Shown: positions 1-64,000 of the stretch, in pieces
How positions within the stretch are numbered: the first letter of the stretch is position 1
Layout of the letters: each line of letters opens with the position of its first letter
Assembly (NCBI GenBank): GCA_946478665.1
Contig: CAMLCZ010000001.1
Coordinates: 1 to 64,000 of the forward strand
DNA: 64,000 nucleotides
Direction: 5' to 3'
Origin: an uncultured Bartonella sp.
Lineage (GTDB): Bacteria > Pseudomonadota > Alphaproteobacteria > Rhizobiales > Rhizobiaceae
Program-made: the position numbers and the translations under genes
Notes under the pieces: generated by a model
Told to the model about the DNA's origin: nothing
What the model saw: the letters and a program-made list of their open reading frames with translations, nothing else
The model's database searches: none

Positions 1-367
1 AGATAATGCCAGTTATAATTCCTTTAGAAATATTTTTAGCAATTATGTACAATCCCGTGCAGGTCGCAGCCAAAGGAATGAGCATAAATGTGCCTTTTAT
101 GTCAGTGAAGAATAAAATGAACTGCCAAATTCTGGTTAGGAGCGCAGAATTCCAATTTCCTGTATATCCCTCAATTGCTCCCAGATATATGTAGAAGGAG
201 TCATAAACGACGGTTCCCGGATAGAAAGCGTAGAATAACCATAAAAACGCACAAAATATACATAAAAGTAAATAATTATTTTGCAGAAAAAATGGAATTT
301 CTTTTATAAAGTAACGTATATTATTACTAAATTTATTTTCTAAACGCTTATATAAACCAAATTCCAC
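1..367 (-). CDS. Predicted multi-pass membrane protein, glycosyltransferase/DUF6020-like N-terminus (truncated by window edge; GTG start)
   Basis: Manual minus-strand translation from GTG at 367: VEFGLYKRLENKFSNNIRYFIKEIPFFLQNNYLLLCIFCAFLWLFYAFYPGTVVYDSFYIYLGAIEGYTGNWNSALLTRIWQF..., open to position 1; GAGGGAG-like RBS upstream; YPG..YDS....NWN..L..W pattern. Confidence 0.6.
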   Translation of the reverse strand, partial: MEFGLYKRLENKFSNNIRYFIKEIPFFLQNNYLLLCIFCAFLWLFYAFYPGTVVYDSFYIYLGAIEGYTGNWNSALLTRIWQFILFFTDIKGTFMLIPLAATCTGLYIIAKNISKGIITGII

Positions 368-849
368 TGTTTGCTCCCTCACTCAATAGTCAAATGCTGG
401 TAATCGAGTACAAATTATAAACAGAGCGGTAAACTATGTGTCTGTAACTAAAGAGGGAGCTCTATATGTTGTGGTTTATTAAGTCAATATAACAATTAAA
501 TAAAAGCAAGACGAATTTTGGTCTATTTATTATGAATAATAGTAGGTGAGGTAGCATCAGTGCAAAACTCAGTTTCAATCTAAGTATTGTGTGAAACTGT
601 GAAATTTCCAAAGAGCCTTAGTATAAGAATATGACCTTTCGTCATTCTATTGGATTAGATGTCAAATTCCTTAATTATTGTTTTGTCCTGTGAACCAAAT
701 TTATATAGGTTGAACGCTGTTGTTTAATACAGCCATATTCATATGGGTAATGTCGGGTTTACATTTTTTAATGTACGATAAAATATTCAATTGAAAAAAT
801 ATTTGTTTGTATAACTGATTGTGTTTCGTGTGGTCGATGCCTATTAGTT

Positions 850-1010
850 TTCAACGGTATTCGAAGAAAACGGATCTTTTGACGCATTTATTGCATTTTG
901 TGGTGAAACGAGCCGTTCGATGCGTTCGTCGATATAGTCGTCGTAATCTGGATAACGCAAAATAGCGTAACCCCAATTAATAATGGGCTGAATATTATCA
1001 GATACATAAC
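850..1010 (-). pseudogene. C-terminal remnant resembling a patatin-like phospholipase
   Basis: Minus-strand reading NIQPIINWGYAILRYPDYDDYIDERIERLVSPQNAINASKDPFSSNTVEN*; INWGYA motif typical of patatin C-termini; no intact upstream ORF. Confidence 0.35.
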
Positions 1011-1207
1011 CAATATTCTTATGTTTTTAATGAACAACAAGATTATCCCACTGATAAACATAATTATGCTAATAGTTATGGTATGTATAAGTATAGGTTC
1101 GATTTAGCTACTAATGTATGATATTTTAACTAGGACAGAATAATAAAGTTATTTTTACTTTTTTCGATGGGTAAGCAGAGCCAGTCTTACGACTAGTGTT
1201 GTGCCGT

Positions 1208-1940
1208 TTAAGACAACGAGGGCCATTGAATTGAATAAAAAATAGACTGTGCCTCAGCAACGCTTTCTGAATAGTCTAATTTTATTTTTGTCCTTATTCT
1301 GTCAAAATATATGAATTCTTCCGCTATTGCTTGTATCAAGACGGGTGAACTTTCACGGGGTGAACACAATTCATCACCTTGTAATACACCAGAACCTAAT
1401 GCCTGACTTAGCTGCAATACACCGGCTGCTTGTTCTGCTGCTGTTGCACCGGCAATCGCAAAGGCTTTCGATACAGTGTCTGTAACGTCTGTTACTTCTT
1501 GCTCTGATTTTATCACGCCTTTTGATGAACGCATGATACGAGCATAAAGATCAATATACGCTTCCATGCCAATGCGAGCATTATCCGCACTTTGTCTTAT
1601 GCTTTCGAGTGACCTTGCATGCACACCGGAAGCCTGTGACGCTGTGGTGATTTTATTCCCCATGCGTGTCCAGCTATCAGCATATTGCTTGATTTCGTTT
1701 GCAGCGATACCAAGTCCTAAAAGTTGCAATGCGTTGTTAAAGCCATTCATCACACGTCCAAGCGTTTTGGACGCTGTTGGATAATCTGTTTAATGCGCCG
1801 TTCATTGCAGTTGTGCCAGTGCTAAAGCCTTGCATACGCTGTTCAACGCGCTGTGTTGCACCTGCGAATTTGTCTAGGTCTTGGCTGGCGCGCAATAAGC
1901 TTTCGGAACGTACTTCGATACCCAGTGTTGCAATATCCAT
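1208..1940 (-). pseudogene. Phage tail tape-measure protein N-terminus, frameshifted and truncated
   Basis: Two overlapping minus ORFs (1737..1940 and 1208..1753) together give MDIATLGIEVRSESLLRASQDLDKFAGATQRVEQRM... + ...ASGVHARSLESIRQSADNARIGMEAYIDLYARI...AAGVLQLSQALGSGVLQGDEL, typical of tape-measure proteins. Confidence 0.75.
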
Positions 1941-2130
1941 GATCGTTTTTTCAATACGAAAACTGGCAGTTAGGGCGGGCTATAAAGTGGTTATTATGTA
2001 CGGTGCTATGAGAACTCTAACCGTTACTAGACGCTGCTGTTTTTATTATGAATATCAATCATAACATTATTATTTTGTTTGCAGCGGGGGAAAATTGGAC
2101 TGTACTTTTCCTGCTGTATCGCTTACCTCG

Positions 2131-2388
2131 TTATTCAATTTTATAATTGGTGCCTTGACTACTCATAAAAGCAATTGGCCATTTGGCGCGGTGTGATGGA
2201 TATATGACGGCGTGGAATCTGCCGTCCGCATAATTGTTTAGTGCCTCTGAAAGTTCTTCTGAAAGACGATTTACCCGATCAAGGGGCGTTTCCGATGCAT
2301 CGGCTGTTGCTCTTGTTAAAAGTTATTCACTTATTACGGGTGTGACTTTTAGAATAAAACGTCTTGTAGTGTTGGTAGTGTTAGCCAT
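2131..2388 (-). pseudogene. Small hypothetical (phage-like) gene with one in-frame TAA
   Basis: ATG at 2388: MANTTNTTRRFILKVTPVISE*LLTRATADASETPLDRVNRLSEELSEALNNYADGRFHAVIYPSHRAKWPIAFMSSQGTNYKIE*, same frame on both sides of the stop. Confidence 0.4.
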
Positions 2389-2431
2389 TCGAGCGTCCTT
2401 AGCTGGGGGCGTTTCGGGGGGAGGCTGGTGT

Positions 2432-2551
2432 AAGATTGCCGTCTTGCGTCAACCTGATTTGTTGGCATTAGTCGATGCTAATTGTAAGGATAATGAAACA
2501 CGTCCTGAGGCAATACATCGTATCCTCAAAGAGTATTTGACGGAAAGATAG
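2432..2551 (+). pseudogene. Possible ribbon-helix-helix type antitoxin/regulator fragment
   Basis: C-terminal part of ORF 2234..2551: KIAVLRQPDLLALVDANCKDNETRPEAIHRILKEYLTER resembles the RHH pattern (..TRPEAIRRIL.EYL). Confidence 0.3.
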
Positions 2552-2599
2552 TTTTTAAAGATCTATTCTCCGGTCCATTTTCTTAGGGGGAGGGCTTAG

Positions 2600-3096
2600 A
2601 TGAAAATACTGCACTTTTGCCAATTGTTATTTTTATATCTGGCAACCAGACACAACCGCTAAACCCCAGAGATTCAATCAATCCTGTGTTGTGTGACGAT
2701 CCGCAATATTTGGACAGCTACCAGCGGAATTTGTGCGCTCGTCAAAAAGCGGGAACCGCCCCTGCTTATCAACCCGTGACAATCGCGATTCCTGACCCCG
2801 AATACAAATTAACCGCCAAAGATATAAGTATCGTCAAGAATGGTGTTGCTCAAGAATTAAAAGATCCGACCAGTCCTATCTTTGGGAACATGAAGGCTAC
2901 AAAAAGTAAAGAACACGTTATAATCATCTGTGGTTTTGTTAATGGCAAAAACAGTTACGGCGCGTACACCGGAAAAAAGCCTTTCATCGGCGCTTTAACT
3001 AATAATAGTTCCTTCTTAGTCGGTATTGGCGGGACTGACATTCACACTACTGCAACATATGATGTATGCGCGCAGAAAGGTATCCCCTTGCCGTAA
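2600..3096 (+). pseudogene. Hypothetical secreted/lipoprotein, probably frameshifted near its signal peptide
   Basis: ATG at 2600 gives MKILHFCQLLFLYLATRHNR*; the long frame (from TTG 2617) reads LPIVIFISGNQTQPLNP...LKDPTSPIFGNMKATKSKEHVIIICGFVNGKNSYGAYTGKKPFIGAL, a lipoprotein-like domain. Confidence 0.45.
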
Positions 3097-3127
3097 AAAC
3101 AGGGCATTGCCATAATGGCAACACCGT

Positions 3128-3345
3128 TTAAACAAACCCGATTTTATCCATAGCGCGATAGATCGGGCTGCGGCTTGGCTGCATTTCTAATCTGTTGACA
3201 AGGTCAAATCGGGAATTTTCCGGTTTGAATTATCTCATTGCCGTTTTTACTGGCGTTGAGATTTTCGACAAATATATTCAATGAAAGCTGCCTAATATTA
3301 TTCAGTTCGCGCTGAAGCAAGCCGCTGTATACTGCGCGAGTGGCT
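3128..3345 (-). pseudogene. Phage/hypothetical gene remnant, frameshifted
   Basis: Minus reading EATRAVYSGLLQRELNNIRQLSLNIFVENLNASKNGNEIIQTGKFPI*, then the adjacent frame DLVNRLEMQPSRSPIYRAMDKIGFV*. Confidence 0.35.
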
Positions 3346-3362
3346 TCAAAGAAAATGTAAGA

Positions 3363-3733
3363 TAGGTCGCTCAAATTTGAGCAGCCTACTAGCAGACTGT
3401 TTTTATATATGAAAACCTTGCTTGTTATGCTCTTTATACCGTCTCCTCAATTTTGAGGAGACACCCCATCTCCATTCATCGACTGGTTTTAAGCGATTAA
3501 ATTATAATAAGGGGGGCTCTCCAAATTTGGATACACCCCCTATAACCATGTTTTCTGAAGATCAACAAAATAGGTTCCTCAAATTTGAAGTGCCTCTTGA
3601 TGGACGACCACCTTGAGGTTTTTTGGTATTTTCCAAAAAACTCGTAACATCTTGATTTTCAATGTGTTATCTCTATCTGAAAACCTCTGTTATCATGTTC
3701 GATTAGGGGTGTGCTCAAATTTGAGCATCCCCC
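3363..3733. repeat. Cluster of five inverted repeats with a TCAAATTTGA-like core and divergent but complementary outer arms
   Basis: TAGGTCGCTCAAATTTGAGCAGCCTA (3363-3388); GTCTCCTCAATTTTGAGGAGAC (3441-3462); GGGGGGCTCTCCAAATTTGGATACACCCCC (3511-3540); AGGTTCCTCAAATTTGAAGTGCCT (3572-3595); GGGGTGTGCTCAAATTTGAGCATCCCCC (3706-3733). Confidence 0.85.
3618..3641. repeat. Hairpin GTTTTTTGG-tatttt-CCAAAAAAC inside the palindrome cluster
   Basis: Perfect 9-bp inverted repeat with 6-nt loop. Confidence 0.6.
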
Positions 3734-3764
3734 CCTGCAATTAATAAAGATCACTTTCAACCAT

Positions 3765-3792
3765 TAAAAAAGCCTGGTGGGTGGAGCAGGCT
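3765..3792 (-). terminator. Rho-independent terminator downstream of the minus-strand gene at 3821
   Basis: Minus strand: AGCCTG ctccacccac CAGGCT TTTTTA. Confidence 0.75.
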
Positions 3793-3820
3793 GTTAAAGT
3801 TATTTAAATGACAAGGTAGT

Positions 3821-4444
3821 TTACCACTTACATGCTTTTCCTAATGGCTTCATCGTTTTTTCAAGTCCCCTGATTGGGAATCTCATTGTCAAGGTATTTC
3901 CCTTATAGTCTTGAAACTCTACTAACATATTATCATGCCCAAACATTTCTCTGATAAACGGAATTGATTCTTCTGGAGACCAAAACCCTAATATAACGTT
4001 TGAATCTTCTAGGTCCATTGCCAGTCCTCTGGCTTGTTCTCTATCAAGCTGATACATCACAAAGCCAAGTTCGTCGAATCCGCCCAAAAGATCCCCAGTA
4101 TAAAAAAACACGGAGATATTTGGCCTCCTACAGGATATCGAAAGCGCAGCACGGCGACTTTCTCCGTCGTGTACGGGTACTTTGTTGTCTGAAAACACGT
4201 AAATATCATAGTCATGGCTACCATCCCAGACGGACGTACTTATATCGACCTCCCATTTCGATTTTTGTTCATTACCTTTTGTTTCTGCACTCACGGGCGG
4301 TTTGTTTGGTTTTGAAGTGTTATCAAAACAAGCCAAACGCTCGTCACTAGTGTTGATTTTAGAACAGTCGTCTACAGTAGCCGCAAACGGTGTTTGCCAT
4401 GTTGTTAATAACAAGGGAAGAATGAATAACAGTGATAAACGCAT
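3821..4444 (-). CDS. Secreted protein resembling TagO/VasI (type VI secretion-associated) family
   Basis: ORF with signal peptide; DDCSKINTSDERLACFDNTS motif then KWEVDISTSVWDGSHDY...; pattern recognition only. Confidence 0.5.
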   Translation of the reverse strand: MRLSLLFILPLLLTTWQTPFAATVDDCSKINTSDERLACFDNTSKPNKPPVSAETKGNEQKSKWEVDISTSVWDGSHDYDIYVFSDNKVPVHDGESRRAALSISCRRPNISVFFYTGDLLGGFDELGFVMYQLDREQARGLAMDLEDSNVILGFWSPEESIPFIREMFGHDNMLVEFQDYKGNTLTMRFPIRGLEKTMKPLGKACKW

Positions 4445-4557
4445 AAATACCTCGAAGTTTCAGTTGACTTGGCACAGGCTAATTCTTCGGTCAATCAGTT
4501 ATCCTCAAAGCATACACAAAAAATAAAACAGGCTGCACTATTGCTAATACGACCAGT

Positions 4558-4797
4558 TTATTTATTTTTGTTCTGCTCCTCCATGAGTTTTATGTTGTTT
4601 GAACGCTCTTCAGCTAGGGCGGCAAGGTAAGCTTGATCTATATCGAGTATTATTTGCCGCTCATATCTGTTCAGAACATTACCAGTGAATTGCTCCCAGT
4701 TAAGTACGTCAATCGGTTTTGACGGTTGTTGCCCGTTCTCACTCAAGTCCTCTGTACCGTGATACCTCCCAGAAACATGATAGAATGTAATCACCAC
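4558..4797 (-). CDS. Phage-like small protein (tail assembly chaperone region)
   Basis: NWEQFTGNVLNRYERQIILDIDQAYLAALAEE pattern similar to small proteins between tail chaperone and tape measure genes; N-terminus may be altered. Confidence 0.4.
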   Translation of the reverse strand: MVITFYHVSGRYHGTEDLSENGQQPSKPIDVLNWEQFTGNVLNRYERQIILDIDQAYLAALAEERSNNIKLMEEQNKNK

Positions 4798-4927
4798 CTA
4801 CGACAGGTTCGGCCTCTGGTGTTGGTTGTCCGAACCTTGTGTTTCTTTCGCGGCGTGTTTCACCATCAAAGTTAGTGTTTCATATCGCACGGTGATGCGA
4901 ACAAATTCGATCAGGTCTCTTGTGAGG

Positions 4928-5304
4928 TCAAGATAAAATTTGACAGCTTATTGGCCGCCTCCAAAATTTGAGTAAATATCCAATCTCGTTCGGTAAAATT
5001 TCCAAGGCTTTTTCTTCTGAATATTGGGGGATTGAGCCATTATATTCATTTTCGCCCCAATCCCAGCCAGCAATGCAAGCGGCGGCTTTCCGGTATTCAT
5101 TGGTAACGGTTTCTTTTGCCTTTATGGTTTTATTTGCCTTGCGGCGTTCATAGGTTTCATCAATAATTTGGCGTTGTACTGCTTTAGCAGGGTCACTATC
5201 CATAGAACGGATCTGAAACGTTACTCCTATTGGTTCATCGTTTGTGGGTGCAAAAGCTCTAAAGTGTAAAGCTGTTCCGAATTTACAATTTTAGATAAAT
5301 CCAT
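4928..5304 (-). pseudogene. Phage protein (tail assembly chaperone-like), frameshifted near the 5' end
   Basis: ATG 5304 gives MDLSKIVNSEQLYTLEL..., then the next frame gives FGTALHFRAFAPTNDEPIGVTFQIRSMDSDPAKAVQRQIIDETYERRKANK...AACIAGWDWGENEYNGSIPQYSEEKALEIL. Confidence 0.55.
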
Positions 5305-5486
5305 GATTAGTTACCCTATTCGACTTCAATTGATGCGGTACGACTACTACGATTTGATTGTTTGCAATGGTGAAGGCTTCCGTAACAAAGTCCTCTACAC
5401 CACCCCCAGAGTGTGTAGGGCCTGAAATAATCCCTCGATTATAGAACACGGTGTTGGTGTGCTTATCGTCAGGTTGTAGGGGACTG
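5291..5486 (-). pseudogene. Probable phage tail protein C-terminal remnant
   Basis: Minus reading PLQPDDKHTNTVFYNRGIISGPTHSGGGVEDFVTEAFTIANNQIVVVVPHQLKSNRVTNHGFI*, overlapping the next gene start by 14 nt. Confidence 0.35.
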
Positions 5487-5505
5487 TATTATTTGAGACG
5501 ATCAG

Positions 5506-5752
5506 ACACGATATTTGAGACAAAAAAAACGGATCAAAAAAAGTCGCAAATTATTGAAAGATAAATAGAAAAACTGCTTTGGCTTGAAAAGTCGCAAAAA
5601 TTCTGGCTCGTCATACAGACTATCATTTTTGATCGAAATGCTGCTTTTATAATATCATTGTTATTAAAAATCGTATCATTACACAGCCCTAGTGTTTCAA
5701 GGTGTAGCGCGATTTTAGGTCTTTAAAATTACACGATATTTGAGACAAAAAA
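5506..5752. repeat. Direct repeat ACACGATATTTGAGACAAAAAA (5506-5527 and 5731-5752)
   Basis: Exact 22-nt match; a partial extra copy TATTTGAGAC just upstream of the first. Confidence 0.8.
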
Positions 5753-5879
5753 CTTTTTTGGTGTGACGTTTGGCTCATATAAATGACTAAAGTGTCACAC
5801 CTAAAAAATCAATCTATTTCAATGCGTTGTGAGAATTTCTTAAAAATTGCAAACTAATCTAGGTGTGACGCTCAAAAAA

Positions 5880-6278
5880 TCACTTCTCAACGTTCCAAAT
5901 TATTTTTTTAACCTGAAAATTTGGTTTAGAAGTTTTCTTTTTTGCTATGCCGATGATTGAAGCATCACATTCTTCACTTTCGAAACCTTTTAATCCTGCA
6001 CATTTTAAAATGGCCTGTTTTAATTCGGTTTTATCCATAGTGCCGGTTTCGAGAACGATATTGCCAGCGCCTGCTTCACCAACATTGATATTGCACAATG
6101 CACTTTGAATGCTCACATGGCTAATTCTACAGCTGGTAAGTTTCAATGTTTGTCCTGATAATGAAGCATCACTTAGGGCGTAATCAAGTGATGACATTTC
6201 TTTAGGTTCTTGTGCAGATACATTATTTATTGCAGTTAAAGAAAAAAATAGGACCGAAATTATGCTATGCTTAATCAT
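5880..6278 (-). CDS. Hypothetical secreted protein
   Basis: 132-aa ORF with signal peptide MIKHSIISVLFFSLTAINNVSAQ; cysteine-containing mature part. Confidence 0.6.
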   Translation of the reverse strand: MIKHSIISVLFFSLTAINNVSAQEPKEMSSLDYALSDASLSGQTLKLTSCRISHVSIQSALCNINVGEAGAGNIVLETGTMDKTELKQAILKCAGLKGFESEECDASIIGIAKKKTSKPNFQVKKIIWNVEK

Positions 6279-6540
6279 GTTATTGTCTCCTTTGCTTTAG
6301 GCCTGCAACATAAGAGTAAACTTTTTGGAGTTCATTGTTGTCTAGCTCCATCAAGCTTTCTACACCAAAATTGCGTTCCATATACAGATAAGAGCAAAAA
6401 AGTGGAGGCAGCAGTTATTCAACTCGTTTTGTAATGAATAAAAAGCAGATATAAATTGTCAAACTCACTTCAAAAGTGTCAAACTTTATGAATGACAAAA
6501 TCATGGAAGAGAAAAAATTCTTTATAAACAAAGGTTTAAG

Positions 6541-6616
<76 letters not shown>

Positions 6617-6733
6617 ACGACAGCGTTGCAACTACCATAAACTGAGCAAAAGGCAAATAGAAAATTTAAAAAAAATGATATTTTTCCACAAAACCTCACA
6701 TCGCAGTTTAAAATTTTCAGAACCGTCCAAATT

Positions 6734-7333
6734 TTATAAAAATGATGTAATTTTGTTCAGCGCTTTAGACAACAGTTTTTCATATTCTTTACGTGGAATT
6801 TCAATGGCGCCGAAATGTTCAAGATGCGGAGTTGTGAATTGTGTGTCTAATAATATGAAGCCTTGTTTTTGCAGTTGTTCAACAAGAGATACCAGACAGA
6901 TCTTGGACGCATCTGTCATGCGGGAAAACATACTTTCGCCAAAGAAAGCCTGTCCTAGGGAGATACCATATAGGCCGCCTACAAGTTTTTCATCTTGCCA
7001 AGCTTCCACGGTATGACAAAATCCAAGATTAAACAATTCTTCGTAAGAGGTTCTAATGGTTTTATTTATCCAAGTGGTTTCACGACCAGCTTTTGCCTCA
7101 GCACACCCCGATATAACGCCGTTAAAATCGCTATCGAAACGAATTTTATAAGGCTTCTTTTTTATATGTTTCCTTAAACTTCGTGGAATGTGAAAGCGAT
7201 CTAATGGAATTATGCCACGCTTTTCCGGACGTACCCAATAAACATCAGGGTCTTCTGCATCATCTGACATTGGAAAAATACCCTGCGCATATGCATCAAG
7301 AATAAGCGCAGGGTCTAGTATTTCATCACCCAA
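6734..7333 (-). CDS. aat: Leucyl/phenylalanyl-tRNA--protein transferase
   Basis: AYAQGIFPM...[25 protein letters not shown]...[21 protein letters not shown]. Confidence 0.93.
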
Positions 7334-7346
7334 TGTGACCAGACCT

Positions 7347-8702
7347 TTAATTATCAGTCAAAGTTTTGTTGGCTAGATATTTTTCTAGCCAATGAATATC
7401 ATAATTTCCTTTGGCTATATCGTCATTGCCAATCAGATCACGGAACAGCGGCAATGTAGTATTGATTCCATCAACGACAAATTCATCGAGCGCACGTCTT
7501 AAACGCATCATACATTCTAGGCGAGTGCGACCATGTACGATCAATTTGCCAATAAGGCTGTCGTAATAAGGCGGGATACGATAGCCCGAATACACACCGG
7601 AATCTACTCGCACACCTAATCCACCAGGTGTATGAAAATGCGTAATTAACCCAGGGGAAGGGGTAAAGTTAACTGGGTCTTCGGCATTGATACGACATTC
7701 AATTGCATGACCGGAAAAATGGATATCACTCTGTTTGGCTGATAAACCTTCACCTGCAGCAACTTGGATTTGCTCATGGACGAGATCGATACCGGTTACA
7801 GCTTCAGTTACTGGATGTTCAACCTGAAGGCGCGTATTCATTTCTATGAAATAGAATTCACCATTTTCATATAGAAATTCGATTGTTCCTGCACCACGAT
7901 ATCCAAGTTCGGCGCATGCATTGGCAACAATCATACCGATCTTCTGACGAGCTTTATCATCAAGCACAGGGGAATTTGCTTCTTCCCAAACTTTTTGATT
8001 GCGACGTTGTAAGGAACAATCACGTTCACCAAGGTGGATAGCATTACCTGCACCATCACCCATAACCTGTACTTCTATGTGACGCGGATTTTCCAAATAT
8101 TTTTCTATGTAGACAGCATCATCACCAAAAGCGGCGCCAGCTTCTGAACGGGCAGTATTCAGCGCAACGGAAAGCTCGTCTGGTGTGCGTGCTACCTTCA
8201 TACCGCGTCCACCGCCACCAGCTGATGCTTTGATGATAACAGGATAGCCAATTTCACTAGCAATACGGGCAGCTTCGCTGTCTTCTGTTACAGCACCGTC
8301 AGAACCTGGTACAACAGGAATACCCAAACGCTTTGCTGTCTTTTTGGCTTCGATTTTATCGCCCATGATACGAATATGTGCTGAAGTGGGGCCTATAAAA
8401 GTTATCGAATGTGCTTCAAGAATTTCTGCAAATTTGGCATTTTCTGAAAGAAAACCGTAACCTGGATGTATGGCATCAGCGCCGGTGATTTCACAAGCTG
8501 CTACGATTTGTTGAATATTTAAATAGGAGTCCCGCGAAGGAGCAGGGCCAATGCATACACTTTCATCAGCAAGACGAACATGCATTGCATCCGCGTCAGC
8601 AGTTGAGTGTACAGCGACAGTCTTAATACCAAGCTCTTTACAAGCTCGTAAAACACGAAGGGCTATCTCACCTCGGTTGGCTATCAAGATTTTTTGAAAC
8701 AT
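7347..8702 (-). CDS. accC: Acetyl-CoA carboxylase biotin carboxylase subunit
   Basis: [36 protein letters not shown]... Confidence 0.97.
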
Positions 8703-8716
8703 TTCAATGACCTGTC

Positions 8717-9196
8717 TTATTCAACGACAACGAGCGGCTCACCAAATTCTACTGGTTGTGCATCTTCGACCAAAATCGCTTTAACAGTTCCAGCACGCGG
8801 TGAAGATATTTGATTCATCGTTTTCATTGCTTCGATGATAATCAATGTTTGTCCTTCAGATACGGTCTGACCGACCTCAACAAATGGACGAGCACCCGGA
8901 GCAGGGGCTAGATAAGCTGTTCCCACCATTGGTGATGTCACGGCATTTTTGGAAACATCTTCTTTTGCTGCAGGCTCTACTACAACTGGAGCGGCAGCTT
9001 GTGCAACAGGCGCAGGCGAATAAACATTCTGAACGGGTGCGCCACCCATAAGCTGACGTGAAACACGGATACGCAGGTCGCCTTGTTCAACCTCGATATC
9101 GGAAAGATTGGTATCATTCAGAATTTCGGCTAGATCACGGATAAGATCTTTATTAACGCCTGTGTTTTTGACGGTACCAGTAGGTTTTGTAGCCAT
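8717..9196 (-). CDS. accB: Acetyl-CoA carboxylase biotin carboxyl carrier protein
   Basis: C-terminal [11 protein letters not shown] biotinylation motif; adjacent to accC. Confidence 0.96.
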
Positions 9197-9450
9197 CTCT
9201 TTTCAACTCCTCGATCGTCACGACCGCTATTTATTATCAAGACCGTAAGCCGGTATAGCAATGACTGGCCTAGTGTCTACCGATTAAGTCATTCTCGACT
9301 TATTTTATCATGATAAAAGCAGGTGTCATCTTTCTATACAACCTATTATTATCATGCTGCTTATAAGCGTGTTAACGCAAAAGAGGAAGTGTAAAAACCT
9401 TCGCAAGCTTTTAGGGTCAACAAACGCCTAATATTCTACAGGGAAAAAAT

Positions 9451-10329
9451 CTAATTTTTCTCTAATTCAGCAATCTTTGCTTTTAAAATGTTTTCACCAA
9501 CAGCGCCGACCAATACGTTGTTTCCTAAAATGTAGGATGGAGTGCCATTAATACCAAGGGCATAAGCCAATTGACCATTATCAACAAAAGCCTGTTGTAG
9601 CGACTCATCTTGCATGGTCGAACGTAATTTTTGCTCATCCACTCCTAATTTTACAGCAATTTTTATGGCTTTTTCTTCATTTGATCGTCCTGGAATGGTC
9701 AAAAGTTCCTTGTGAAATTCTGCATATTTTTCAGGCATAATTTTCATAACGGCACGTGCCACAATGTGTGCTTTTACCGAATCAGGACCTAGAATAGGAA
9801 AATCTTTAATGACGACGCGTAACTTTGGATCACTTTTTATAAGATTTTCGAGATCAGGATACGACTTTTTGCAATAACCGCAATTGTAATCAAAAAACTC
9901 TACCAAAGTTACGCTACCTTTAGGATTGCCAAGGACGGCATCATTGGGAGAATTGAAGATTTCATCTTTTTTTGATTGTAGAGTTGAAGTCTGGCTCTCT
10001 GCTATCTTTTTTTCCTGCTTGTCATTGAGCGCATCTTGGACTTCAAGCATGACTTCAGGATTTTTTATCAAATAATCTTTGACAACTTGCCTGATATGGT
10101 CGTCGTTCTGTTCGTTGTTGAGCTGTTGGCCAACCGCTTTTACAAAATCAGAGTCATTCAATAATTCTTTTTTCACAGCTTCAACCGTTGTATTATCGTC
10201 ATTGCCTGCTTCTGCCAATTGAACAGTTGAGGGAAGCGTTAAGGCAATGGCGCCAACGAGGCCTGATAAAACTTTTAATTTCTGTTTTTGTCGTGAAGTT
10301 ACTTTATACATAAACTTGGCCTTATTCAT
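9451..10329 (-). CDS. DsbA family thiol:disulfide interchange protein
   Basis: VTLVEFFDYNCGYCKKSYPDL (CxxC), signal peptide. Confidence 0.88.
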   Translation of the reverse strand: MNKAKFMYKVTSRQKQKLKVLSGLVGAIALTLPSTVQLAEAGNDDNTTVEAVKKELLNDSDFVKAVGQQLNNEQNDDHIRQVVKDYLIKNPEVMLEVQDALNDKQEKKIAESQTSTLQSKKDEIFNSPNDAVLGNPKGSVTLVEFFDYNCGYCKKSYPDLENLIKSDPKLRVVIKDFPILGPDSVKAHIVARAVMKIMPEKYAEFHKELLTIPGRSNEEKAIKIAVKLGVDEQKLRSTMQDESLQQAFVDNGQLAYALGINGTPSYILGNNVLVGAVGENILKAKIAELEKN

Positions 10330-11749
10330 TTGTTTTTTTAGCTGATTGTGTTGAATTCAATATATCCTGAGCTCTTATCCATTCAGCACTTCCCGGTTTT
10401 AATTTTTGTTGCGCACGTGTTGCGAATATACGGGCTTGCATGCGGTTACCATTATAATAGTGCATATCTGCTGTTGCTAGGTCGGCAAGGGCGATTTGTC
10501 CACTTCTGCCGTATGCCATAGCAAGATAGCCATAACCAGCGGAAAATTCGGGTTCTTTTGTTATTCCATCACGAATTTCTTTAATGGCAAGAGGCACATC
10601 TTTTGCATTATTTGTCAAAAGTAATGCATGTCCATAATTGATACGAAGTAGACTTGAGCCTCTTGGGTCAAGATCGGCGGCGCGTTTATAGGCTGCCGCT
10701 GCCCCAGCAGGATCATTGGCTTTAATCAATGCGTCGCCTAATAATTCGGTAAAAAATGGATTTTTGGGTTGCTCTTTTACCAAAGCATTTATTTTTGAAA
10801 TTGCATTTTTAGGTGAACCGCTTTGTTCAGCAAGTATGGCTTCACCATATCGAGCGGGTAATCCTCTTGGATTATCTTTGAACATGCGGCGCAGTTCATT
10901 GAAATGTCCGGTATTGGCTGCAATTTTTGCACGGGCCATATCATGTCTTAGTTGAAGCTCTGGGGGATCCTTTTTATCATAATAGGGGCTTTGCTTTGCC
11001 AATGTTTCCAATGCAGCAATACGTTCGCGCGGTAAAGGATGACTGATTCGATAAGGGTCTACATGCGCACCAGAAAGAGCTAACGCGCTGGAAAATCTTT
11101 CAAATGTGATTAACATGCCCTTTGTGGATTGACCGGTTTTATTAAGATAATTAACCGCGGCTCTATCAGCTGCGGCTTCTTCGCTTCTCTGGTAGTTTAA
11201 GAGCGTGCGCATGGCAATTTCGCTGCTACCGGCAGCAATACCACCACCTGCACCTGCTGCAGATGGATTGCCAGCAGAAGCACCGGCAACACCAGCACCA
11301 ATACCCAACAACATGCCGATAACAGCCATGGTTTGCGCGCGCTTTAATTGTTCGCGCAAACGTTGTTGATGTCCATTTGCCAAGTGACCGGTTTCGTGTG
11401 CAATTACCCCTATGATTTCATTAGGGGTTTCTGCTTGCATAATAGCACCAACATTAACGAATAAACGTTGCCCATCGACAAATGCGTTAAAGCTTTGATC
11501 GTTAACAATAACGATCTGAATATTGTTTCGCAGGCCTGCTGCCTTGAAAATTGGAGCCGTATAGTCTGCTAATAATTGTTCAATTTCAGCATCACGCACA
11601 ATAGGAACGGATCGCGATTGTGATTGCGCAAAAGTGGTGGTTTGCGGAATTATGAGAACGATAGCCAATAGCAGGTGAAAAAATATGGTCATCTGCTTTT
11701 TAAGGAATAACAAATATTTATGCGTTAAGTTGTGCAATAATATTGTCAT
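10322..11749 (-). CDS. M48 family metalloprotease with TPR repeats (BepA-like)
   Basis: HETGHLANGHQQR HExxH motif, C-terminal TPR-like repeats. Confidence 0.88.
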   Translation of the reverse strand: MTILLHNLTHKYLLFLKKQMTIFFHLLLAIVLIIPQTTTFAQSQSRSVPIVRDAEIEQLLADYTAPIFKAAGLRNNIQIVIVNDQSFNAFVDGQRLFVNVGAIMQAETPNEIIGVIAHETGHLANGHQQRLREQLKRAQTMAVIGMLLGIGAGVAGASAGNPSAAGAGGGIAAGSSEIAMRTLLNYQRSEEAAADRAAVNYLNKTGQSTKGMLITFERFSSALALSGAHVDPYRISHPLPRERIAALETLAKQSPYYDKKDPPELQLRHDMARAKIAANTGHFNELRRMFKDNPRGLPARYGEAILAEQSGSPKNAISKINALVKEQPKNPFFTELLGDALIKANDPAGAAAAYKRAADLDPRGSSLLRINYGHALLLTNNAKDVPLAIKEIRDGITKEPEFSAGYGYLAMAYGRSGQIALADLATADMHYYNGNRMQARIFATRAQQKLKPGSAEWIRAQDILNSTQSAKKTNE

Positions 11750-11871
11750 GAGCGCCCCTTTGTATCTCCGACATCACGAAGATGGAAGTTTTTGATTGTT
11801 TTAGTCATGGCTTTCAGGCATTTGTGCGGCATACTCTTTGATTGTATATGTTTTTTATTGGAGAGGCCAGT

Positions 11872-13017
11872 ATGGTTCGTTTGTCAAAAAGAAGCGAAAT
11901 TGATCCATTTTTTGCGATGGATGTATTGGCGGCGGCTATTAAACGTAGGTCTGCTGGCGAAAATGTTATCTCCATGGCGGTGGGCCAACCTTCGGCACCA
12001 TGCCCGAAAATGGTTATAGAGGCTGCTGAAAAAGCTGTGAAAGACGGGCATATTGGCTATACAGACTCGTTAGGCATAATGCCGTTACGTGAGCGCATTG
12101 CCCAATATTATGACGAATACCATAATGTTTCCGTTTTACCTCAACGTATCGTTGTAACAACGGGTTCCACTGCAGGATTCAATATTGCTTTTTTAACGCT
12201 TTTTGATCGGGGAGATAGGGTTGCAATAACACGACCCGGTTATCCTGCATATCGTAGCATTATGCGCGTGCTGGGACTTGAAGTTGTTGAAATCGACACG
12301 GACGATAATGGTATACTTACATCTGAATTATTAAAGAAAGCCCATGAAAAACACCCATTGAAAGGTGTTCTGTTTGCTTCTCCGGGAAATCCGACAGGTG
12401 CATCTATTCAGCCAGAAGAATTACAAAAAATATTGGCGTTTTGTGATGATAATCAAATCACCGCTATATCGGACGAGATCTATCACCGGTTAAACTTTAC
12501 CGCACCTGATACCTCCGCGCTTTCATTCAGCAATAATGTCGTCGTCATTAATTCATTTTCCAAATATTATTGCATGACAGGTTGGCGTATCGGTTGGATG
12601 GTTTTGCCGGAAAACGCTATTCGTTCTGTTGAATGCATTACGCAAAACCTATATATTTGCGCCCCTGAACTATCACAAGTTGCTGCAATAGCTGCTTTTG
12701 ATGCGACGGAAGAACTGGAAAAAGTTAAACAAACCTATCGTATAAATCGTGAATTGCTGAAAAAGAAGTTGCCGGCAATAGGGTTTAAGCTTTTAGCACC
12801 CATGGATGGTGCGTTTTATGCTTATTGTGGCATCGAAAGGTTTAGTAATGATAGTATGGAATTTGCCAAAACCATGCTACGGGAAACGAATGTTGCGGCA
12901 ACACCGGGTATTGATTTTGATCCTATTGAAGGGAATCGTACGATGCGTTTTTCCTACGCGTGTTCACCCGATGAAATTGTGGAAGCTATTGATAGGCTTG
13001 AGCATTGGTTGAAATGA
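11872..13017 (+). CDS. PLP-dependent class I aminotransferase
   Basis: ORF 11842..13017; likely start MVRLSKRSEIDPFFAMDVL; NSFSKYYCMTGWRIGW PLP-lysine region. Confidence 0.9.
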   Translation: MVRLSKRSEIDPFFAMDVLAAAIKRRSAGENVISMAVGQPSAPCPKMVIEAAEKAVKDGHIGYTDSLGIMPLRERIAQYYDEYHNVSVLPQRIVVTTGSTAGFNIAFLTLFDRGDRVAITRPGYPAYRSIMRVLGLEVVEIDTDDNGILTSELLKKAHEKHPLKGVLFASPGNPTGASIQPEELQKILAFCDDNQITAISDEIYHRLNFTAPDTSALSFSNNVVVINSFSKYYCMTGWRIGWMVLPENAIRSVECITQNLYICAPELSQVAAIAAFDATEELEKVKQTYRINRELLKKKLPAIGFKLLAPMDGAFYAYCGIERFSNDSMEFAKTMLRETNVAATPGIDFDPIEGNRTMRFSYACSPDEIVEAIDRLEHWLK

Positions 13018-13021
13018 GCTT

Positions 13022-14020
13022 TTGGCAATAATTCAAGATATGTCGATCTATACAAATTCAGTTAAGCCAAGATTTGCTGTCGCACCCATGTTGGATTGGA
13101 CAGACAGACACTGTCGATATTTTCATCGCCAGCTCACTAAATGCGCACTGCTATATACCGAAATGGTTGTGGCCGATGCTGCCATTCACGGCAATAGAGA
13201 GCGACTTTTGGGGTATAGCGATGATGAGCATCCAATTGCAGTGCAGCTAGGTGGATCAGATCCAACAAAATTGGCAGAGGCTGCACGTATTGCGGAAGAT
13301 TTTGGTTATGATGAAATCAATTTGAATGTTGGTTGCCCATCTGATCGGGTGCAATCCGGTGCATTTGGCGCCTGTCTAATGCTAGAGCCTGATCTGGTTT
13401 CTCGTGCGGTTAACGCAATGAAGAATGCTGTAGCGGTTCCTGTGACTGTAAAATGTCGCATTGGCGTTGATGACCAAGATGTGAATGTTGCGTTAGATGC
13501 TCTAAGTGCTCGTGTATGGAATGCAGGGTGTGACGCATTATGGGTTCACGCACGTAAAGCATGGTTGCAAGGATTAAGTCCAAAAGAGAATAGGGATGTG
13601 CCGCCTCTCGAATATGAACGTGTCTATCGGCTAAAAAAAGAAAATATCAATAAATTCATTGGGATAAATGGAGGAATTCATTCTGTAGAAGAAGTTGTTA
13701 AACAATTGGATTATGTTGATGGGGTTATGGTTGGCCGGTATGCGTATCAAAATCCTGCAAGTCTATTGGCAGTTGATAACATTGTTTTTGGTAAGACTGA
13801 TAAGCCCACAACCGATTCAGAAATTATCGATGCTATGTGTGAATATGCAGAACGATATATCGCGCATGGCGGGCGGCTGTCACATATTACACGTCATATG
13901 GTTGGGTTGTTTCACGGAAGAAATGGGGCACGAAAATGGCGCCAGATGCTTTCATGCGATGCAAACAAACCTAATGCTGATGCAAGTCTAATCAAGGAAG
14001 CATTTTCTTTCGTTGACTAG
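13022..14020 (+). CDS. dusA: tRNA-dihydrouridine synthase A
   Basis: RFAVAPMLDWTDRHCRYFHRQL...NLNVGCPSDRVQSGAFGACLM. Confidence 0.95.
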   Translation: MAIIQDMSIYTNSVKPRFAVAPMLDWTDRHCRYFHRQLTKCALLYTEMVVADAAIHGNRERLLGYSDDEHPIAVQLGGSDPTKLAEAARIAEDFGYDEINLNVGCPSDRVQSGAFGACLMLEPDLVSRAVNAMKNAVAVPVTVKCRIGVDDQDVNVALDALSARVWNAGCDALWVHARKAWLQGLSPKENRDVPPLEYERVYRLKKENINKFIGINGGIHSVEEVVKQLDYVDGVMVGRYAYQNPASLLAVDNIVFGKTDKPTTDSEIIDAMCEYAERYIAHGGRLSHITRHMVGLFHGRNGARKWRQMLSCDANKPNADASLIKEAFSFVD

Positions 14021-14030
14021 TTTTGTGTTG

Positions 14031-14726
14031 CTAATCGACCAATATTAACCGATCACCTCTTACAGAATATCCAGATAATCTGTCTAAAAAGGTCATACCC
14101 AATAAGCTGCCCGTGAGATCTCCGGGTTTGCTCACCATTGCTCTTACATTTTGACGCTCAATATCACCTATTTTTATAGAATTGAGCATTATAAAAGCAG
14201 CCTGTGTGCTGCCGTTAGCGGTATCAACGGGTAATGTAAAACTAAGCTTATCAACGTCAACATTGGCAGATTTGGCGTCTTCATAACTCAGGACTACACT
14301 TGAGGCACCAGTATCCACTGTTAATAATAGGGATTGACCATTTACAATGGCGCGTGTCTGAAAATGTCCATTGTTTGAACGCTCGAGATTCACAGTTCGT
14401 CCGTTTTCACTATAGCGAGTCACTGGGCTACCTGGAATGATGCCTGCAGTGACACGGCTTGCAAAATCCTGAATATCATAGCGTATACTATATCCACACA
14501 TGAGTGCGAAAATAATGGCCAGCCAAATTGCAGTGTTGCGCATGACTTGAGATAGTTTGATTCCTGAACTCAAAAGTGCTGATGCTGCTACAAGCCCAAA
14601 GATGCCATAATAGCTAACACGGGCAAGTTTATCGCTATCCACATTGAATGTGGTAGTTTTATTATATCCTGTCACAAGAAGTATTATAAGTGCAACGATG
14701 GTTACAATGAGCCAGAAATATTTCAT
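14031..14726 (-). CDS. Clan AA retropepsin-like aspartic protease (TIGR02281-type)
   Basis: LLTVDTGASSVVLSYEDA motif with N-terminal TM segments. Confidence 0.85.
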   Translation of the reverse strand: MKYFWLIVTIVALIILLVTGYNKTTTFNVDSDKLARVSYYGIFGLVAASALLSSGIKLSQVMRNTAIWLAIIFALMCGYSIRYDIQDFASRVTAGIIPGSPVTRYSENGRTVNLERSNNGHFQTRAIVNGQSLLLTVDTGASSVVLSYEDAKSANVDVDKLSFTLPVDTANGSTQAAFIMLNSIKIGDIERQNVRAMVSKPGDLTGSLLGMTFLDRLSGYSVRGDRLILVD

Positions 14727-14754
14727 GCGGATTGTCCGATATGCTTTTAATGTT

Positions 14755-15528
14755 TTAAGAAGAAAGACACATAGTTGCGCTTAACAAAATAGCAAGAAAT
14801 TGTTGTACTGCTCCTAATGTATCACCTGTATAACCACCAATACGATTGTTGCACAGCAAAACAAAAGCAGAAATCAACAGCCAAGTGAATAGCAGTGTTG
14901 TTATCATCCAAAAAAGCCCAAAATGCAGGAATGCGGCAATGACGATTATGCAAACAGTTATAATAAGCGTTTGTTGTGCATTTCTTTTATCGGGGTGACC
15001 AGCGAAAGCGGCAGTACCATTTTCACGCGCCAATGGCAGTTTTGTCCAAAACCACACCATGCCGCCTCTACTACAGGCTTCTGATACAATGAATGCCAAT
15101 AGGGTTATTACTAAACCAGCTTTGGATAAAATATTGTGTAGCAATATGATGCGGAAAACAACGTTAAACACAATGCCTAAAGTGCCATATGTACCAATTC
15201 GTGAGTCCTTCATGATTGCAAGTCTATCCGACTTGCTTTTTGACACAAAAAACGCATCAGCAACATCGGCCCACCCATCCTCATGAAGTGCGCCCGTTAT
15301 AACGATAACAAGAAATAGCCCAAATGTTGCCGAGAACCATTCGTCGAAACCAAACCACGATATAATGCTAGTACCAACCCCACCAAGTAAACCGATAATT
15401 GCACCGGCAATCGGAAAAAAAAGTACATCCTGAGAAATGTGGTAACTTGCAGGAAACCAATGGTTTGCAATGGGCAGACGCGTCAAAAAACCCATTGCAC
15501 GCAATAAAGCCCCAAGAAAATTTACCAA
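14755..15528 (-). CDS. cobS: Adenosylcobinamide-GDP ribazoletransferase
   Basis: TGALHEDGWADVADAFF motif, multi-TM. Confidence 0.93.
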   Translation of the reverse strand: MVNFLGALLRAMGFLTRLPIANHWFPASYHISQDVLFFPIAGAIIGLLGGVGTSIISWFGFDEWFSATFGLFLVIVITGALHEDGWADVADAFFVSKSKSDRLAIMKDSRIGTYGTLGIVFNVVFRIILLHNILSKAGLVITLLAFIVSEACSRGGMVWFWTKLPLARENGTAAFAGHPDKRNAQQTLIITVCIIVIAAFLHFGLFWMITTLLFTWLLISAFVLLCNNRIGGYTGDTLGAVQQFLAILLSATMCLSS

Positions 15529-15555
15529 GGTTGGTCATGCTCCTGTTTAAATGTT

Positions 15556-16632
15556 GTGAAAATGCTTATAGAACAATCTTCAATAAGATTCTATTCGTTC
15601 ATTTCAATAAGACAGGGTGTATCCGTGACTGTTAGCCCATTTGATGATTTTCGTGCATTGCTAACCAATTTACCTGATCCCGATGAAACAGCAATTGCTT
15701 TGGCAAAGAAACGCCAAACGGAATTGACGAAGCCGGTCGGTTCTTTGGGCAGACTTGAAGAAATTGCGGTATGGTATGCAGGCTGGCGGGGTAATGAGAA
15801 GCCGATCGTTACACGGCCGCTTGTTGCTGTTTTTGCGGGCAATCATGGAGTTACTGACGAAAATGTAACACCATTTCCACGTTCGGTTACGCAAAAAATG
15901 GTTGAAAATTTTGCAGCAGGCGGAGCCGCAATAAACCAGATTTGCGTTGCATATGATCTGGGGCTTAAAATATTTGATCTAGCGCTTGATTATCCAACAA
16001 TGGATATCACTAAAGATGCAGCTATGGATGAGCGCGGGGCAGCTGCTACTATGGCTTTTGGAATGGAATCGATAGCAGGCGGAACAGATCTATTGTGCCT
16101 TGGTGAAATGGGAATCGGCAATACAACGATTGCTGCGGCAATTTGTATGGCGCTGTTTGGCGGTGAAGCGGAAGAATGGACGGGTCCAGGCACAGGCTCT
16201 ACCGGTGAATACTATCAAAGAAAGATAGCGGCTGTAAAAGCCGCAGTTCATCTACATAAAGACCATCTAAATGATCCTTTTGAGGTTATGCGTCGACTGG
16301 GTGGACGTGAAATTGCAGCGATGATTGGTGCCATACTTGCCGCACGTATGGAAAAAATTCCGGTTATTCTAGATGGTTATGTGGTCACTGCCGCAGCAGC
16401 AATTTTGTACAAAGCTAATCCACACGCATTGGATCATTGCATTGTCGGACATGTTTCTGCAGAGCCTGCACACCGTAAACTCCTTGAAAAATTGGGTAAA
16501 AATCCAATTTTGGATCTTGATATGCGACTAGGTGAGGGGACAGGCGCAGCCATGGCAGCAGGAATTGTCAAAGCCGCACTCTTAACGCACTCTCAAATGG
16601 CAACCTTTGCGCAAGCTGGAATAAATGTATAA
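15556..16632 (+). CDS. cobT: Nicotinate-nucleotide--dimethylbenzimidazole phosphoribosyltransferase (start possibly GTG 15625)
   Basis: VAVFAGNHGVTDE...GEMGIGNTTIAAAI...DLDMRLGEGTGAA. Confidence 0.95.
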   Translation: MKMLIEQSSIRFYSFISIRQGVSVTVSPFDDFRALLTNLPDPDETAIALAKKRQTELTKPVGSLGRLEEIAVWYAGWRGNEKPIVTRPLVAVFAGNHGVTDENVTPFPRSVTQKMVENFAAGGAAINQICVAYDLGLKIFDLALDYPTMDITKDAAMDERGAAATMAFGMESIAGGTDLLCLGEMGIGNTTIAAAICMALFGGEAEEWTGPGTGSTGEYYQRKIAAVKAAVHLHKDHLNDPFEVMRRLGGREIAAMIGAILAARMEKIPVILDGYVVTAAAAILYKANPHALDHCIVGHVSAEPAHRKLLEKLGKNPILDLDMRLGEGTGAAMAAGIVKAALLTHSQMATFAQAGINV

Positions 16633-16697
16633 TGCTGCCGAATATGGCTCTCAAAGAGCATGAGAGCATTTGAGGAGCCATTGAGGCTGGTTAGGCT

Positions 16698-17504
16698 TTA
16701 GATGGTCAAGCTCTCTATAAGATCGAATTTATCAATAATTTCGTCATTGAGAGAATAGAGTGTATCGAGAAATAGTGGCACAAAGCTACCAGGGCCTAGT
16801 GCTTTTTCACCGGCTATTTTTCCAGCAATTGCAAATATATTGAATGCTGCAAGCGTACCTTGTAAAGGGGCATCTGGTGCTAAGGCTACAAATGCGCCTA
16901 CGGCGCATGTTAGTGCGCAACCTGTTGCGGATACTTTTGCCATTAAAGGATGCCCGCCACTCACTTTAAAATGATTTATTCCGTCGGTAATAAAATCGTT
17001 TTCACCAGAAACAGCTACAACAGTTTGGTATTTTTTTGCTAATTCAATAGCTGTAAAAATACAGTCCACTGTGGCGTTAGCACTATCAACACCTTTAGCT
17101 GAACATTTTTCAGAAAAAGCTAAAATCTCGGAACTATTTCCACGTATGACTGTAGGATTAAGAGCTAAAATTTTTTCCACGGCTTGTTGACGGAAAGAGG
17201 AAGCAAAATGTGCAACTGGATCGAGCACAATTGGCTTATTCAAATCTTTCGCTGTTTGGGTGGACGATAAAATACCGCTTAATTTTTCACTGGTTAAAAT
17301 TCCAAGATTAACCGTCAGACAGTCGGCACTTTTAGTAAATGTTACAGCTTCTTCTGGTGCAAATGCCATTACGGGAGATGCCCCTAATGCAGTCAATAAA
17401 TTAGCGGCAAAGTTCATCGCTACATCATTGGTAATACACTGCACCAATGGCACTTGTTTCCTCAATTTATCCAGCGAACAAGTGCCTTTAAATGGGTGAT
17501 GCAT
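16698..17504 (-). CDS. thiM: Hydroxyethylthiazole kinase
   Basis: PLVQCITNDVAMNFAANLLTALGASPVM...MAKVSATGCALTCAVGAF. Confidence 0.93.
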   Translation of the reverse strand: MHHPFKGTCSLDKLRKQVPLVQCITNDVAMNFAANLLTALGASPVMAFAPEEAVTFTKSADCLTVNLGILTSEKLSGILSSTQTAKDLNKPIVLDPVAHFASSFRQQAVEKILALNPTVIRGNSSEILAFSEKCSAKGVDSANATVDCIFTAIELAKKYQTVVAVSGENDFITDGINHFKVSGGHPLMAKVSATGCALTCAVGAFVALAPDAPLQGTLAAFNIFAIAGKIAGEKALGPGSFVPLFLDTLYSLNDEIIDKFDLIESLTI

Positions 17505-17989
17505 TAGAGACGGCTCGTTTCCTTATCAAGCTGCATATATTCCAACGGAAGCTCTGTTGTATATTTTATCTGTTCCATTGCAAAGGCAGAAGAAACATCT
17601 CTAATATCAATTTTTGCTATCAGTTTTTTATAAAAAACGTCATAGGCAGCAATATCAGGGACTACAACGCGTAAGAGATAATCGACATCACCACTCATGC
17701 GATAAAATTCAACGACTTCTGGAAAGTCCTCAACAACTTCAGAAAAACGTTTAAGCCATTCATGGTTGTGAGCGCCAGTTCTTACCGATACAAAAACAGT
17801 AACACGCGTATTGACCTTTTCAGGCGAAAGTACAGCGACGCGCCGTTTAATGACACCATCTTCTTCCAGTTTTTGAATACGCCGCCAACAAGGTGTTGTA
17901 GACAGGCCAACCTTTTTGGCTACATCGGCGACCGCCAATGTAGAATCTTCCTGTAAAAGACGAAGAATTTTTCTATCAAGACGATCCAT
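17504..17989 (-). CDS. Lrp/AsnC family transcriptional regulator
   Basis: MDRLDRKILRLLQEDSTLAVADVAKKVGLSTTPCWRRIQKLEEDGVI. Confidence 0.95.
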   Translation of the reverse strand: MDRLDRKILRLLQEDSTLAVADVAKKVGLSTTPCWRRIQKLEEDGVIKRRVAVLSPEKVNTRVTVFVSVRTGAHNHEWLKRFSEVVEDFPEVVEFYRMSGDVDYLLRVVVPDIAAYDVFYKKLIAKIDIRDVSSAFAMEQIKYTTELPLEYMQLDKETSRL

Positions 17990-18071
17990 AATGATACCCA
18001 GAAACTAATAATAACAATTCATAAATAGATGCATAATATTATTCTAAAAAATAGAATAAATGACTAATAAC

Positions 18072-18728
18072 CTATTCTAATACAGAATACTTATTAACGA
18101 AACACTTTAATTTTGGCAACAACTCTTCTTCAAACCAAGGATTTTTATTTATCCACGCTGTATTACGCCACGATGGGTGCGGTAATGGAAGCACATAATA
18201 TCCACGAGGCTGGCGGGTTGATAGAATATTTTTCCAATCTATAACAATTTCTGAAACCTTTTTACCTGATACGCCTTCAATGTGGTATTTTTGGGCATAG
18301 CCGCCAATTGCTAAGACAAGCTCAACCTGTGGCATTGCATTTAAAATTCTGTCGTGCCAAACTATTTTACATTCTTTTCTCGGTGGCAAATCACTTTTAC
18401 TGTGACTATAGCCGGGAAAGCAAAACCCCATCGGAACAATAGCAAACCTGTTTTTATCGTAAAATTCTTCGCGCGATACACCTAGCCATTGTCTTAGCCT
18501 GTCGCCAGATCGATCGTTAAAGGGTATTCCGGTTTCATGGACGCGCAATCCTGGTGCTTGTCCGGCGATAACCACTTTTGCTGTGCTTGAAAGGTAAGCA
18601 ACTGGTCTTGGTAGATGGGGAAGGGGTGGCAAAAAAAGTGGATGGTCAACACAGATGCGACATTTGGATATCTCTTTGCTTAAAGAGGTTATGCTATCAC
18701 ATTTATTTTTACCAAGGGTGATTTCCAT
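18072..18728 (-). CDS. Uracil-DNA glycosylase family protein
   Basis: VVIAGQAPGLRVHETGIPFNDRSGDRLRQWLG...LPLPHPSWRN. Confidence 0.85.
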   Translation of the reverse strand: MEITLGKNKCDSITSLSKEISKCRICVDHPLFLPPLPHLPRPVAYLSSTAKVVIAGQAPGLRVHETGIPFNDRSGDRLRQWLGVSREEFYDKNRFAIVPMGFCFPGYSHSKSDLPPRKECKIVWHDRILNAMPQVELVLAIGGYAQKYHIEGVSGKKVSEIVIDWKNILSTRQPRGYYVLPLPHPSWRNTAWINKNPWFEEELLPKLKCFVNKYSVLE

Positions 18729-18791
18729 AAATTTAGTATGCTATCCGTTTAATAAACGTGCAATAATGTTGTTCCATTTTTTATCATTGGC

Positions 18792-19319
18792 TCAATTTTT
18801 GCGAGGATGGTTGCGGCGCCAATCTCGAGGGCGCTCAAATGAGCCAGCCCAAATACCTAATGATAGCTTGCGTGCTTTATTTTCTTGTTGCTGATAACCG
18901 TAGTAGCTTACTGCCCAGCCATCTTCAACCATTTGTCGGTTTATGTCCATGCCATCGATACTGCAACGGCCCAAGAAACGGTCAAACTTATCTTTTTTTT
19001 CTGAAACACAAGTGATCTTACGTCTATCAATCAGTTTGATGAGATGCTGTTTGGACTCTTCACCGCAAGGATAGGATGCGCCATTTAACGTGCAAAACTG
19101 GTATAACTCTGGAGCATCAATATCAATCAGACGTATTCTTTGTTTGTTAATTTGAATGGTATCACCATCTGATACTCTGGCATATCCGGTGATGCTATCA
19201 TGTGCAGAAAAGCCATTATCGACATTTTTATGGGAAGGCAGAGCTAAAAAAGCAGCTATCACCACAACGGCGATAGCTACTATTATATCAGCTAGGCGAT
19301 TTTTACCAAAATTGGGCAT
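18792..19319 (-). CDS. Thermonuclease (SNase-like) family protein, membrane-anchored
   Basis: RVSDGDTIQINKQRIRLIDIDAPE...SKQHLIKLI. Confidence 0.88.
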   Translation of the reverse strand: MPNFGKNRLADIIVAIAVVVIAAFLALPSHKNVDNGFSAHDSITGYARVSDGDTIQINKQRIRLIDIDAPELYQFCTLNGASYPCGEESKQHLIKLIDRRKITCVSEKKDKFDRFLGRCSIDGMDINRQMVEDGWAVSYYGYQQQENKARKLSLGIWAGSFERPRDWRRNHPRKN

Positions 19320-19357
19320 TTATAAAGTCTTATTGCTTAACAAATAAAATGCCTAAA

Positions 19358-19981
19358 TTACGAGATCGGTGTCATGACATGTTTGATGTAACCCGGTCGC
19401 GTTTGGAGTTTTTTGTACCAAGTCTCGATATTCGAAAATGTTTTTGTGCGTGGTAGATCCATTGTGTAGTAATAATAGATGAATACGCCAGCGACGATGT
19501 CACCAATACCCAGACTATCGCCGGATAAATAAGGCTGTTTTTTTAGCCCATAATCAAGCACTTCTAAGCCTTTTTCAAACTCTGCAACACTTGCAGTTAC
19601 TTTTTGAGGATCACGTTCGTCTGGTGCAAGTCGGATAGTGTGCATGAGAAAATCTTTATACGGTTCGAATAAAGTTCCCATTGTCCAGTCCATCCATTTT
19701 TCAGCAGCGGCGCGCTTGCCACAATCCTCGATCCACAAGACACCTTTACCATAGCGCGCTGCCAGATAACGCACGATAGTGTTGGATTCCCAAAGAACCA
19801 GTTCTCCATCTTTGATTGTAGGAACTAAACCGTTTGGATTAAGAGCTAGAAATTCTGGTGTATGAAGCCCGCCATAAGCACCACCTGCTTTGACATATTG
19901 GTAATCTAGGCCAATTTCTTCCAGTGTCCAAAGTACTTTTTTAACGTTGCTAGATGTAGGGCGTCCCCAAAGTACAAGCAT
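19358..19981 (-). CDS. Glutathione S-transferase family protein
   Basis: LVLWGRPTSSNVKKVLWTLEEIGLDYQYV...LWESNTIVRYLAARY. Confidence 0.92.
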   Translation of the reverse strand: MLVLWGRPTSSNVKKVLWTLEEIGLDYQYVKAGGAYGGLHTPEFLALNPNGLVPTIKDGELVLWESNTIVRYLAARYGKGVLWIEDCGKRAAAEKWMDWTMGTLFEPYKDFLMHTIRLAPDERDPQKVTASVAEFEKGLEVLDYGLKKQPYLSGDSLGIGDIVAGVFIYYYYTMDLPRTKTFSNIETWYKKLQTRPGYIKHVMTPIS

Positions 19982-19990
19982 TTTATGCCC

Positions 19991-21121
19991 CTATTCCTGT
20001 TTCAACTTCATATGGGTTTCAATAAAATCTACAATTGACGAAATATCATCAAGATCAAAGACAGGCAAAGTCGTATCATCTACAGATGTATCGGAAGCTA
20101 TAGCGACAATATGGGGATCAGATTTGAAAAGAGGTTCACCTTCTTTTCCGCCCGTGCGACGAACTTCCAGTTTGTCATGGCTATCGCGTTTGTACCCTTC
20201 TACAATGACGAGATCGCAAGGTGCTAGACGTTCAAGAATAGTGGCAAGCGGTACATCTTGCTCTATTTCATTTTCGTGGATAATAGCAAATCGTCTTGAC
20301 GAAACGACTGCAACTTCCTGCGCACCGGCTTTTCTATGCTTCCATGAATCTGTGTTCTCATGATCAATATCAAAATCATGATGCGCATGCTTCACAGTTG
20401 CTATCTTATAACCTCTTTTCGTCAGTTCTTCGACGATGCGGACAACCATGGTTGTTTTACCATTGTTTTTCCACCCGGTTACTCCAAAAACTCTATGTTT
20501 TTGCGTCATATTCTCACCAAAATACTTTTTTGAGTCATTGTAATCGTCAGGTGTATTGATGTTAAAGAATGCACCTGTCGGAATATCGCTATCAAATTCT
20601 ATTATATCGACATTTTTAGCAAAAGCGAATGCCCGAATACTTTTATTGTTAGTATCCGACAGAAAATCTTTGAGTTCATCAATAAGAGACACAGGCCATA
20701 AAGCAAATGTCGGTTGCAAACCAGCTGACGTTTTGGCCATACGAAATACCGAATCGTTATCAATGTTGTGTATGAATTTTTCAAAGAATGCATCCGGTAT
20801 GATTGGGCAATCTATAGGTATAGTCAGTATAAAGTCATAGCCATGCTGACGTGCATATGTTAATCCAGCATAAATTCCAGCAAGTGGACCAATAAACAAT
20901 TGGTCTTCGTAATCAGGGATTACAGGGATCTCAGATTTATAGTGTTGCTTTTGTATAGCGTTTGAGCTGATAGCAACGGGTAGCTGGTGTTTTTCCAGAT
21001 TTTCAATCTGGATATCCAGAAAACTACGTCCAGCAAGCTCTAGAAAGGTTTTATCCTGCTTCATTCTTGAAGACCGTCCACCAGCCAAAATAAAACCCAA
21101 TATTTTACAGTTGTTATTCAA
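19991..21121 (-). CDS. mobAB: Fused molybdenum cofactor guanylyltransferase MobA / MobB GTPase-like protein
   Basis: N-terminal FILAGGRSSRMKQDKTFLELAG (MobA), C-terminal VFGVTGWKNNGKTTMVVRIVEELTKRGYKIATVKHAHHDFDID (MobB) in one ORF. Confidence 0.9.
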   Translation of the reverse strand: MNNNCKILGFILAGGRSSRMKQDKTFLELAGRSFLDIQIENLEKHQLPVAISSNAIQKQHYKSEIPVIPDYEDQLFIGPLAGIYAGLTYARQHGYDFILTIPIDCPIIPDAFFEKFIHNIDNDSVFRMAKTSAGLQPTFALWPVSLIDELKDFLSDTNNKSIRAFAFAKNVDIIEFDSDIPTGAFFNINTPDDYNDSKKYFGENMTQKHRVFGVTGWKNNGKTTMVVRIVEELTKRGYKIATVKHAHHDFDIDHENTDSWKHRKAGAQEVAVVSSRRFAIIHENEIEQDVPLATILERLAPCDLVIVEGYKRDSHDKLEVRRTGGKEGEPLFKSDPHIVAIASDTSVDDTTLPVFDLDDISSIVDFIETHMKLKQE

Positions 21122-21362
21122 TGGGTATCCTCATCATGTTACAACAATGTTCGAGCATGAATGACATATATACGCAGTTAAATTACCATGTCGTTGTTTA
21201 TAAGAAATTAGCCTCATAAATCTGATAATTCCAGATTGACGATTTATTTCATATTATCTTCTGATTGTATTTATTTGATAAAATATGCCAGTTTTCAGGA
21301 ACTTTAATTGGTTTAATAGCTTATATACCAAAATCCTCTAAGAAGGTTTTATCAACCTTTGG

Positions 21363-23327
21363 ATGTTTTTGGTCATGCCTTCTAAAACTATTTCAAAACT
21401 TTTGCTCACCTTCCTGGCAACCTCTCTTATTTATAATTCACCAGTAGGCGGCAACCCTGCTTTGGCTGCTAACAGCTTAATGGAGTTGTTTGGTCGTAAA
21501 CCTAAGCCAGCTGCAGTGGTGGAACAACCAGCGGTGGCACCAATAGAAACAAAAGAGCGTACGGAACCGAAAGCAAAGCTTGAAAATATCAAAAGAGTAA
21601 CTGTTTCGGCACCGAAAGCATTCGATTATAAACCAGATAGGATGGTGTTGATCGATTTTGCTGCTGTCGATAGCCAAAAAACCGGTTCTACATCAACAAA
21701 CGATCTCAATGCTGTTCCGACTGTTTTTCGTCCATACAACGCGATTTTGGAAAGCCCGGTAAATGCAAATGCCGTTTCAAACCGTGAAAATTCAAAAGCA
21801 AGTTTTGCAAATATTGATGTGCATGCCGAACGAGATGTTGCCGATGCCGTTCTGAAATATTACGAAAAATCGCCTCATTTGATTTGGTCTGAAAATGGGC
21901 ATGTCGGTTTTAATGCTCTTCGCATCAGAGAGTTTTTAGCAAATTCGGGCGACGATGGTTTAGAGCCCAAAGATTATTATGTGGCATTACCCGATAATGA
22001 GCTAGTTGGTGAGGAGCGGGATCAGGCTTTAACACAATTTGATGTGGAACTTAGTGCCAGAATATTACGCTACGTGATAGATGCTTCACAGGGAAGACTT
22101 GTGGCAGATAGGCTTTCGCCATTTCATGATTTACCGCGTAAACATGTAAATCTTGAACAGGTTATGGATAATCTCGCAAAAAGTGAGCAACCTGTTGAAT
22201 TAATGAACTCCTATCTCCCTCAATCGGAATTTTACCAAGCGTTAAAAAATGCATTGGCGCAATTGCCGAAATCAGAACACAAGTCACTATTCACGTTTTC
22301 ACGTGGGTTTGTTGTCAAACCAGGTGAGTCAAATGATGAATTGCCGCATTTTATTGGCCTTATGTTGGCAAATGCTCCGTCTTCTTATCTCCATAATCAC
22401 CGTGAGATATTGGAACGCTATAGCAGTGAAACGATCTATAATGCTGATCTTGTTAACAGTGTGAAAGATTATCAGAAGCTAGTTGGAAAAAATTCAGACG
22501 GTATTATCGGTTCAGCAACAGTTGCCGCTCTGCAAGATAGTGATGCGGGAAGTAAAAGACAAAAAATTATTGATTCCATGGAACGCTTGCGCTGGTTGCC
22601 GCATAATTTTGGCGATAGATATGTGTTTATCAATCAAGCAGCTTATCGCGCCCAATATATCGAAAACAACACTGTAAAATTGGACATGAAGGTTGTCGTC
22701 GGTAATCCGAAGAATCAAACCTATTTTTTCTATGACAAAATTAGATTGGTAACATTTAATCCCTCATGGGGGGTACCACGTTCAATTGTTTTGAATGAAA
22801 TGTTGCCAAAAATTATCAATGACCAGAGTTATCTTGAACGTAATAATTATGCGCTTTACAACAGTTCAGGTAAACAGGTTTCCGCTTCAGCTGTAAATTG
22901 GCAACAGGTTGCCGCTAAAGGTCATGGTGTCAGTATTCGTCAGAAACCAGGCAAAAACAACGCTTTGGGAGAACTTAAAATACTGTTTCCTAACAAGCAT
23001 GATATCTATCTTCATGACACGCCCAACAAAGCCGCCTTTTCTCGTGACATGCGTGCAGTGAGCCACGGCTGTGTTCGATTAGAAAACCCACGAGAAATGG
23101 CTGCAGCAGTTTTGGGTAAAAGTGTTGACCAGTTAAAGCCTTATTTTGGAAAAGGCGAGCGTAGCCTTACACTTGATGAGCAAGTGCCGGTTTATTTGAC
23201 GTATTTTACAGCGTGGCCAGATTTGGCGACAGGAAGAATAAATTATTATTCAGATGTCTATAATAGGGATCAGCTTATGGCTACAGCCAGCGAAAAGACT
23301 GATATATCGCGCGATAAAAAAATCTAA
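21363..23327 (+). CDS. L,D-transpeptidase family protein (YcbB/LdtD-like)
   Basis: N-terminal region, peptidoglycan-binding segment, HDTPNKAAFSRDMRAVSHGCVRLENPREMA (S-H-G-C-x-R). Confidence 0.93.
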   Translation: MFLVMPSKTISKLLLTFLATSLIYNSPVGGNPALAANSLMELFGRKPKPAAVVEQPAVAPIETKERTEPKAKLENIKRVTVSAPKAFDYKPDRMVLIDFAAVDSQKTGSTSTNDLNAVPTVFRPYNAILESPVNANAVSNRENSKASFANIDVHAERDVADAVLKYYEKSPHLIWSENGHVGFNALRIREFLANSGDDGLEPKDYYVALPDNELVGEERDQALTQFDVELSARILRYVIDASQGRLVADRLSPFHDLPRKHVNLEQVMDNLAKSEQPVELMNSYLPQSEFYQALKNALAQLPKSEHKSLFTFSRGFVVKPGESNDELPHFIGLMLANAPSSYLHNHREILERYSSETIYNADLVNSVKDYQKLVGKNSDGIIGSATVAALQDSDAGSKRQKIIDSMERLRWLPHNFGDRYVFINQAAYRAQYIENNTVKLDMKVVVGNPKNQTYFFYDKIRLVTFNPSWGVPRSIVLNEMLPKIINDQSYLERNNYALYNSSGKQVSASAVNWQQVAAKGHGVSIRQKPGKNNALGELKILFPNKHDIYLHDTPNKAAFSRDMRAVSHGCVRLENPREMAAAVLGKSVDQLKPYFGKGERSLTLDEQVPVYLTYFTAWPDLATGRINYYSDVYNRDQLMATASEKTDISRDKKI

Positions 23328-23422
23328 TCGCGATTTACTGAGATCTAAATAAAGTTAAACTCTGTCTTCGTTCGGTTACACGGATAAAAAAATTCAAGAA
23401 TCTCAAATTTTAGAGCAATAAG

Positions 23423-23453
23423 AAAGGCAGCTTATTTCTAATAAGCTGCCTTT
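23423..23453. terminator. Bidirectional intrinsic terminator between the L,D-transpeptidase gene and rpmG
   Basis: AAAGGCAGCTTATT-TCT-AATAAGCTGCCTTT. Confidence 0.9.
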
Positions 23454-23476
23454 TAAAATAGAGAATCGCAATCAAA

Positions 23477-23644
23477 TTATTTGATTTTTGTTTCTTTAAA
23501 TTCAACGTGCTTCTTAGCAATCGGATCGTATTTACGCTTGCTCATTTTGTCGGTCATCGTGCGGCTGTTTTTCTTTGTGACATAGAAAAAACCGGTATCC
23601 GCAGTAGACAAAAGCTTGATTTTAATTGTTGCTGCTTTGGCCAT
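23477..23644 (-). CDS. rpmG: 50S ribosomal protein L33 (55 aa; absent from the ORF track)
   Basis: Manual translation [55 protein letters not shown]. Confidence 0.95.
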
Positions 23645-23747
23645 AATTAGGGTCCTGTTCTTACAAAATTACCACCACCTCGCGACCGAAACACATTGTT
23701 CGACACAAGCGGATTTTGGGGCGACACTACGGAAGTTATAGAAAAAG

Positions 23748-25004
23748 TCAAGAGTGGAATAGCGTTCTTGCCAATCTGCATAGCACTAAAATGATATAAA
23801 GTGAGAAAAATGCCGCCATTGTGATGGAAAAGCCGAAAGGATTACAAATATCCATTGCTTTTCCTATTGTTGTTGGGCCTATCAACATTCCAATCCCATA
23901 ACAGAAAATAAAGGCGGAATTCGCAGCAGCAAGCTCGGAGCCCTTAAGACGAGCGCCCAATTGTGCAAGTCCGATAGTATAGAGGCCCGCTGATACGCCC
24001 CCCAAGATGAATAGATCGCCTATCAAAGCTAAGCGGATATGGGCGATCCATGGTATTAGTGCTGTTCCTATAAGACCAATGGCAGCGCACCCCATTAAAG
24101 GATAACGTCGATCTTTTACGAAATCGCTGATAATGCCGATTGGTACGAGGAGAAGGACATTTCCAAGAGCCAGTATCGACATAAAATTGGCTGCTTCGCT
24201 CTCACTATATCCAAGCGTAAGACTGAATGGCGTGATAAGCGTCAGTGCTCCCATTTGAATGGCGCCATAGACGAGAACGGCCATCGTTGATGTCGGTACT
24301 GCCCAAATATATGGTAGGAAAGTGACATGATCGCCATCTTTAAATTGTGGGCTCAAACGCCAAGCGGCAATAATCGGGATAGCAGCCATACCAATCAATA
24401 TGCAGGCAGCACCAAACGGAGTAAAACCTTGACTGCCAACATAGGATAAAAGGGTGGGGCCCAAGGTGAAGCCAATTCCCAATGTAATGGCGTAAATTGC
24501 CAAAATCATACCGCGTTTTTGCTCAGGCGCAGAACTATTCACCCAAAATTCCGAGAGAATAAACATGATGGTCATTGCGAAATGGAGCGTAAATCTTAAG
24601 ACAAACCAGATCCAGATTGATTCGAAATAATAAAAACCTAAAAAGCTTGAACACCCGATAATCATCATGATCAGAATGGATCGGGCTACCCCCATTTTTT
24701 TGGCTATTGGTGCTGTAAAAACAGAAGCAATTATTGTGGCGATACCGCCGACTGTGCCACTATATCCAATGATGCTGCTGGAAAAACCACGGGCAGCCAT
24801 AAGGATTGAGATAAGTTGCGTTCCCAGACCTAATGCAACGCCAACAGCACCGATTGTTGCTGTTGCTGCAATAATGGCACGCCATGAATGGTTTGAAAAA
24901 TTATCGTTTTTATCCTGCATTACAAAAATAGAATTCTTTCCAACCGTTTCTGATTCCAGTACCCTTTGGCATATAATGGGTAAGGATGGAATATTCCAAT
25001 CCAA
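23748..25004 (-). CDS. MFS transporter
   Basis: 12-TM-like hydrophobic ORF with MFS-like loops (APIAKKMGVARS). Confidence 0.85.
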   Translation of the reverse strand: MDWNIPSLPIICQRVLESETVGKNSIFVMQDKNDNFSNHSWRAIIAATATIGAVGVALGLGTQLISILMAARGFSSSIIGYSGTVGGIATIIASVFTAPIAKKMGVARSILIMMIIGCSSFLGFYYFESIWIWFVLRFTLHFAMTIMFILSEFWVNSSAPEQKRGMILAIYAITLGIGFTLGPTLLSYVGSQGFTPFGAACILIGMAAIPIIAAWRLSPQFKDGDHVTFLPYIWAVPTSTMAVLVYGAIQMGALTLITPFSLTLGYSESEAANFMSILALGNVLLLVPIGIISDFVKDRRYPLMGCAAIGLIGTALIPWIAHIRLALIGDLFILGGVSAGLYTIGLAQLGARLKGSELAAANSAFIFCYGIGMLIGPTTIGKAMDICNPFGFSITMAAFFSLYIILVLCRLARTLFHS

Positions 25005-25378
25005 TAATATCGCTATCCTTATATGTGTACGAGCAATGTATGAGGATAGTGGATCTATAATTACGAAATTATCTTATTTATTTTTTTAAATACTTTTTCT
25101 TTTATCAAGAGTTGTAATGGATTTATTGAAAATACTATTATTCAATCATTGATATTGCATTTTTAATTGTCTTTTTTTGATATTGCACAAAATCAATTAA
25201 GCAAAAACTATTCTATGACGAACCCAAGCGGCCGAATTTCTGTGCCAATTAAAACCATTGGTGACAATTGAATCATCCGTATATTTCGTTTCTATTTATT
25301 CGAGTATGATTAGCTAAAATTGGCGCTACTCATTCTTTACGTGTTACATAAACCTATTATTCAATTGGCTGATTAACT

Positions 25379-27661
25379 TCATCTGCGCCTATTACGAGGA
25401 AACCTTTTGATATGCCGGCTATCACGCTTGGTTTTATGGTAAGAAACAGGTGAAAACGGTAAAGTATGAGGAGAACTCAACACCTCAAAGCGTAGCGCTC
25501 CTGCAATAGGCATTGCTTCAATCAGTTTTACTTCGACATTATCACCAAGTTGATATCCCCGATGCGTCCGATCCCCGATCAGGGCATGACGTGCTTCGTC
25601 AAAAAGATAGTAATCTGATGACAAGGTGGATATTGGAGCAAAACCGTCGGCGCCCAATTTATCCAGAGAAATGAACAAACCAGCTTTGGTTACACCAGAA
25701 ATTTTTCCTGTGAACGTTGCGCCAATTTTGTCTGCCAAGAAATGTGCGATTAACCGGTCGATAGTCTCTCGCTCAGCGGCCATCGCACGTCTTTCGGTAA
25801 GAGATATTGATGCTGCAATCTCTTCAAGATCACGTTCCTGCTCATCACTAAGACCATCATTACCAAGTTTTAGTGCTTTAATAAGAGCGCGATGCACAAT
25901 AAGATCTGCATAACGGCGGATCGGAGACGTGAAATGCGCGTAGTTGCGTAGATTTAAGCCGAAATGTCCAATATTTTCCGGTGCATATTCAGCTTGTGAT
26001 TGGGAACGCAAAACAACCTGGTTCACCAGATCCTGTTGATCTGTCCCTTCAACTTTAGCCAAAATTGCATTCATTCTTTCTGGCGTCAGCTCACTGTTAC
26101 GGGCAAGGGATAGCCCTAAAGAATGTAAAAATTCACGCAGTGCTTCCTGTTTCGCCATAGAAGGTTGATCATGCACACGGAAAATGAGGGGTTGCTGCTT
26201 GGACTTTAACGTTTCTGCAGCTGCAACATTTGCCTGAATCATAAATTCTTCAATAAGGCGATGGGCATCTAAACGTGGTGGTACGACCACCTCTTTAACA
26301 CGTCCGTCATCGTCGAGAATGATTTTCTTTTCTGGTAAATCCAATTCCAGAGGTTGTCGCCGGTCACGCGCTATCTTCAAAATTCGATAAGCTTCCCACA
26401 ATGGTTTAAGGACATTTGTCAGAATAGGTGCCGTTTTTTCGTCTGGTTTGCCATCAATAGCAGCTTGGCTTTGCTCATAAGATAATTTCGCAATGGATTT
26501 CATCAATATTCGATGAAACTTATGACTTCGTTTGTTGCCCTCTGCGTCATATATCATACGCACAGCCATAGCTGGTCTATCCTCTCCCTCTCGTAACGAA
26601 CAGAGATTATTGGATATTTGTTCTGGCAACATTGGAACAACGCGATCGGGGAAATAAACCGAATTTCCGCGCTTAAATGCTTCCTTATCAAGGGCGCTGC
26701 CATAACGCACATAATGGGCGACGTCAGCAATGGCGACGGTGACAATAACACCACCTTCATTTTCAGGATCAGTATCTATTTCGGCATACACGGCATCATC
26801 ATGATCCTTTGCATCTTTAGGATCAATGGTTACCAAAGGAAGATGTCGCCAATCTTCGCGTCCTTCGAGATTAACGGGCTTTGCCTTTTCAGCTTCTGCC
26901 AACACGTTTTCAGGAAAGATATAGGGGATATCGTGCGTGACAATAGCAATCATCGATAGCGCTTTTTCACTATCAACACGTCCAAGCACGTCTTTTACAA
27001 CGCCGCGTTTGAGGCCGTAATGATTGTCTCTGCCAACCTCGACTTCAACAAGGTCACCCTCTACCGCTTTCGATTGCGGAGGCATATCAACGATAAGTTC
27101 ACTTGCTTTTCTGTCGATCGGTGTCAATCGCCATTGGCCATTGTCTGCCTTACTCAACACGCCAATTGTTAATGGTTTTTTCCAGTCGATTTTTTTTATG
27201 GCACGGGCTGTATAAGGTGGGCCATCGGGTCTTTTATTACGAAAAATCTTTGCTAATACCCGATCTCCAACGCCAATAGTCGGGCCTCGTGTGTTCCGTG
27301 ATAGATGCATTTCCACCAATGGTGCATCATCACCATCCCATTCGACAGGTTTGGCAATAAAACCGCCGTCCTTATCTCTATTTTGGATATAGAGTAAGGT
27401 GACAGGCGGTAATGTATTTTTTGCAATAATTTTTTTGCGTTGTTTGGCGACGAGACCATCAGCTTTGAGTTCTCGCAATAACTCTTTGAGAAAAATACGT
27501 GAGTCGCCCTTGAGGTTAAACGCTTTTGCCAATTCACGCTTACCGGAAAGATGCGGATTTTCCTCTAAAAAAGAAAGAATTTCCTCTTTTGAAGGCAAAT
27601 GTGACTTTGCCTTACCCATTGAGGTTAAGGTACCGGTCTGTTTTTTATCATCCCGTTTCAA
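25379..27661 (-). CDS. rnr: Ribonuclease R
   Basis: RNB domain (TIDPKDAKDHDDAVYAE; NLRNYAHFTSPIRRYADLIVHR) plus C-terminal S1 domain. Confidence 0.96.
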   Translation of the reverse strand: MKRDDKKQTGTLTSMGKAKSHLPSKEEILSFLEENPHLSGKRELAKAFNLKGDSRIFLKELLRELKADGLVAKQRKKIIAKNTLPPVTLLYIQNRDKDGGFIAKPVEWDGDDAPLVEMHLSRNTRGPTIGVGDRVLAKIFRNKRPDGPPYTARAIKKIDWKKPLTIGVLSKADNGQWRLTPIDRKASELIVDMPPQSKAVEGDLVEVEVGRDNHYGLKRGVVKDVLGRVDSEKALSMIAIVTHDIPYIFPENVLAEAEKAKPVNLEGREDWRHLPLVTIDPKDAKDHDDAVYAEIDTDPENEGGVIVTVAIADVAHYVRYGSALDKEAFKRGNSVYFPDRVVPMLPEQISNNLCSLREGEDRPAMAVRMIYDAEGNKRSHKFHRILMKSIAKLSYEQSQAAIDGKPDEKTAPILTNVLKPLWEAYRILKIARDRRQPLELDLPEKKIILDDDGRVKEVVVPPRLDAHRLIEEFMIQANVAAAETLKSKQQPLIFRVHDQPSMAKQEALREFLHSLGLSLARNSELTPERMNAILAKVEGTDQQDLVNQVVLRSQSQAEYAPENIGHFGLNLRNYAHFTSPIRRYADLIVHRALIKALKLGNDGLSDEQERDLEEIAASISLTERRAMAAERETIDRLIAHFLADKIGATFTGKISGVTKAGLFISLDKLGADGFAPISTLSSDYYLFDEARHALIGDRTHRGYQLGDNVEVKLIEAMPIAGALRFEVLSSPHTLPFSPVSYHKTKRDSRHIKRFPRNRRR

Positions 27662-27664
27662 AAA

Positions 27665-30265
27665 CTATTCTTCCTCTTTAGCTTTCGCCTTTTTTGCTGG
27701 CGCTTTCTTGGTTGCTGTCTTCTTTACAGTTGTTTTGCGGCCTTTTTTAGGTGCAGATGATTTTGCTGCAATGAGTTCCAATGCTTCTTCCAATGTAACC
27801 GATGCTGGATCTTTGCCTTTTGGTAAAGTCGCATTGATTTTTTCCCAATTTACATAGGGGCCGTAGCGTCCATCTCTAACCGTAACAGCGCCACCATCAG
27901 GGTGATCCCCCAATGTTGCAATTGCCTTTGGTGTTGCTGTGCGCCGACTTCCGCCTTTTGCCTGTTTTTCGGCAAGCACCGTTACTGCTCTGTTGATACC
28001 TATATCGAAAACTTCATCTGGTGTTTCTAAATTTGCATATTGACCGTCATGTGAAATATAGGGACCATAACGGCCAATGGAAGCCGTTATTGGCTTGCCC
28101 GTTTCAGGATGAAGGCCAACTTCGCGCGGTAAAGATAGAAGTGCAATGGCTTTTTCATAAGTCATTTCGGTTGGTAACCAACTTCTTGGGAGACCCGCAC
28201 GTTTTGCGTCTTTCCCTTCACCGCATTGCACATAAGGTCCAAAACGCCCTGTACGCAGAGTGATATCTTGTCCGGTCTGCGGATCTTGTCCAAGTACTGC
28301 CGGTTCATCAGGATTTTGTGCCTCACCTTCAGCACCAGATTCACTACCAAGTTGTCTTGTATATTTACACTCTGGGTAATTTGAACAGCCAACAAAAGCA
28401 CCATAGCGCCCAAGTTTTAGTGATAATTGACCGGCATGACAAAGCGGGCAGGAACGCGGATCGCTACCATCTTCTCTTGGAGGAAAAGCAAGTGGTGCCA
28501 AAGTTTCATTCAGGACATCAAGTACATTGCTTACGCGTAATTCCTTAATATCGGCAACAGATGCATTAAATGCGTCCCAGAATTCGCGTAAGACCTGTTT
28601 CCATGATAATTTTCCATCGGAAATAAGGTCAAGTTTTTCTTCAAGATCGGCTGTAAAGTCATATTCAACATAGCGATTGAAGAAGTTTTCCAAAAATGCC
28701 GTAACAATACGTCCCTTGGCTTGCGGTATAAGTTTACGTTTATCAATACTGACATAGTCGCGATCACGGAGCGTTCCTAAAGTCGAAGCATATGTTGATG
28801 GACGGCCAATGCCCAGTTCTTCAAGTTTTTTGATTAATGTTGCTTCAGAATAGCGGGCAGGTGGTTCCGTTGTGTGCTTTAAAGCATCAATGTTGATCTG
28901 CTTTAGGGACTCATTTGCCTGCATCTTTGGCAGCCGGACAGCATCGTCATCTTCGCTCGAATCTTCTTCGCGTTGATCGGTATATGCAGCTATGAAACCA
29001 TCAAATTGTATAACCGAGCCTGTTGCTCTTAAATTTGCATGGTCTGAGCCTCTAATAGCCTCAATTTCAACAGTCGTGCGTTCGATATCTGCTGGTGTCA
29101 TTTGGCTGGCAATGGCTCGCTTCCAGACAAGATCATAGAGTTTTGCCTGATCGCTATCCAGATATTGCCTAACACTATCGGGCGTGCGCATAAAATCTGT
29201 CGGACGGATAGCTTCGTGTGCCTCTTGGGCATTTTTAGCCTTTGTGGAATAAAAGCGCGGCTTTTCTGGCACGTAATTATTACCAAAAGTATCTTTAATC
29301 GCGGTGCGCGCAGCATCGATCGCTTCTGGAGCAATCTGGACACCGTCAGTACGCATATAGGTGATGAGACCAGTGGTTTCTCCACCAATATCAATGCCTT
29401 CATAGAGTTTTTGTGCTACTTGCATAGTGCGAGAAGCGGAAAAACCAAGTTTAGAAGATGCAGCCTGTTGTAGTGTCGATGTTGTAAAGGGCGGTGAAGG
29501 ATTACGTTTTGTCGGTTTTGCATCGACACTAAGTGTCCGAAAGTCTGCGCCTTGCAGCATAGAGCGAATTTCATCAGCTTGTTGTTGTGTCTTGATATCA
29601 AGTTTGGCCAGCTTTTTCTGGTTGAAGGTGGTGAGCTTAGCCAAAAACTGTTCATCATGCGATGTTGCCAATTTGGCTTCTACTGACCAATAATCTTCTC
29701 TTTTAAAACGTTCTATTTCCGACTCACGGTCGCATACCAAGCGTAGTGCAACCGACTGCACACGACCTGCAGATCGTGCACCCGGTAATTTCCTCCACAG
29801 GACTGGAGAAAGTGTAAAGCCAACCAGATAATCCAAAGCACGTCTTGCAAGATATGCATCGACAAGTGGCACATCGATATCTCTGGGGTGCGCCATTGCG
29901 TCCAATACGGCATGTTTGGTGATGGCGTTAAAGACAACACGTTTCACTGATTTGTCTTTTAAAGCTTTCTTCTGGCGCAAGACTTCCAACACATGCCAAG
30001 AAATTGCTTCACCTTCTCGATCAGGGTCGGTTGCTAAAATGAGACCGTCAGCGTCTTTCAACGCTTTTGTTATTTCACTCAGCCGCTTTGCAGCTGCAGT
30101 GCTCGTATCCCATTTCATAGAAAAATCTTCATCGGGAAGTACAGAACCATCTTTGGCCGGTAAATCGCGTACATGCCCAAAAGACGCTAGAACCTTATAA
30201 TTAGATCCTAGATATTTATTGATTGTTTTGGCTTTTGCCGGTGATTCGACGACAACAACATCCAT
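27665..30265 (-). CDS. topA: DNA topoisomerase I
   Basis: MDVVVVESPAKAKTINKYLG; TYMRTDG; zinc-finger repeats; Lys/Ala-rich tail. Confidence 0.97.
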   Translation of the reverse strand: MDVVVVESPAKAKTINKYLGSNYKVLASFGHVRDLPAKDGSVLPDEDFSMKWDTSTAAAKRLSEITKALKDADGLILATDPDREGEAISWHVLEVLRQKKALKDKSVKRVVFNAITKHAVLDAMAHPRDIDVPLVDAYLARRALDYLVGFTLSPVLWRKLPGARSAGRVQSVALRLVCDRESEIERFKREDYWSVEAKLATSHDEQFLAKLTTFNQKKLAKLDIKTQQQADEIRSMLQGADFRTLSVDAKPTKRNPSPPFTTSTLQQAASSKLGFSASRTMQVAQKLYEGIDIGGETTGLITYMRTDGVQIAPEAIDAARTAIKDTFGNNYVPEKPRFYSTKAKNAQEAHEAIRPTDFMRTPDSVRQYLDSDQAKLYDLVWKRAIASQMTPADIERTTVEIEAIRGSDHANLRATGSVIQFDGFIAAYTDQREEDSSEDDDAVRLPKMQANESLKQINIDALKHTTEPPARYSEATLIKKLEELGIGRPSTYASTLGTLRDRDYVSIDKRKLIPQAKGRIVTAFLENFFNRYVEYDFTADLEEKLDLISDGKLSWKQVLREFWDAFNASVADIKELRVSNVLDVLNETLAPLAFPPREDGSDPRSCPLCHAGQLSLKLGRYGAFVGCSNYPECKYTRQLGSESGAEGEAQNPDEPAVLGQDPQTGQDITLRTGRFGPYVQCGEGKDAKRAGLPRSWLPTEMTYEKAIALLSLPREVGLHPETGKPITASIGRYGPYISHDGQYANLETPDEVFDIGINRAVTVLAEKQAKGGSRRTATPKAIATLGDHPDGGAVTVRDGRYGPYVNWEKINATLPKGKDPASVTLEEALELIAAKSSAPKKGRKTTVKKTATKKAPAKKAKAKEEE

Positions 30266-30507
30266 AATGATATCTGCTTTTCTATATCAATAACCAAATT
30301 AAACTGCTTTCACATGAACAGCCAATGCGGTTTGGTCAAGGCTAAATCAAAAAAAAACTTATATTGCAACTAATGATTGCGAAAAATATAAATACACGTT
30401 AATATGGTGCTATTCCATTTGTAGGTCGCCATTTATAGGATGGGCTGGGAATAAAATTCGATTTCTTAGTTTTCTATGCTGGGATTTCATTTATTTAGGA
30501 AATTATT

Positions 30508-30681
30508 ATGTCAGATAACCGCTTAAAAGTTATTGGATATATTACAGATATGTCTCGGCAAATGAATACAATGGCACTTAATGCTAATGTGCCATTTCTT
30601 GCTTTTCTTTTGGATATGGTCGCCAAAGAGGGGCAAAATATGCTGAAGGGGGCTAATTCCAAGACGGAAAATCATCAATAG
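30508..30681 (+). CDS. Small hypothetical protein (57 aa; absent from the ORF track)
   Basis: MSDNRLKVIGYITDMSRQMNTMALNANVPFLAFLLDMVAKEGQNMLKGANSKTENHQ; RBS-like TTAGGAAA upstream. Confidence 0.65.
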   Translation: MSDNRLKVIGYITDMSRQMNTMALNANVPFLAFLLDMVAKEGQNMLKGANSKTENHQ

Positions 30682-31873
30682 CAAGCGATACAGCTCCGCC
30701 AGCGTGGCGAATGAGCTTGCCAGCAAGATCAAGTTCGACGAGGAGTAGGTAAATTTTATCGATCGGCACACCAGAGTGGAAGCAAAGGGTTTCTATGTCT
30801 ATCGGCGTTGTTGATAAGGCTGCTAAAACTGCTTTGCGGTCATTATCGTCTGTGTCATCGGTATCCGAACTGTTATTACCTTCAATGTTTTCTGTTATTA
30901 ACGGAATTTCTGGCTTATCAGGTGGTTTATCGGGAAAGATATTATCATCTACCTGTTCAAACAAATAGAGCTGTTTGTTGGGATTTTCTGGCGTAAGAGG
31001 CGTTAGTGTTTCGGCAATATCATTGGGATGGGTGACCAAAAGAGCGCCATCTTTGATAAGATTATTGGGGCCTGTGGCGCGTGGATCTAATGGTGATCCG
31101 GGAATGGCAAACACAATACGTCCAATGTCCGCCGCCAATCTGGCAGTAATGAGTGAACCCGATCGACTAGCAGCTTCAGCAACCAGAAGTCCTAATGAAA
31201 GGCCAGCTATAATTCGGTTTCTTCGTGGAAAATCCACCGCTCTTGGCTGCCAACCTAGCGGCATTTCGCTTATGATCGCGCCACCATTATCGAGAATATT
31301 GTTATAAAGGGACGTATTTTCTGGTGGATATATGCAATCTATACCACCAGCTAAAACAGCAATTGTGCCAGTTTTGAGACTTGCTTGATGTGCTACAGAA
31401 TCGATACCCCGTGCCAAACCGGATACAATGGCAAATCCCATTTCACCCAATTGATTCGCAAAAAGTGTTGTTATCTTTTTGCCAGATGCTGAAGCATTTC
31501 TTGAACCGACAATGCCAACAGATGGGCGTTGGAAAATATCGAGATTGCCTTTCACCGCTATAACGGGTGGGGGATTATCTGCCGTTCTTAGATAAGGTGG
31601 ATAATCAGGTTCGCCAACACAGACAAATTTTACGCCCATTTTTGCCGCAAGTTCCATCTCTTGTTCAGCCTCTTGCTTGCTGGCAATTCGGATGGATTTA
31701 TTGGCACCACCTCTCGCACTTAATTCAGGTAACGCCAATAAGGCTTTTTCAGCGGTTTTAAATTGTTGAATCAAACTCATAAAGGTGACTGCACCGACAT
31801 TTTCGCTTCGGATAAGTTGCAGCCAATGAAGCCGTTGATTTTCGGTCAGATAGATGCCTTTACGTTTCAACAT
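30653..31873 (-). CDS. dprA: DNA-processing protein DprA
   Basis: VGIVGSRNASASGKKITTLFANQLGEMGFAIVSGLARGIDSVAHQASL. Confidence 0.96.
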   Translation of the reverse strand: MLKRKGIYLTENQRLHWLQLIRSENVGAVTFMSLIQQFKTAEKALLALPELSARGGANKSIRIASKQEAEQEMELAAKMGVKFVCVGEPDYPPYLRTADNPPPVIAVKGNLDIFQRPSVGIVGSRNASASGKKITTLFANQLGEMGFAIVSGLARGIDSVAHQASLKTGTIAVLAGGIDCIYPPENTSLYNNILDNGGAIISEMPLGWQPRAVDFPRRNRIIAGLSLGLLVAEAASRSGSLITARLAADIGRIVFAIPGSPLDPRATGPNNLIKDGALLVTHPNDIAETLTPLTPENPNKQLYLFEQVDDNIFPDKPPDKPEIPLITENIEGNNSSDTDDTDDNDRKAVLAALSTTPIDIETLCFHSGVPIDKIYLLLVELDLAGKLIRHAGGAVSLAIDDFPSWN

Positions 31874-32511
31874 TATGATTTCTTCACACCAATTTTGCTT
31901 TCTTCGCCTTTTACAAGGCGCACAATGTTAGCTTGATGCTTAAGAATGACAATGACACTCATAACCGTTAGAACCAATGCAACAAGTTTAAAATGTATTC
32001 CTGGCATGAATACAAAAATAAAAATCGGTACAAAAATAACGGACAATAAGGCCGAAAGTGATGAATAACGGGTGATAAACGCGGTTAAAAGCCATATGCA
32101 AATAAATAGTATCGCAGCTGGCCAATAAAACCCGAAACAGATACCAAGATATGTCGCAACGCCTTTGCCGCCCTTGAATTTTAGCCACACAGGGTACAAA
32201 TGGCCAATAAATGCTCCAAAACCACCTAGCATGACAATAACATAATTGCCGTAAGCATTTGCAATTAAAGATGCAATATAAACTGCGACTGTACCTTTCA
32301 GCATATCGCATAACAATGTTAAGGCGGCGATCTTTTTGTTACCGGTTCGCAATACATTGGTCGCACCAATATTTCCCGAACCGATTTTGCGCACATCTCC
32401 CAATCCAGCAAAGTGGGTAAATATAAGCCCAAAAGGTATGGAGCCAATCATATAACAGACCAACAATGCAACCCACGATATCATTTGCGGAGATGTGGTT
32501 ATATCAGCCAT
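31873..32511 (-). CDS. plsY: Glycerol-3-phosphate acyltransferase PlsY
   Basis: [43 protein letters not shown]. Confidence 0.95.
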
Positions 32512-32534
32512 GAATTGTGACTTTCTAAAATAGA

Positions 32535-33824
32535 TTATTCGCTTTTGTATACGAGGCGGCCATTAACATAGGTTTTTAACACGCGGCCTTCAAAACGTGA
32601 GTTTTCATAAGGTGTGTTTTTAGAACGCGAATGTAACATATCCAAGGACAAAAGCCACGGTTCCTCCAAATCGACCAAAATGAAATCTGCTTTATGTCCC
32701 GGTTTTAAGGTACCTGCTTCGAGCCCTAAGAGCTTAGCTGGATTTGTTGACAGCAATTCAACAATACGCAACAACGAAAGAGAATCGTTATGGTAGAGAC
32801 GTAGTGCAGCAGCAAGCAAGGTCTCCAGACCAACAGCACCGGAAGCGGCATCTTCAAACGGCAACCGTTTGGTATCAGCATCTTGCGGATCATGACTTGA
32901 AACAATGATATCAACAATCCCGCTACGAACCGCTTCGACCATTGCTACGCGATCTTCTTCCGAGCGAAGAGGCGGTGATAGCCTGAAAAATGTACGATAT
33001 TCACCGATATCATTTTCATTCAATGCAAGGTGATTGATTGATACGCCAGCAGAAATATTTCCACCACGATCTTTTGCGACACGCACGGCATCTGCCGACA
33101 TTGCTGTTGATATTTGCGCTGCATGGTAGCGGCAATGTGTCAAGTTGGCCAGTCGTAAGTCACGTTCAAGCGGAATAACCTCAGCCTCTTTTGGCACGCC
33201 AGAAAGTCCCAACCAGCTTGCAAGTAGACCTGAATTCATAACGCCACTGCCGCCCAACCACTTATCTTGCGTTTCGTGCATGATTAATGCGTTGAAATCA
33301 CGTGCATATGTCATAGCTCTTTTTAATACAGAAGAATTTTCAAGTGTTTTACGACCTTCTGTAAATGCTATTGCACCTGATTCTTTAAGCAGGCCAAATT
33401 CAGTCATCTCTTGACCGTTAAGACCTTTGGTTATGGCTGCAGAAGGATAGACGTTAACTTTTGCGTTTTCATACGCAGTGCGCTTAACAAATTCCACCAG
33501 TGCAACATCATCGATAACAGGGTGCGTATCTGGCATCATAACAAAGGATGTTACACCTCCTGCCGCCGCAGATTGGCTGGCCGAAGCAATAGTCTCCCGA
33601 TATTCATTACCAGGTTCTCCAACATAAACGCGAGCATCGACAAGACCAGGCAATATTGCTTTTCCTTGAGCATCAATAACGTCTGCTCCTTCAGGACTGC
33701 CTTGATTAAGCGCATCTTTGCCAGCTGCTTTTATGATACCATTTTCAACAATAAGGGTGCCGATTTCATCTTTATTGCGTGAAGGATCAACAATACGCGC
33801 ATTTTGATACACAACGGAATTCAT
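32535..33824 (-). CDS. pyrC: Dihydroorotase / dihydroorotase-like protein
   Basis: [47 protein letters not shown]; adjacent to pyrB. Confidence 0.88.
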
Positions 33825-34816
33825 TATTTGTCTCCTTCTGTATCAGTTTTGCGAGGATCCAGCAGTGCTTCTATCACAGCCATTCTGACCGCTACTCCCA
33901 TTTCAACTTGTGTATGTATGACACTTTGTGGTCCATCGGCTATGTCGGACGCGATTTCAACGCCGCGATTGATTGGACCCGGATGCATAACGATGCAATC
34001 ATCTTTTGCTAGAGCCAATTTTTCTTTATCTAAACCATAAAAATGAAAATATTCACGGACGGAAGGGATAAAGGCTCCTGCCATTCTTTCCCTTTGAAGG
34101 CGAAGCATCATAATGACGTCAACGTCTTTCAGTCCTTCTTTCATATCGGTGAATACTTCAACACTCATGTCGGCGATTCCACTTGGCATTAATGTTGTTG
34201 GACCTATAACACGAACCCGCGCACCAAGAGCGTTAAGGCTAATGATGTTGGAGCGGGCAACACGTGAATGTAAAACATCGCCACATATTGCCACAGTCAA
34301 TCCCGCAATTGTTCCTTTTGCGCGGCGTATGGTCAATGCGTCAAGGAGAGCCTGTGTTGGATGTGCGTGCGCTCCGTCTCCAGCATTTACCACAGAACAG
34401 TCAACTTTTTGCGCCAGCAATGCTGCTGCACCTCCACAGCTATGCCGGATTACAAGAATATCGGGATGCATAGCATTCAACGTCATAGCGGTGTCTATTA
34501 ACGTTTCGCCTTTTTTGACAGAGGAGTTACCAACAGACATATTCATGACATCGGCACCCAGACGTTTTCCTGCCAATTCAAATGAGGATTGGGTACGTGT
34601 AGAATTTTCAAAAAAGAGATTAATTTGTGTTCGCCCCCGCATCGAAGACTTTTTCTTGTCAATTTGTCTTGATACTGCAACATTAGCGTCAGCTCTATCA
34701 AGTAAAATAGTTAGATCATGAGCCGTTAGCCCTTTGATTGCAAGCAAATGGCGGTGGGGAAAAATAGGAAAGGAAGAAGTTTGTGTCATGATAGATGTTT
34801 CCAATGCGTTCTTCAT
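33824..34816 (-). CDS. pyrB: Aspartate carbamoyltransferase catalytic subunit
   Basis: [39 protein letters not shown]. Confidence 0.96.
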
Positions 34817-34923
34817 GAGACTATAACAAGCGTTGCTTTCTATGCAATGGCTGTTTTTAATCGTAAAAAAATCAAATGTCTGTAGTATAATTATTTTATA
34901 AAATTAAAAATAGGGACAAATTC

Positions 34924-36552
34924 GTGAGTGCTGCACCTTCTCAAAATCCAATTCGTAAAAATGCTTTTTTAGACGATGCCATTTTATTCCGATTTTCATC
35001 GTCTCTACCAACAACTCTGCTTGCCGGTTTTGAAGAGATTGGTGCATTTGTAGCAAGCAGAGAAGCACAGGATTTGGCAAGATTGGCAAATATTCATCGC
35101 CCAACGTTGAGGCGGGAAGACGAATGGGGAGATCCGACTCAGCAGTTGGAAATTCATCCTGCCTATCAGGCACTATTACGTCGTTCGCGCCAAATAGGGT
35201 TGTCGTCCTCTTTGTGGGAGCAAGGGGCGGCAGAAAACAGTGCGCGATATCAGGCTCGTGCTATTCGCCTATTTTTAATGGCTGGATTGGAAACAGGACA
35301 TCTTGACGAAGTAACACTGAACAGTGCCGCAATTGCAGCCTTGATTGGTGAAACAGAACTATTTTCGAAATGGAAAAATGCACTTCTTTCCAGACAATAT
35401 GATTATTCTTCGCGACCAATTTTTACCAAGAAATCTGCAGCGCTTACATTTGCGTTTGAAGATGCAAGGGATAATTTAACAGGTAGCACGCATATTGCTT
35501 CCGCCAGACATATATCTTTTGATGCTGCCAATGGACGGGATATCTATCAATTAAATGCTGTAAAAACATCGGTCATTAATCCGGTTGCCGATGGTTATCT
35601 TGTTACAGCAGAAATTGAGGGAGAAAAAAGCTGTTTTCTGGTTCCTCGCTTTCAGGATAACGGTGCGTTGAATGGCGATATATCGGTTGATTATCTCATT
35701 CATAGGGCTGGCGAATGTTCGGTTCCTGAGGGGCAGGTATCATTTCGCCAAAGTTACGGTTGGTTGATTGGACAAATAGGGCAGGGCGCAAAGGTTGTGC
35801 GTGATGTTGAAACGATGACCCGTTTTGATCAAGCCGTTATGTCAGCCGGTGTTTTGCACGCAGCATTACAAATCGGGGTAAATTATTTCAGACGCAATAA
35901 TGTAAGACAAACATTCTCGCCTCTTACAGAACGGGTATTTGCTGATCTCGCTTTAGATGTTGTTGCTGTGCAATGTTTAGTTATGCGCTTGGCACGCGCT
36001 TTTGATCATGCTGCTTCAAATCGTGGGGAAGCGGCGTTTGCCCGTATCATGACGCCCATTGTTGCGATGCATGTCAACCAGCTTGTTGTACCGGTTGTTG
36101 GTGAAATTATTGCACAGCTTGGCAAGCAATCATTCTTTGGTGATAGTCGCCTGTCGCGTATGTTACATGATGCGCCAAATCGGGCAATGAAAGACGCTGG
36201 CGGTAATGATCTTGTTATCGATACTATCCAGATAGCAGAAAAAGCACCTGGATTATTTCAGGGATTACTGGAAAAAATTGGTTTTGAAATAGGATCTGCA
36301 GGGCCAAAAACCATAGAGATATTGCAGGCTGCGGCGTATGTGGCGGCAAGCGACATAGGAGCAGGGCGGTTATTTGTCGAGCAAATGGCTTATGCGGGCG
36401 CGGCAGCGGCATTGAAGCAAATGGACATGGATCATGTTACGGCTGGGTATGTAGAAAGTAGACTTGGCGGGCAATGGCGTTCTTCTTACGGTATGCTCAG
36501 TGCACGCCATCATGCTGGTCATATATTGGATACGCTTTATCCGACAGTTTGA
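34924..36552 (+). CDS. Acyl-CoA dehydrogenase family protein (AidB-like)
   Basis: N-terminal [20 protein letters not shown] typical of AidB-like ACADs; ACAD C-terminal region. Confidence 0.83.
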
Positions 36553-37016
36553 GGCAGGGACTGCAATCGGTCAAGCGCGCCTTGCAAAATAAAAGCGGCA
36601 GCAGCTGAATCAATCCGTTCCGCACGTTTTGCGCGTGAAACATCCATTTCCAATAAACCACGCTCTGCTGCAACGGTTGAAAGTCGTTCATCCCAAAAAA
36701 CAAAGGGAATTGGTGAAAGCTTATCCATATTGTGTACAAAAGCACGTGTTGCCTGCACCCGCGGGCCGCTGCTTCCATCCATATTGATCGGTAACCCAAT
36801 AATGGCAACGCCTACATTTTCATGATTGAAAAAGTTTATCAATAAAGGTGCATCAATAGAAAATTTTTTGCGTTTTATAACGGGGCGCGGTGTCGCAAAG
36901 CGCCATCCAAGATCAGAAACGGCAATGCCAATCGTTTTGGTTCCTAAATCAATACCGGCTATATTTTTGCCACTTAACAAAAGATCGGGAATGGTTGTGA
37001 TATCAATAACGGGCAT
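36537..37016 (-). CDS. ruvX: Holliday junction resolvase RuvX (YqgF)
   Basis: [37 protein letters not shown]. Confidence 0.94.
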
Positions 37017-37109
37017 TTAAAACTGTTCTTGGTTGTATCTCGTGTTTTTTTCCATTTCAGCTCATATATGTATTTAGAACAAAATCCAAGAAAAAGAGGA
37101 GAATAGATC

Positions 37110-37814
37110 ATGAAACTTACTTGGCTTGGGCATGCGGCTTTTCGCGTTGAAACGGGTAATGCCGTTATCTTAATTGATCCATTTCTGACGGGTAATCCAG
37201 CTGCAAAAGATCTGGATATAGAAAAGGCTATTGATGGTGTTACGCATATTGCTCTTACACATGGGCACAGTGACCATGTGGGGGATACTGTTGCTATCGC
37301 ACGAGATAAGAATGTACCAGTCACTGCGAATGCTGATTTGGCAGCATGGTTAGGATCGCAAGGTGTTCAAAACCTGTTTCCCGGTAATACCGGGGGAACA
37401 CAATCCCATGACGGTTTTTCCATTACTTTTGTTAATGCACTCCATTCGTCCGCAGTATTGACAGAAGATGGTGTGTCACAATGCCTCGGGAATCCTAATG
37501 GTTTGATATTTCATTTTAACGATGCGCCAACATTATATCATATGGGCGATACCGATATTTTTTCTGATATGAAATTGATTAATGAGCTGCATGCGCCAGA
37601 AGTCGGAATAGTTCCTATTGGTGATATTTATACTATGGGGGGAGCGGTGGCTGCTTTGGCTTGCCGGAGGTATTTTGATTTCAAGACCGCAATACCATGT
37701 CATTACGGCACTTTTCCTGCACTTGACCAGACAGCTGAACGTTTTGTTCTTGGTATGGAAGGTGGAAAAACATTTGTGAAAACGCCAAAAATTGGTGAAA
37801 ATTTTACGCTATAA
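37110..37814 (+). CDS. Metal-dependent hydrolase (UPF0173 / beta-lactamase fold)
   Basis: [42 protein letters not shown]. Confidence 0.93.
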
Positions 37815-37889
37815 TAGTTTTTTATTGCTTTTATCGCTTTTTATATGTATTTGATTGAGAATAAAATTCTATTTTTGGGAGGATATCTA

Positions 37890-38270
37890 ATGTTTGTAGA
37901 TATAAAACGGTCAAACGTGTTGTCCATCTTCCACGTATGGCGGTGAAAGGCGATTAAGCGGGACTTATGGACAGAGTGCAGTTCTCAGCTTTGTTGAGCA
38001 CTTGATGAAGTGGATGTTAATGGCGTCTCGCCGTTAACATCTGTTATGCGTAAAGATTGACTGAAGCTTATATTAATCAGCTGAAGCGTTAATTCCGCTA
38101 TACATGCATATGTCGCTGTCGCCGCTGTTTATGTCTAAGAGATAGCAACGACAATTGATAATAATCATTGATGCTTTTGAGGTGATCCCTCTGAGCATTA
38201 GAGGCTCTTTTGTACCATACGACAAGCCATACACAGGCATGTCCGCAGGTATTGATCGTTTTCAATTTTA
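37890..38270 (+). pseudogene. Decayed second copy of gatC fused by deletion to the early part of gatA
   Basis: Colinear with intact gatC at 40573 (exact shared AAAACGGTCAAACGTGTTG, CTTTGTTGAGCA, CTTGATGAAG), then with gatA at about 40970-41190 (exact shared CCATACACAGGCATGT); multiple frameshifts and an internal deletion. Confidence 0.88.
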
Positions 38271-38387
38271 CTTGGGCGACTAAGGCAAGTGAAAGCTTCT
38301 GCTTTTTCACGAATTAAGAATAAGAAATGTTGAAATCTATCATCGCAAAATATTTTTAAAACAACTAAATTTTAAGAGGTATCCGTA

Positions 38388-39176
38388 ATGGATTTAGATC
38401 AAAAATTCACAGTCATTACAGGCGCAAGCTCTGGTATCGGCTATGCGACAGCAATAGCCTTTGCAAAACGCGGCAAAAATTTGATTGTTATTGCAAGACG
38501 ACAAGAGCCACTGGAAAAGCTTAAACAAGAAATTGCAAGCATTAATCCAGCCTTGACCGTGATTATTAAGCTTTGTGATTTATCACAACCTGTCAATGCA
38601 CATCATCTGTTCGATGATTTAAAAGATTATTTTATAGAAACATGGATTAATAATGCCGGTTTCGGTCATTATGGTACTGTAGATAGCCAAGATCTCAATA
38701 AAATTGAATCTATGCTACATGTGAATATTGAAGCACTGACTATTTTTTCAACACTGTACACACGAGCCTATCATGATGTTGAAGGGGCTCAATTGATTAA
38801 TATTTCTTCACGTGGCGGATATACTATCGTTCCCGATGCAGTGACTTATTGTGCAACAAAGTTTTATGTCAGTGCATTTACTGAAGGATTATCGCATGAG
38901 CTAAAAGCAGCCAAGGCTCAATTAAAGGCTAAAGTGCTTGCTCCAGCCGCAACACAGACGGGGTTTGGGCAGGTTGCTAACAATGTGACAGAGTATGATT
39001 ATGACAAGCGCTTTGCAAAATATCATACTCCAGATCAGATGGCCGAATTTTTACTAGCGCTTTACGACAGTGATTATTCTGTTGGCGAGATCAGCACAAA
39101 AGACTTTTCATTCTCTTTAAAAAACAGCGTCTTACCTTATTCTGGCAATATCTCAGAAAACCAATTAGCTAAATAA
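38388..39176 (+). CDS. Short-chain dehydrogenase/reductase (DltE/YqjQ-like SDR)
   Basis: FTVITGASSGIGYATAIAFAKRGKNLIVIARR; WINNAGFGHYG; YCATKFYVSAF. Confidence 0.92.
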   Translation: MDLDQKFTVITGASSGIGYATAIAFAKRGKNLIVIARRQEPLEKLKQEIASINPALTVIIKLCDLSQPVNAHHLFDDLKDYFIETWINNAGFGHYGTVDSQDLNKIESMLHVNIEALTIFSTLYTRAYHDVEGAQLINISSRGGYTIVPDAVTYCATKFYVSAFTEGLSHELKAAKAQLKAKVLAPAATQTGFGQVANNVTEYDYDKRFAKYHTPDQMAEFLLALYDSDYSVGEISTKDFSFSLKNSVLPYSGNISENQLAK

Positions 39177-39196
39177 TATATTTGGGGAACACGACG

Positions 39197-39982
39197 ATGA
39201 AAAAATTTTTCGTAAAATTTGCTTTTTTGCTTATTTTTCTAACTTATGGAACATTCGGAATGGCTCAAACACAAGTGGTTGCTACATCATTACACGCGCC
39301 AACAGGCATTGCATTTAATAATAAAGGTGAAATGTTAGTTACCAACTGGTCAGGAAATTCCGTTGTTAAAATAACGACACAAGGAAAGCAACAAGTTGTT
39401 TATTCAGGTATAAGTGCCCCAGCAGGTATTGTCGTTGATAATCGCGATAATATTTATGTCGCTTCTTATCAAGATGATTATATTTTAAAGATCGATAACG
39501 TTGGTAATGCATCAAAAATCGCCAGCGGCTTTCACACTCCTACAGGGATCGCGTGGTCAAATACGGGGGAATTATTGGTAACTAATCGTTCAACAGGCGA
39601 GATAGTATCGGTCAATATTGAAACTGGCGCAAAAAAGATTATAGCATCAAAACTTAACTTACCCGTTGGCGTGACACAATTGCCTAATGGTGATTTGGTC
39701 GTTTCACAATATAGTGGGAATTTAACACATATTAATGCCGCAGGTGTTCATAAGCAGTTAGGTTCTAGCTTTAATCGACCTGGCGTGGGTATCGTGACCA
39801 TTTCCGACCGTTCAGTTGCCGTCATTGATAATGGCGCAGGGGCTGTTCGACTAGTGAATGTTGATACAGGGGAAACAAAACTTCTCGCTAGTAATTTAGG
39901 TGGGGCAGTAGCTTTAGCCTATTTCAAGCATCGTTATTATGTTGGAACTTGGAATGATGGCCAAGTACGTGTTTTTGATTAA
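39197..39982 (+). CDS. Secreted NHL-repeat / SMP-30-like beta-propeller protein
   Basis: Signal peptide MKKFFVKFAFLLIFLTYGTFGMAQ; repeated HAPTGIAFNNKGEMLVTNWSGNSVVKI / SAPAGIVVDNRDNIYVASYQDDYILKI / HTPTGIAWSNTGELLVTNRSTGEIVSV. Confidence 0.85.
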   Translation: MKKFFVKFAFLLIFLTYGTFGMAQTQVVATSLHAPTGIAFNNKGEMLVTNWSGNSVVKITTQGKQQVVYSGISAPAGIVVDNRDNIYVASYQDDYILKIDNVGNASKIASGFHTPTGIAWSNTGELLVTNRSTGEIVSVNIETGAKKIIASKLNLPVGVTQLPNGDLVVSQYSGNLTHINAAGVHKQLGSSFNRPGVGIVTISDRSVAVIDNGAGAVRLVNVDTGETKLLASNLGGAVALAYFKHRYYVGTWNDGQVRVFD

Positions 39983-40249
39983 TCTCGAATTAGCAAAAAT
40001 GAGCTGCAATATTTACCAGTAAGATCAATACAATAAGGGTAAATATTCCACCTTACTAACTCAATCAACATTTTCTTTGCGGGCGTTTTTTGCTTGGTTT
40101 TTGAAGTGCAGAGATAGATTGAGGATAAGTAACAGTTAACTTAAAAGTATGTTGGCTTATTGCCCCGTTCGCGAGACAGTTTGTACGGCGCGGAAGGGGC
40201 AATCACGTAAAACCTAAACCAGACAATGACGGCTTGTTGTGGCTGCTTC

Positions 40250-40497
40250 GTTGATATGAAATTGATAATGGATTGCATGAGCTAAAAAGTGGGATAGTTC
40301 CCATCGGCAACATTCATACTATGGAGAGCTGTCGTTGATATGGCGTGGAAGTAATTTCTATTTTAAGACCGCGATATCATGTTATCATAGCGTTTTTCCA
40401 AGGCTTCATTAAACACTAAAATACTCTGTTTTTTGCATGGAAGGTGGAAAAACAATTTAAGAGACACCAAAAGTCGGTGAAACGCTCAACTTCTGAC
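40250..40497 (+). pseudogene. Decayed second copy of the 3' part of the UPF0173 hydrolase
   Basis: Colinear with 37560-37814: TGATATGAAATTGA, ATTCATACTATGGAG vs ATTTATACTATGGGG, exact shared ATGGAAGGTGGAAAAACA, then CACCAAAAGTCGGTGAAA vs CGCCAAAAATTGGTGAAA. Confidence 0.85.
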
Positions 40498-40572
40498 GGT
40501 CTTTTCTTGCTCTTATGGCTTATGACCTGTATAGCCAGAAGAAGGAATGTCTATTCATACGGGATTGATCTA

Positions 40573-40860
40573 ATGTCTGTAGATATTAAAACGGTCAAAC
40601 GTGTTGCTCGTCTCTCACGCATAGCAGTGAAAGATGATGAAGCAGAACGTATGGCCAGAGAACTGAATGCAATTTTAGGCTTTGTTGAGCAACTTGATGA
40701 AGTCGATGTTAATAATGTCGAGCCGTTGACCTCTGTTATACCTATGTCTTTGCGTACGCGCGAAGATGTTGTTACAGATGGCAATAAAGCCGCAGATATC
40801 GTGGCCAATGCACCATTAACAGAAGACCACTTTTTCCTTGTACCAAAAGTGATCGAGTAA
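40573..40860 (+). CDS. gatC: Asp-tRNA(Asn)/Glu-tRNA(Gln) amidotransferase subunit C (track ORF 40444..40860 is over-extended)
   Basis: [55 protein letters not shown]. Confidence 0.95.
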
Positions 40861-40891
40861 TGTACGATTTTTTGATTTTCGAGGCATGATT

Positions 40892-42373
40892 ATGACTGAT
40901 TTAACGAAGCTGACAATTGCCGAGGCTCGTGACGCTTTGAAACAGCGTGAAATCAAGGCAACAGAATTGACTGATGCTTATCTTAAAGCAATTGAAGCGT
41001 CTAATCCCGCTATAAATGCGTATGTCGCTGTTACCGCCGATCATGCCCAAGAGATGGCAAAGGCATCGCAAAAACGCATTGATGATAATGAAATGGGTGC
41101 TCTTGAGGGTATCCCTCTTGGTATCAAAGACCTTTTTGCAACATATGATATCCATACACAGGCATGTTCGCATATTCTTGATGGTTTTAAACCAAAATAT
41201 GAGTCCACTGTTACGGCCAATTTATGGGCTGATGGTGCAGTCATGCTTGGTAAACTCAATATGGACGAGTTTGCGATGGGGTCTTCCAACGAGACATCAC
41301 ATTATGGTGCGGTTATCAATCCATGGCGTGCTGAAGGATCAGACAAGCAACTTGTACCGGGTGGTTCTTCTGGTGGTTCAGCAGCAGCCGTAGCAGCCCA
41401 TTTATGCGCTGGTGCAACAGCAACTGATACTGGCGGTTCAATTCGCCAACCGGCAGCGTTTACTGGCACAGTTGGAATTAAACCGACCTATGGTCGTTGT
41501 TCACGTTGGGGGACAATTGCATTTGCTTCATCTCTTGATCAAGCCGGTCCAATTGGCCGCGATGTCCGCGATTGTTCAATTCTTCTTAAATCTATGGCAT
41601 CATTTGATGATAAGGATTCAACCTCTGTTGATGTTCCTGTGCCTGATTACGAAAGTTTCATAGGAAAATCAGTAAAAGGCATGAAAATCGGTATTCCAAA
41701 AGAATATCGTGTTGATGGCATGTCTGAAGAAATCTTGAACCTTTGGCAAAAGGGCATTGATTGGCTGAAAGATGCAGGTGCAGAAATCGTCAATATTTCG
41801 CTACCTCATACAAAATATGCTTTGCCAGCCTATTATATCGTAGCGCCAGCGGAAGCCTCTTCCAACTTGGCACGTTACGATGGTGTACGGTTCGGTCTGC
41901 GTGTGCCGGGCAAAGATATTATTGAAATGTATGAAAATACGCGTTCGGAAGGATTTGGAAACGAAGTTAAGCGCCGTATATTGATAGGCACATACGTGTT
42001 ATCTGCCGGTTATTATGATGCTTATTACCTCAAAGCCCAAAAGGTCAGAACGCTTATCAAACAAGATTTTGATAATTGTTTTGATGCTGGTGTTGACGCG
42101 ATATTAACGCCAGCAACACCGACACCAGCTTTTGGTATTGCCGACGAAAAACTGAAAAGTGATCCTGTGGCAATGTATCTTAATGATATTTTCACGGTGA
42201 CCGTTAATATGGCTGGCTTACCGGGAATATCCTTGCCTGCAGGTCTTTCTTCAGATGGTTTGCCATTGGGACTTCAGCTTATCGGTAAGCCTTTTGGCGA
42301 AGGCGAATTATTTCAGACAGCTCATATAATTGAACAGGCAGCTGGTAAGTTCTCACCTAAAAAGTGGTGGTAA
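40892..42373 (+). CDS. gatA: Asp-tRNA(Asn)/Glu-tRNA(Gln) amidotransferase subunit A
   Basis: [27 protein letters not shown] amidase signature. Confidence 0.97.
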
Positions 42374-42488
42374 CTTTATAGGTATAAAACCAAACAGGAG
42401 CAATCCTGCTCGGTTGGCTTGAACGGCGTGTTTCTGTCGCCAGATAGATCTGTTCTCGTTCAGAGAGTGTTTAAAGCAATATCATTTT

Positions 42489-42523
42489 AATAGTGCAACA
42501 AAGTATTGTTGCACTATTTTTTT
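42489..42523 (+). terminator. Rho-independent terminator downstream of gatA
   Basis: AATAGTGCAACA-aagtat-TGTTGCACTATT TTTTT. Confidence 0.92.
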
Positions 42524-42627
42524 GACATCACTTAAAGGTAAAAATAATTCAATTTTGCCGGCGATCTTGATGGGCAGCCTTTTCCGTACCAACTACCCAA
42601 TTTATATCGCTTACTCCAGACTCTATA

Positions 42628-43338
42628 TCAGCCACCCAAATAGGCTTCTTTCACTCTTGGGTCATTCAGCATCTGTTTTCCTTCACCTTCAAGAATAATT
42701 TTTCCGACTTCAAGGATATAGGCATAATTTGCAATAGAGAGTGCAGCAAAAGCATTTTGCTCAATAAGCAAGACAGTTTTGCCCATTTCATTGATCTTTC
42801 TGATAATCGAAAAAATCTCATTTACCAAAATAGGGGCAAGGCCAAGAGATGGTTCGTCCAACATCACAACCTCAGGATTACTCATCAGAGCGCGACCAAC
42901 AGCAAGCATCTGTTGTTCACCACCAGACATGGTTCCGCCAAGTTGTTTTGAACGTTCTTTCAACCTCGGAAATAAATCGAATATCCACTCGATATCACGT
43001 GCAATACCTGCTTTGTCTTTTCTGATATAAGCGCCCAATTGCAAATTTTCGAGGACGGTAAGGTGCGGCATAATCCGTCGCCCTTCAGGGCTAAGTGCAA
43101 TCCCTCTGCGCAAAATCTCTTCAGGTTGTTTGCCTAGAATTTCTTCGTCTTTATAGATTATTTCACCGGATACAGAGCGGTTTAATCCAGCGATGGAACG
43201 CACTGTACTGCTTTTTCCAGCACCATTTGCGCCAATTAAGGTAACAATTGATCCCTGTTTGATGGACATTGTTAAACCTTGTACAGCTTTAATGGCACCA
43301 TAGTGAACATGGAGATTTTTGATTTCAAGCAGATTCAT
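42628..43338 (-). CDS. livF: Branched-chain amino acid ABC transporter ATP-binding protein
   Basis: GANGAGKSST; LSPEGRRIMPHLTVLENLQLGAY. Confidence 0.94.
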   Translation of the reverse strand: MNLLEIKNLHVHYGAIKAVQGLTMSIKQGSIVTLIGANGAGKSSTVRSIAGLNRSVSGEIIYKDEEILGKQPEEILRRGIALSPEGRRIMPHLTVLENLQLGAYIRKDKAGIARDIEWIFDLFPRLKERSKQLGGTMSGGEQQMLAVGRALMSNPEVVMLDEPSLGLAPILVNEIFSIIRKINEMGKTVLLIEQNAFAALSIANYAYILEVGKIILEGEGKQMLNDPRVKEAYLGG

Positions 43339-44108
43339 GAAAGTTCTCCACCGAGATAAGCTTCAATGACTTTAGGATTATTACGAATTTCCTCTGGGGT
43401 ACCATCTGCAATTAATGCACCATATTCCAATACCCATATATGGTTACATAATCCCATTACGACGCGCATATCGTGTTCGATCAGTAAGATTGTCAAATCG
43501 AATTCTTCACGAATTCTAGCGATGAAACTCAACAGCTCTTGGCTTTCTTGTGGATTCATACCAGCAGCCGGTTCGTCGAGTAACAAAAGCTTTGGCTTTG
43601 TAGCCAATGCGCGGGCAATCTCCAGCCGTCTTTGGGCGCCATAGGCCAATGCTGTAGCTGGTTGGTCATAAAGATGATCGAGATGAACACGTTTTAAGAG
43701 ATCCATAGCAGAATCGCGAATCTGACGCTCTTCTTGAGCTGCACTAGGTATATGCAATGCACCGGCAAGCCATGAACTTTTTTGCCGCACATGAGCACCT
43801 ACCATAACATTTTGTAGGACATTCAAGCCTGTAAATAATCTAATGTTCTGAAATGTTCGTGCTATGTGGCGTTTGCAAACAATATGGGGAGGAAGACCGG
43901 AAACAACATTGCCATCAAGCTCGATAGTGCCAGATGTCGGTTTATAGAAACCCGATATCATATTGAATACCGTGGTTTTTCCAGCGCCATTTGGCCCAAT
44001 AAGACCGGTGATACTACCATGCTCAATTTGCATATTGACGTCATTTACCGCGGTTAAACCGCCGAAGCGCATTGTGATGTTGTTAAGTGTCAAAATTGGA
44101 TTGCTCAT
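43335..44108 (-). CDS. livG: Branched-chain amino acid ABC transporter ATP-binding protein
   Basis: ORF 43335..44168, likely start MSNPILTLNNITMRFGGLTAVNDV; GPNGAGKTT. Confidence 0.94.
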   Translation of the reverse strand: MSNPILTLNNITMRFGGLTAVNDVNMQIEHGSITGLIGPNGAGKTTVFNMISGFYKPTSGTIELDGNVVSGLPPHIVCKRHIARTFQNIRLFTGLNVLQNVMVGAHVRQKSSWLAGALHIPSAAQEERQIRDSAMDLLKRVHLDHLYDQPATALAYGAQRRLEIARALATKPKLLLLDEPAAGMNPQESQELLSFIARIREEFDLTILLIEHDMRVVMGLCNHIWVLEYGALIADGTPEEIRNNPKVIEAYLGGELS

Positions 44109-45163
44109 GCTTCTTCTCCGCCTTTCGACGCTGGCTGACGCTTGAAAAAGCGATAGATGCCATTCCAAGAAAATTCGCGTGTTCCTAATAGGCCGCTTCG
44201 CCAGAAAAGAATAATGGCCATGAGGAGTATTGAGAAAATAACCATACGTAAGCCAGGGATACCTGGTAGTTGCATAAATCCGAGATTAAGGGGCTGTTCA
44301 ACGATACGCAGCCATTCTAGCAATACAGTTATAATGACGCTGCCAATAATGCTCCCCGTGATGGAACCTAAGCCACCAGCTACAACGATCATTAAAATAT
44401 TGAATGTCAAAAGAAAGTTGAACATCTTAGGGTCAATTGTTGAAATGAGGGCGGCCGTCAATGCTCCACCAACTCCAGCAAAGAATGCACCAATGACAAA
44501 TGACAGACAGCGATAAAAGAAAGTATTTATTCCCATTGTTTTCGCTGCAATTTCATCATCTCTGATTGCACAGAGCGCGTTGCCGGTATTGCTCCTCAAT
44601 AACATAACGATGAAAATAACGGTAAAAGCCAACCAACCGTAATTCCACCATAAATTGCCATCTTGCGGTATGCCTTTTATTCCCAGTGAACCATTTGTAA
44701 TGGGGGTTGCATTGGTTATGACCACACGAATTATTTCTGCAAATCCTAGTGTCGCTATTCCAAGATAGTCGCCACCAAGGCGCAATACCGGAATTGCAAT
44801 GAATAGACCAAGAAGTGCGGCACAAAGTCCACCAATGATAACCGCAAAAAAGAATGGTAACTGGAGATGCAATAGTGGACCAAAAATTGGCTCAAGGATC
44901 CACATCATTTCCTTTTGTTCGGGCGATAGCAATAAAATAGCACAAACATAGGCGCCAACAGCCATAAAACCAGCATGCCCAAGCGAAAACATACCAGTGA
45001 ATCCATAGATGAGATTTAATGAGATAGCCAATATTGCATTGATGGCTATGAGATTTAAAATACGAACAGTGTAGGCATCAAAATTACGTTCAGCATAAAA
45101 GAGAAACGCGACCAGACACGCAATGCACAGAAATGATAAAATAATTTGCGAGGACTTTGACAT
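44105..45163 (-). CDS. livM: Branched-chain amino acid ABC transporter permease
   Basis: Multi-TM; GFTGMFSLGHAGFMAVGAY; GGDYLGIATLGFAEI. Confidence 0.94.
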   Translation of the reverse strand: MSKSSQIILSFLCIACLVAFLFYAERNFDAYTVRILNLIAINAILAISLNLIYGFTGMFSLGHAGFMAVGAYVCAILLLSPEQKEMMWILEPIFGPLLHLQLPFFFAVIIGGLCAALLGLFIAIPVLRLGGDYLGIATLGFAEIIRVVITNATPITNGSLGIKGIPQDGNLWWNYGWLAFTVIFIVMLLRSNTGNALCAIRDDEIAAKTMGINTFFYRCLSFVIGAFFAGVGGALTAALISTIDPKMFNFLLTFNILMIVVAGGLGSITGSIIGSVIITVLLEWLRIVEQPLNLGFMQLPGIPGLRMVIFSILLMAIILFWRSGLLGTREFSWNGIYRFFKRQPASKGGEEA

Positions 45164-46239
45164 TAGATTTTCTCCTCGCTTTTTTTGCCCATAAGACCGG
45201 TTGGCATTACCAGCAAGATCATAATCAATAATATGAAAGCGAACGCATCACGATATCCCGATAGGGAAGGGAAAAATGCGATAATCATTATTTCAATAAA
45301 TCCTAAGAGAAGCCCACCTAACATCGCGCCCTCAACAGAACCAATTCCGCCAATTACCGCTGCTATAAAGGCCTTTAATCCGGGTATTACGCCCATATAA
45401 GGGTGAATTTGCGGATATCGTAATGCCCACATGATACCAGCAATTGCCGCTAAAGCAGAACCAAGACCGAAGGTAAAGGCGATAATTTTATCGACAGAAA
45501 CCCCCATAAGTCTTGTGGTTTCGATATCACGGGAAATTGCCCGCATCGCAAGTCCGGGCTTAGTCTTATTGATTATCCATAACAACAAGACGACCAATAT
45601 CAGAGAAACAATCGGTACTATTATTGCCATAGGTACAATACGAATAACACCGGTTGCATCAGCACCTAGATGCCATTGAATAGGCGTAACCAGAAAATCC
45701 GGTTGTTTCACGCTTTTGGGAACACCAGTGAAAAGCACTGTTGCCAAATTTTCAATCAGAAAGGACATACCAATTGCGCTGATTAACGCAGAAATACGAG
45801 GGGCATCACGTAAAGGTCTATAAGCAATACGATCAACCGCAATGCCGCCAGCGCTGGTTACAAATACAGCAAAACAGACGGCCAAAATCCAAATAGGTGT
45901 AAAGTCTTGCGGTGAAATCAGCGCATAATAGGCTAACGCCAATATGAGCATAGCAAAAATAATGCCCCAATAGGATTTTATCTGTTTTTTGAAGCCAATA
46001 AATACTGAGTAATAGACCAGAACAGCCAATAATATAAGCAATACAGCAGCCCACGCAGGCATGAAGCTGATTGTCGAAAAGAATACAAAATAAGCACCCA
46101 ACATAAAAATATCGCCATGGGCGAAATTTATAAGCCGTAGGATGCCATAGACCATCGTATATCCGATGGCTATTAACCCATATAGGGATCCTAATGCCAG
46201 AGCATTAAAAAAATGCTGGATGAACATTTCAGTGCTCAT
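45163..46239 (-). CDS. livH: Branched-chain amino acid ABC transporter permease
   Basis: Multi-TM; GSLYGLIAIGYTMVYGILRLINFAHGDIFMLGAY. Confidence 0.94.
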   Translation of the reverse strand: MSTEMFIQHFFNALALGSLYGLIAIGYTMVYGILRLINFAHGDIFMLGAYFVFFSTISFMPAWAAVLLILLAVLVYYSVFIGFKKQIKSYWGIIFAMLILALAYYALISPQDFTPIWILAVCFAVFVTSAGGIAVDRIAYRPLRDAPRISALISAIGMSFLIENLATVLFTGVPKSVKQPDFLVTPIQWHLGADATGVIRIVPMAIIVPIVSLILVVLLLWIINKTKPGLAMRAISRDIETTRLMGVSVDKIIAFTFGLGSALAAIAGIMWALRYPQIHPYMGVIPGLKAFIAAVIGGIGSVEGAMLGGLLLGFIEIMIIAFFPSLSGYRDAFAFILLIMILLVMPTGLMGKKSEEKI

Positions 46240-46274
46240 CTCGTACCTTTCTTTATTTATGCAATTCATAAGAG

Positions 46275-46301
46275 CCGGTCGAAAGTTATCGTTTCGACCG
46301 G
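46275..46301 (-). promoter_or_regulatory. Intercistronic stem-loop between the substrate-binding protein gene and livH
   Basis: CCGGTCGAAA-gttatcg-TTTCGACCGG perfect 10-bp stem, no long T-run. Confidence 0.75.
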
Positions 46302-46328
46302 TATGATATGTGATTTATAAATATCGCC

Positions 46329-47462
46329 TTATAACGCAGGCTTTACTTCGCCGAGATATACGCGCTTACCGTCTTTTATCTCAATCACGCCAATTGGTAT
46401 TTCAGGGTTATGGTTTTGATCCATAGTCATAGGACCAAATGGTGTTTGAAAATCTTTTAATTTAGCAAGCTCGGCAGTGATTGCTTCACGGTCATCACTT
46501 CCAGCTTTTTCAATAGCTTCCATAAACATCATATAGGATGTGTATCCTAGCACAGCATTCACATTAGGTGCTTTGTTCGGGAAGGTGGCTTTCCATTGTG
46601 TTGTAAATTCTTTTGCCGTTTCTGGCATATTCGGCATATTTTCATCATATGGGAAAGTGGTGTGTAAAAAGCCTTCTGCCGCTTTTCCACCAATAGTAAC
46701 CGTTTCAGGATTATCCATTGCGTCGCCGCCCATGATACGGAATGTTGCTCCCAATTCACGGGCTTGCTTCATAATTATTGCGCCTTCGGCAAAATATGCT
46801 GGAATAAACAATACATCAGGCTGCTGCGCAATAATTTCAGTTAATGCTGCAGAAAAGTCCTGATCGCCAGAATTATAATTGAGGTTGGCAACAACATCGC
46901 CCCCCAATTTCTTGAACGAACTGTTGAAATAGTTGGCCAGACCGATAGCGTAATCGTTTGAAATATCTTTTAAAATCGCGGCTTTTTTAGCATGCAATGT
47001 ATTGAATGCATATGTGGCAGCACCTGCGCCTTGATATGGATCCACAAAACATGCACGGAAGTAGTATTTTTTGCCCTGTGTTACCAACGGGTTTGTTGCA
47101 GAGGTTGCTACGGCTGGTGTTTTTGCTGGCTCAGAAACTTCACCGCCTGCAAGAGCAAGTGACGAACCATAGGTTCCAATAATGCCTTGTACCTTATCCG
47201 AAGCTGTCAAGCGCATTACGGCGTTTGCGGCTTCAACCTTGTCGGATTTATTATCGACAATTATTAGCTCAACTTTACGTCCCAAAACCTCTGGCTTCAT
47301 TTTATTGGCAAGTTGAACACCTTCAAGTTCCAGTTGTCCGCCAAAAGCATTCTGACCTGTAAGAGGAAGATAAACTCCGATCTTAATAGGATCCGACGCA
47401 TATGCGTTAACAGTGAATGCGGCTGCTGCCACCGCGGTCGCAATAAGTTTTCTAAAAGCCAT
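46329..47462 (-). CDS. livK: Branched-chain amino acid ABC transporter substrate-binding protein
   Basis: Signal peptide; DPIKIGVYLPLTGQNAFGGQLELEGVQLA. Confidence 0.92.
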   Translation of the reverse strand: MAFRKLIATAVAAAAFTVNAYASDPIKIGVYLPLTGQNAFGGQLELEGVQLANKMKPEVLGRKVELIIVDNKSDKVEAANAVMRLTASDKVQGIIGTYGSSLALAGGEVSEPAKTPAVATSATNPLVTQGKKYYFRACFVDPYQGAGAATYAFNTLHAKKAAILKDISNDYAIGLANYFNSSFKKLGGDVVANLNYNSGDQDFSAALTEIIAQQPDVLFIPAYFAEGAIIMKQARELGATFRIMGGDAMDNPETVTIGGKAAEGFLHTTFPYDENMPNMPETAKEFTTQWKATFPNKAPNVNAVLGYTSYMMFMEAIEKAGSDDREAITAELAKLKDFQTPFGPMTMDQNHNPEIPIGVIEIKDGKRVYLGEVKPAL

Positions 47463-47621
47463 TTTGTATTGTTCCTCTCTTAAATTACAATGTAAAAATA
47501 TTGTAATAGAGTGTTAATAATATGATATGGCTTTTAGTACAAGTTTCGTTAGTTAATGAATAAATATAAAATCATCTTATACAATAGGTTTTTCTTTTCA
47601 CCTTTAAGATAAGATAAGTGG

Positions 47622-48062
47622 TTACCATGTGCCTGTGTTTTTCATAGATAACCAAGGTTCCTTTGGTTCAAGCTTTTCACCTTTTTGTAAAAGTTCGATA
47701 GAGATACCATCGGGAGATTTTATAAAAGCCATATAACCATCACGTGGCGGCCGATTGATGACAATTCCCTGATCCGCTAATTTCTGGCATGTTTGATAAA
47801 TGTCATCAACTTCATAGGCCAAATGTCCAAAATTACGACCGCCGGTATAGTCTTCGGTGTCCCAATTGTAGGTCAGTTCAAGTTCTGGAGCGTGGGTTTC
47901 TTCCGCCGATTTGATGTCTTGCGGTGCTGCAAGATAAACAAGCGTAAACCGTCCACTTTCGTTTTCTGTGCGTCTTGTTTCTTTCAGACCAAATATTTTG
48001 CAGTAAAAATCAATTGATTTTTCAAGATCGTTCACACGAACCATAGTATGTAAATAACGCAT
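47622..48062 (-). CDS. gloA: Lactoylglutathione lyase
   Basis: [31 protein letters not shown]; track start at 48224 probably too long. Confidence 0.93.
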
Positions 48063-48274
48063 TTTTACCTCTCGTTTTATATCGCTGTGGAATGTAGCTT
48101 TTTTTGAGAAACGTTCAACACTTCTGTCAATCATAAATGACGCACAATGATGTGTTGGGAGGGTAGTCTCAATTACAATATGGGGAAATCTAATAAGGGG
48201 ACTTGCGCCCATGTCATAGAGCAATGTTTACTTGCAGCAAGAGAATCAATCGCTTTAACAGGACTATTTGAATT

Positions 48275-48853
48275 ATGACGATTAAAGAAACATCAGAAAA
48301 AGATATTTCGTCTGAAGTTAGTTCTGAAACAACAGCAACCGATGTTGCAGAAATTAGTGGCAGCATTAAATGGTTTGATGTGAGCAAAGGTTATGGCTTC
48401 ATCGTTCCTGATATTGCCGGTGTTCCGGATATTTTATTGCACGTGACCGTTATGCGACGTGACGGCTTTCAAACAGCCTTAGAAGGTGCAAGGATTGTCT
48501 GCGTTGTTAAAAAAGGTGAACGTGGATTACAATGTATTCAGGTTAAGTCGATTGATTTGTCGACTGCTGTTCATCCATCCGAATTGCCAGCGCGGACACA
48601 TGTCGTTGTCGTACCAGAAAGTGGCTTGGAGCGCGCAATTGTAAAATGGTTCAATAGGGATAAAGGCTTCGGCTTTTTAACAAGAGGCGAAGGTACGGAA
48701 GATATTTTTATTCATATGGAAACTTTGCGCCGCTTTGGATTGGCAGAATTGCGTCCTGGACAAGTTGTGCTTGTGCGCTTTGGAACAGGGGAAAAGGGGC
48801 TAATGGCCGCTGAAATTCATCCGGATATTGCCGCACCCTTTCCAACTCATTAG
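48275..48853 (+). CDS. Cold-shock protein with two CSD domains
   Basis: GSIKWFDVSKGYGFIVPD and AIVKWFNRDKGFGFLTRGEGTEDIFIHMETLRR. Confidence 0.94.
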   Translation: MTIKETSEKDISSEVSSETTATDVAEISGSIKWFDVSKGYGFIVPDIAGVPDILLHVTVMRRDGFQTALEGARIVCVVKKGERGLQCIQVKSIDLSTAVHPSELPARTHVVVVPESGLERAIVKWFNRDKGFGFLTRGEGTEDIFIHMETLRRFGLAELRPGQVVLVRFGTGEKGLMAAEIHPDIAAPFPTH

Positions 48854-48946
48854 TTCATGCGTTCGGGAGACGTTGTATCAATATTGACTTTGGATTTTGA
48901 TACAGTCGCAATCATTCGTATATATTGAGCTGCAAAAGGCGAGGAT

Positions 48947-49429
48947 ATGAGACGATTTTTTCTGGTTGCATTTTGTTTCATGCTGATCGGTAATTTCAAG
49001 GCTTCCGCGCAAGAGCCGATGCTTTTACCTATTGATGCGCAACCGCTCACGATAAAAACTGAGTTAGGACAGATACAGTATGACGTGGAGATTGCTGTAA
49101 CGCCTGAGCAAACAGAAGCGGGATTGATGTTCCGTAAAAACTTCCCAGAAAATCGTGCGATGTTATTCAAGTTTGCGTCTGAGAGGATTGTTTCAATGTG
49201 GATGGCGAATACGCCTTTGCCACTCGATATGCTTTTTCTCGACAAAAACGGTAAAATTGTTGCAATAACAGAGTATACGCATCCATTTTCTACGAGAATC
49301 ATTTCTTCTCATGTGCCAGCATCTTTCACAATAGAGATAAATGCTGGTCAGGTTGCGGTTAAGAAAATTCAAAAAGGTCAAAGGGTCATTCACCCTGCTA
49401 TTTGTGGTGAATGTAAGGTGGGTCAGTGA
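48947..49429 (+). CDS. DUF192 family protein
   Basis: AVTPEQTEAGLMFRKNFPENRAMLFKF...MWMANTPLPLDMLF. Confidence 0.92.
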   Translation: MRRFFLVAFCFMLIGNFKASAQEPMLLPIDAQPLTIKTELGQIQYDVEIAVTPEQTEAGLMFRKNFPENRAMLFKFASERIVSMWMANTPLPLDMLFLDKNGKIVAITEYTHPFSTRIISSHVPASFTIEINAGQVAVKKIQKGQRVIHPAICGECKVGQ

Positions 49430-50199
49430 TGAGTGCAGAAGACGTTCAATATTTCAATCATGATGGGTTTCGTTTAGCATTTCGTGAAGAAGGAGAGGGC
49501 GAACCAATCCTTTTGATACATGGCTTTGCTTCATCTTCTAATGTGAATTGGTATGCGCCAGGGTGGTTCAGGGTTCTTAACGAAGCCGGATATCGGGTTA
49601 TCGCAATTGATAATCGAGGGCACGGATTTTCAGATAAAAGCCATGACCCAGCGGTTTACACGCCTGAAGCTATGGCTGGTGATGCTGCCGCTTTATTGGA
49701 ACATTTGGGAGTCCAAAAAGCGCAAGTCATGGGATATTCGATGGGTGCTCGTATAAGCGCCTATATGTGCCTATTGCATGGTTCATTTGTAAATAGCGTC
49801 ATATTTGGTGGTCTTGGCATTGGTATGGTAACCGGTGCTGGTAATTGGGAGCCAGTTGCGGAAGCTTTGTTGGCAGATGATATTAATCAAATTACCAATC
49901 CACGTGGTTTGATGTTCCGGAAATTTGCAGACCGTACAAAAAGCGACAAAAAGGCATTGGCAGCATGCGTCATAACTTCGAAAAAAGAACTGACTGCGGC
50001 GGAAGTACATGCTATTCGTCAACCTGCATTGGTTGCAGTGGGGACACTTGATGAGATTTCCGGTGAAGCCGAGCCACTTGCGGCCTTATTGCCGAAAGGC
50101 GAAACGCTCATAATTCCAAATCGCGATCATATGTTGGCCGTTGGGGATCCTGTCTACAAAAAAGGTGTGATAGATTTTCTCTCCCGACATCCTATATGA
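49426..50199 (+). CDS. Alpha/beta hydrolase
   Basis: LLIHGFASSSNVNW; VMGYSMGARIS. Confidence 0.93.
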   Translation: MMSAEDVQYFNHDGFRLAFREEGEGEPILLIHGFASSSNVNWYAPGWFRVLNEAGYRVIAIDNRGHGFSDKSHDPAVYTPEAMAGDAAALLEHLGVQKAQVMGYSMGARISAYMCLLHGSFVNSVIFGGLGIGMVTGAGNWEPVAEALLADDINQITNPRGLMFRKFADRTKSDKKALAACVITSKKELTAAEVHAIRQPALVAVGTLDEISGEAEPLAALLPKGETLIIPNRDHMLAVGDPVYKKGVIDFLSRHPI

Positions 50200-50239
50200 T
50201 GGGAACAGGCGTTATTGATTTCAATACGGAGGAAAGATT

Positions 50240-51049
50240 GTGTCTTGCACCGAACAGGAAGCAACACGGCGTAATCCGGAAACGCTTTGGCGCGATATAA
50301 GGCAAGAAGCTTTATCTGCGAGCGAAGCTGATCCAGTATTGGAATCGTTCTTTGCAGAATCCATTTTGAAATATGAGAGCCTTAGCGACATGATTGCCGG
50401 TCGTGTTGCCGCACGCCTTTGGACACGAGAAATTAATGAGAATGCGCTTTACCAAATTTTCAAAGAGCAGATTGACGGAATTGCGCAATTTGAAGAGCAT
50501 GTCGCGGATGATATTGGTGCGGTTTTTTATCGTGATCCTGCATGTAACCGATATATTGAAGCAGTGTTGTATCTAAAGGGCTTTTTAGCAATTCAGGCAC
50601 ATCGTTTGGCGCATGATTTATGGTTAAAAGGTAGGTGTGACCTCGCTTTGTTTCTACAGAGCCGATCCTCATCAGTGTTTCAAACCGATATCCATCCGGC
50701 AGCACAATTTGGTCGCGGTATTTTTCTTGATCATGCCACGGGGCTTGTGGTTGGCGAAACAGCTGTTGTTGGTGATAATGTTTCGATACTACAGGATGTT
50801 ACTCTTGGCGGTACGGGAAAAGAATGCGGTAATCGTCATCCAAAAATAGCAAATGGTGTGTTGATTGGTGCGGGCGCCAAGATACTTGGCAACATCACCG
50901 TTGGAGCATGTGCAAAGATTGCTGCCTGTTCCGTTGTGTTAAAGCCAGTACCTGCTCATGTAACCGTGGCAGGAGTGCCAGCGAAGATAATTGGGAAATT
51001 ACATGAAGTGGAGCCAGCATTATGTATGGATCAATTGATTAATGAGTAA
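50240..51049 (+). CDS. cysE: Serine O-acetyltransferase
   Basis: DIHPAAQFGRGIFLDHATGLVVGETAVVGDNVSILQDVTLGGTGKE. Confidence 0.96.
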   Translation: MSCTEQEATRRNPETLWRDIRQEALSASEADPVLESFFAESILKYESLSDMIAGRVAARLWTREINENALYQIFKEQIDGIAQFEEHVADDIGAVFYRDPACNRYIEAVLYLKGFLAIQAHRLAHDLWLKGRCDLALFLQSRSSSVFQTDIHPAAQFGRGIFLDHATGLVVGETAVVGDNVSILQDVTLGGTGKECGNRHPKIANGVLIGAGAKILGNITVGACAKIAACSVVLKPVPAHVTVAGVPAKIIGKLHEVEPALCMDQLINE

Positions 51050-51137
51050 AAGAAAAAGCTGATTATCCTTTACAGACAGTGCAGCTTGTCTTATTTGCCC
51101 TAACACGAAAGACAATGATAGTTATTAGGAGATCGCT

Positions 51138-51347
51138 GTGAAGCCCGATGAAATCAAAAAACTAGATGGCTATTTTAAGCGCACATTTCAGAATCAGGCG
51201 TTACAAGTCAAGCCTCGCCCTCGTAAAGATGACTCATGTGAGGTTTATCTAGGAGATGAGTTCCTTGGTGTGATTTATCGCGATGAAGATGAAGGTGAAT
51301 TGTCTTATAACTTCTCGATGGCAATTCTCGATATTGATTTGGACTAA
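51138..51347 (+). CDS. DUF3126 family protein
   Basis: MKPDEIKKLDGYFKRTFQNQALQVKPRPRKDDSCEVYLGDEFLGVIYRDEDEGELSYNFSMAILDIDL. Confidence 0.85.
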   Translation: MKPDEIKKLDGYFKRTFQNQALQVKPRPRKDDSCEVYLGDEFLGVIYRDEDEGELSYNFSMAILDIDLD

Positions 51348-51386
51348 TCTAAATACCGTTTAATTCGGTAACATTGTATATCGATT

Positions 51387-52166
51387 TTAAATCAGCTTTT
51401 TTGCTCTAAAGCTCGTATAGCCATTACGTGCGATAATAATATGATCGTGAATGGCTATACCAAGAGCATTTGCAACATCTTTAAGCATATGCGTCATTGA
51501 GATGTCTTCTCTTGACGGTGTTGGGTCACCCGACGGGTGATTGTGAACCAGAATGAGTGCTGATGCAGAGAGTTGTAGCGCACGCCTTACCACTTCCCTT
51601 GGATAGACAGGTGTGTGGTCAACTGTACCAATTTGTTGAATTTCGTCGGCTATAAGACCATTTTTCTTATCGAGAAATAAAATACGAAATTGTTCACGTG
51701 TTTCGTGCGCCATAGCTGCGCGACAATAAGCCAGCACCTTATCCCAAGAAGAAAAAATATCTCGTTTGCGCAATTCAGATCTATTTACACGCTCACTAAC
51801 GCCTGCGATTATTTTTAAATCATGCGCAACAGCTGGGCCGCAGCCTGGAACTTCCTGCAATAAATTAACATCCGCACCCAAAACGTCAGCAAGACTGCCA
51901 AACCGGTTTAATAATGATTTTGCTAACTGTTTTGTGTCTGCACGTGGGATTGAGCGAAACAACAACAATTCAAGAAATTCATAATCTGCAAAACCGATAC
52001 CATTGGTTTGAAAATACCGTTGCCTCAATCGCTCACGATGGCCTTTATGTTGTGAGGCAACAAGTTGCTTGGATTCCACAGTCTTATTAAGCTTGGCTTG
52101 GTTTGTTGTTAATGCAAACAACGCTCTTTCGGCGAAAGCATTTTTATCGCTATCATCTTTAGCCAT
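51387..52166 (-). CDS. radC: RadC family DNA repair protein
   Basis: [25 protein letters not shown] motif; HhH region. Confidence 0.95.
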
Positions 52167-52182
52167 AATATGTTGTTCGCTT

Positions 52183-53013
52183 TCAGGAACCTATTGTAGG
52201 CACATAAAAGGTATTATTTTGTGAAAGTGTGAAGACTTCACATCCATCTTTGGTAACACCTAACGAATGCTCATATTGTGCTGACAGTGATCTATCACGG
52301 GTTACCGCTGTCCAGCCATCACTCAAGATTTTTACACCAGGCTTTCCTAAATTAATCATCGGTTCGATCGTGAACATCATTCCTTCACGTAATTCCGGAC
52401 CTTCACCGGGATTGCCATAATGAAGTACGTTAGGCGCATCATGGAAAAGCTGTCCCAAACCATGGCCACAAAAATCCCTCACAACCGAACAACGTTCTGA
52501 TTCGGCATAACGTTGAATAACAGCACCGATATCACCCATTGTGGCACCCGGTTTAACGGCAGCAATAGCACGCATGAGACATTCATGTGTTACTTCAAGC
52601 AATCGTTCTGACGCGCGTTTAATTGGCCCGACAGGGTACATACGACTGCTATCACCATGCCAACCGTTCAGTATGAATGTCACATCAACATTGACAATGT
52701 CGCCGGTATGAAGCGGCTTGTTGTCAGGGATACCGTGGCACACAACATGGTTGATCGATGTGCAGCAAGAATTTGTATAACCGCGATAGTTAAGATCTGC
52801 CGGAAGAGCACCACGATCTGCACCAAACGCAAAAACAAAGTCATCAATTTCCTGCGTCGTAACACCCGGTTTGATAATATCAACCAACGCATCCAGACAC
52901 TCAGCGGCAAGTTTACCAATTTCCCGCATGCCGGCAAATGCTTCTTCATCGAAAATACGGATCTGACCGGTGTATTTTATGGGTGCATTTTTATAATTGA
53001 CGTAACTAACCAT
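52183..53013 (-). CDS. map: Type I methionyl aminopeptidase
   Basis: [49 protein letters not shown]. Confidence 0.96.
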
Positions 53014-53433
53014 CTGTCTAACTATTCTCTGTCTTTTAGCGAATGCTGAATATCGTTTCAGCTATTGTAATACCGAAATTAGTATATTCTACTTTATTGT
53101 CTGCATTTAAGCGTAAATCAAGTGTCTGTGATTTATAACGGTTTATTATCTTAACAATAATAGTAAAGGAGCATGCAGCGATTTGGTGTTTTTTAATAGC
53201 ACTTTTACGTGATCATTTTGTTCAAGAATGAATGAGCAGTTTTCTCATAAAGAACAAACTTTATTGATATTATCATGAATTTGGCAATAATCAAAATATT
53301 TGCCAAAAATATCGCCGACTATTATCAATAGACACTTGAAAATATTCGGTTTCTCTAAACCTTTGTGACTTATAAAATGAATGTCATGCATTATTTGCCG
53401 ATAACGCCAAATACATCCACGACATAAAGATGA

Positions 53434-53544
53434 TTAGAGTGCAGCGATAAGATCACCAATTGTCATATTTGCACATAATATCATAGCAGTGGTAACAATA
53501 GCGACAGCCATAAGTGTTACGGTCGTTTTTGTCTGAATGGTCAT
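53434..53544 (-). CDS. Candidate 36-aa single-TM membrane peptide (absent from the ORF track)
   Basis: MTIQTKTTVTLMAVAIVTTAMILCANMTIGDLIAAL; AAGGGGAT Shine-Dalgarno-like motif before the ATG. Confidence 0.6.
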   Translation of the reverse strand: MTIQTKTTVTLMAVAIVTTAMILCANMTIGDLIAAL

Positions 53545-53709
53545 GATCGATCCCCTTATTCGATGAATTGTTTGATTTTCTTATTGATCTCAAAGATGAC
53601 TGGATTTAGGCATCAACAAGGCAAATTTTGGTTCTTTTTAAGTAAGGTTAATTCGGGGACGCTAAAATTTGCCAATATTGGAATGCGTGAGATGAAATGA
53701 GTAAATGGT

Positions 53710-54540
53710 ATGGCTGGGACTGATAGAAAACGTGAAAATTTGACTGGTGGGCCTGTTATTGTTTTGGTTGAACCTCAGTTGCCGGAAAATATTGGTATGG
53801 TTGCTCGGGCTATGGCTAATTTCGGTCTTTCAGAACTAAGGCTTGTGAACCCTCGTGAAGAATTTCCCAGTGAAAAAGCAATAGCAACCGCAAGCAAAGC
53901 AGATCATATCATTAACGCTACCAAAGTGTATGATACTTTGCGCGACGCTATTGCCGATATGAATTATGTTTTTGCTACAACAGCGCGTGAACGAGATGGT
54001 TTTAAGCCGGTAAAAAGTGCAGTGGAAGCAGCTGGAGTTTTAAGAAAAAAGGACGATTCCGGATTAAAGACAGCTATTTTATTTGGCCGTGAGCGTTGGG
54101 GGTTGAATAATGACGAGATCAGTCTTGCTGATGAAATTGTAACTTTTCCTGTCAATCCAGCATTTTCATCACTCAACATTGCGCAAGCTGTTTTATTAAT
54201 GTCTTATGAGTGGATGAAGTCTGGTCTAGCTCAAGAGACGGACACCGCTTTTAGAAATGAACCTGCAGAGCCTGCAGATAAAGCATCGTTACACGGTTTG
54301 TTTAAACAATTGGAAGAGGCGTTGGATGTACGCGGATATTTCCGACCGAAGGAACGGAAATCAATAATGGCTGAAAATCTACGCTCGGTACTGACACGTG
54401 CGGCATTTAGCGAACCCGAAATACGGTTATTGCGGGGCGTTGTTTCATCGCTCGATCATTTTTCGCCAAAACTACCGCGCGGGGCAGGCGCACCGGATAC
54501 GCGAAAAAGAATAAAAGATAGTGATAATGAAAATGAGTGA
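53710..54540 (+). CDS. trmJ: RNA methyltransferase, TrmH/TrmJ family
   Basis: [49 protein letters not shown]. Confidence 0.9.
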
Positions 54541-55333
54541 ACGTCCCATATTGTTCTTTGATAGCGGCATTGGTGGTTTAACGGTACTGCGTGAAGCGCG
54601 CATTTTTATTCCTGATCGTCATTTCATTTATCTCGCGGACGATGCCGCTTTCCCTTATGGCGCGTGGGAGGAACGCGACTTAAAAAAACACATTATAGAA
54701 CTTTTTGATACCTATCTGAAACAATATGATCCTGCATTGTGTGTTGTTGCGTGCAACACCGCGTCTACCTTGGTTCTGGATGATTTGCGCCGTGTATTTT
54801 CGTCAATACCGTTTGTCGGTACAGTGCCAGCGATTAAACCCGCGGCCGAACAAACGCGTTCGGGTTTAATATCGGTGCTCGCGACACCCGGAACAGTAAA
54901 GCGCGCATATACACATGAACTCATCAATTCATTTGCTAGTAAATGTCATGTCGAGTTGGTGGGTAGTGCAAAACTTGCAGCATTTGCTGAGGATTATTTA
55001 CGCCGTAACCCTGTTGATCTTGACCGTGTAAAAGAGGAAATTACACCATGCTTTGTCGAGCGTGACGGAAAAAGAACAGATATTGTTGTGCTTGCGTGTA
55101 CCCATTATCCTTTTCTTGTAAATTTGTTTCGCAAATGTGCGCCTTGGCCAGTGGATTGGATTGATCCTGCCGAAGCAATTGCAAAACGTGCCTTATCACT
55201 ATTGCCTGATGCCGATGAGGTTCATCAATTGGATCAACAACTCGATGTGGCGCATTTCACATCTTGTCGTAGCGATTACGCAACACGCAGATTACTGCAT
55301 GGTTTTGGCCTTAAATGTGACTGGGTTGCTTGA
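54521..55333 (+). CDS. murI: Glutamate racemase
   Basis: [35 protein letters not shown]. Confidence 0.96.
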
Positions 55334-55530
55334 CTTCTATTTGTAACATAATTAAAAGCCTACCAACTGTTACTCGTTTTCGAGATACAGATAAACTAAC
55401 GTGTCCCGTGAATATCTGCGCAATGCGTGCGCGAGTTATTCTGTCAGTCCCTGAATATGAGGGCAGAGGAGGGCGCGTTTCCCAGAAATTTCTTTTTTGG
55501 AAATTTCGTTTTAATTGAAAAGGAAATGCG

Positions 55531-56148
55531 ATGAGCAAGCGCGAAAGTACGAAATATAAAATTGACCGCCGTATGGGTGAAAACATCTGGGGGCGTCCAA
55601 AATCTCCAGTTAACCGCCGTGAATATGGTCCAGGTCAACACGGACAGCGTCGTAAAGGTAAACTTTCTGACTTTGGTACACAGTTGCGTGCTAAACAGAA
55701 GTTGAAAGGCTTTTATGGCGATATTTCTGAAAAGCAATTCCATAAAATTTATGAAGAAGCAGCTCGCCGCCGTGGTGATACAGGCGAAAACCTGATCGGC
55801 TTGTTGGAATCACGTCTTGATGCGATTGTTTATCGTTCAAAATTTGTGCCAACAGTTTTTGCTGCTCGTCAGTTTATCAACCATGGTCATGTCAATGTTA
55901 ACGGACGCCGTACAAATATCCAGTCATATCGTTGCAAACCAGGTGATGTGATTGAAGTGCGTGAAAAGTCAAAGCAATTGACAATGGTTCTTGAAGCTAC
56001 CCAATTGGCAGAGCGTGATGTACCTGACTATATCGATGTCGATCATAACAAGATGAAGGCTACTTACACACGTATCCCTGCATTCTCAGATGTTCCTTAT
56101 GCAGTGCAAATGGAACCAAATCTGGTTGTCGAATTTTATTCACGTTAA
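55531..56148 (+). CDS. rpsD: 30S ribosomal protein S4
   Basis: [48 protein letters not shown]. Confidence 0.98.
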
Positions 56149-56173
56149 TCGTGCATTTTATTCAAATTTTTGG

Positions 56174-56204
56174 ACAGGGAGCCTTTTGGCTCCCTGTTTT
56201 CGTT
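56174..56204 (+). terminator. Rho-independent terminator downstream of rpsD
   Basis: ACAGGGAGCC-TTTT-GGCTCCCTGT-TTTCGTTT. Confidence 0.88.
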
Positions 56205-56216
56205 TAGGGCTATAAT

Positions 56217-57074
56217 TTGATCTTTAATGAGGGCTGTAAGATGGATGAAATCAACGATAGTGACAACGCCGCCGATGGCTGCCATCCAATGTTTCTCAAT
56301 GCTCCCAAAACAGTTGAATTTAATAAATTAAGAAAACGACTGTTACGCCATATGCGTCAAGCAATTGATGATTTTTCAATGGTAAAGCCAAATGAAAGAT
56401 GGCTTGTTGCGCTTTCTGGCGGAAAAGATTCCTATGGCTTGTTAGCTCTATTATTAGACCTGAAGTGGCGTGGCCTTTTGCCGGTAGACTTGTTGGCATG
56501 TAATTTAGATCAAGGACAACCGGGATTTCCCAAAAATATATTGCCTGATTTTCTTAATAGCTATGACATACCTTTTCGTATTGAATATCAGGATACCTAT
56601 TCAATCGTTACCGATAAATTGGATAATAATCAGACATATTGTTCTTTATGTTCCCGATTACGTCGTGGCAATCTTTATCGTATTGCGCGCGAAGAGGGGT
56701 GCTCTGCACTTGTTTTAGGTCATCATCGTGATGATGTGTTGGAAACATTTTTTATGAACTTGTTTCATGGCGGGCGCCTTGCCGGTATGCCCGGAAAATT
56801 GAAAAATGACGAAGGCGATCTTATGGTGTTGCGTCCGCTTATTTATGCAGCGGAAGAAGATCTAGCCAAATTTGCTGAACATATGTGTTTTCCAATTATT
56901 CCCTGCAATTTATGCGGCAGCCAAGATGGTTTGCAGCGTAATGCTATGAAGGCAATGTTAAGCGACATTGAAACAAGAATGCCGGGACGAAAAGATACAA
57001 TGATAAGGGCGCTAACGAATGTGCGCCCTAGTCATTTATTGGATAACAAACTGTTTGATTTTAACGCGCTTTAA
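56217..57074 (+). CDS. ttcA: tRNA 2-thiocytidine(32) synthetase TtcA
   Basis: [33 protein letters not shown]. Confidence 0.95.
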
Positions 57075-57127
57075 GATGCAAGTTTAAAGCGCGCGCACAC
57101 TAGTTTGATTGTATGGCGTTGATTACC

Positions 57128-58405
57128 TTATTTGTTTTTGGGTACCACAGTATTAAAATTTGACTGCTTTACATCGGTAAATAAACGACCTTTTTCTGCG
57201 ATAAGAACAAAGATAATTGCACCAATACTCAGGAAGAAATATCCGCCTGCAATGAGTGTTGTGTGCCCATTATATTGTTGAGCAATCATAATGCCTATGC
57301 CAGCGCTGATTGTTGTTTGTAAGAAACCGAATACCGATGACGCTGTTCCTGCGACTTTTCCAAGCGGTTCCATTGCTAAAGCGTTGAAATTTGCGCCCAA
57401 GCCGCCAAAAGAAAACATCAGCGTGATAAACAGAATCATGAAAAAGGTGAAAGGGGCTGCACCACCCGCCATTGCACACCAAACAAACCAAACGAAGGAC
57501 GTGGCACAGAATATCAGTAGCAAGCTATGGGATATTGTCCGCATACCGAACCGGCCAACAAATAGCGAATTTAGAAAGGCTGAAAGTGCTTGAAATGCAG
57601 CAACCAGCGCAAATGCAGCAGGAAACCAGACACCTAAATGATAAATTCCGTCATAGATTTGTTGTGCAGTATTAAGCGTGCAAAACAGACAACTAAGAAT
57701 AAGTGAAAATGCCAGTGTGTAGCACAAGGCGACACGGTTCGAGATAACGATCCATAAACCCGTACCCACTGAAGAAAATGTCAGGGGTCTTTGCTCATAC
57801 AAGGTTTCAGGAAGTCTGAAATAAACCCAAATCGCAATAATCAGGCCGGCAATACTCATAAAAATGAAAATTAGTTGCCAATGGCCAAATATCATTATGG
57901 TTTGCCCAATTGCAGGTGCGATAACAGGAATAACCATAAATACCATCATGGCAATCGACATGACTTCAGCCATTTTACGTCCACCATAAATATCACGAAC
58001 GATAGATACGGTGAGAACGCGTGTGGCGGCCGCTCCAACGCCTTGAATCGAACGTAATACCAGAAGGGCTGCAAAACTTGTTGAAAATGCACATGCTGCA
58101 GAGGTGATTATATAAAATATCAAACCAGCGATAATCGGTTTTCTACGTCCAAAACGATCACTGATTGGACCAAAAAATAATTGGGAAACACCAAAACCGA
58201 CAAGATAACAAAAAATGATATAATGCTGATCGTTGGCGCCTGTCATTTGTAAACTGTGCGACATGTCGCTCATGGCCGGAAGCATAATATCAATAGCAAT
58301 GGCATTTGTTGCCATTAAGGCAGCTATCATCGTTATGAACTCTTTGTAGCCAAGGCGTTTTTTTACAGACTCGATATGAGAAAGCTCGTCGGTTGTATGG
58401 GGCAT
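57128..58405 (-). CDS. MFS multidrug efflux transporter, Bcr/CflA family
   Basis: AIDIMLPAMSDM; GPISDRFGRRKPIIAGL. Confidence 0.92.
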   Translation of the reverse strand: MPHTTDELSHIESVKKRLGYKEFITMIAALMATNAIAIDIMLPAMSDMSHSLQMTGANDQHYIIFCYLVGFGVSQLFFGPISDRFGRRKPIIAGLIFYIITSAACAFSTSFAALLVLRSIQGVGAAATRVLTVSIVRDIYGGRKMAEVMSIAMMVFMVIPVIAPAIGQTIMIFGHWQLIFIFMSIAGLIIAIWVYFRLPETLYEQRPLTFSSVGTGLWIVISNRVALCYTLAFSLILSCLFCTLNTAQQIYDGIYHLGVWFPAAFALVAAFQALSAFLNSLFVGRFGMRTISHSLLLIFCATSFVWFVWCAMAGGAAPFTFFMILFITLMFSFGGLGANFNALAMEPLGKVAGTASSVFGFLQTTISAGIGIMIAQQYNGHTTLIAGGYFFLSIGAIIFVLIAEKGRLFTDVKQSNFNTVVPKNK

Positions 58406-58476
58406 GAAATCCTCATAATAAAAGTGCCGATACGACGACCGGCACCATTATTGTAGTTAATAATGGATTAGTTTTT

Positions 58477-58809
58477 CTATGCAGTTTTTACTGCTATTCC
58501 ATTTTCTTCGAGAAGAGATTGAAGTTCGCCATTCTGGAACATTTCTCTGACGATATCACACCCTCCAATAAACTCCCCTTTTACATAGAGTTGCGGGATT
58601 GTTGGCCAATTTGAATAGTCTTTAATGGCTTGGCGTAATTCATCAGAGGTTAAAACATTGACGCCTTTATAGTCGAGACCCAAATAGTCTAAAATTTGTA
58701 CGACTTGACCTGAAAATCCACATTGTGGAAATCCCGGAGTGCCTTTCATAAAGAGTACAATGTCATTTGACTTAACTTCATTATCAATAAAATCGCGCGC
58801 AGCGGTCAT
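58477..58809 (-). CDS. grxD: Grx4 family monothiol glutaredoxin
   Basis: [44 protein letters not shown]. Confidence 0.96.
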
Positions 58810-58908
58810 CTTATATCCTTCCGTATTACAGCATTACTGCTGACAAAAAGTTCTTCCTTTATATAAAGGAAGACTTGAGTGAAACCAAGCGCTACAAACA
58901 ACAAAGAA

Positions 58909-59142
58909 TCAATCTGGTACGCTTGTTTGCAATGCGAGTGCGTGTAACACACCGCCCATATTTCCTTTTAACGCTTGATAGACCATTTGATGTTGCTGTA
59001 CGCGATTTTTTCCGCGAAAGCTTTCTGCTACAACTTCTGCCGCGTAATGTTCTCCATCGCCAGCTAGATCGCGAATTGTCACTTTGGCATCGGGAATACC
59101 TTCGCGAATGAGTGTTTCAATCGCATGTGCGTCCATTGCCAT
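58909..59142 (-). CDS. BolA family protein
   Basis: MDAHAIETLIREGIPDAKVTIRDLAGDGEHYAAEVVAESFRGKNRVQQHQMVYQAL. Confidence 0.95.
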   Translation of the reverse strand: MAMDAHAIETLIREGIPDAKVTIRDLAGDGEHYAAEVVAESFRGKNRVQQHQMVYQALKGNMGGVLHALALQTSVPD

Positions 59143-59206
59143 CGTGTAGTCTCCTGTCTTTTGTGGCCATCACTTCCCTATAAAAAGCAATAGCACTGAA
59201 TTTACG

Positions 59207-61432
59207 TTATTTATTGTCCATAAAATTAGGGAACCAATTTTCATAGGCATCATGCAATGAGTCAACAGACAACTTGAACTGGTTTTCCACTTCCAAATGG
59301 TCGCCTTCAACTTTACCTACAATCTGCAAATCAACTGATGATTGTTTGCCGGCTGCTATAACTTTTGGCAGTTCAGGCGCGTTAACAGCAATAAGATAAC
59401 GCGCTTGGTCTTCTCCAAATAGTTCGGCATGAGGCGGCGTTTGTCCTGTAAGTTGTGCCTTGATGCCCTTTTTCGACTTTATAACCATTTCGGCTAAAGC
59501 GAGCGCTAAACCACCGTCGGAAAGATCGTGACAAGTTGTAATCATTCCCGTTTCAATCAAATGGCGGACAAATTCACCATTCTTTTTTTCCATTGAAAGA
59601 TCAACGTGCGGAGCATCACCGTCAGTTCTATTTAGAATATCACGTAAATAGATTGATTGTCCCAAATGCGAGCCACAACCGCCAACCAATATGATTGTGT
59701 CACCAGACTGCATGGCATCAATTCTTGCCATTTTTTTCCAGTCTTTCAACAGGCCAACACCTGCCATTGTTGGAGTGGGAAGAATACCTTCGCCATTGGT
59801 TTCGTTGTAGAGTGAAACATTGCCGGAGACGATTGGAAAATCAAGCGCGTTACAAGCTTCGCCAATACCTTTGATGGCAAAAACAAGTTGACCCATAATT
59901 TCAGGTTTTTCAGGATTACCGAAGTTAAGGTTATCGCTACAAGCAAGCGGTAAAGCACCTGTGGCCGTAATATTACGCCAACATTCAGCAACAGCCTGTT
60001 TGCCGCCTTCAAACGGGTCAGCCTTACAATAACGTGGTGTCACGTCAGATGAAAATGCCAAAGCTTTCTGTTTATGACCATCAACGCGGATAACGCCAGC
60101 ATCACCCCCTGGGCAAACAAGACTATTTCCCTGAATTAGTGTGTCATATTGCTCATAGACCCAACGCCGCGAACTTTGATCGGCAGAGCCAACCAATTGG
60201 ATAAGCGCTTGCCCCAAATCATCAACCTGTTTCACATCATTTGTTGATAATGCGGCGGCTTTAACGGGTTCTATCCAAGGGCGGTCATATTCAGGCGCTT
60301 CATCACCGAGTTCTTTTATTGGTAAATTGGCAACTTCTTCGCCATGTTGATAGACACGAAACCGTAAATCGTCCGTTGTTTTGCCAACGATTGCAAAATC
60401 CAATCCCCATTTATGGAATATCGCCTCAGCAGTGTCTTTTAATTCAGGTTTCAGGATCATTAACATCCGTTCCTGACTTTCAGACAACATCATTTCATAG
60501 GCAGACATATTTTCTTCGCGGACTGGGACACAATCAAGATCAAGTTCAATACCGAGATTGCCTTTCGCACCCATTTCTACAGCAGAACAGGTTAAACCAG
60601 CTGCCCCCATATCCTGAATGGCATTAACGGCACCTGATGCCATCAGCTCCAAACAAGCCTCGAGAAGACATTTTTCTGTAAAAGGGTCACCAACCTGTAC
60701 GGTAGGGCGCTTTTCCTCAATGGTGTCGTCAAACTCGGCAGACGCCATTGTTGCTCCGCCAACCCCATCTCTACCAGTTTTTGCACCGAGATAGACAACC
60801 GGCAAACCAACACCTTCTGCCTTGGAATAAAATAGCGAATTTGTTTTGGCAATTCCTGCGGCAAATGCATTTACTAATATATTTCCGTTGTAGGATTTAT
60901 CAAAATTGACTTCACCGCCAACAGTTGGCACACCAAATGCATTCCCATAGCCACCAACGCCTGAAACAACGCCAGCCACCAGATGCCTAGTTCTTGGGTG
61001 GTTAGGTTCACCAAATCTTAAAGCATTCATTGCAGCAACAGGACGCGCGCCCATTGTAAAAACATCGCGCAAAATACCGCCGACACCCGTCGCTGCGCCT
61101 TGATATGGCTCGATATAGGAGGGGTGGTTGTGACTTTCCATTTTGAAAACGACACATTCACCATCACCGATATCAACAACACCAGCATTTTCACCGGGGC
61201 CTTGTATGACACAGTCACCTTCCGTTGGCAGCGTTCGCAACCATTTTTTAGAAGACTTGTATGAGCAATGCTCATTCCACATGGCAGAGAAAATACCAAG
61301 TTCTGTGAATGTCGGTTCACGACCAACAAGTTCAAGAATACGGTCATATTCTTCAGGTTTTAAACCATGTGCGGCGATAATATCTGGCGTTATTGAAATG
61401 TCGTTATTCCCGCTCATTGGTTTATACTCCAA
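59207..61432 (-). CDS. purL: Phosphoribosylformylglycinamidine synthase subunit PurL
   Basis: [48 protein letters not shown]. Confidence 0.97.
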
Positions 61433-61445
61433 TTTGATATGATAA

Positions 61446-61847
61446 TTAGCACTGGTTATCGCCTTTAACCCAACGATTCAAATTTTCTGCAATCGTATTA
61501 CCGAGAGATGTGGCCATCAAAGGTCCATAGGCCGAAACTTTTGCTGGTGATCCTTGTGCTTCGACCACAAGCAATGGTTTGCCTGTCGGATCATTGTGAG
61601 GCAATACTAAAATTCGTGGACGACCCGAGTAGGATTGAAGTTCGGGTGCAAGGCCGTAACTTCTAAAGCTTGCGTTTCCAGATTTAAACCAACAACGATT
61701 TGCAGTCAGAGCAATATGTTCCATGGTTTTTAGTGCAGGTTGACTGCTTGCAAGCTCAATATTGGATGGAACAGTATCTTTGACACATCCAGAAAATGTC
61801 GCAGATGCAAATAGCAGCGCAACGACTGATTTTATTAGTAACTTCAT
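61446..61847 (-). CDS. Hypothetical lipoprotein inside the purQ-purL operon
   Basis: Lipobox-like FSGC after N-terminal signal; 4-nt overlap with purQ end (ATGA). Confidence 0.75.
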
Positions 61848-62512
61848 GCTGCAATTCCTAATGCGCCAGAAAAAAGAGCTCTACCATCTGTCCCACCATG
61901 AGCTGGTTCAATAAGATTTTCAGGATGAGGCATCATTCCAAGAACATTGCCTTTTTCGTTCACGATACCGGCAATATCATTTATTGAACCATTGGGATTG
62001 GTACTTTCAGCATAGCGAAAGACGACTTGTCCATTCCCTTCTAATTTTGCAAGGGTATTTTCGTCTGCATAATAGTTACCGTCATGATGCGCGACAGGGC
62101 AACGTATGATTTGGTTTTGTTGGTAGTTATGCGTAAAAGCGGTTTTTGCATTTGCAACTTGCAACTTTACCTCGCGGCAAACAAATTTCAGCGACGTATT
62201 GCGCATAAGAACGCCGGGCAACAAACCAGCTTCAACCAAGATCTGAAAACCATTACAAACGCCCATGACCATTACGCCTGCAGCGGCTTTTTCTGCTATT
62301 GCGCGCATAACAGGCATACGCGCAGCGATGGCGCCACATCTGAGATAATCCCCATAGGAAAAACCACCGGGAATAACGATAAGATCAACATTGGGTATCG
62401 TTGTTTCTGTTTGCCAAATTGTGAGCGGTGCTGTGCCGGTTATTTGGTGCAAAGCACTAATCATATCGCGATCCCGATTTAATCCGGGTAATTGAATAAC
62501 TGCTGCTTTCAT
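61844..62512 (-). CDS. purQ: Phosphoribosylformylglycinamidine synthase subunit PurQ
   Basis: [42 protein letters not shown]. Confidence 0.97.
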
Positions 62513-62537
62513 GATTCAATCCAATTAGACAGGCAGA

Positions 62538-62777
62538 TCAAACAAGATCTATGTGGTAGTTTTCGATAACAGTATTGGCGAGCAACTTTTCACACATAGC
62601 TGTTAGTTGTTTTTTTGCCTCGTCTTCCGACATGTTATCAAGAACGATATCAAAAACCTTGCCCTGTCTTACAGATTGAACACCTGCAAAATCCAAACTA
62701 TCCAAGGCGCCGACAATGGCTTTTCCTTGTGGATCGAGAACCCCGTTTTTCAAAGTGACAGTAACACGCGCTTTCAT
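62538..62777 (-). CDS. purS: Phosphoribosylformylglycinamidine synthase subunit PurS
   Basis: MKARVTVTLKNGVLDPQGKAIVGALDSLDFAGVQSVRQGKVFDI. Confidence 0.96.
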   Translation of the reverse strand: MKARVTVTLKNGVLDPQGKAIVGALDSLDFAGVQSVRQGKVFDIVLDNMSEDEAKKQLTAMCEKLLANTVIENYHIDLV

Positions 62778-62820
62778 TCTATTTTTCCTGCTTTGTTTGC
62801 CTGTACGGCAGAAAAGGTAA

Positions 62821-62840
62821 AGGCGGCATTCAAGCCGCCT
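62821..62840 (-). promoter_or_regulatory. Intercistronic hairpin between purC and purS
   Basis: AGGCGGC-attcaa-GCCGCCT, 7-bp GC-rich stem without T-run. Confidence 0.6.
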
Positions 62841-62845
62841 ATCGA

Positions 62846-63610
62846 TTACTTTACCAATGTTGGCCCTAATGGACGCTGCGGCTCATTTTCGTTCATGATA
62901 CCAAGGCGTTTTGCCACTTCTTGATAGGCTTCAATCAATCCACCCATATCACGGCGGAACCTATCTTTATCCATTTTTTCTTTCGTATTGATATCCCACA
63001 GACGAGATGAATCTGGCGAAATTTCATCGGCCAAGACGATACGCATAATATCACCTTCCCAAAGGCGGCCAAATTCCATCTTGAAATCAACCAATTCAAT
63101 TCCAACACCAATAAACAATCCTGTCAGGAAGTCATTGATACGAATTGCAAGTTGCATAATATCTTCAAGCTCTTGGGGGCTCGCCCAACCAAAGGCTGTG
63201 ATATGTTCTTCCGACACCATAGGGTCATCAAGTTCATCTTTTTTATAGTAATATTCTATGATGGATTGTGGAAGTTGGGTTCCTTCCTCAATACCTAGAC
63301 GCTTGGACAAAGACCCTGCAGCGATATTACGCACCACAACCTCAAGAGGTATAATTTCAACAGCTTTAATCAGCTGTTCGCGCATATTGATACGCTTAAT
63401 AAAGTGGGTTGGAATGCCGATTTTTGCCAGTTGGGTAAAGATATATTCTGAAATACGGTTATTGAGAACACCTTTGCCATCAATAATCTCATGCTTTTTC
63501 GCGTTGAATGCGGTAGCATCGTCTTTAAAAAATTGAATATAAGTCCCTGGCTCCGGCCCCTCATAAAGAGTTTTAGCTTTGCCTTCATAAATGCGGTGGC
63601 GACGATTCAT
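62846..63610 (-). CDS. purC: Phosphoribosylaminoimidazolesuccinocarboxamide synthase
   Basis: [58 protein letters not shown]. Confidence 0.97.
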
Positions 63611-63821
63611 AGTGTTTGCCTACTATTCTTACAGGGTGAAATTTATATTATGCAATCACTACCTTAATTAAAGTAATTTCTCAATCACTGCTTCCTTAAA
63701 CAGCGACAATTTTTCTGATTTGGAACAATTTATTTTTATTGTAGTGGTGGGAAATAGAAAAACGACGAATTCTGCAGTCACGATTATCTATAAAAATAGT
63801 GACAATATGGAGAGGGATTAA

Positions 63822-64000
63822 ATGGACGGGATGAAAGAGCGCGAAGACGCTTTTGAAAAGAAATATGCGTTAGATGAAGAGTTACGTTTCAAGGCAGATG
63901 CCCAGCGTAACCGTATGATTGGGCTTTGGGCTGCTGACCATTTGGGTAAAAGCGGTAGCGAAGCGGAGGAATACGCAAAAGAAATCGTAAAATTGGCGTT
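63822..64000 (+). CDS. DUF1476 family protein (alphaproteobacterial F1-ATPase zeta-subunit-like), truncated by window edge
   Basis: MDGMKEREDAFEKKYALDEELRFKADAQRNRMIGLWAADHLGKSGSEAEEYAKEIVKLA. Confidence 0.9.
   Translation, partial: MDGMKEREDAFEKKYALDEELRFKADAQRNRMIGLWAADHLGKSGSEAEEYAKEIVKLA

Follow-up and report, generated by a model that had tools for sequence, protein, structure and literature searches.

A two-gene cassette between decayed duplicates of the hydrolase-gatCA junction in bee-gut Bartonella, with signs of transfer between host lineages

The window analysed here is a stretch of 64,000 nucleotides from the genome of an uncultured bee-gut Bartonella (G000), and the same locus is present in its relatives B. 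apihabitans BBC0178 (G021) and B. apis PEB0122 (G043). On the plus strand, an intact UPF0173 hydrolase gene is followed by decayed gatC' and gatA', an SDR gene, a gene for a secreted propeller, a decayed 3' end of the hydrolase gene, a promoter, and the intact gatC and gatA (Table 1). The SDR and propeller genes are called the cassette below. The left intergenic region (37815..37889) has a p-distance of 0.43 to the right copy in its own genome, and of 0.07-0.08 to the left copies of G006 and G008. The right spacer of the carriers contains a dyad (40162-40200, GCCCCGTTCGCG...CGCGAACGGGGC), whose 12-bp arms are perfect in G006. Its degree of decay varies among carriers, and it is not followed by a T-run. 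It may be left over from the founding molecule.

Table 1. Features of the doubled hydrolase-gatCA junction and of the cassette in the window
Feature	Position	Strand	Evidence or remark
UPF0173 metal-dependent hydrolase, intact, left outer copy	37110..37814	+	NCBIfam NF001911, 315.8 bits (cut-off 144); full-length in clades A and B
Left hydrolase-gatC intergenic region, decayed copy	37815..37889	+	-10 of the gatC promoter lost
gatC', decayed	37890..38049	+	7-bp deletion and in-frame TAA; blastn, alignment
gatA 5' part, decayed, to about codon 102	38055..38265	+	blastn 73% to 40966-41191, E 2.5e-27
gatA'-SDR spacer	38266..38387	+	alignment: gatA homology not recognised
SDR family oxidoreductase, cassette gene 1	38388..39176	+	Pfam PF00106, 3.6e-31
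Secreted NHL beta-propeller, cassette gene 2	39197..39982	+	NHL PF01436; intact in 7/7 carriers
Right spacer, common to all carriers	39983..40251	+	contains the dyad 40162-40200; alignment
Hydrolase 3' end, decayed, from about codon 152	40252..40497	+	blastn; clade A type in all carriers (tree, AU test)
Conserved gatC promoter-like element, right copy	40507..40535	+	TTGCTC-N17-TATAGC
gatC, intact, right outer copy	40573..40860	+	
gatA, intact	40886..42373	+	

Is the junction really doubled? The first-pass annotation had claimed that the hydrolase-gatCA junction occurs twice with the new genes between the copies, and that the outer hydrolase, gatC and gatA are intact while the inner copies have decayed. 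When the window was compared with itself by blastn, 37565-38047 matched 40252-40739 (71% identity, E 2.8e-58) and 38056-38265 matched 40966-41191 (73% identity, E 2.5e-27), and no other pair of duplicated blocks was found in the 64 kb. The decayed pieces score 102-130 bits each against their intact partners, and none of 500 dinucleotide shuffles exceeds 28 bits. The self-comparison and the shuffle control bear out the doubling. The outer frames are full-length, the inner pieces are decayed and align to gatCA and the hydrolase at 71-73%, and the coordinates first given for them are accurate to about 20 nt. The doubled segment is ~0.95 kb long, from about hydrolase codon 152 to about gatA codon 102. 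Since the right copy starts and the left copy ends at these points, the inner gatA and hydrolase pieces were truncated from the start, and only gatC' among the inner copies began as a complete extra gene. Direct repeats of the target segment thus flank the insert, as in a Campbell-type insertion-duplication.

The comparison with relatives covered a genus set of 72 Bartonella genomes, with one genome per species and some of them MAGs, and the junction was compared in 14 genomes. gatC is universal in the genus set and the propeller is found in seven genomes. The bee Bartonella split into clade A, to which the genome of the window belongs, and clade B. The carriers are G000, G006 and G008 in clade A and G007, G021, G043 and G082 in clade B, and the cassette has one copy in the window's genome and in each other carrier; the structure is alike in G021, which is a complete chromosome. 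An uninterrupted, single and empty junction with a hydrolase-gatC gap of 77-80 bp is found in six genomes of the bee clade (G012, G014, G018, G047, G074 and G075) and in the outgroup G003, which is the plain hydrolase-gatC-gatA order that the first-pass annotation had proposed to look for. Remnants of the doubled junction are present in all seven carriers, which are seven species; the cassette without duplicated flanks, the arrangement named there as speaking against the reading, occurs in none of them. The junction in the 14 genomes is either empty, or holds this cassette or a deleted form of it, so that the diversity of content typical of hotspots is not seen. As for the wider genus, the UPF0173 hydrolase is present in the bee-gut clade and G003 and absent from the remaining Bartonella in the sample of relatives, and ruvX directly adjoins gatC in the four hydrolase-less genomes inspected. 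In G075 (L103, 4411-5887), gatA lies in two overlapping frames, a frameshift or an assembly error.

How did the neighbouring genes survive? All Bartonella checked (G003, G012, G014, G043, G050, G054, G077 and G079) have a promoter-like element of the form TTGCnn-N17/18-TATAGC upstream of gatC, whether the hydrolase gene is present or not. Of the two copies at the doubled junction, the right one retains it and the left one has lost it, so the doubling leaves gatCA a promoter and the hydrolase its full frame. In such bacteria gatCA encodes part of the amidotransferase responsible for Gln-tRNA(Gln) synthesis, so that harm could well come from an insertion that did not duplicate the junction. The hydrolase 3' end just 5' of the gatC promoter (CCAAAAGTCGGTGAAACGCTCAA) has an unusual conservation at the DNA level, except in the left copies of clade A, which no longer drive gatC.

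The two genes of the cassette have had different fates. In the three clade A carriers the cassette is complete and the SDR intact; the clade B carriers keep the propeller, and their SDR is reduced to C-terminal remnants. In the alignment, G043 has a deletion of its own and G007, G021 and G082 have a common end point, and by this comparison the SDR is lost in clade B through two different deletions. The SDR has a dN/dS of about 0.11 (G000-G008) and is assigned by Pfam PF00106 only, no NCBIfam model scoring above cut-off. Its nearest records are about 60% identical and come from Clostridium and Listeria; at E<=1e-60 it has no match in a sample of 399 genomes of its own phylum, the window's genome left out. 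For the propeller, matches outside the bee Bartonella are one of ~33% on a Roseibium plasmid and one further alphaproteobacterial match, in whose genome a close SDR was not found. In the searches made, neither the SDR and propeller as a pair elsewhere nor a donor molecule with a hydrolase-gatCA segment was found. AlphaFold predicts a complete propeller with an N-terminal helix ahead of it (pLDDT 91), and the closest folds are the designed Pizza6, the sensor domain of PknD, and virginiamycin B lyase (Vgb). With a dN/dS of about 0.12, which indicates purifying selection, and with its persistence in carriers that lost the SDR, the propeller is the part of the cassette under lasting selection.

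Did the cassette descend together with its hosts? When clades A and B are compared, the flanking genes are close to or at saturation for synonymous sites, with a dS that ranges from about 1.0 (in some pairs, for the short gatC) to more than 3 (3.6) and is often not computable, while the dS of the propeller is 0.42-0.61. The propeller itself does not evolve slowly, since close pairs give similar dS for it and for the flanks (propeller 0.23 for G000-G006 and 0.16 for G007-G021). The opposite is seen between G000 and G008, where dS is 0.03-0.23 for the flanks, 0.57 for the propeller and 0.31 for the SDR. As the contrasts go in both directions, the cassette has a history of its own, and judged by synonymous divergence it has resided in its hosts for a shorter time than the host lineages have existed. 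By the same kind of comparison, its divergence and phylogeny conflict with the flanks within the clades too. G082 goes with G007 and G021 in the remnant and propeller trees and has the same end point of the SDR deletion as these two, but it is paired with G043 by the flank genes; the AU values are modest (0.043-0.047), and together with the dS contrasts they are the basis of the within-clade transfers. The flank ("species") tree is built from the local flank genes only. The grouping of the three clade A remnants is not rejected (AU p 0.124), and therefore no branching order is claimed for the A-type cassettes. A dip of synonymous divergence near the cassette in clade B was considered as a footprint of transfer and set aside, because empty relatives show a similar dip (in the hydrolase 3' region, 0.13 between G043 and the empty G074 versus 0.11 between G043 and G007).

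The decayed frame around the cassette gives a further line of evidence. All seven hydrolase remnants, those of the clade B carriers included, form one group beside the intact hydrolase of clade A (100/98), and forcing the B remnants onto the B hydrolases is rejected with a p-AU of 0.00024. The 7-bp deletion and the TAA of the dead gatC are common to G000, G006 and B. apis PEB0122, and are absent in G008. Comparison at the level of sequence shows that the decayed frame moved together with the cassette between distantly related species. The dS contrast, the remnant tree with its AU test, and the switch points described below all speak for exchange of the insert between lineages by homologous recombination.

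Where does the exchanged DNA meet that of the recipient? On the left side of G043, every informative site between gatC nt -39 and nt 44 is B-type and every one from nt 53 onward is donor-type. In the left copy, B-type sequence covers most of the intergenic region and gatC up to nt 44, and the switch from B to A maps between nt 45 and 53. On the right side, the sites are mostly A-type up to a ~23-nt block that ends the hydrolase and mostly B-type past it, with scattered homoplasies among the informative sites near the junctions in both parts of this decayed DNA; in the site table, 40467-40489 is a block conserved among the clade A right copies and the clade B hydrolases. On the recipient the two switch points are in inverted order, and the ~150 bp that separates them occurs in two copies, both recipient-type. 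The inverted order thus argues against one simple double crossover, and an ends-in insertion with gap repair, or integration of a circle with conversion, could give these switch points in one event. This insertion topology is clear in one clade B genome, G043, the left switch being deleted in G007, G021 and G082. In the clade B carriers the hydrolase, both intergenic segments, gatC and gatA are all B-type, so that the outer genes and intergenic copies are of recipient type and not as left by a double crossover in the outer core genes. Between G000 and G008 the p-distance is 0.06-0.08 up to gatC' nt 50, 0.08-0.37 inside the tract, and 0.04 from the end block on, and the edges of this diverged tract match those of the A-to-B switch points. 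Such a coincidence fits an exchange that would be confined to the best-conserved blocks.

We consider it likely that one founding insertion-duplication took place in a clade A-like lineage, and that the cassette with its decayed frame was then transferred by homologous recombination. The founding DNA would have carried ~0.95 kb of the hydrolase-gatCA junction together with the SDR gene and the secreted propeller gene. The recipient would have been a lineage related to clade A of the bee Bartonella, and homologous recombination would have placed the DNA at the junction. A Campbell-like, "ends-in" insertion of this kind would double the junction and leave the outer copies whole, the right one with the gatC promoter, and the neighbours unharmed; the inner pieces would then have decayed. 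By comparison of the sequences, the cassette and the decayed frame later passed from a clade A-type donor to clade B, where a ~150-bp segment of the recipient was doubled. The inner decayed pieces may have acted as homology arms in an exchange needing RecA-type recombination only, and the DNA may have been carried by the Bartonella gene transfer agent or another uptake route. The clean junctions in some clade B species might be ancestral or pop-outs. A linear ends-in molecule yields the same product as an integrating circle. The first-pass annotation had read the locus as a Campbell-like integration, of which the insertion-duplication is supported; a circular molecule, a linear molecule, and a tandem duplication plus insertion are not separable by sequence.

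Could the locus have been founded in two steps, by tandem duplication of a ~0.95-kb hydrolase-gatA segment and then insertion of the SDR and propeller genes at the new joint? Tandem duplications are common, the final order would be identical, and the comparisons of the doubled junction are compatible with it. However, the insert must land exactly on the new joint, a bare duplication without the cassette is not seen in any carrier, and the second junction, in clade B, also has an insertion topology, so that a single mechanism covers both; we therefore regard the two steps as unlikely. For the transfer from A to B, a double crossover in the outer arms (hydrolase and gatCA) followed by conversion of both intergenic regions to B type would have a documented parallel in transfer via flanking core genes (PMC5635113), and intragenomic conversion between doubled segments is possible. 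It is quite unlikely given that the clade B carriers have B-type hydrolase, intergenic segments (both), gatC and gatA, and that the switch points (left, gatC nt ~48; right, the hydrolase end) are inverted on the recipient.

Placement by a transposon, an integron or an integrase-driven element might be suggested by the dyad in the right spacer, but is very unlikely. The 2.76 kb lacks a recombinase reading frame: in 37815-40572 no mobility gene was recognised from ORFs and profile searches, the SDR and propeller being the sole notable frames. Terminal repeats of its own were not found either; the flanking repeats are fragments of host genes, ~950 or ~150 bp long depending on the clade, and end in conserved host blocks. 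The identical location in both clades would also be expected if the insertion were older than the A-B split and inherited vertically with several losses. This is extremely unlikely and was rejected on the dS contrast (propeller 0.4-0.6 versus flanks about 1 to >3) and the AU test; the B remnants are A-type, and the dead-gatC mutations cross the clades yet are missing in G008. Beside the preferred reading, a single founding insertion-duplication with later transfer, we put forward a further one tentatively: the cassette may be mobile without a recombinase, the decayed junctions serving as homology arms by which it reinserts at the hydrolase-gatC junction via any DNA route and pops out again. 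If this is true, its spread as a genetic element would require nothing beyond ordinary RecA recombination, and the doubled promoter would spare the downstream operon.

How does the locus compare with known systems? As in Campbell-type (single-crossover) integration or laboratory insertion-duplication, the homologous target lies as direct repeats around the insert and the outer genes are intact. Here, however, the case is natural and old, the inner copies are decayed, no vector backbone is recognised, and a later spread between species is indicated. Transfer of accessory genes through flanking core genes at recombination hotspots was described in 2017 (PMC5635113), and the likeness lies in accessory genes without recognisable mobility genes, a fixed core junction, and housekeeping recombination. 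In contrast to those hotspots, the core flanks here enclose a doubled and decayed junction, the switch points fall within the inner copies and short conserved blocks, and clade B has an insertion and not a replacement topology. In the merodiploidy of pneumococcal transformation (PMC3784515), uptake of a DNA fragment likewise leads to a tandem duplication, by homologous recombination between sister chromosomes; that duplication is about 107 kb, unstable and derived from existing repeats, whereas the one here is ~0.95 kb and frames foreign genes. In a review (PMC6519360), BaGTA is described as highly conserved in the genus and as capable of moving chromosomal DNA between cells, and for this locus it is a candidate vehicle only.

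Movement of genes at fixed sites without mobility machinery is usually inferred statistically over many genomes. At the present locus it has left a readable record: junctions that are empty, a duplication from the founding event, pseudogene mutations common to different species, and switch points located to within about ten bases (left) and a ~23-nt block (right). To this the second insertion-type junction, in clade B, adds a shorter recipient duplication (~150 bp versus ~0.95 kb). The bee symbiont B. apis PEB0150 is transformable with linear DNA (PMC11389375), which makes the locus a testable model. What is more, the propeller has outlasted its partner SDR, which suggests that it serves a function under selection in the bee gut.
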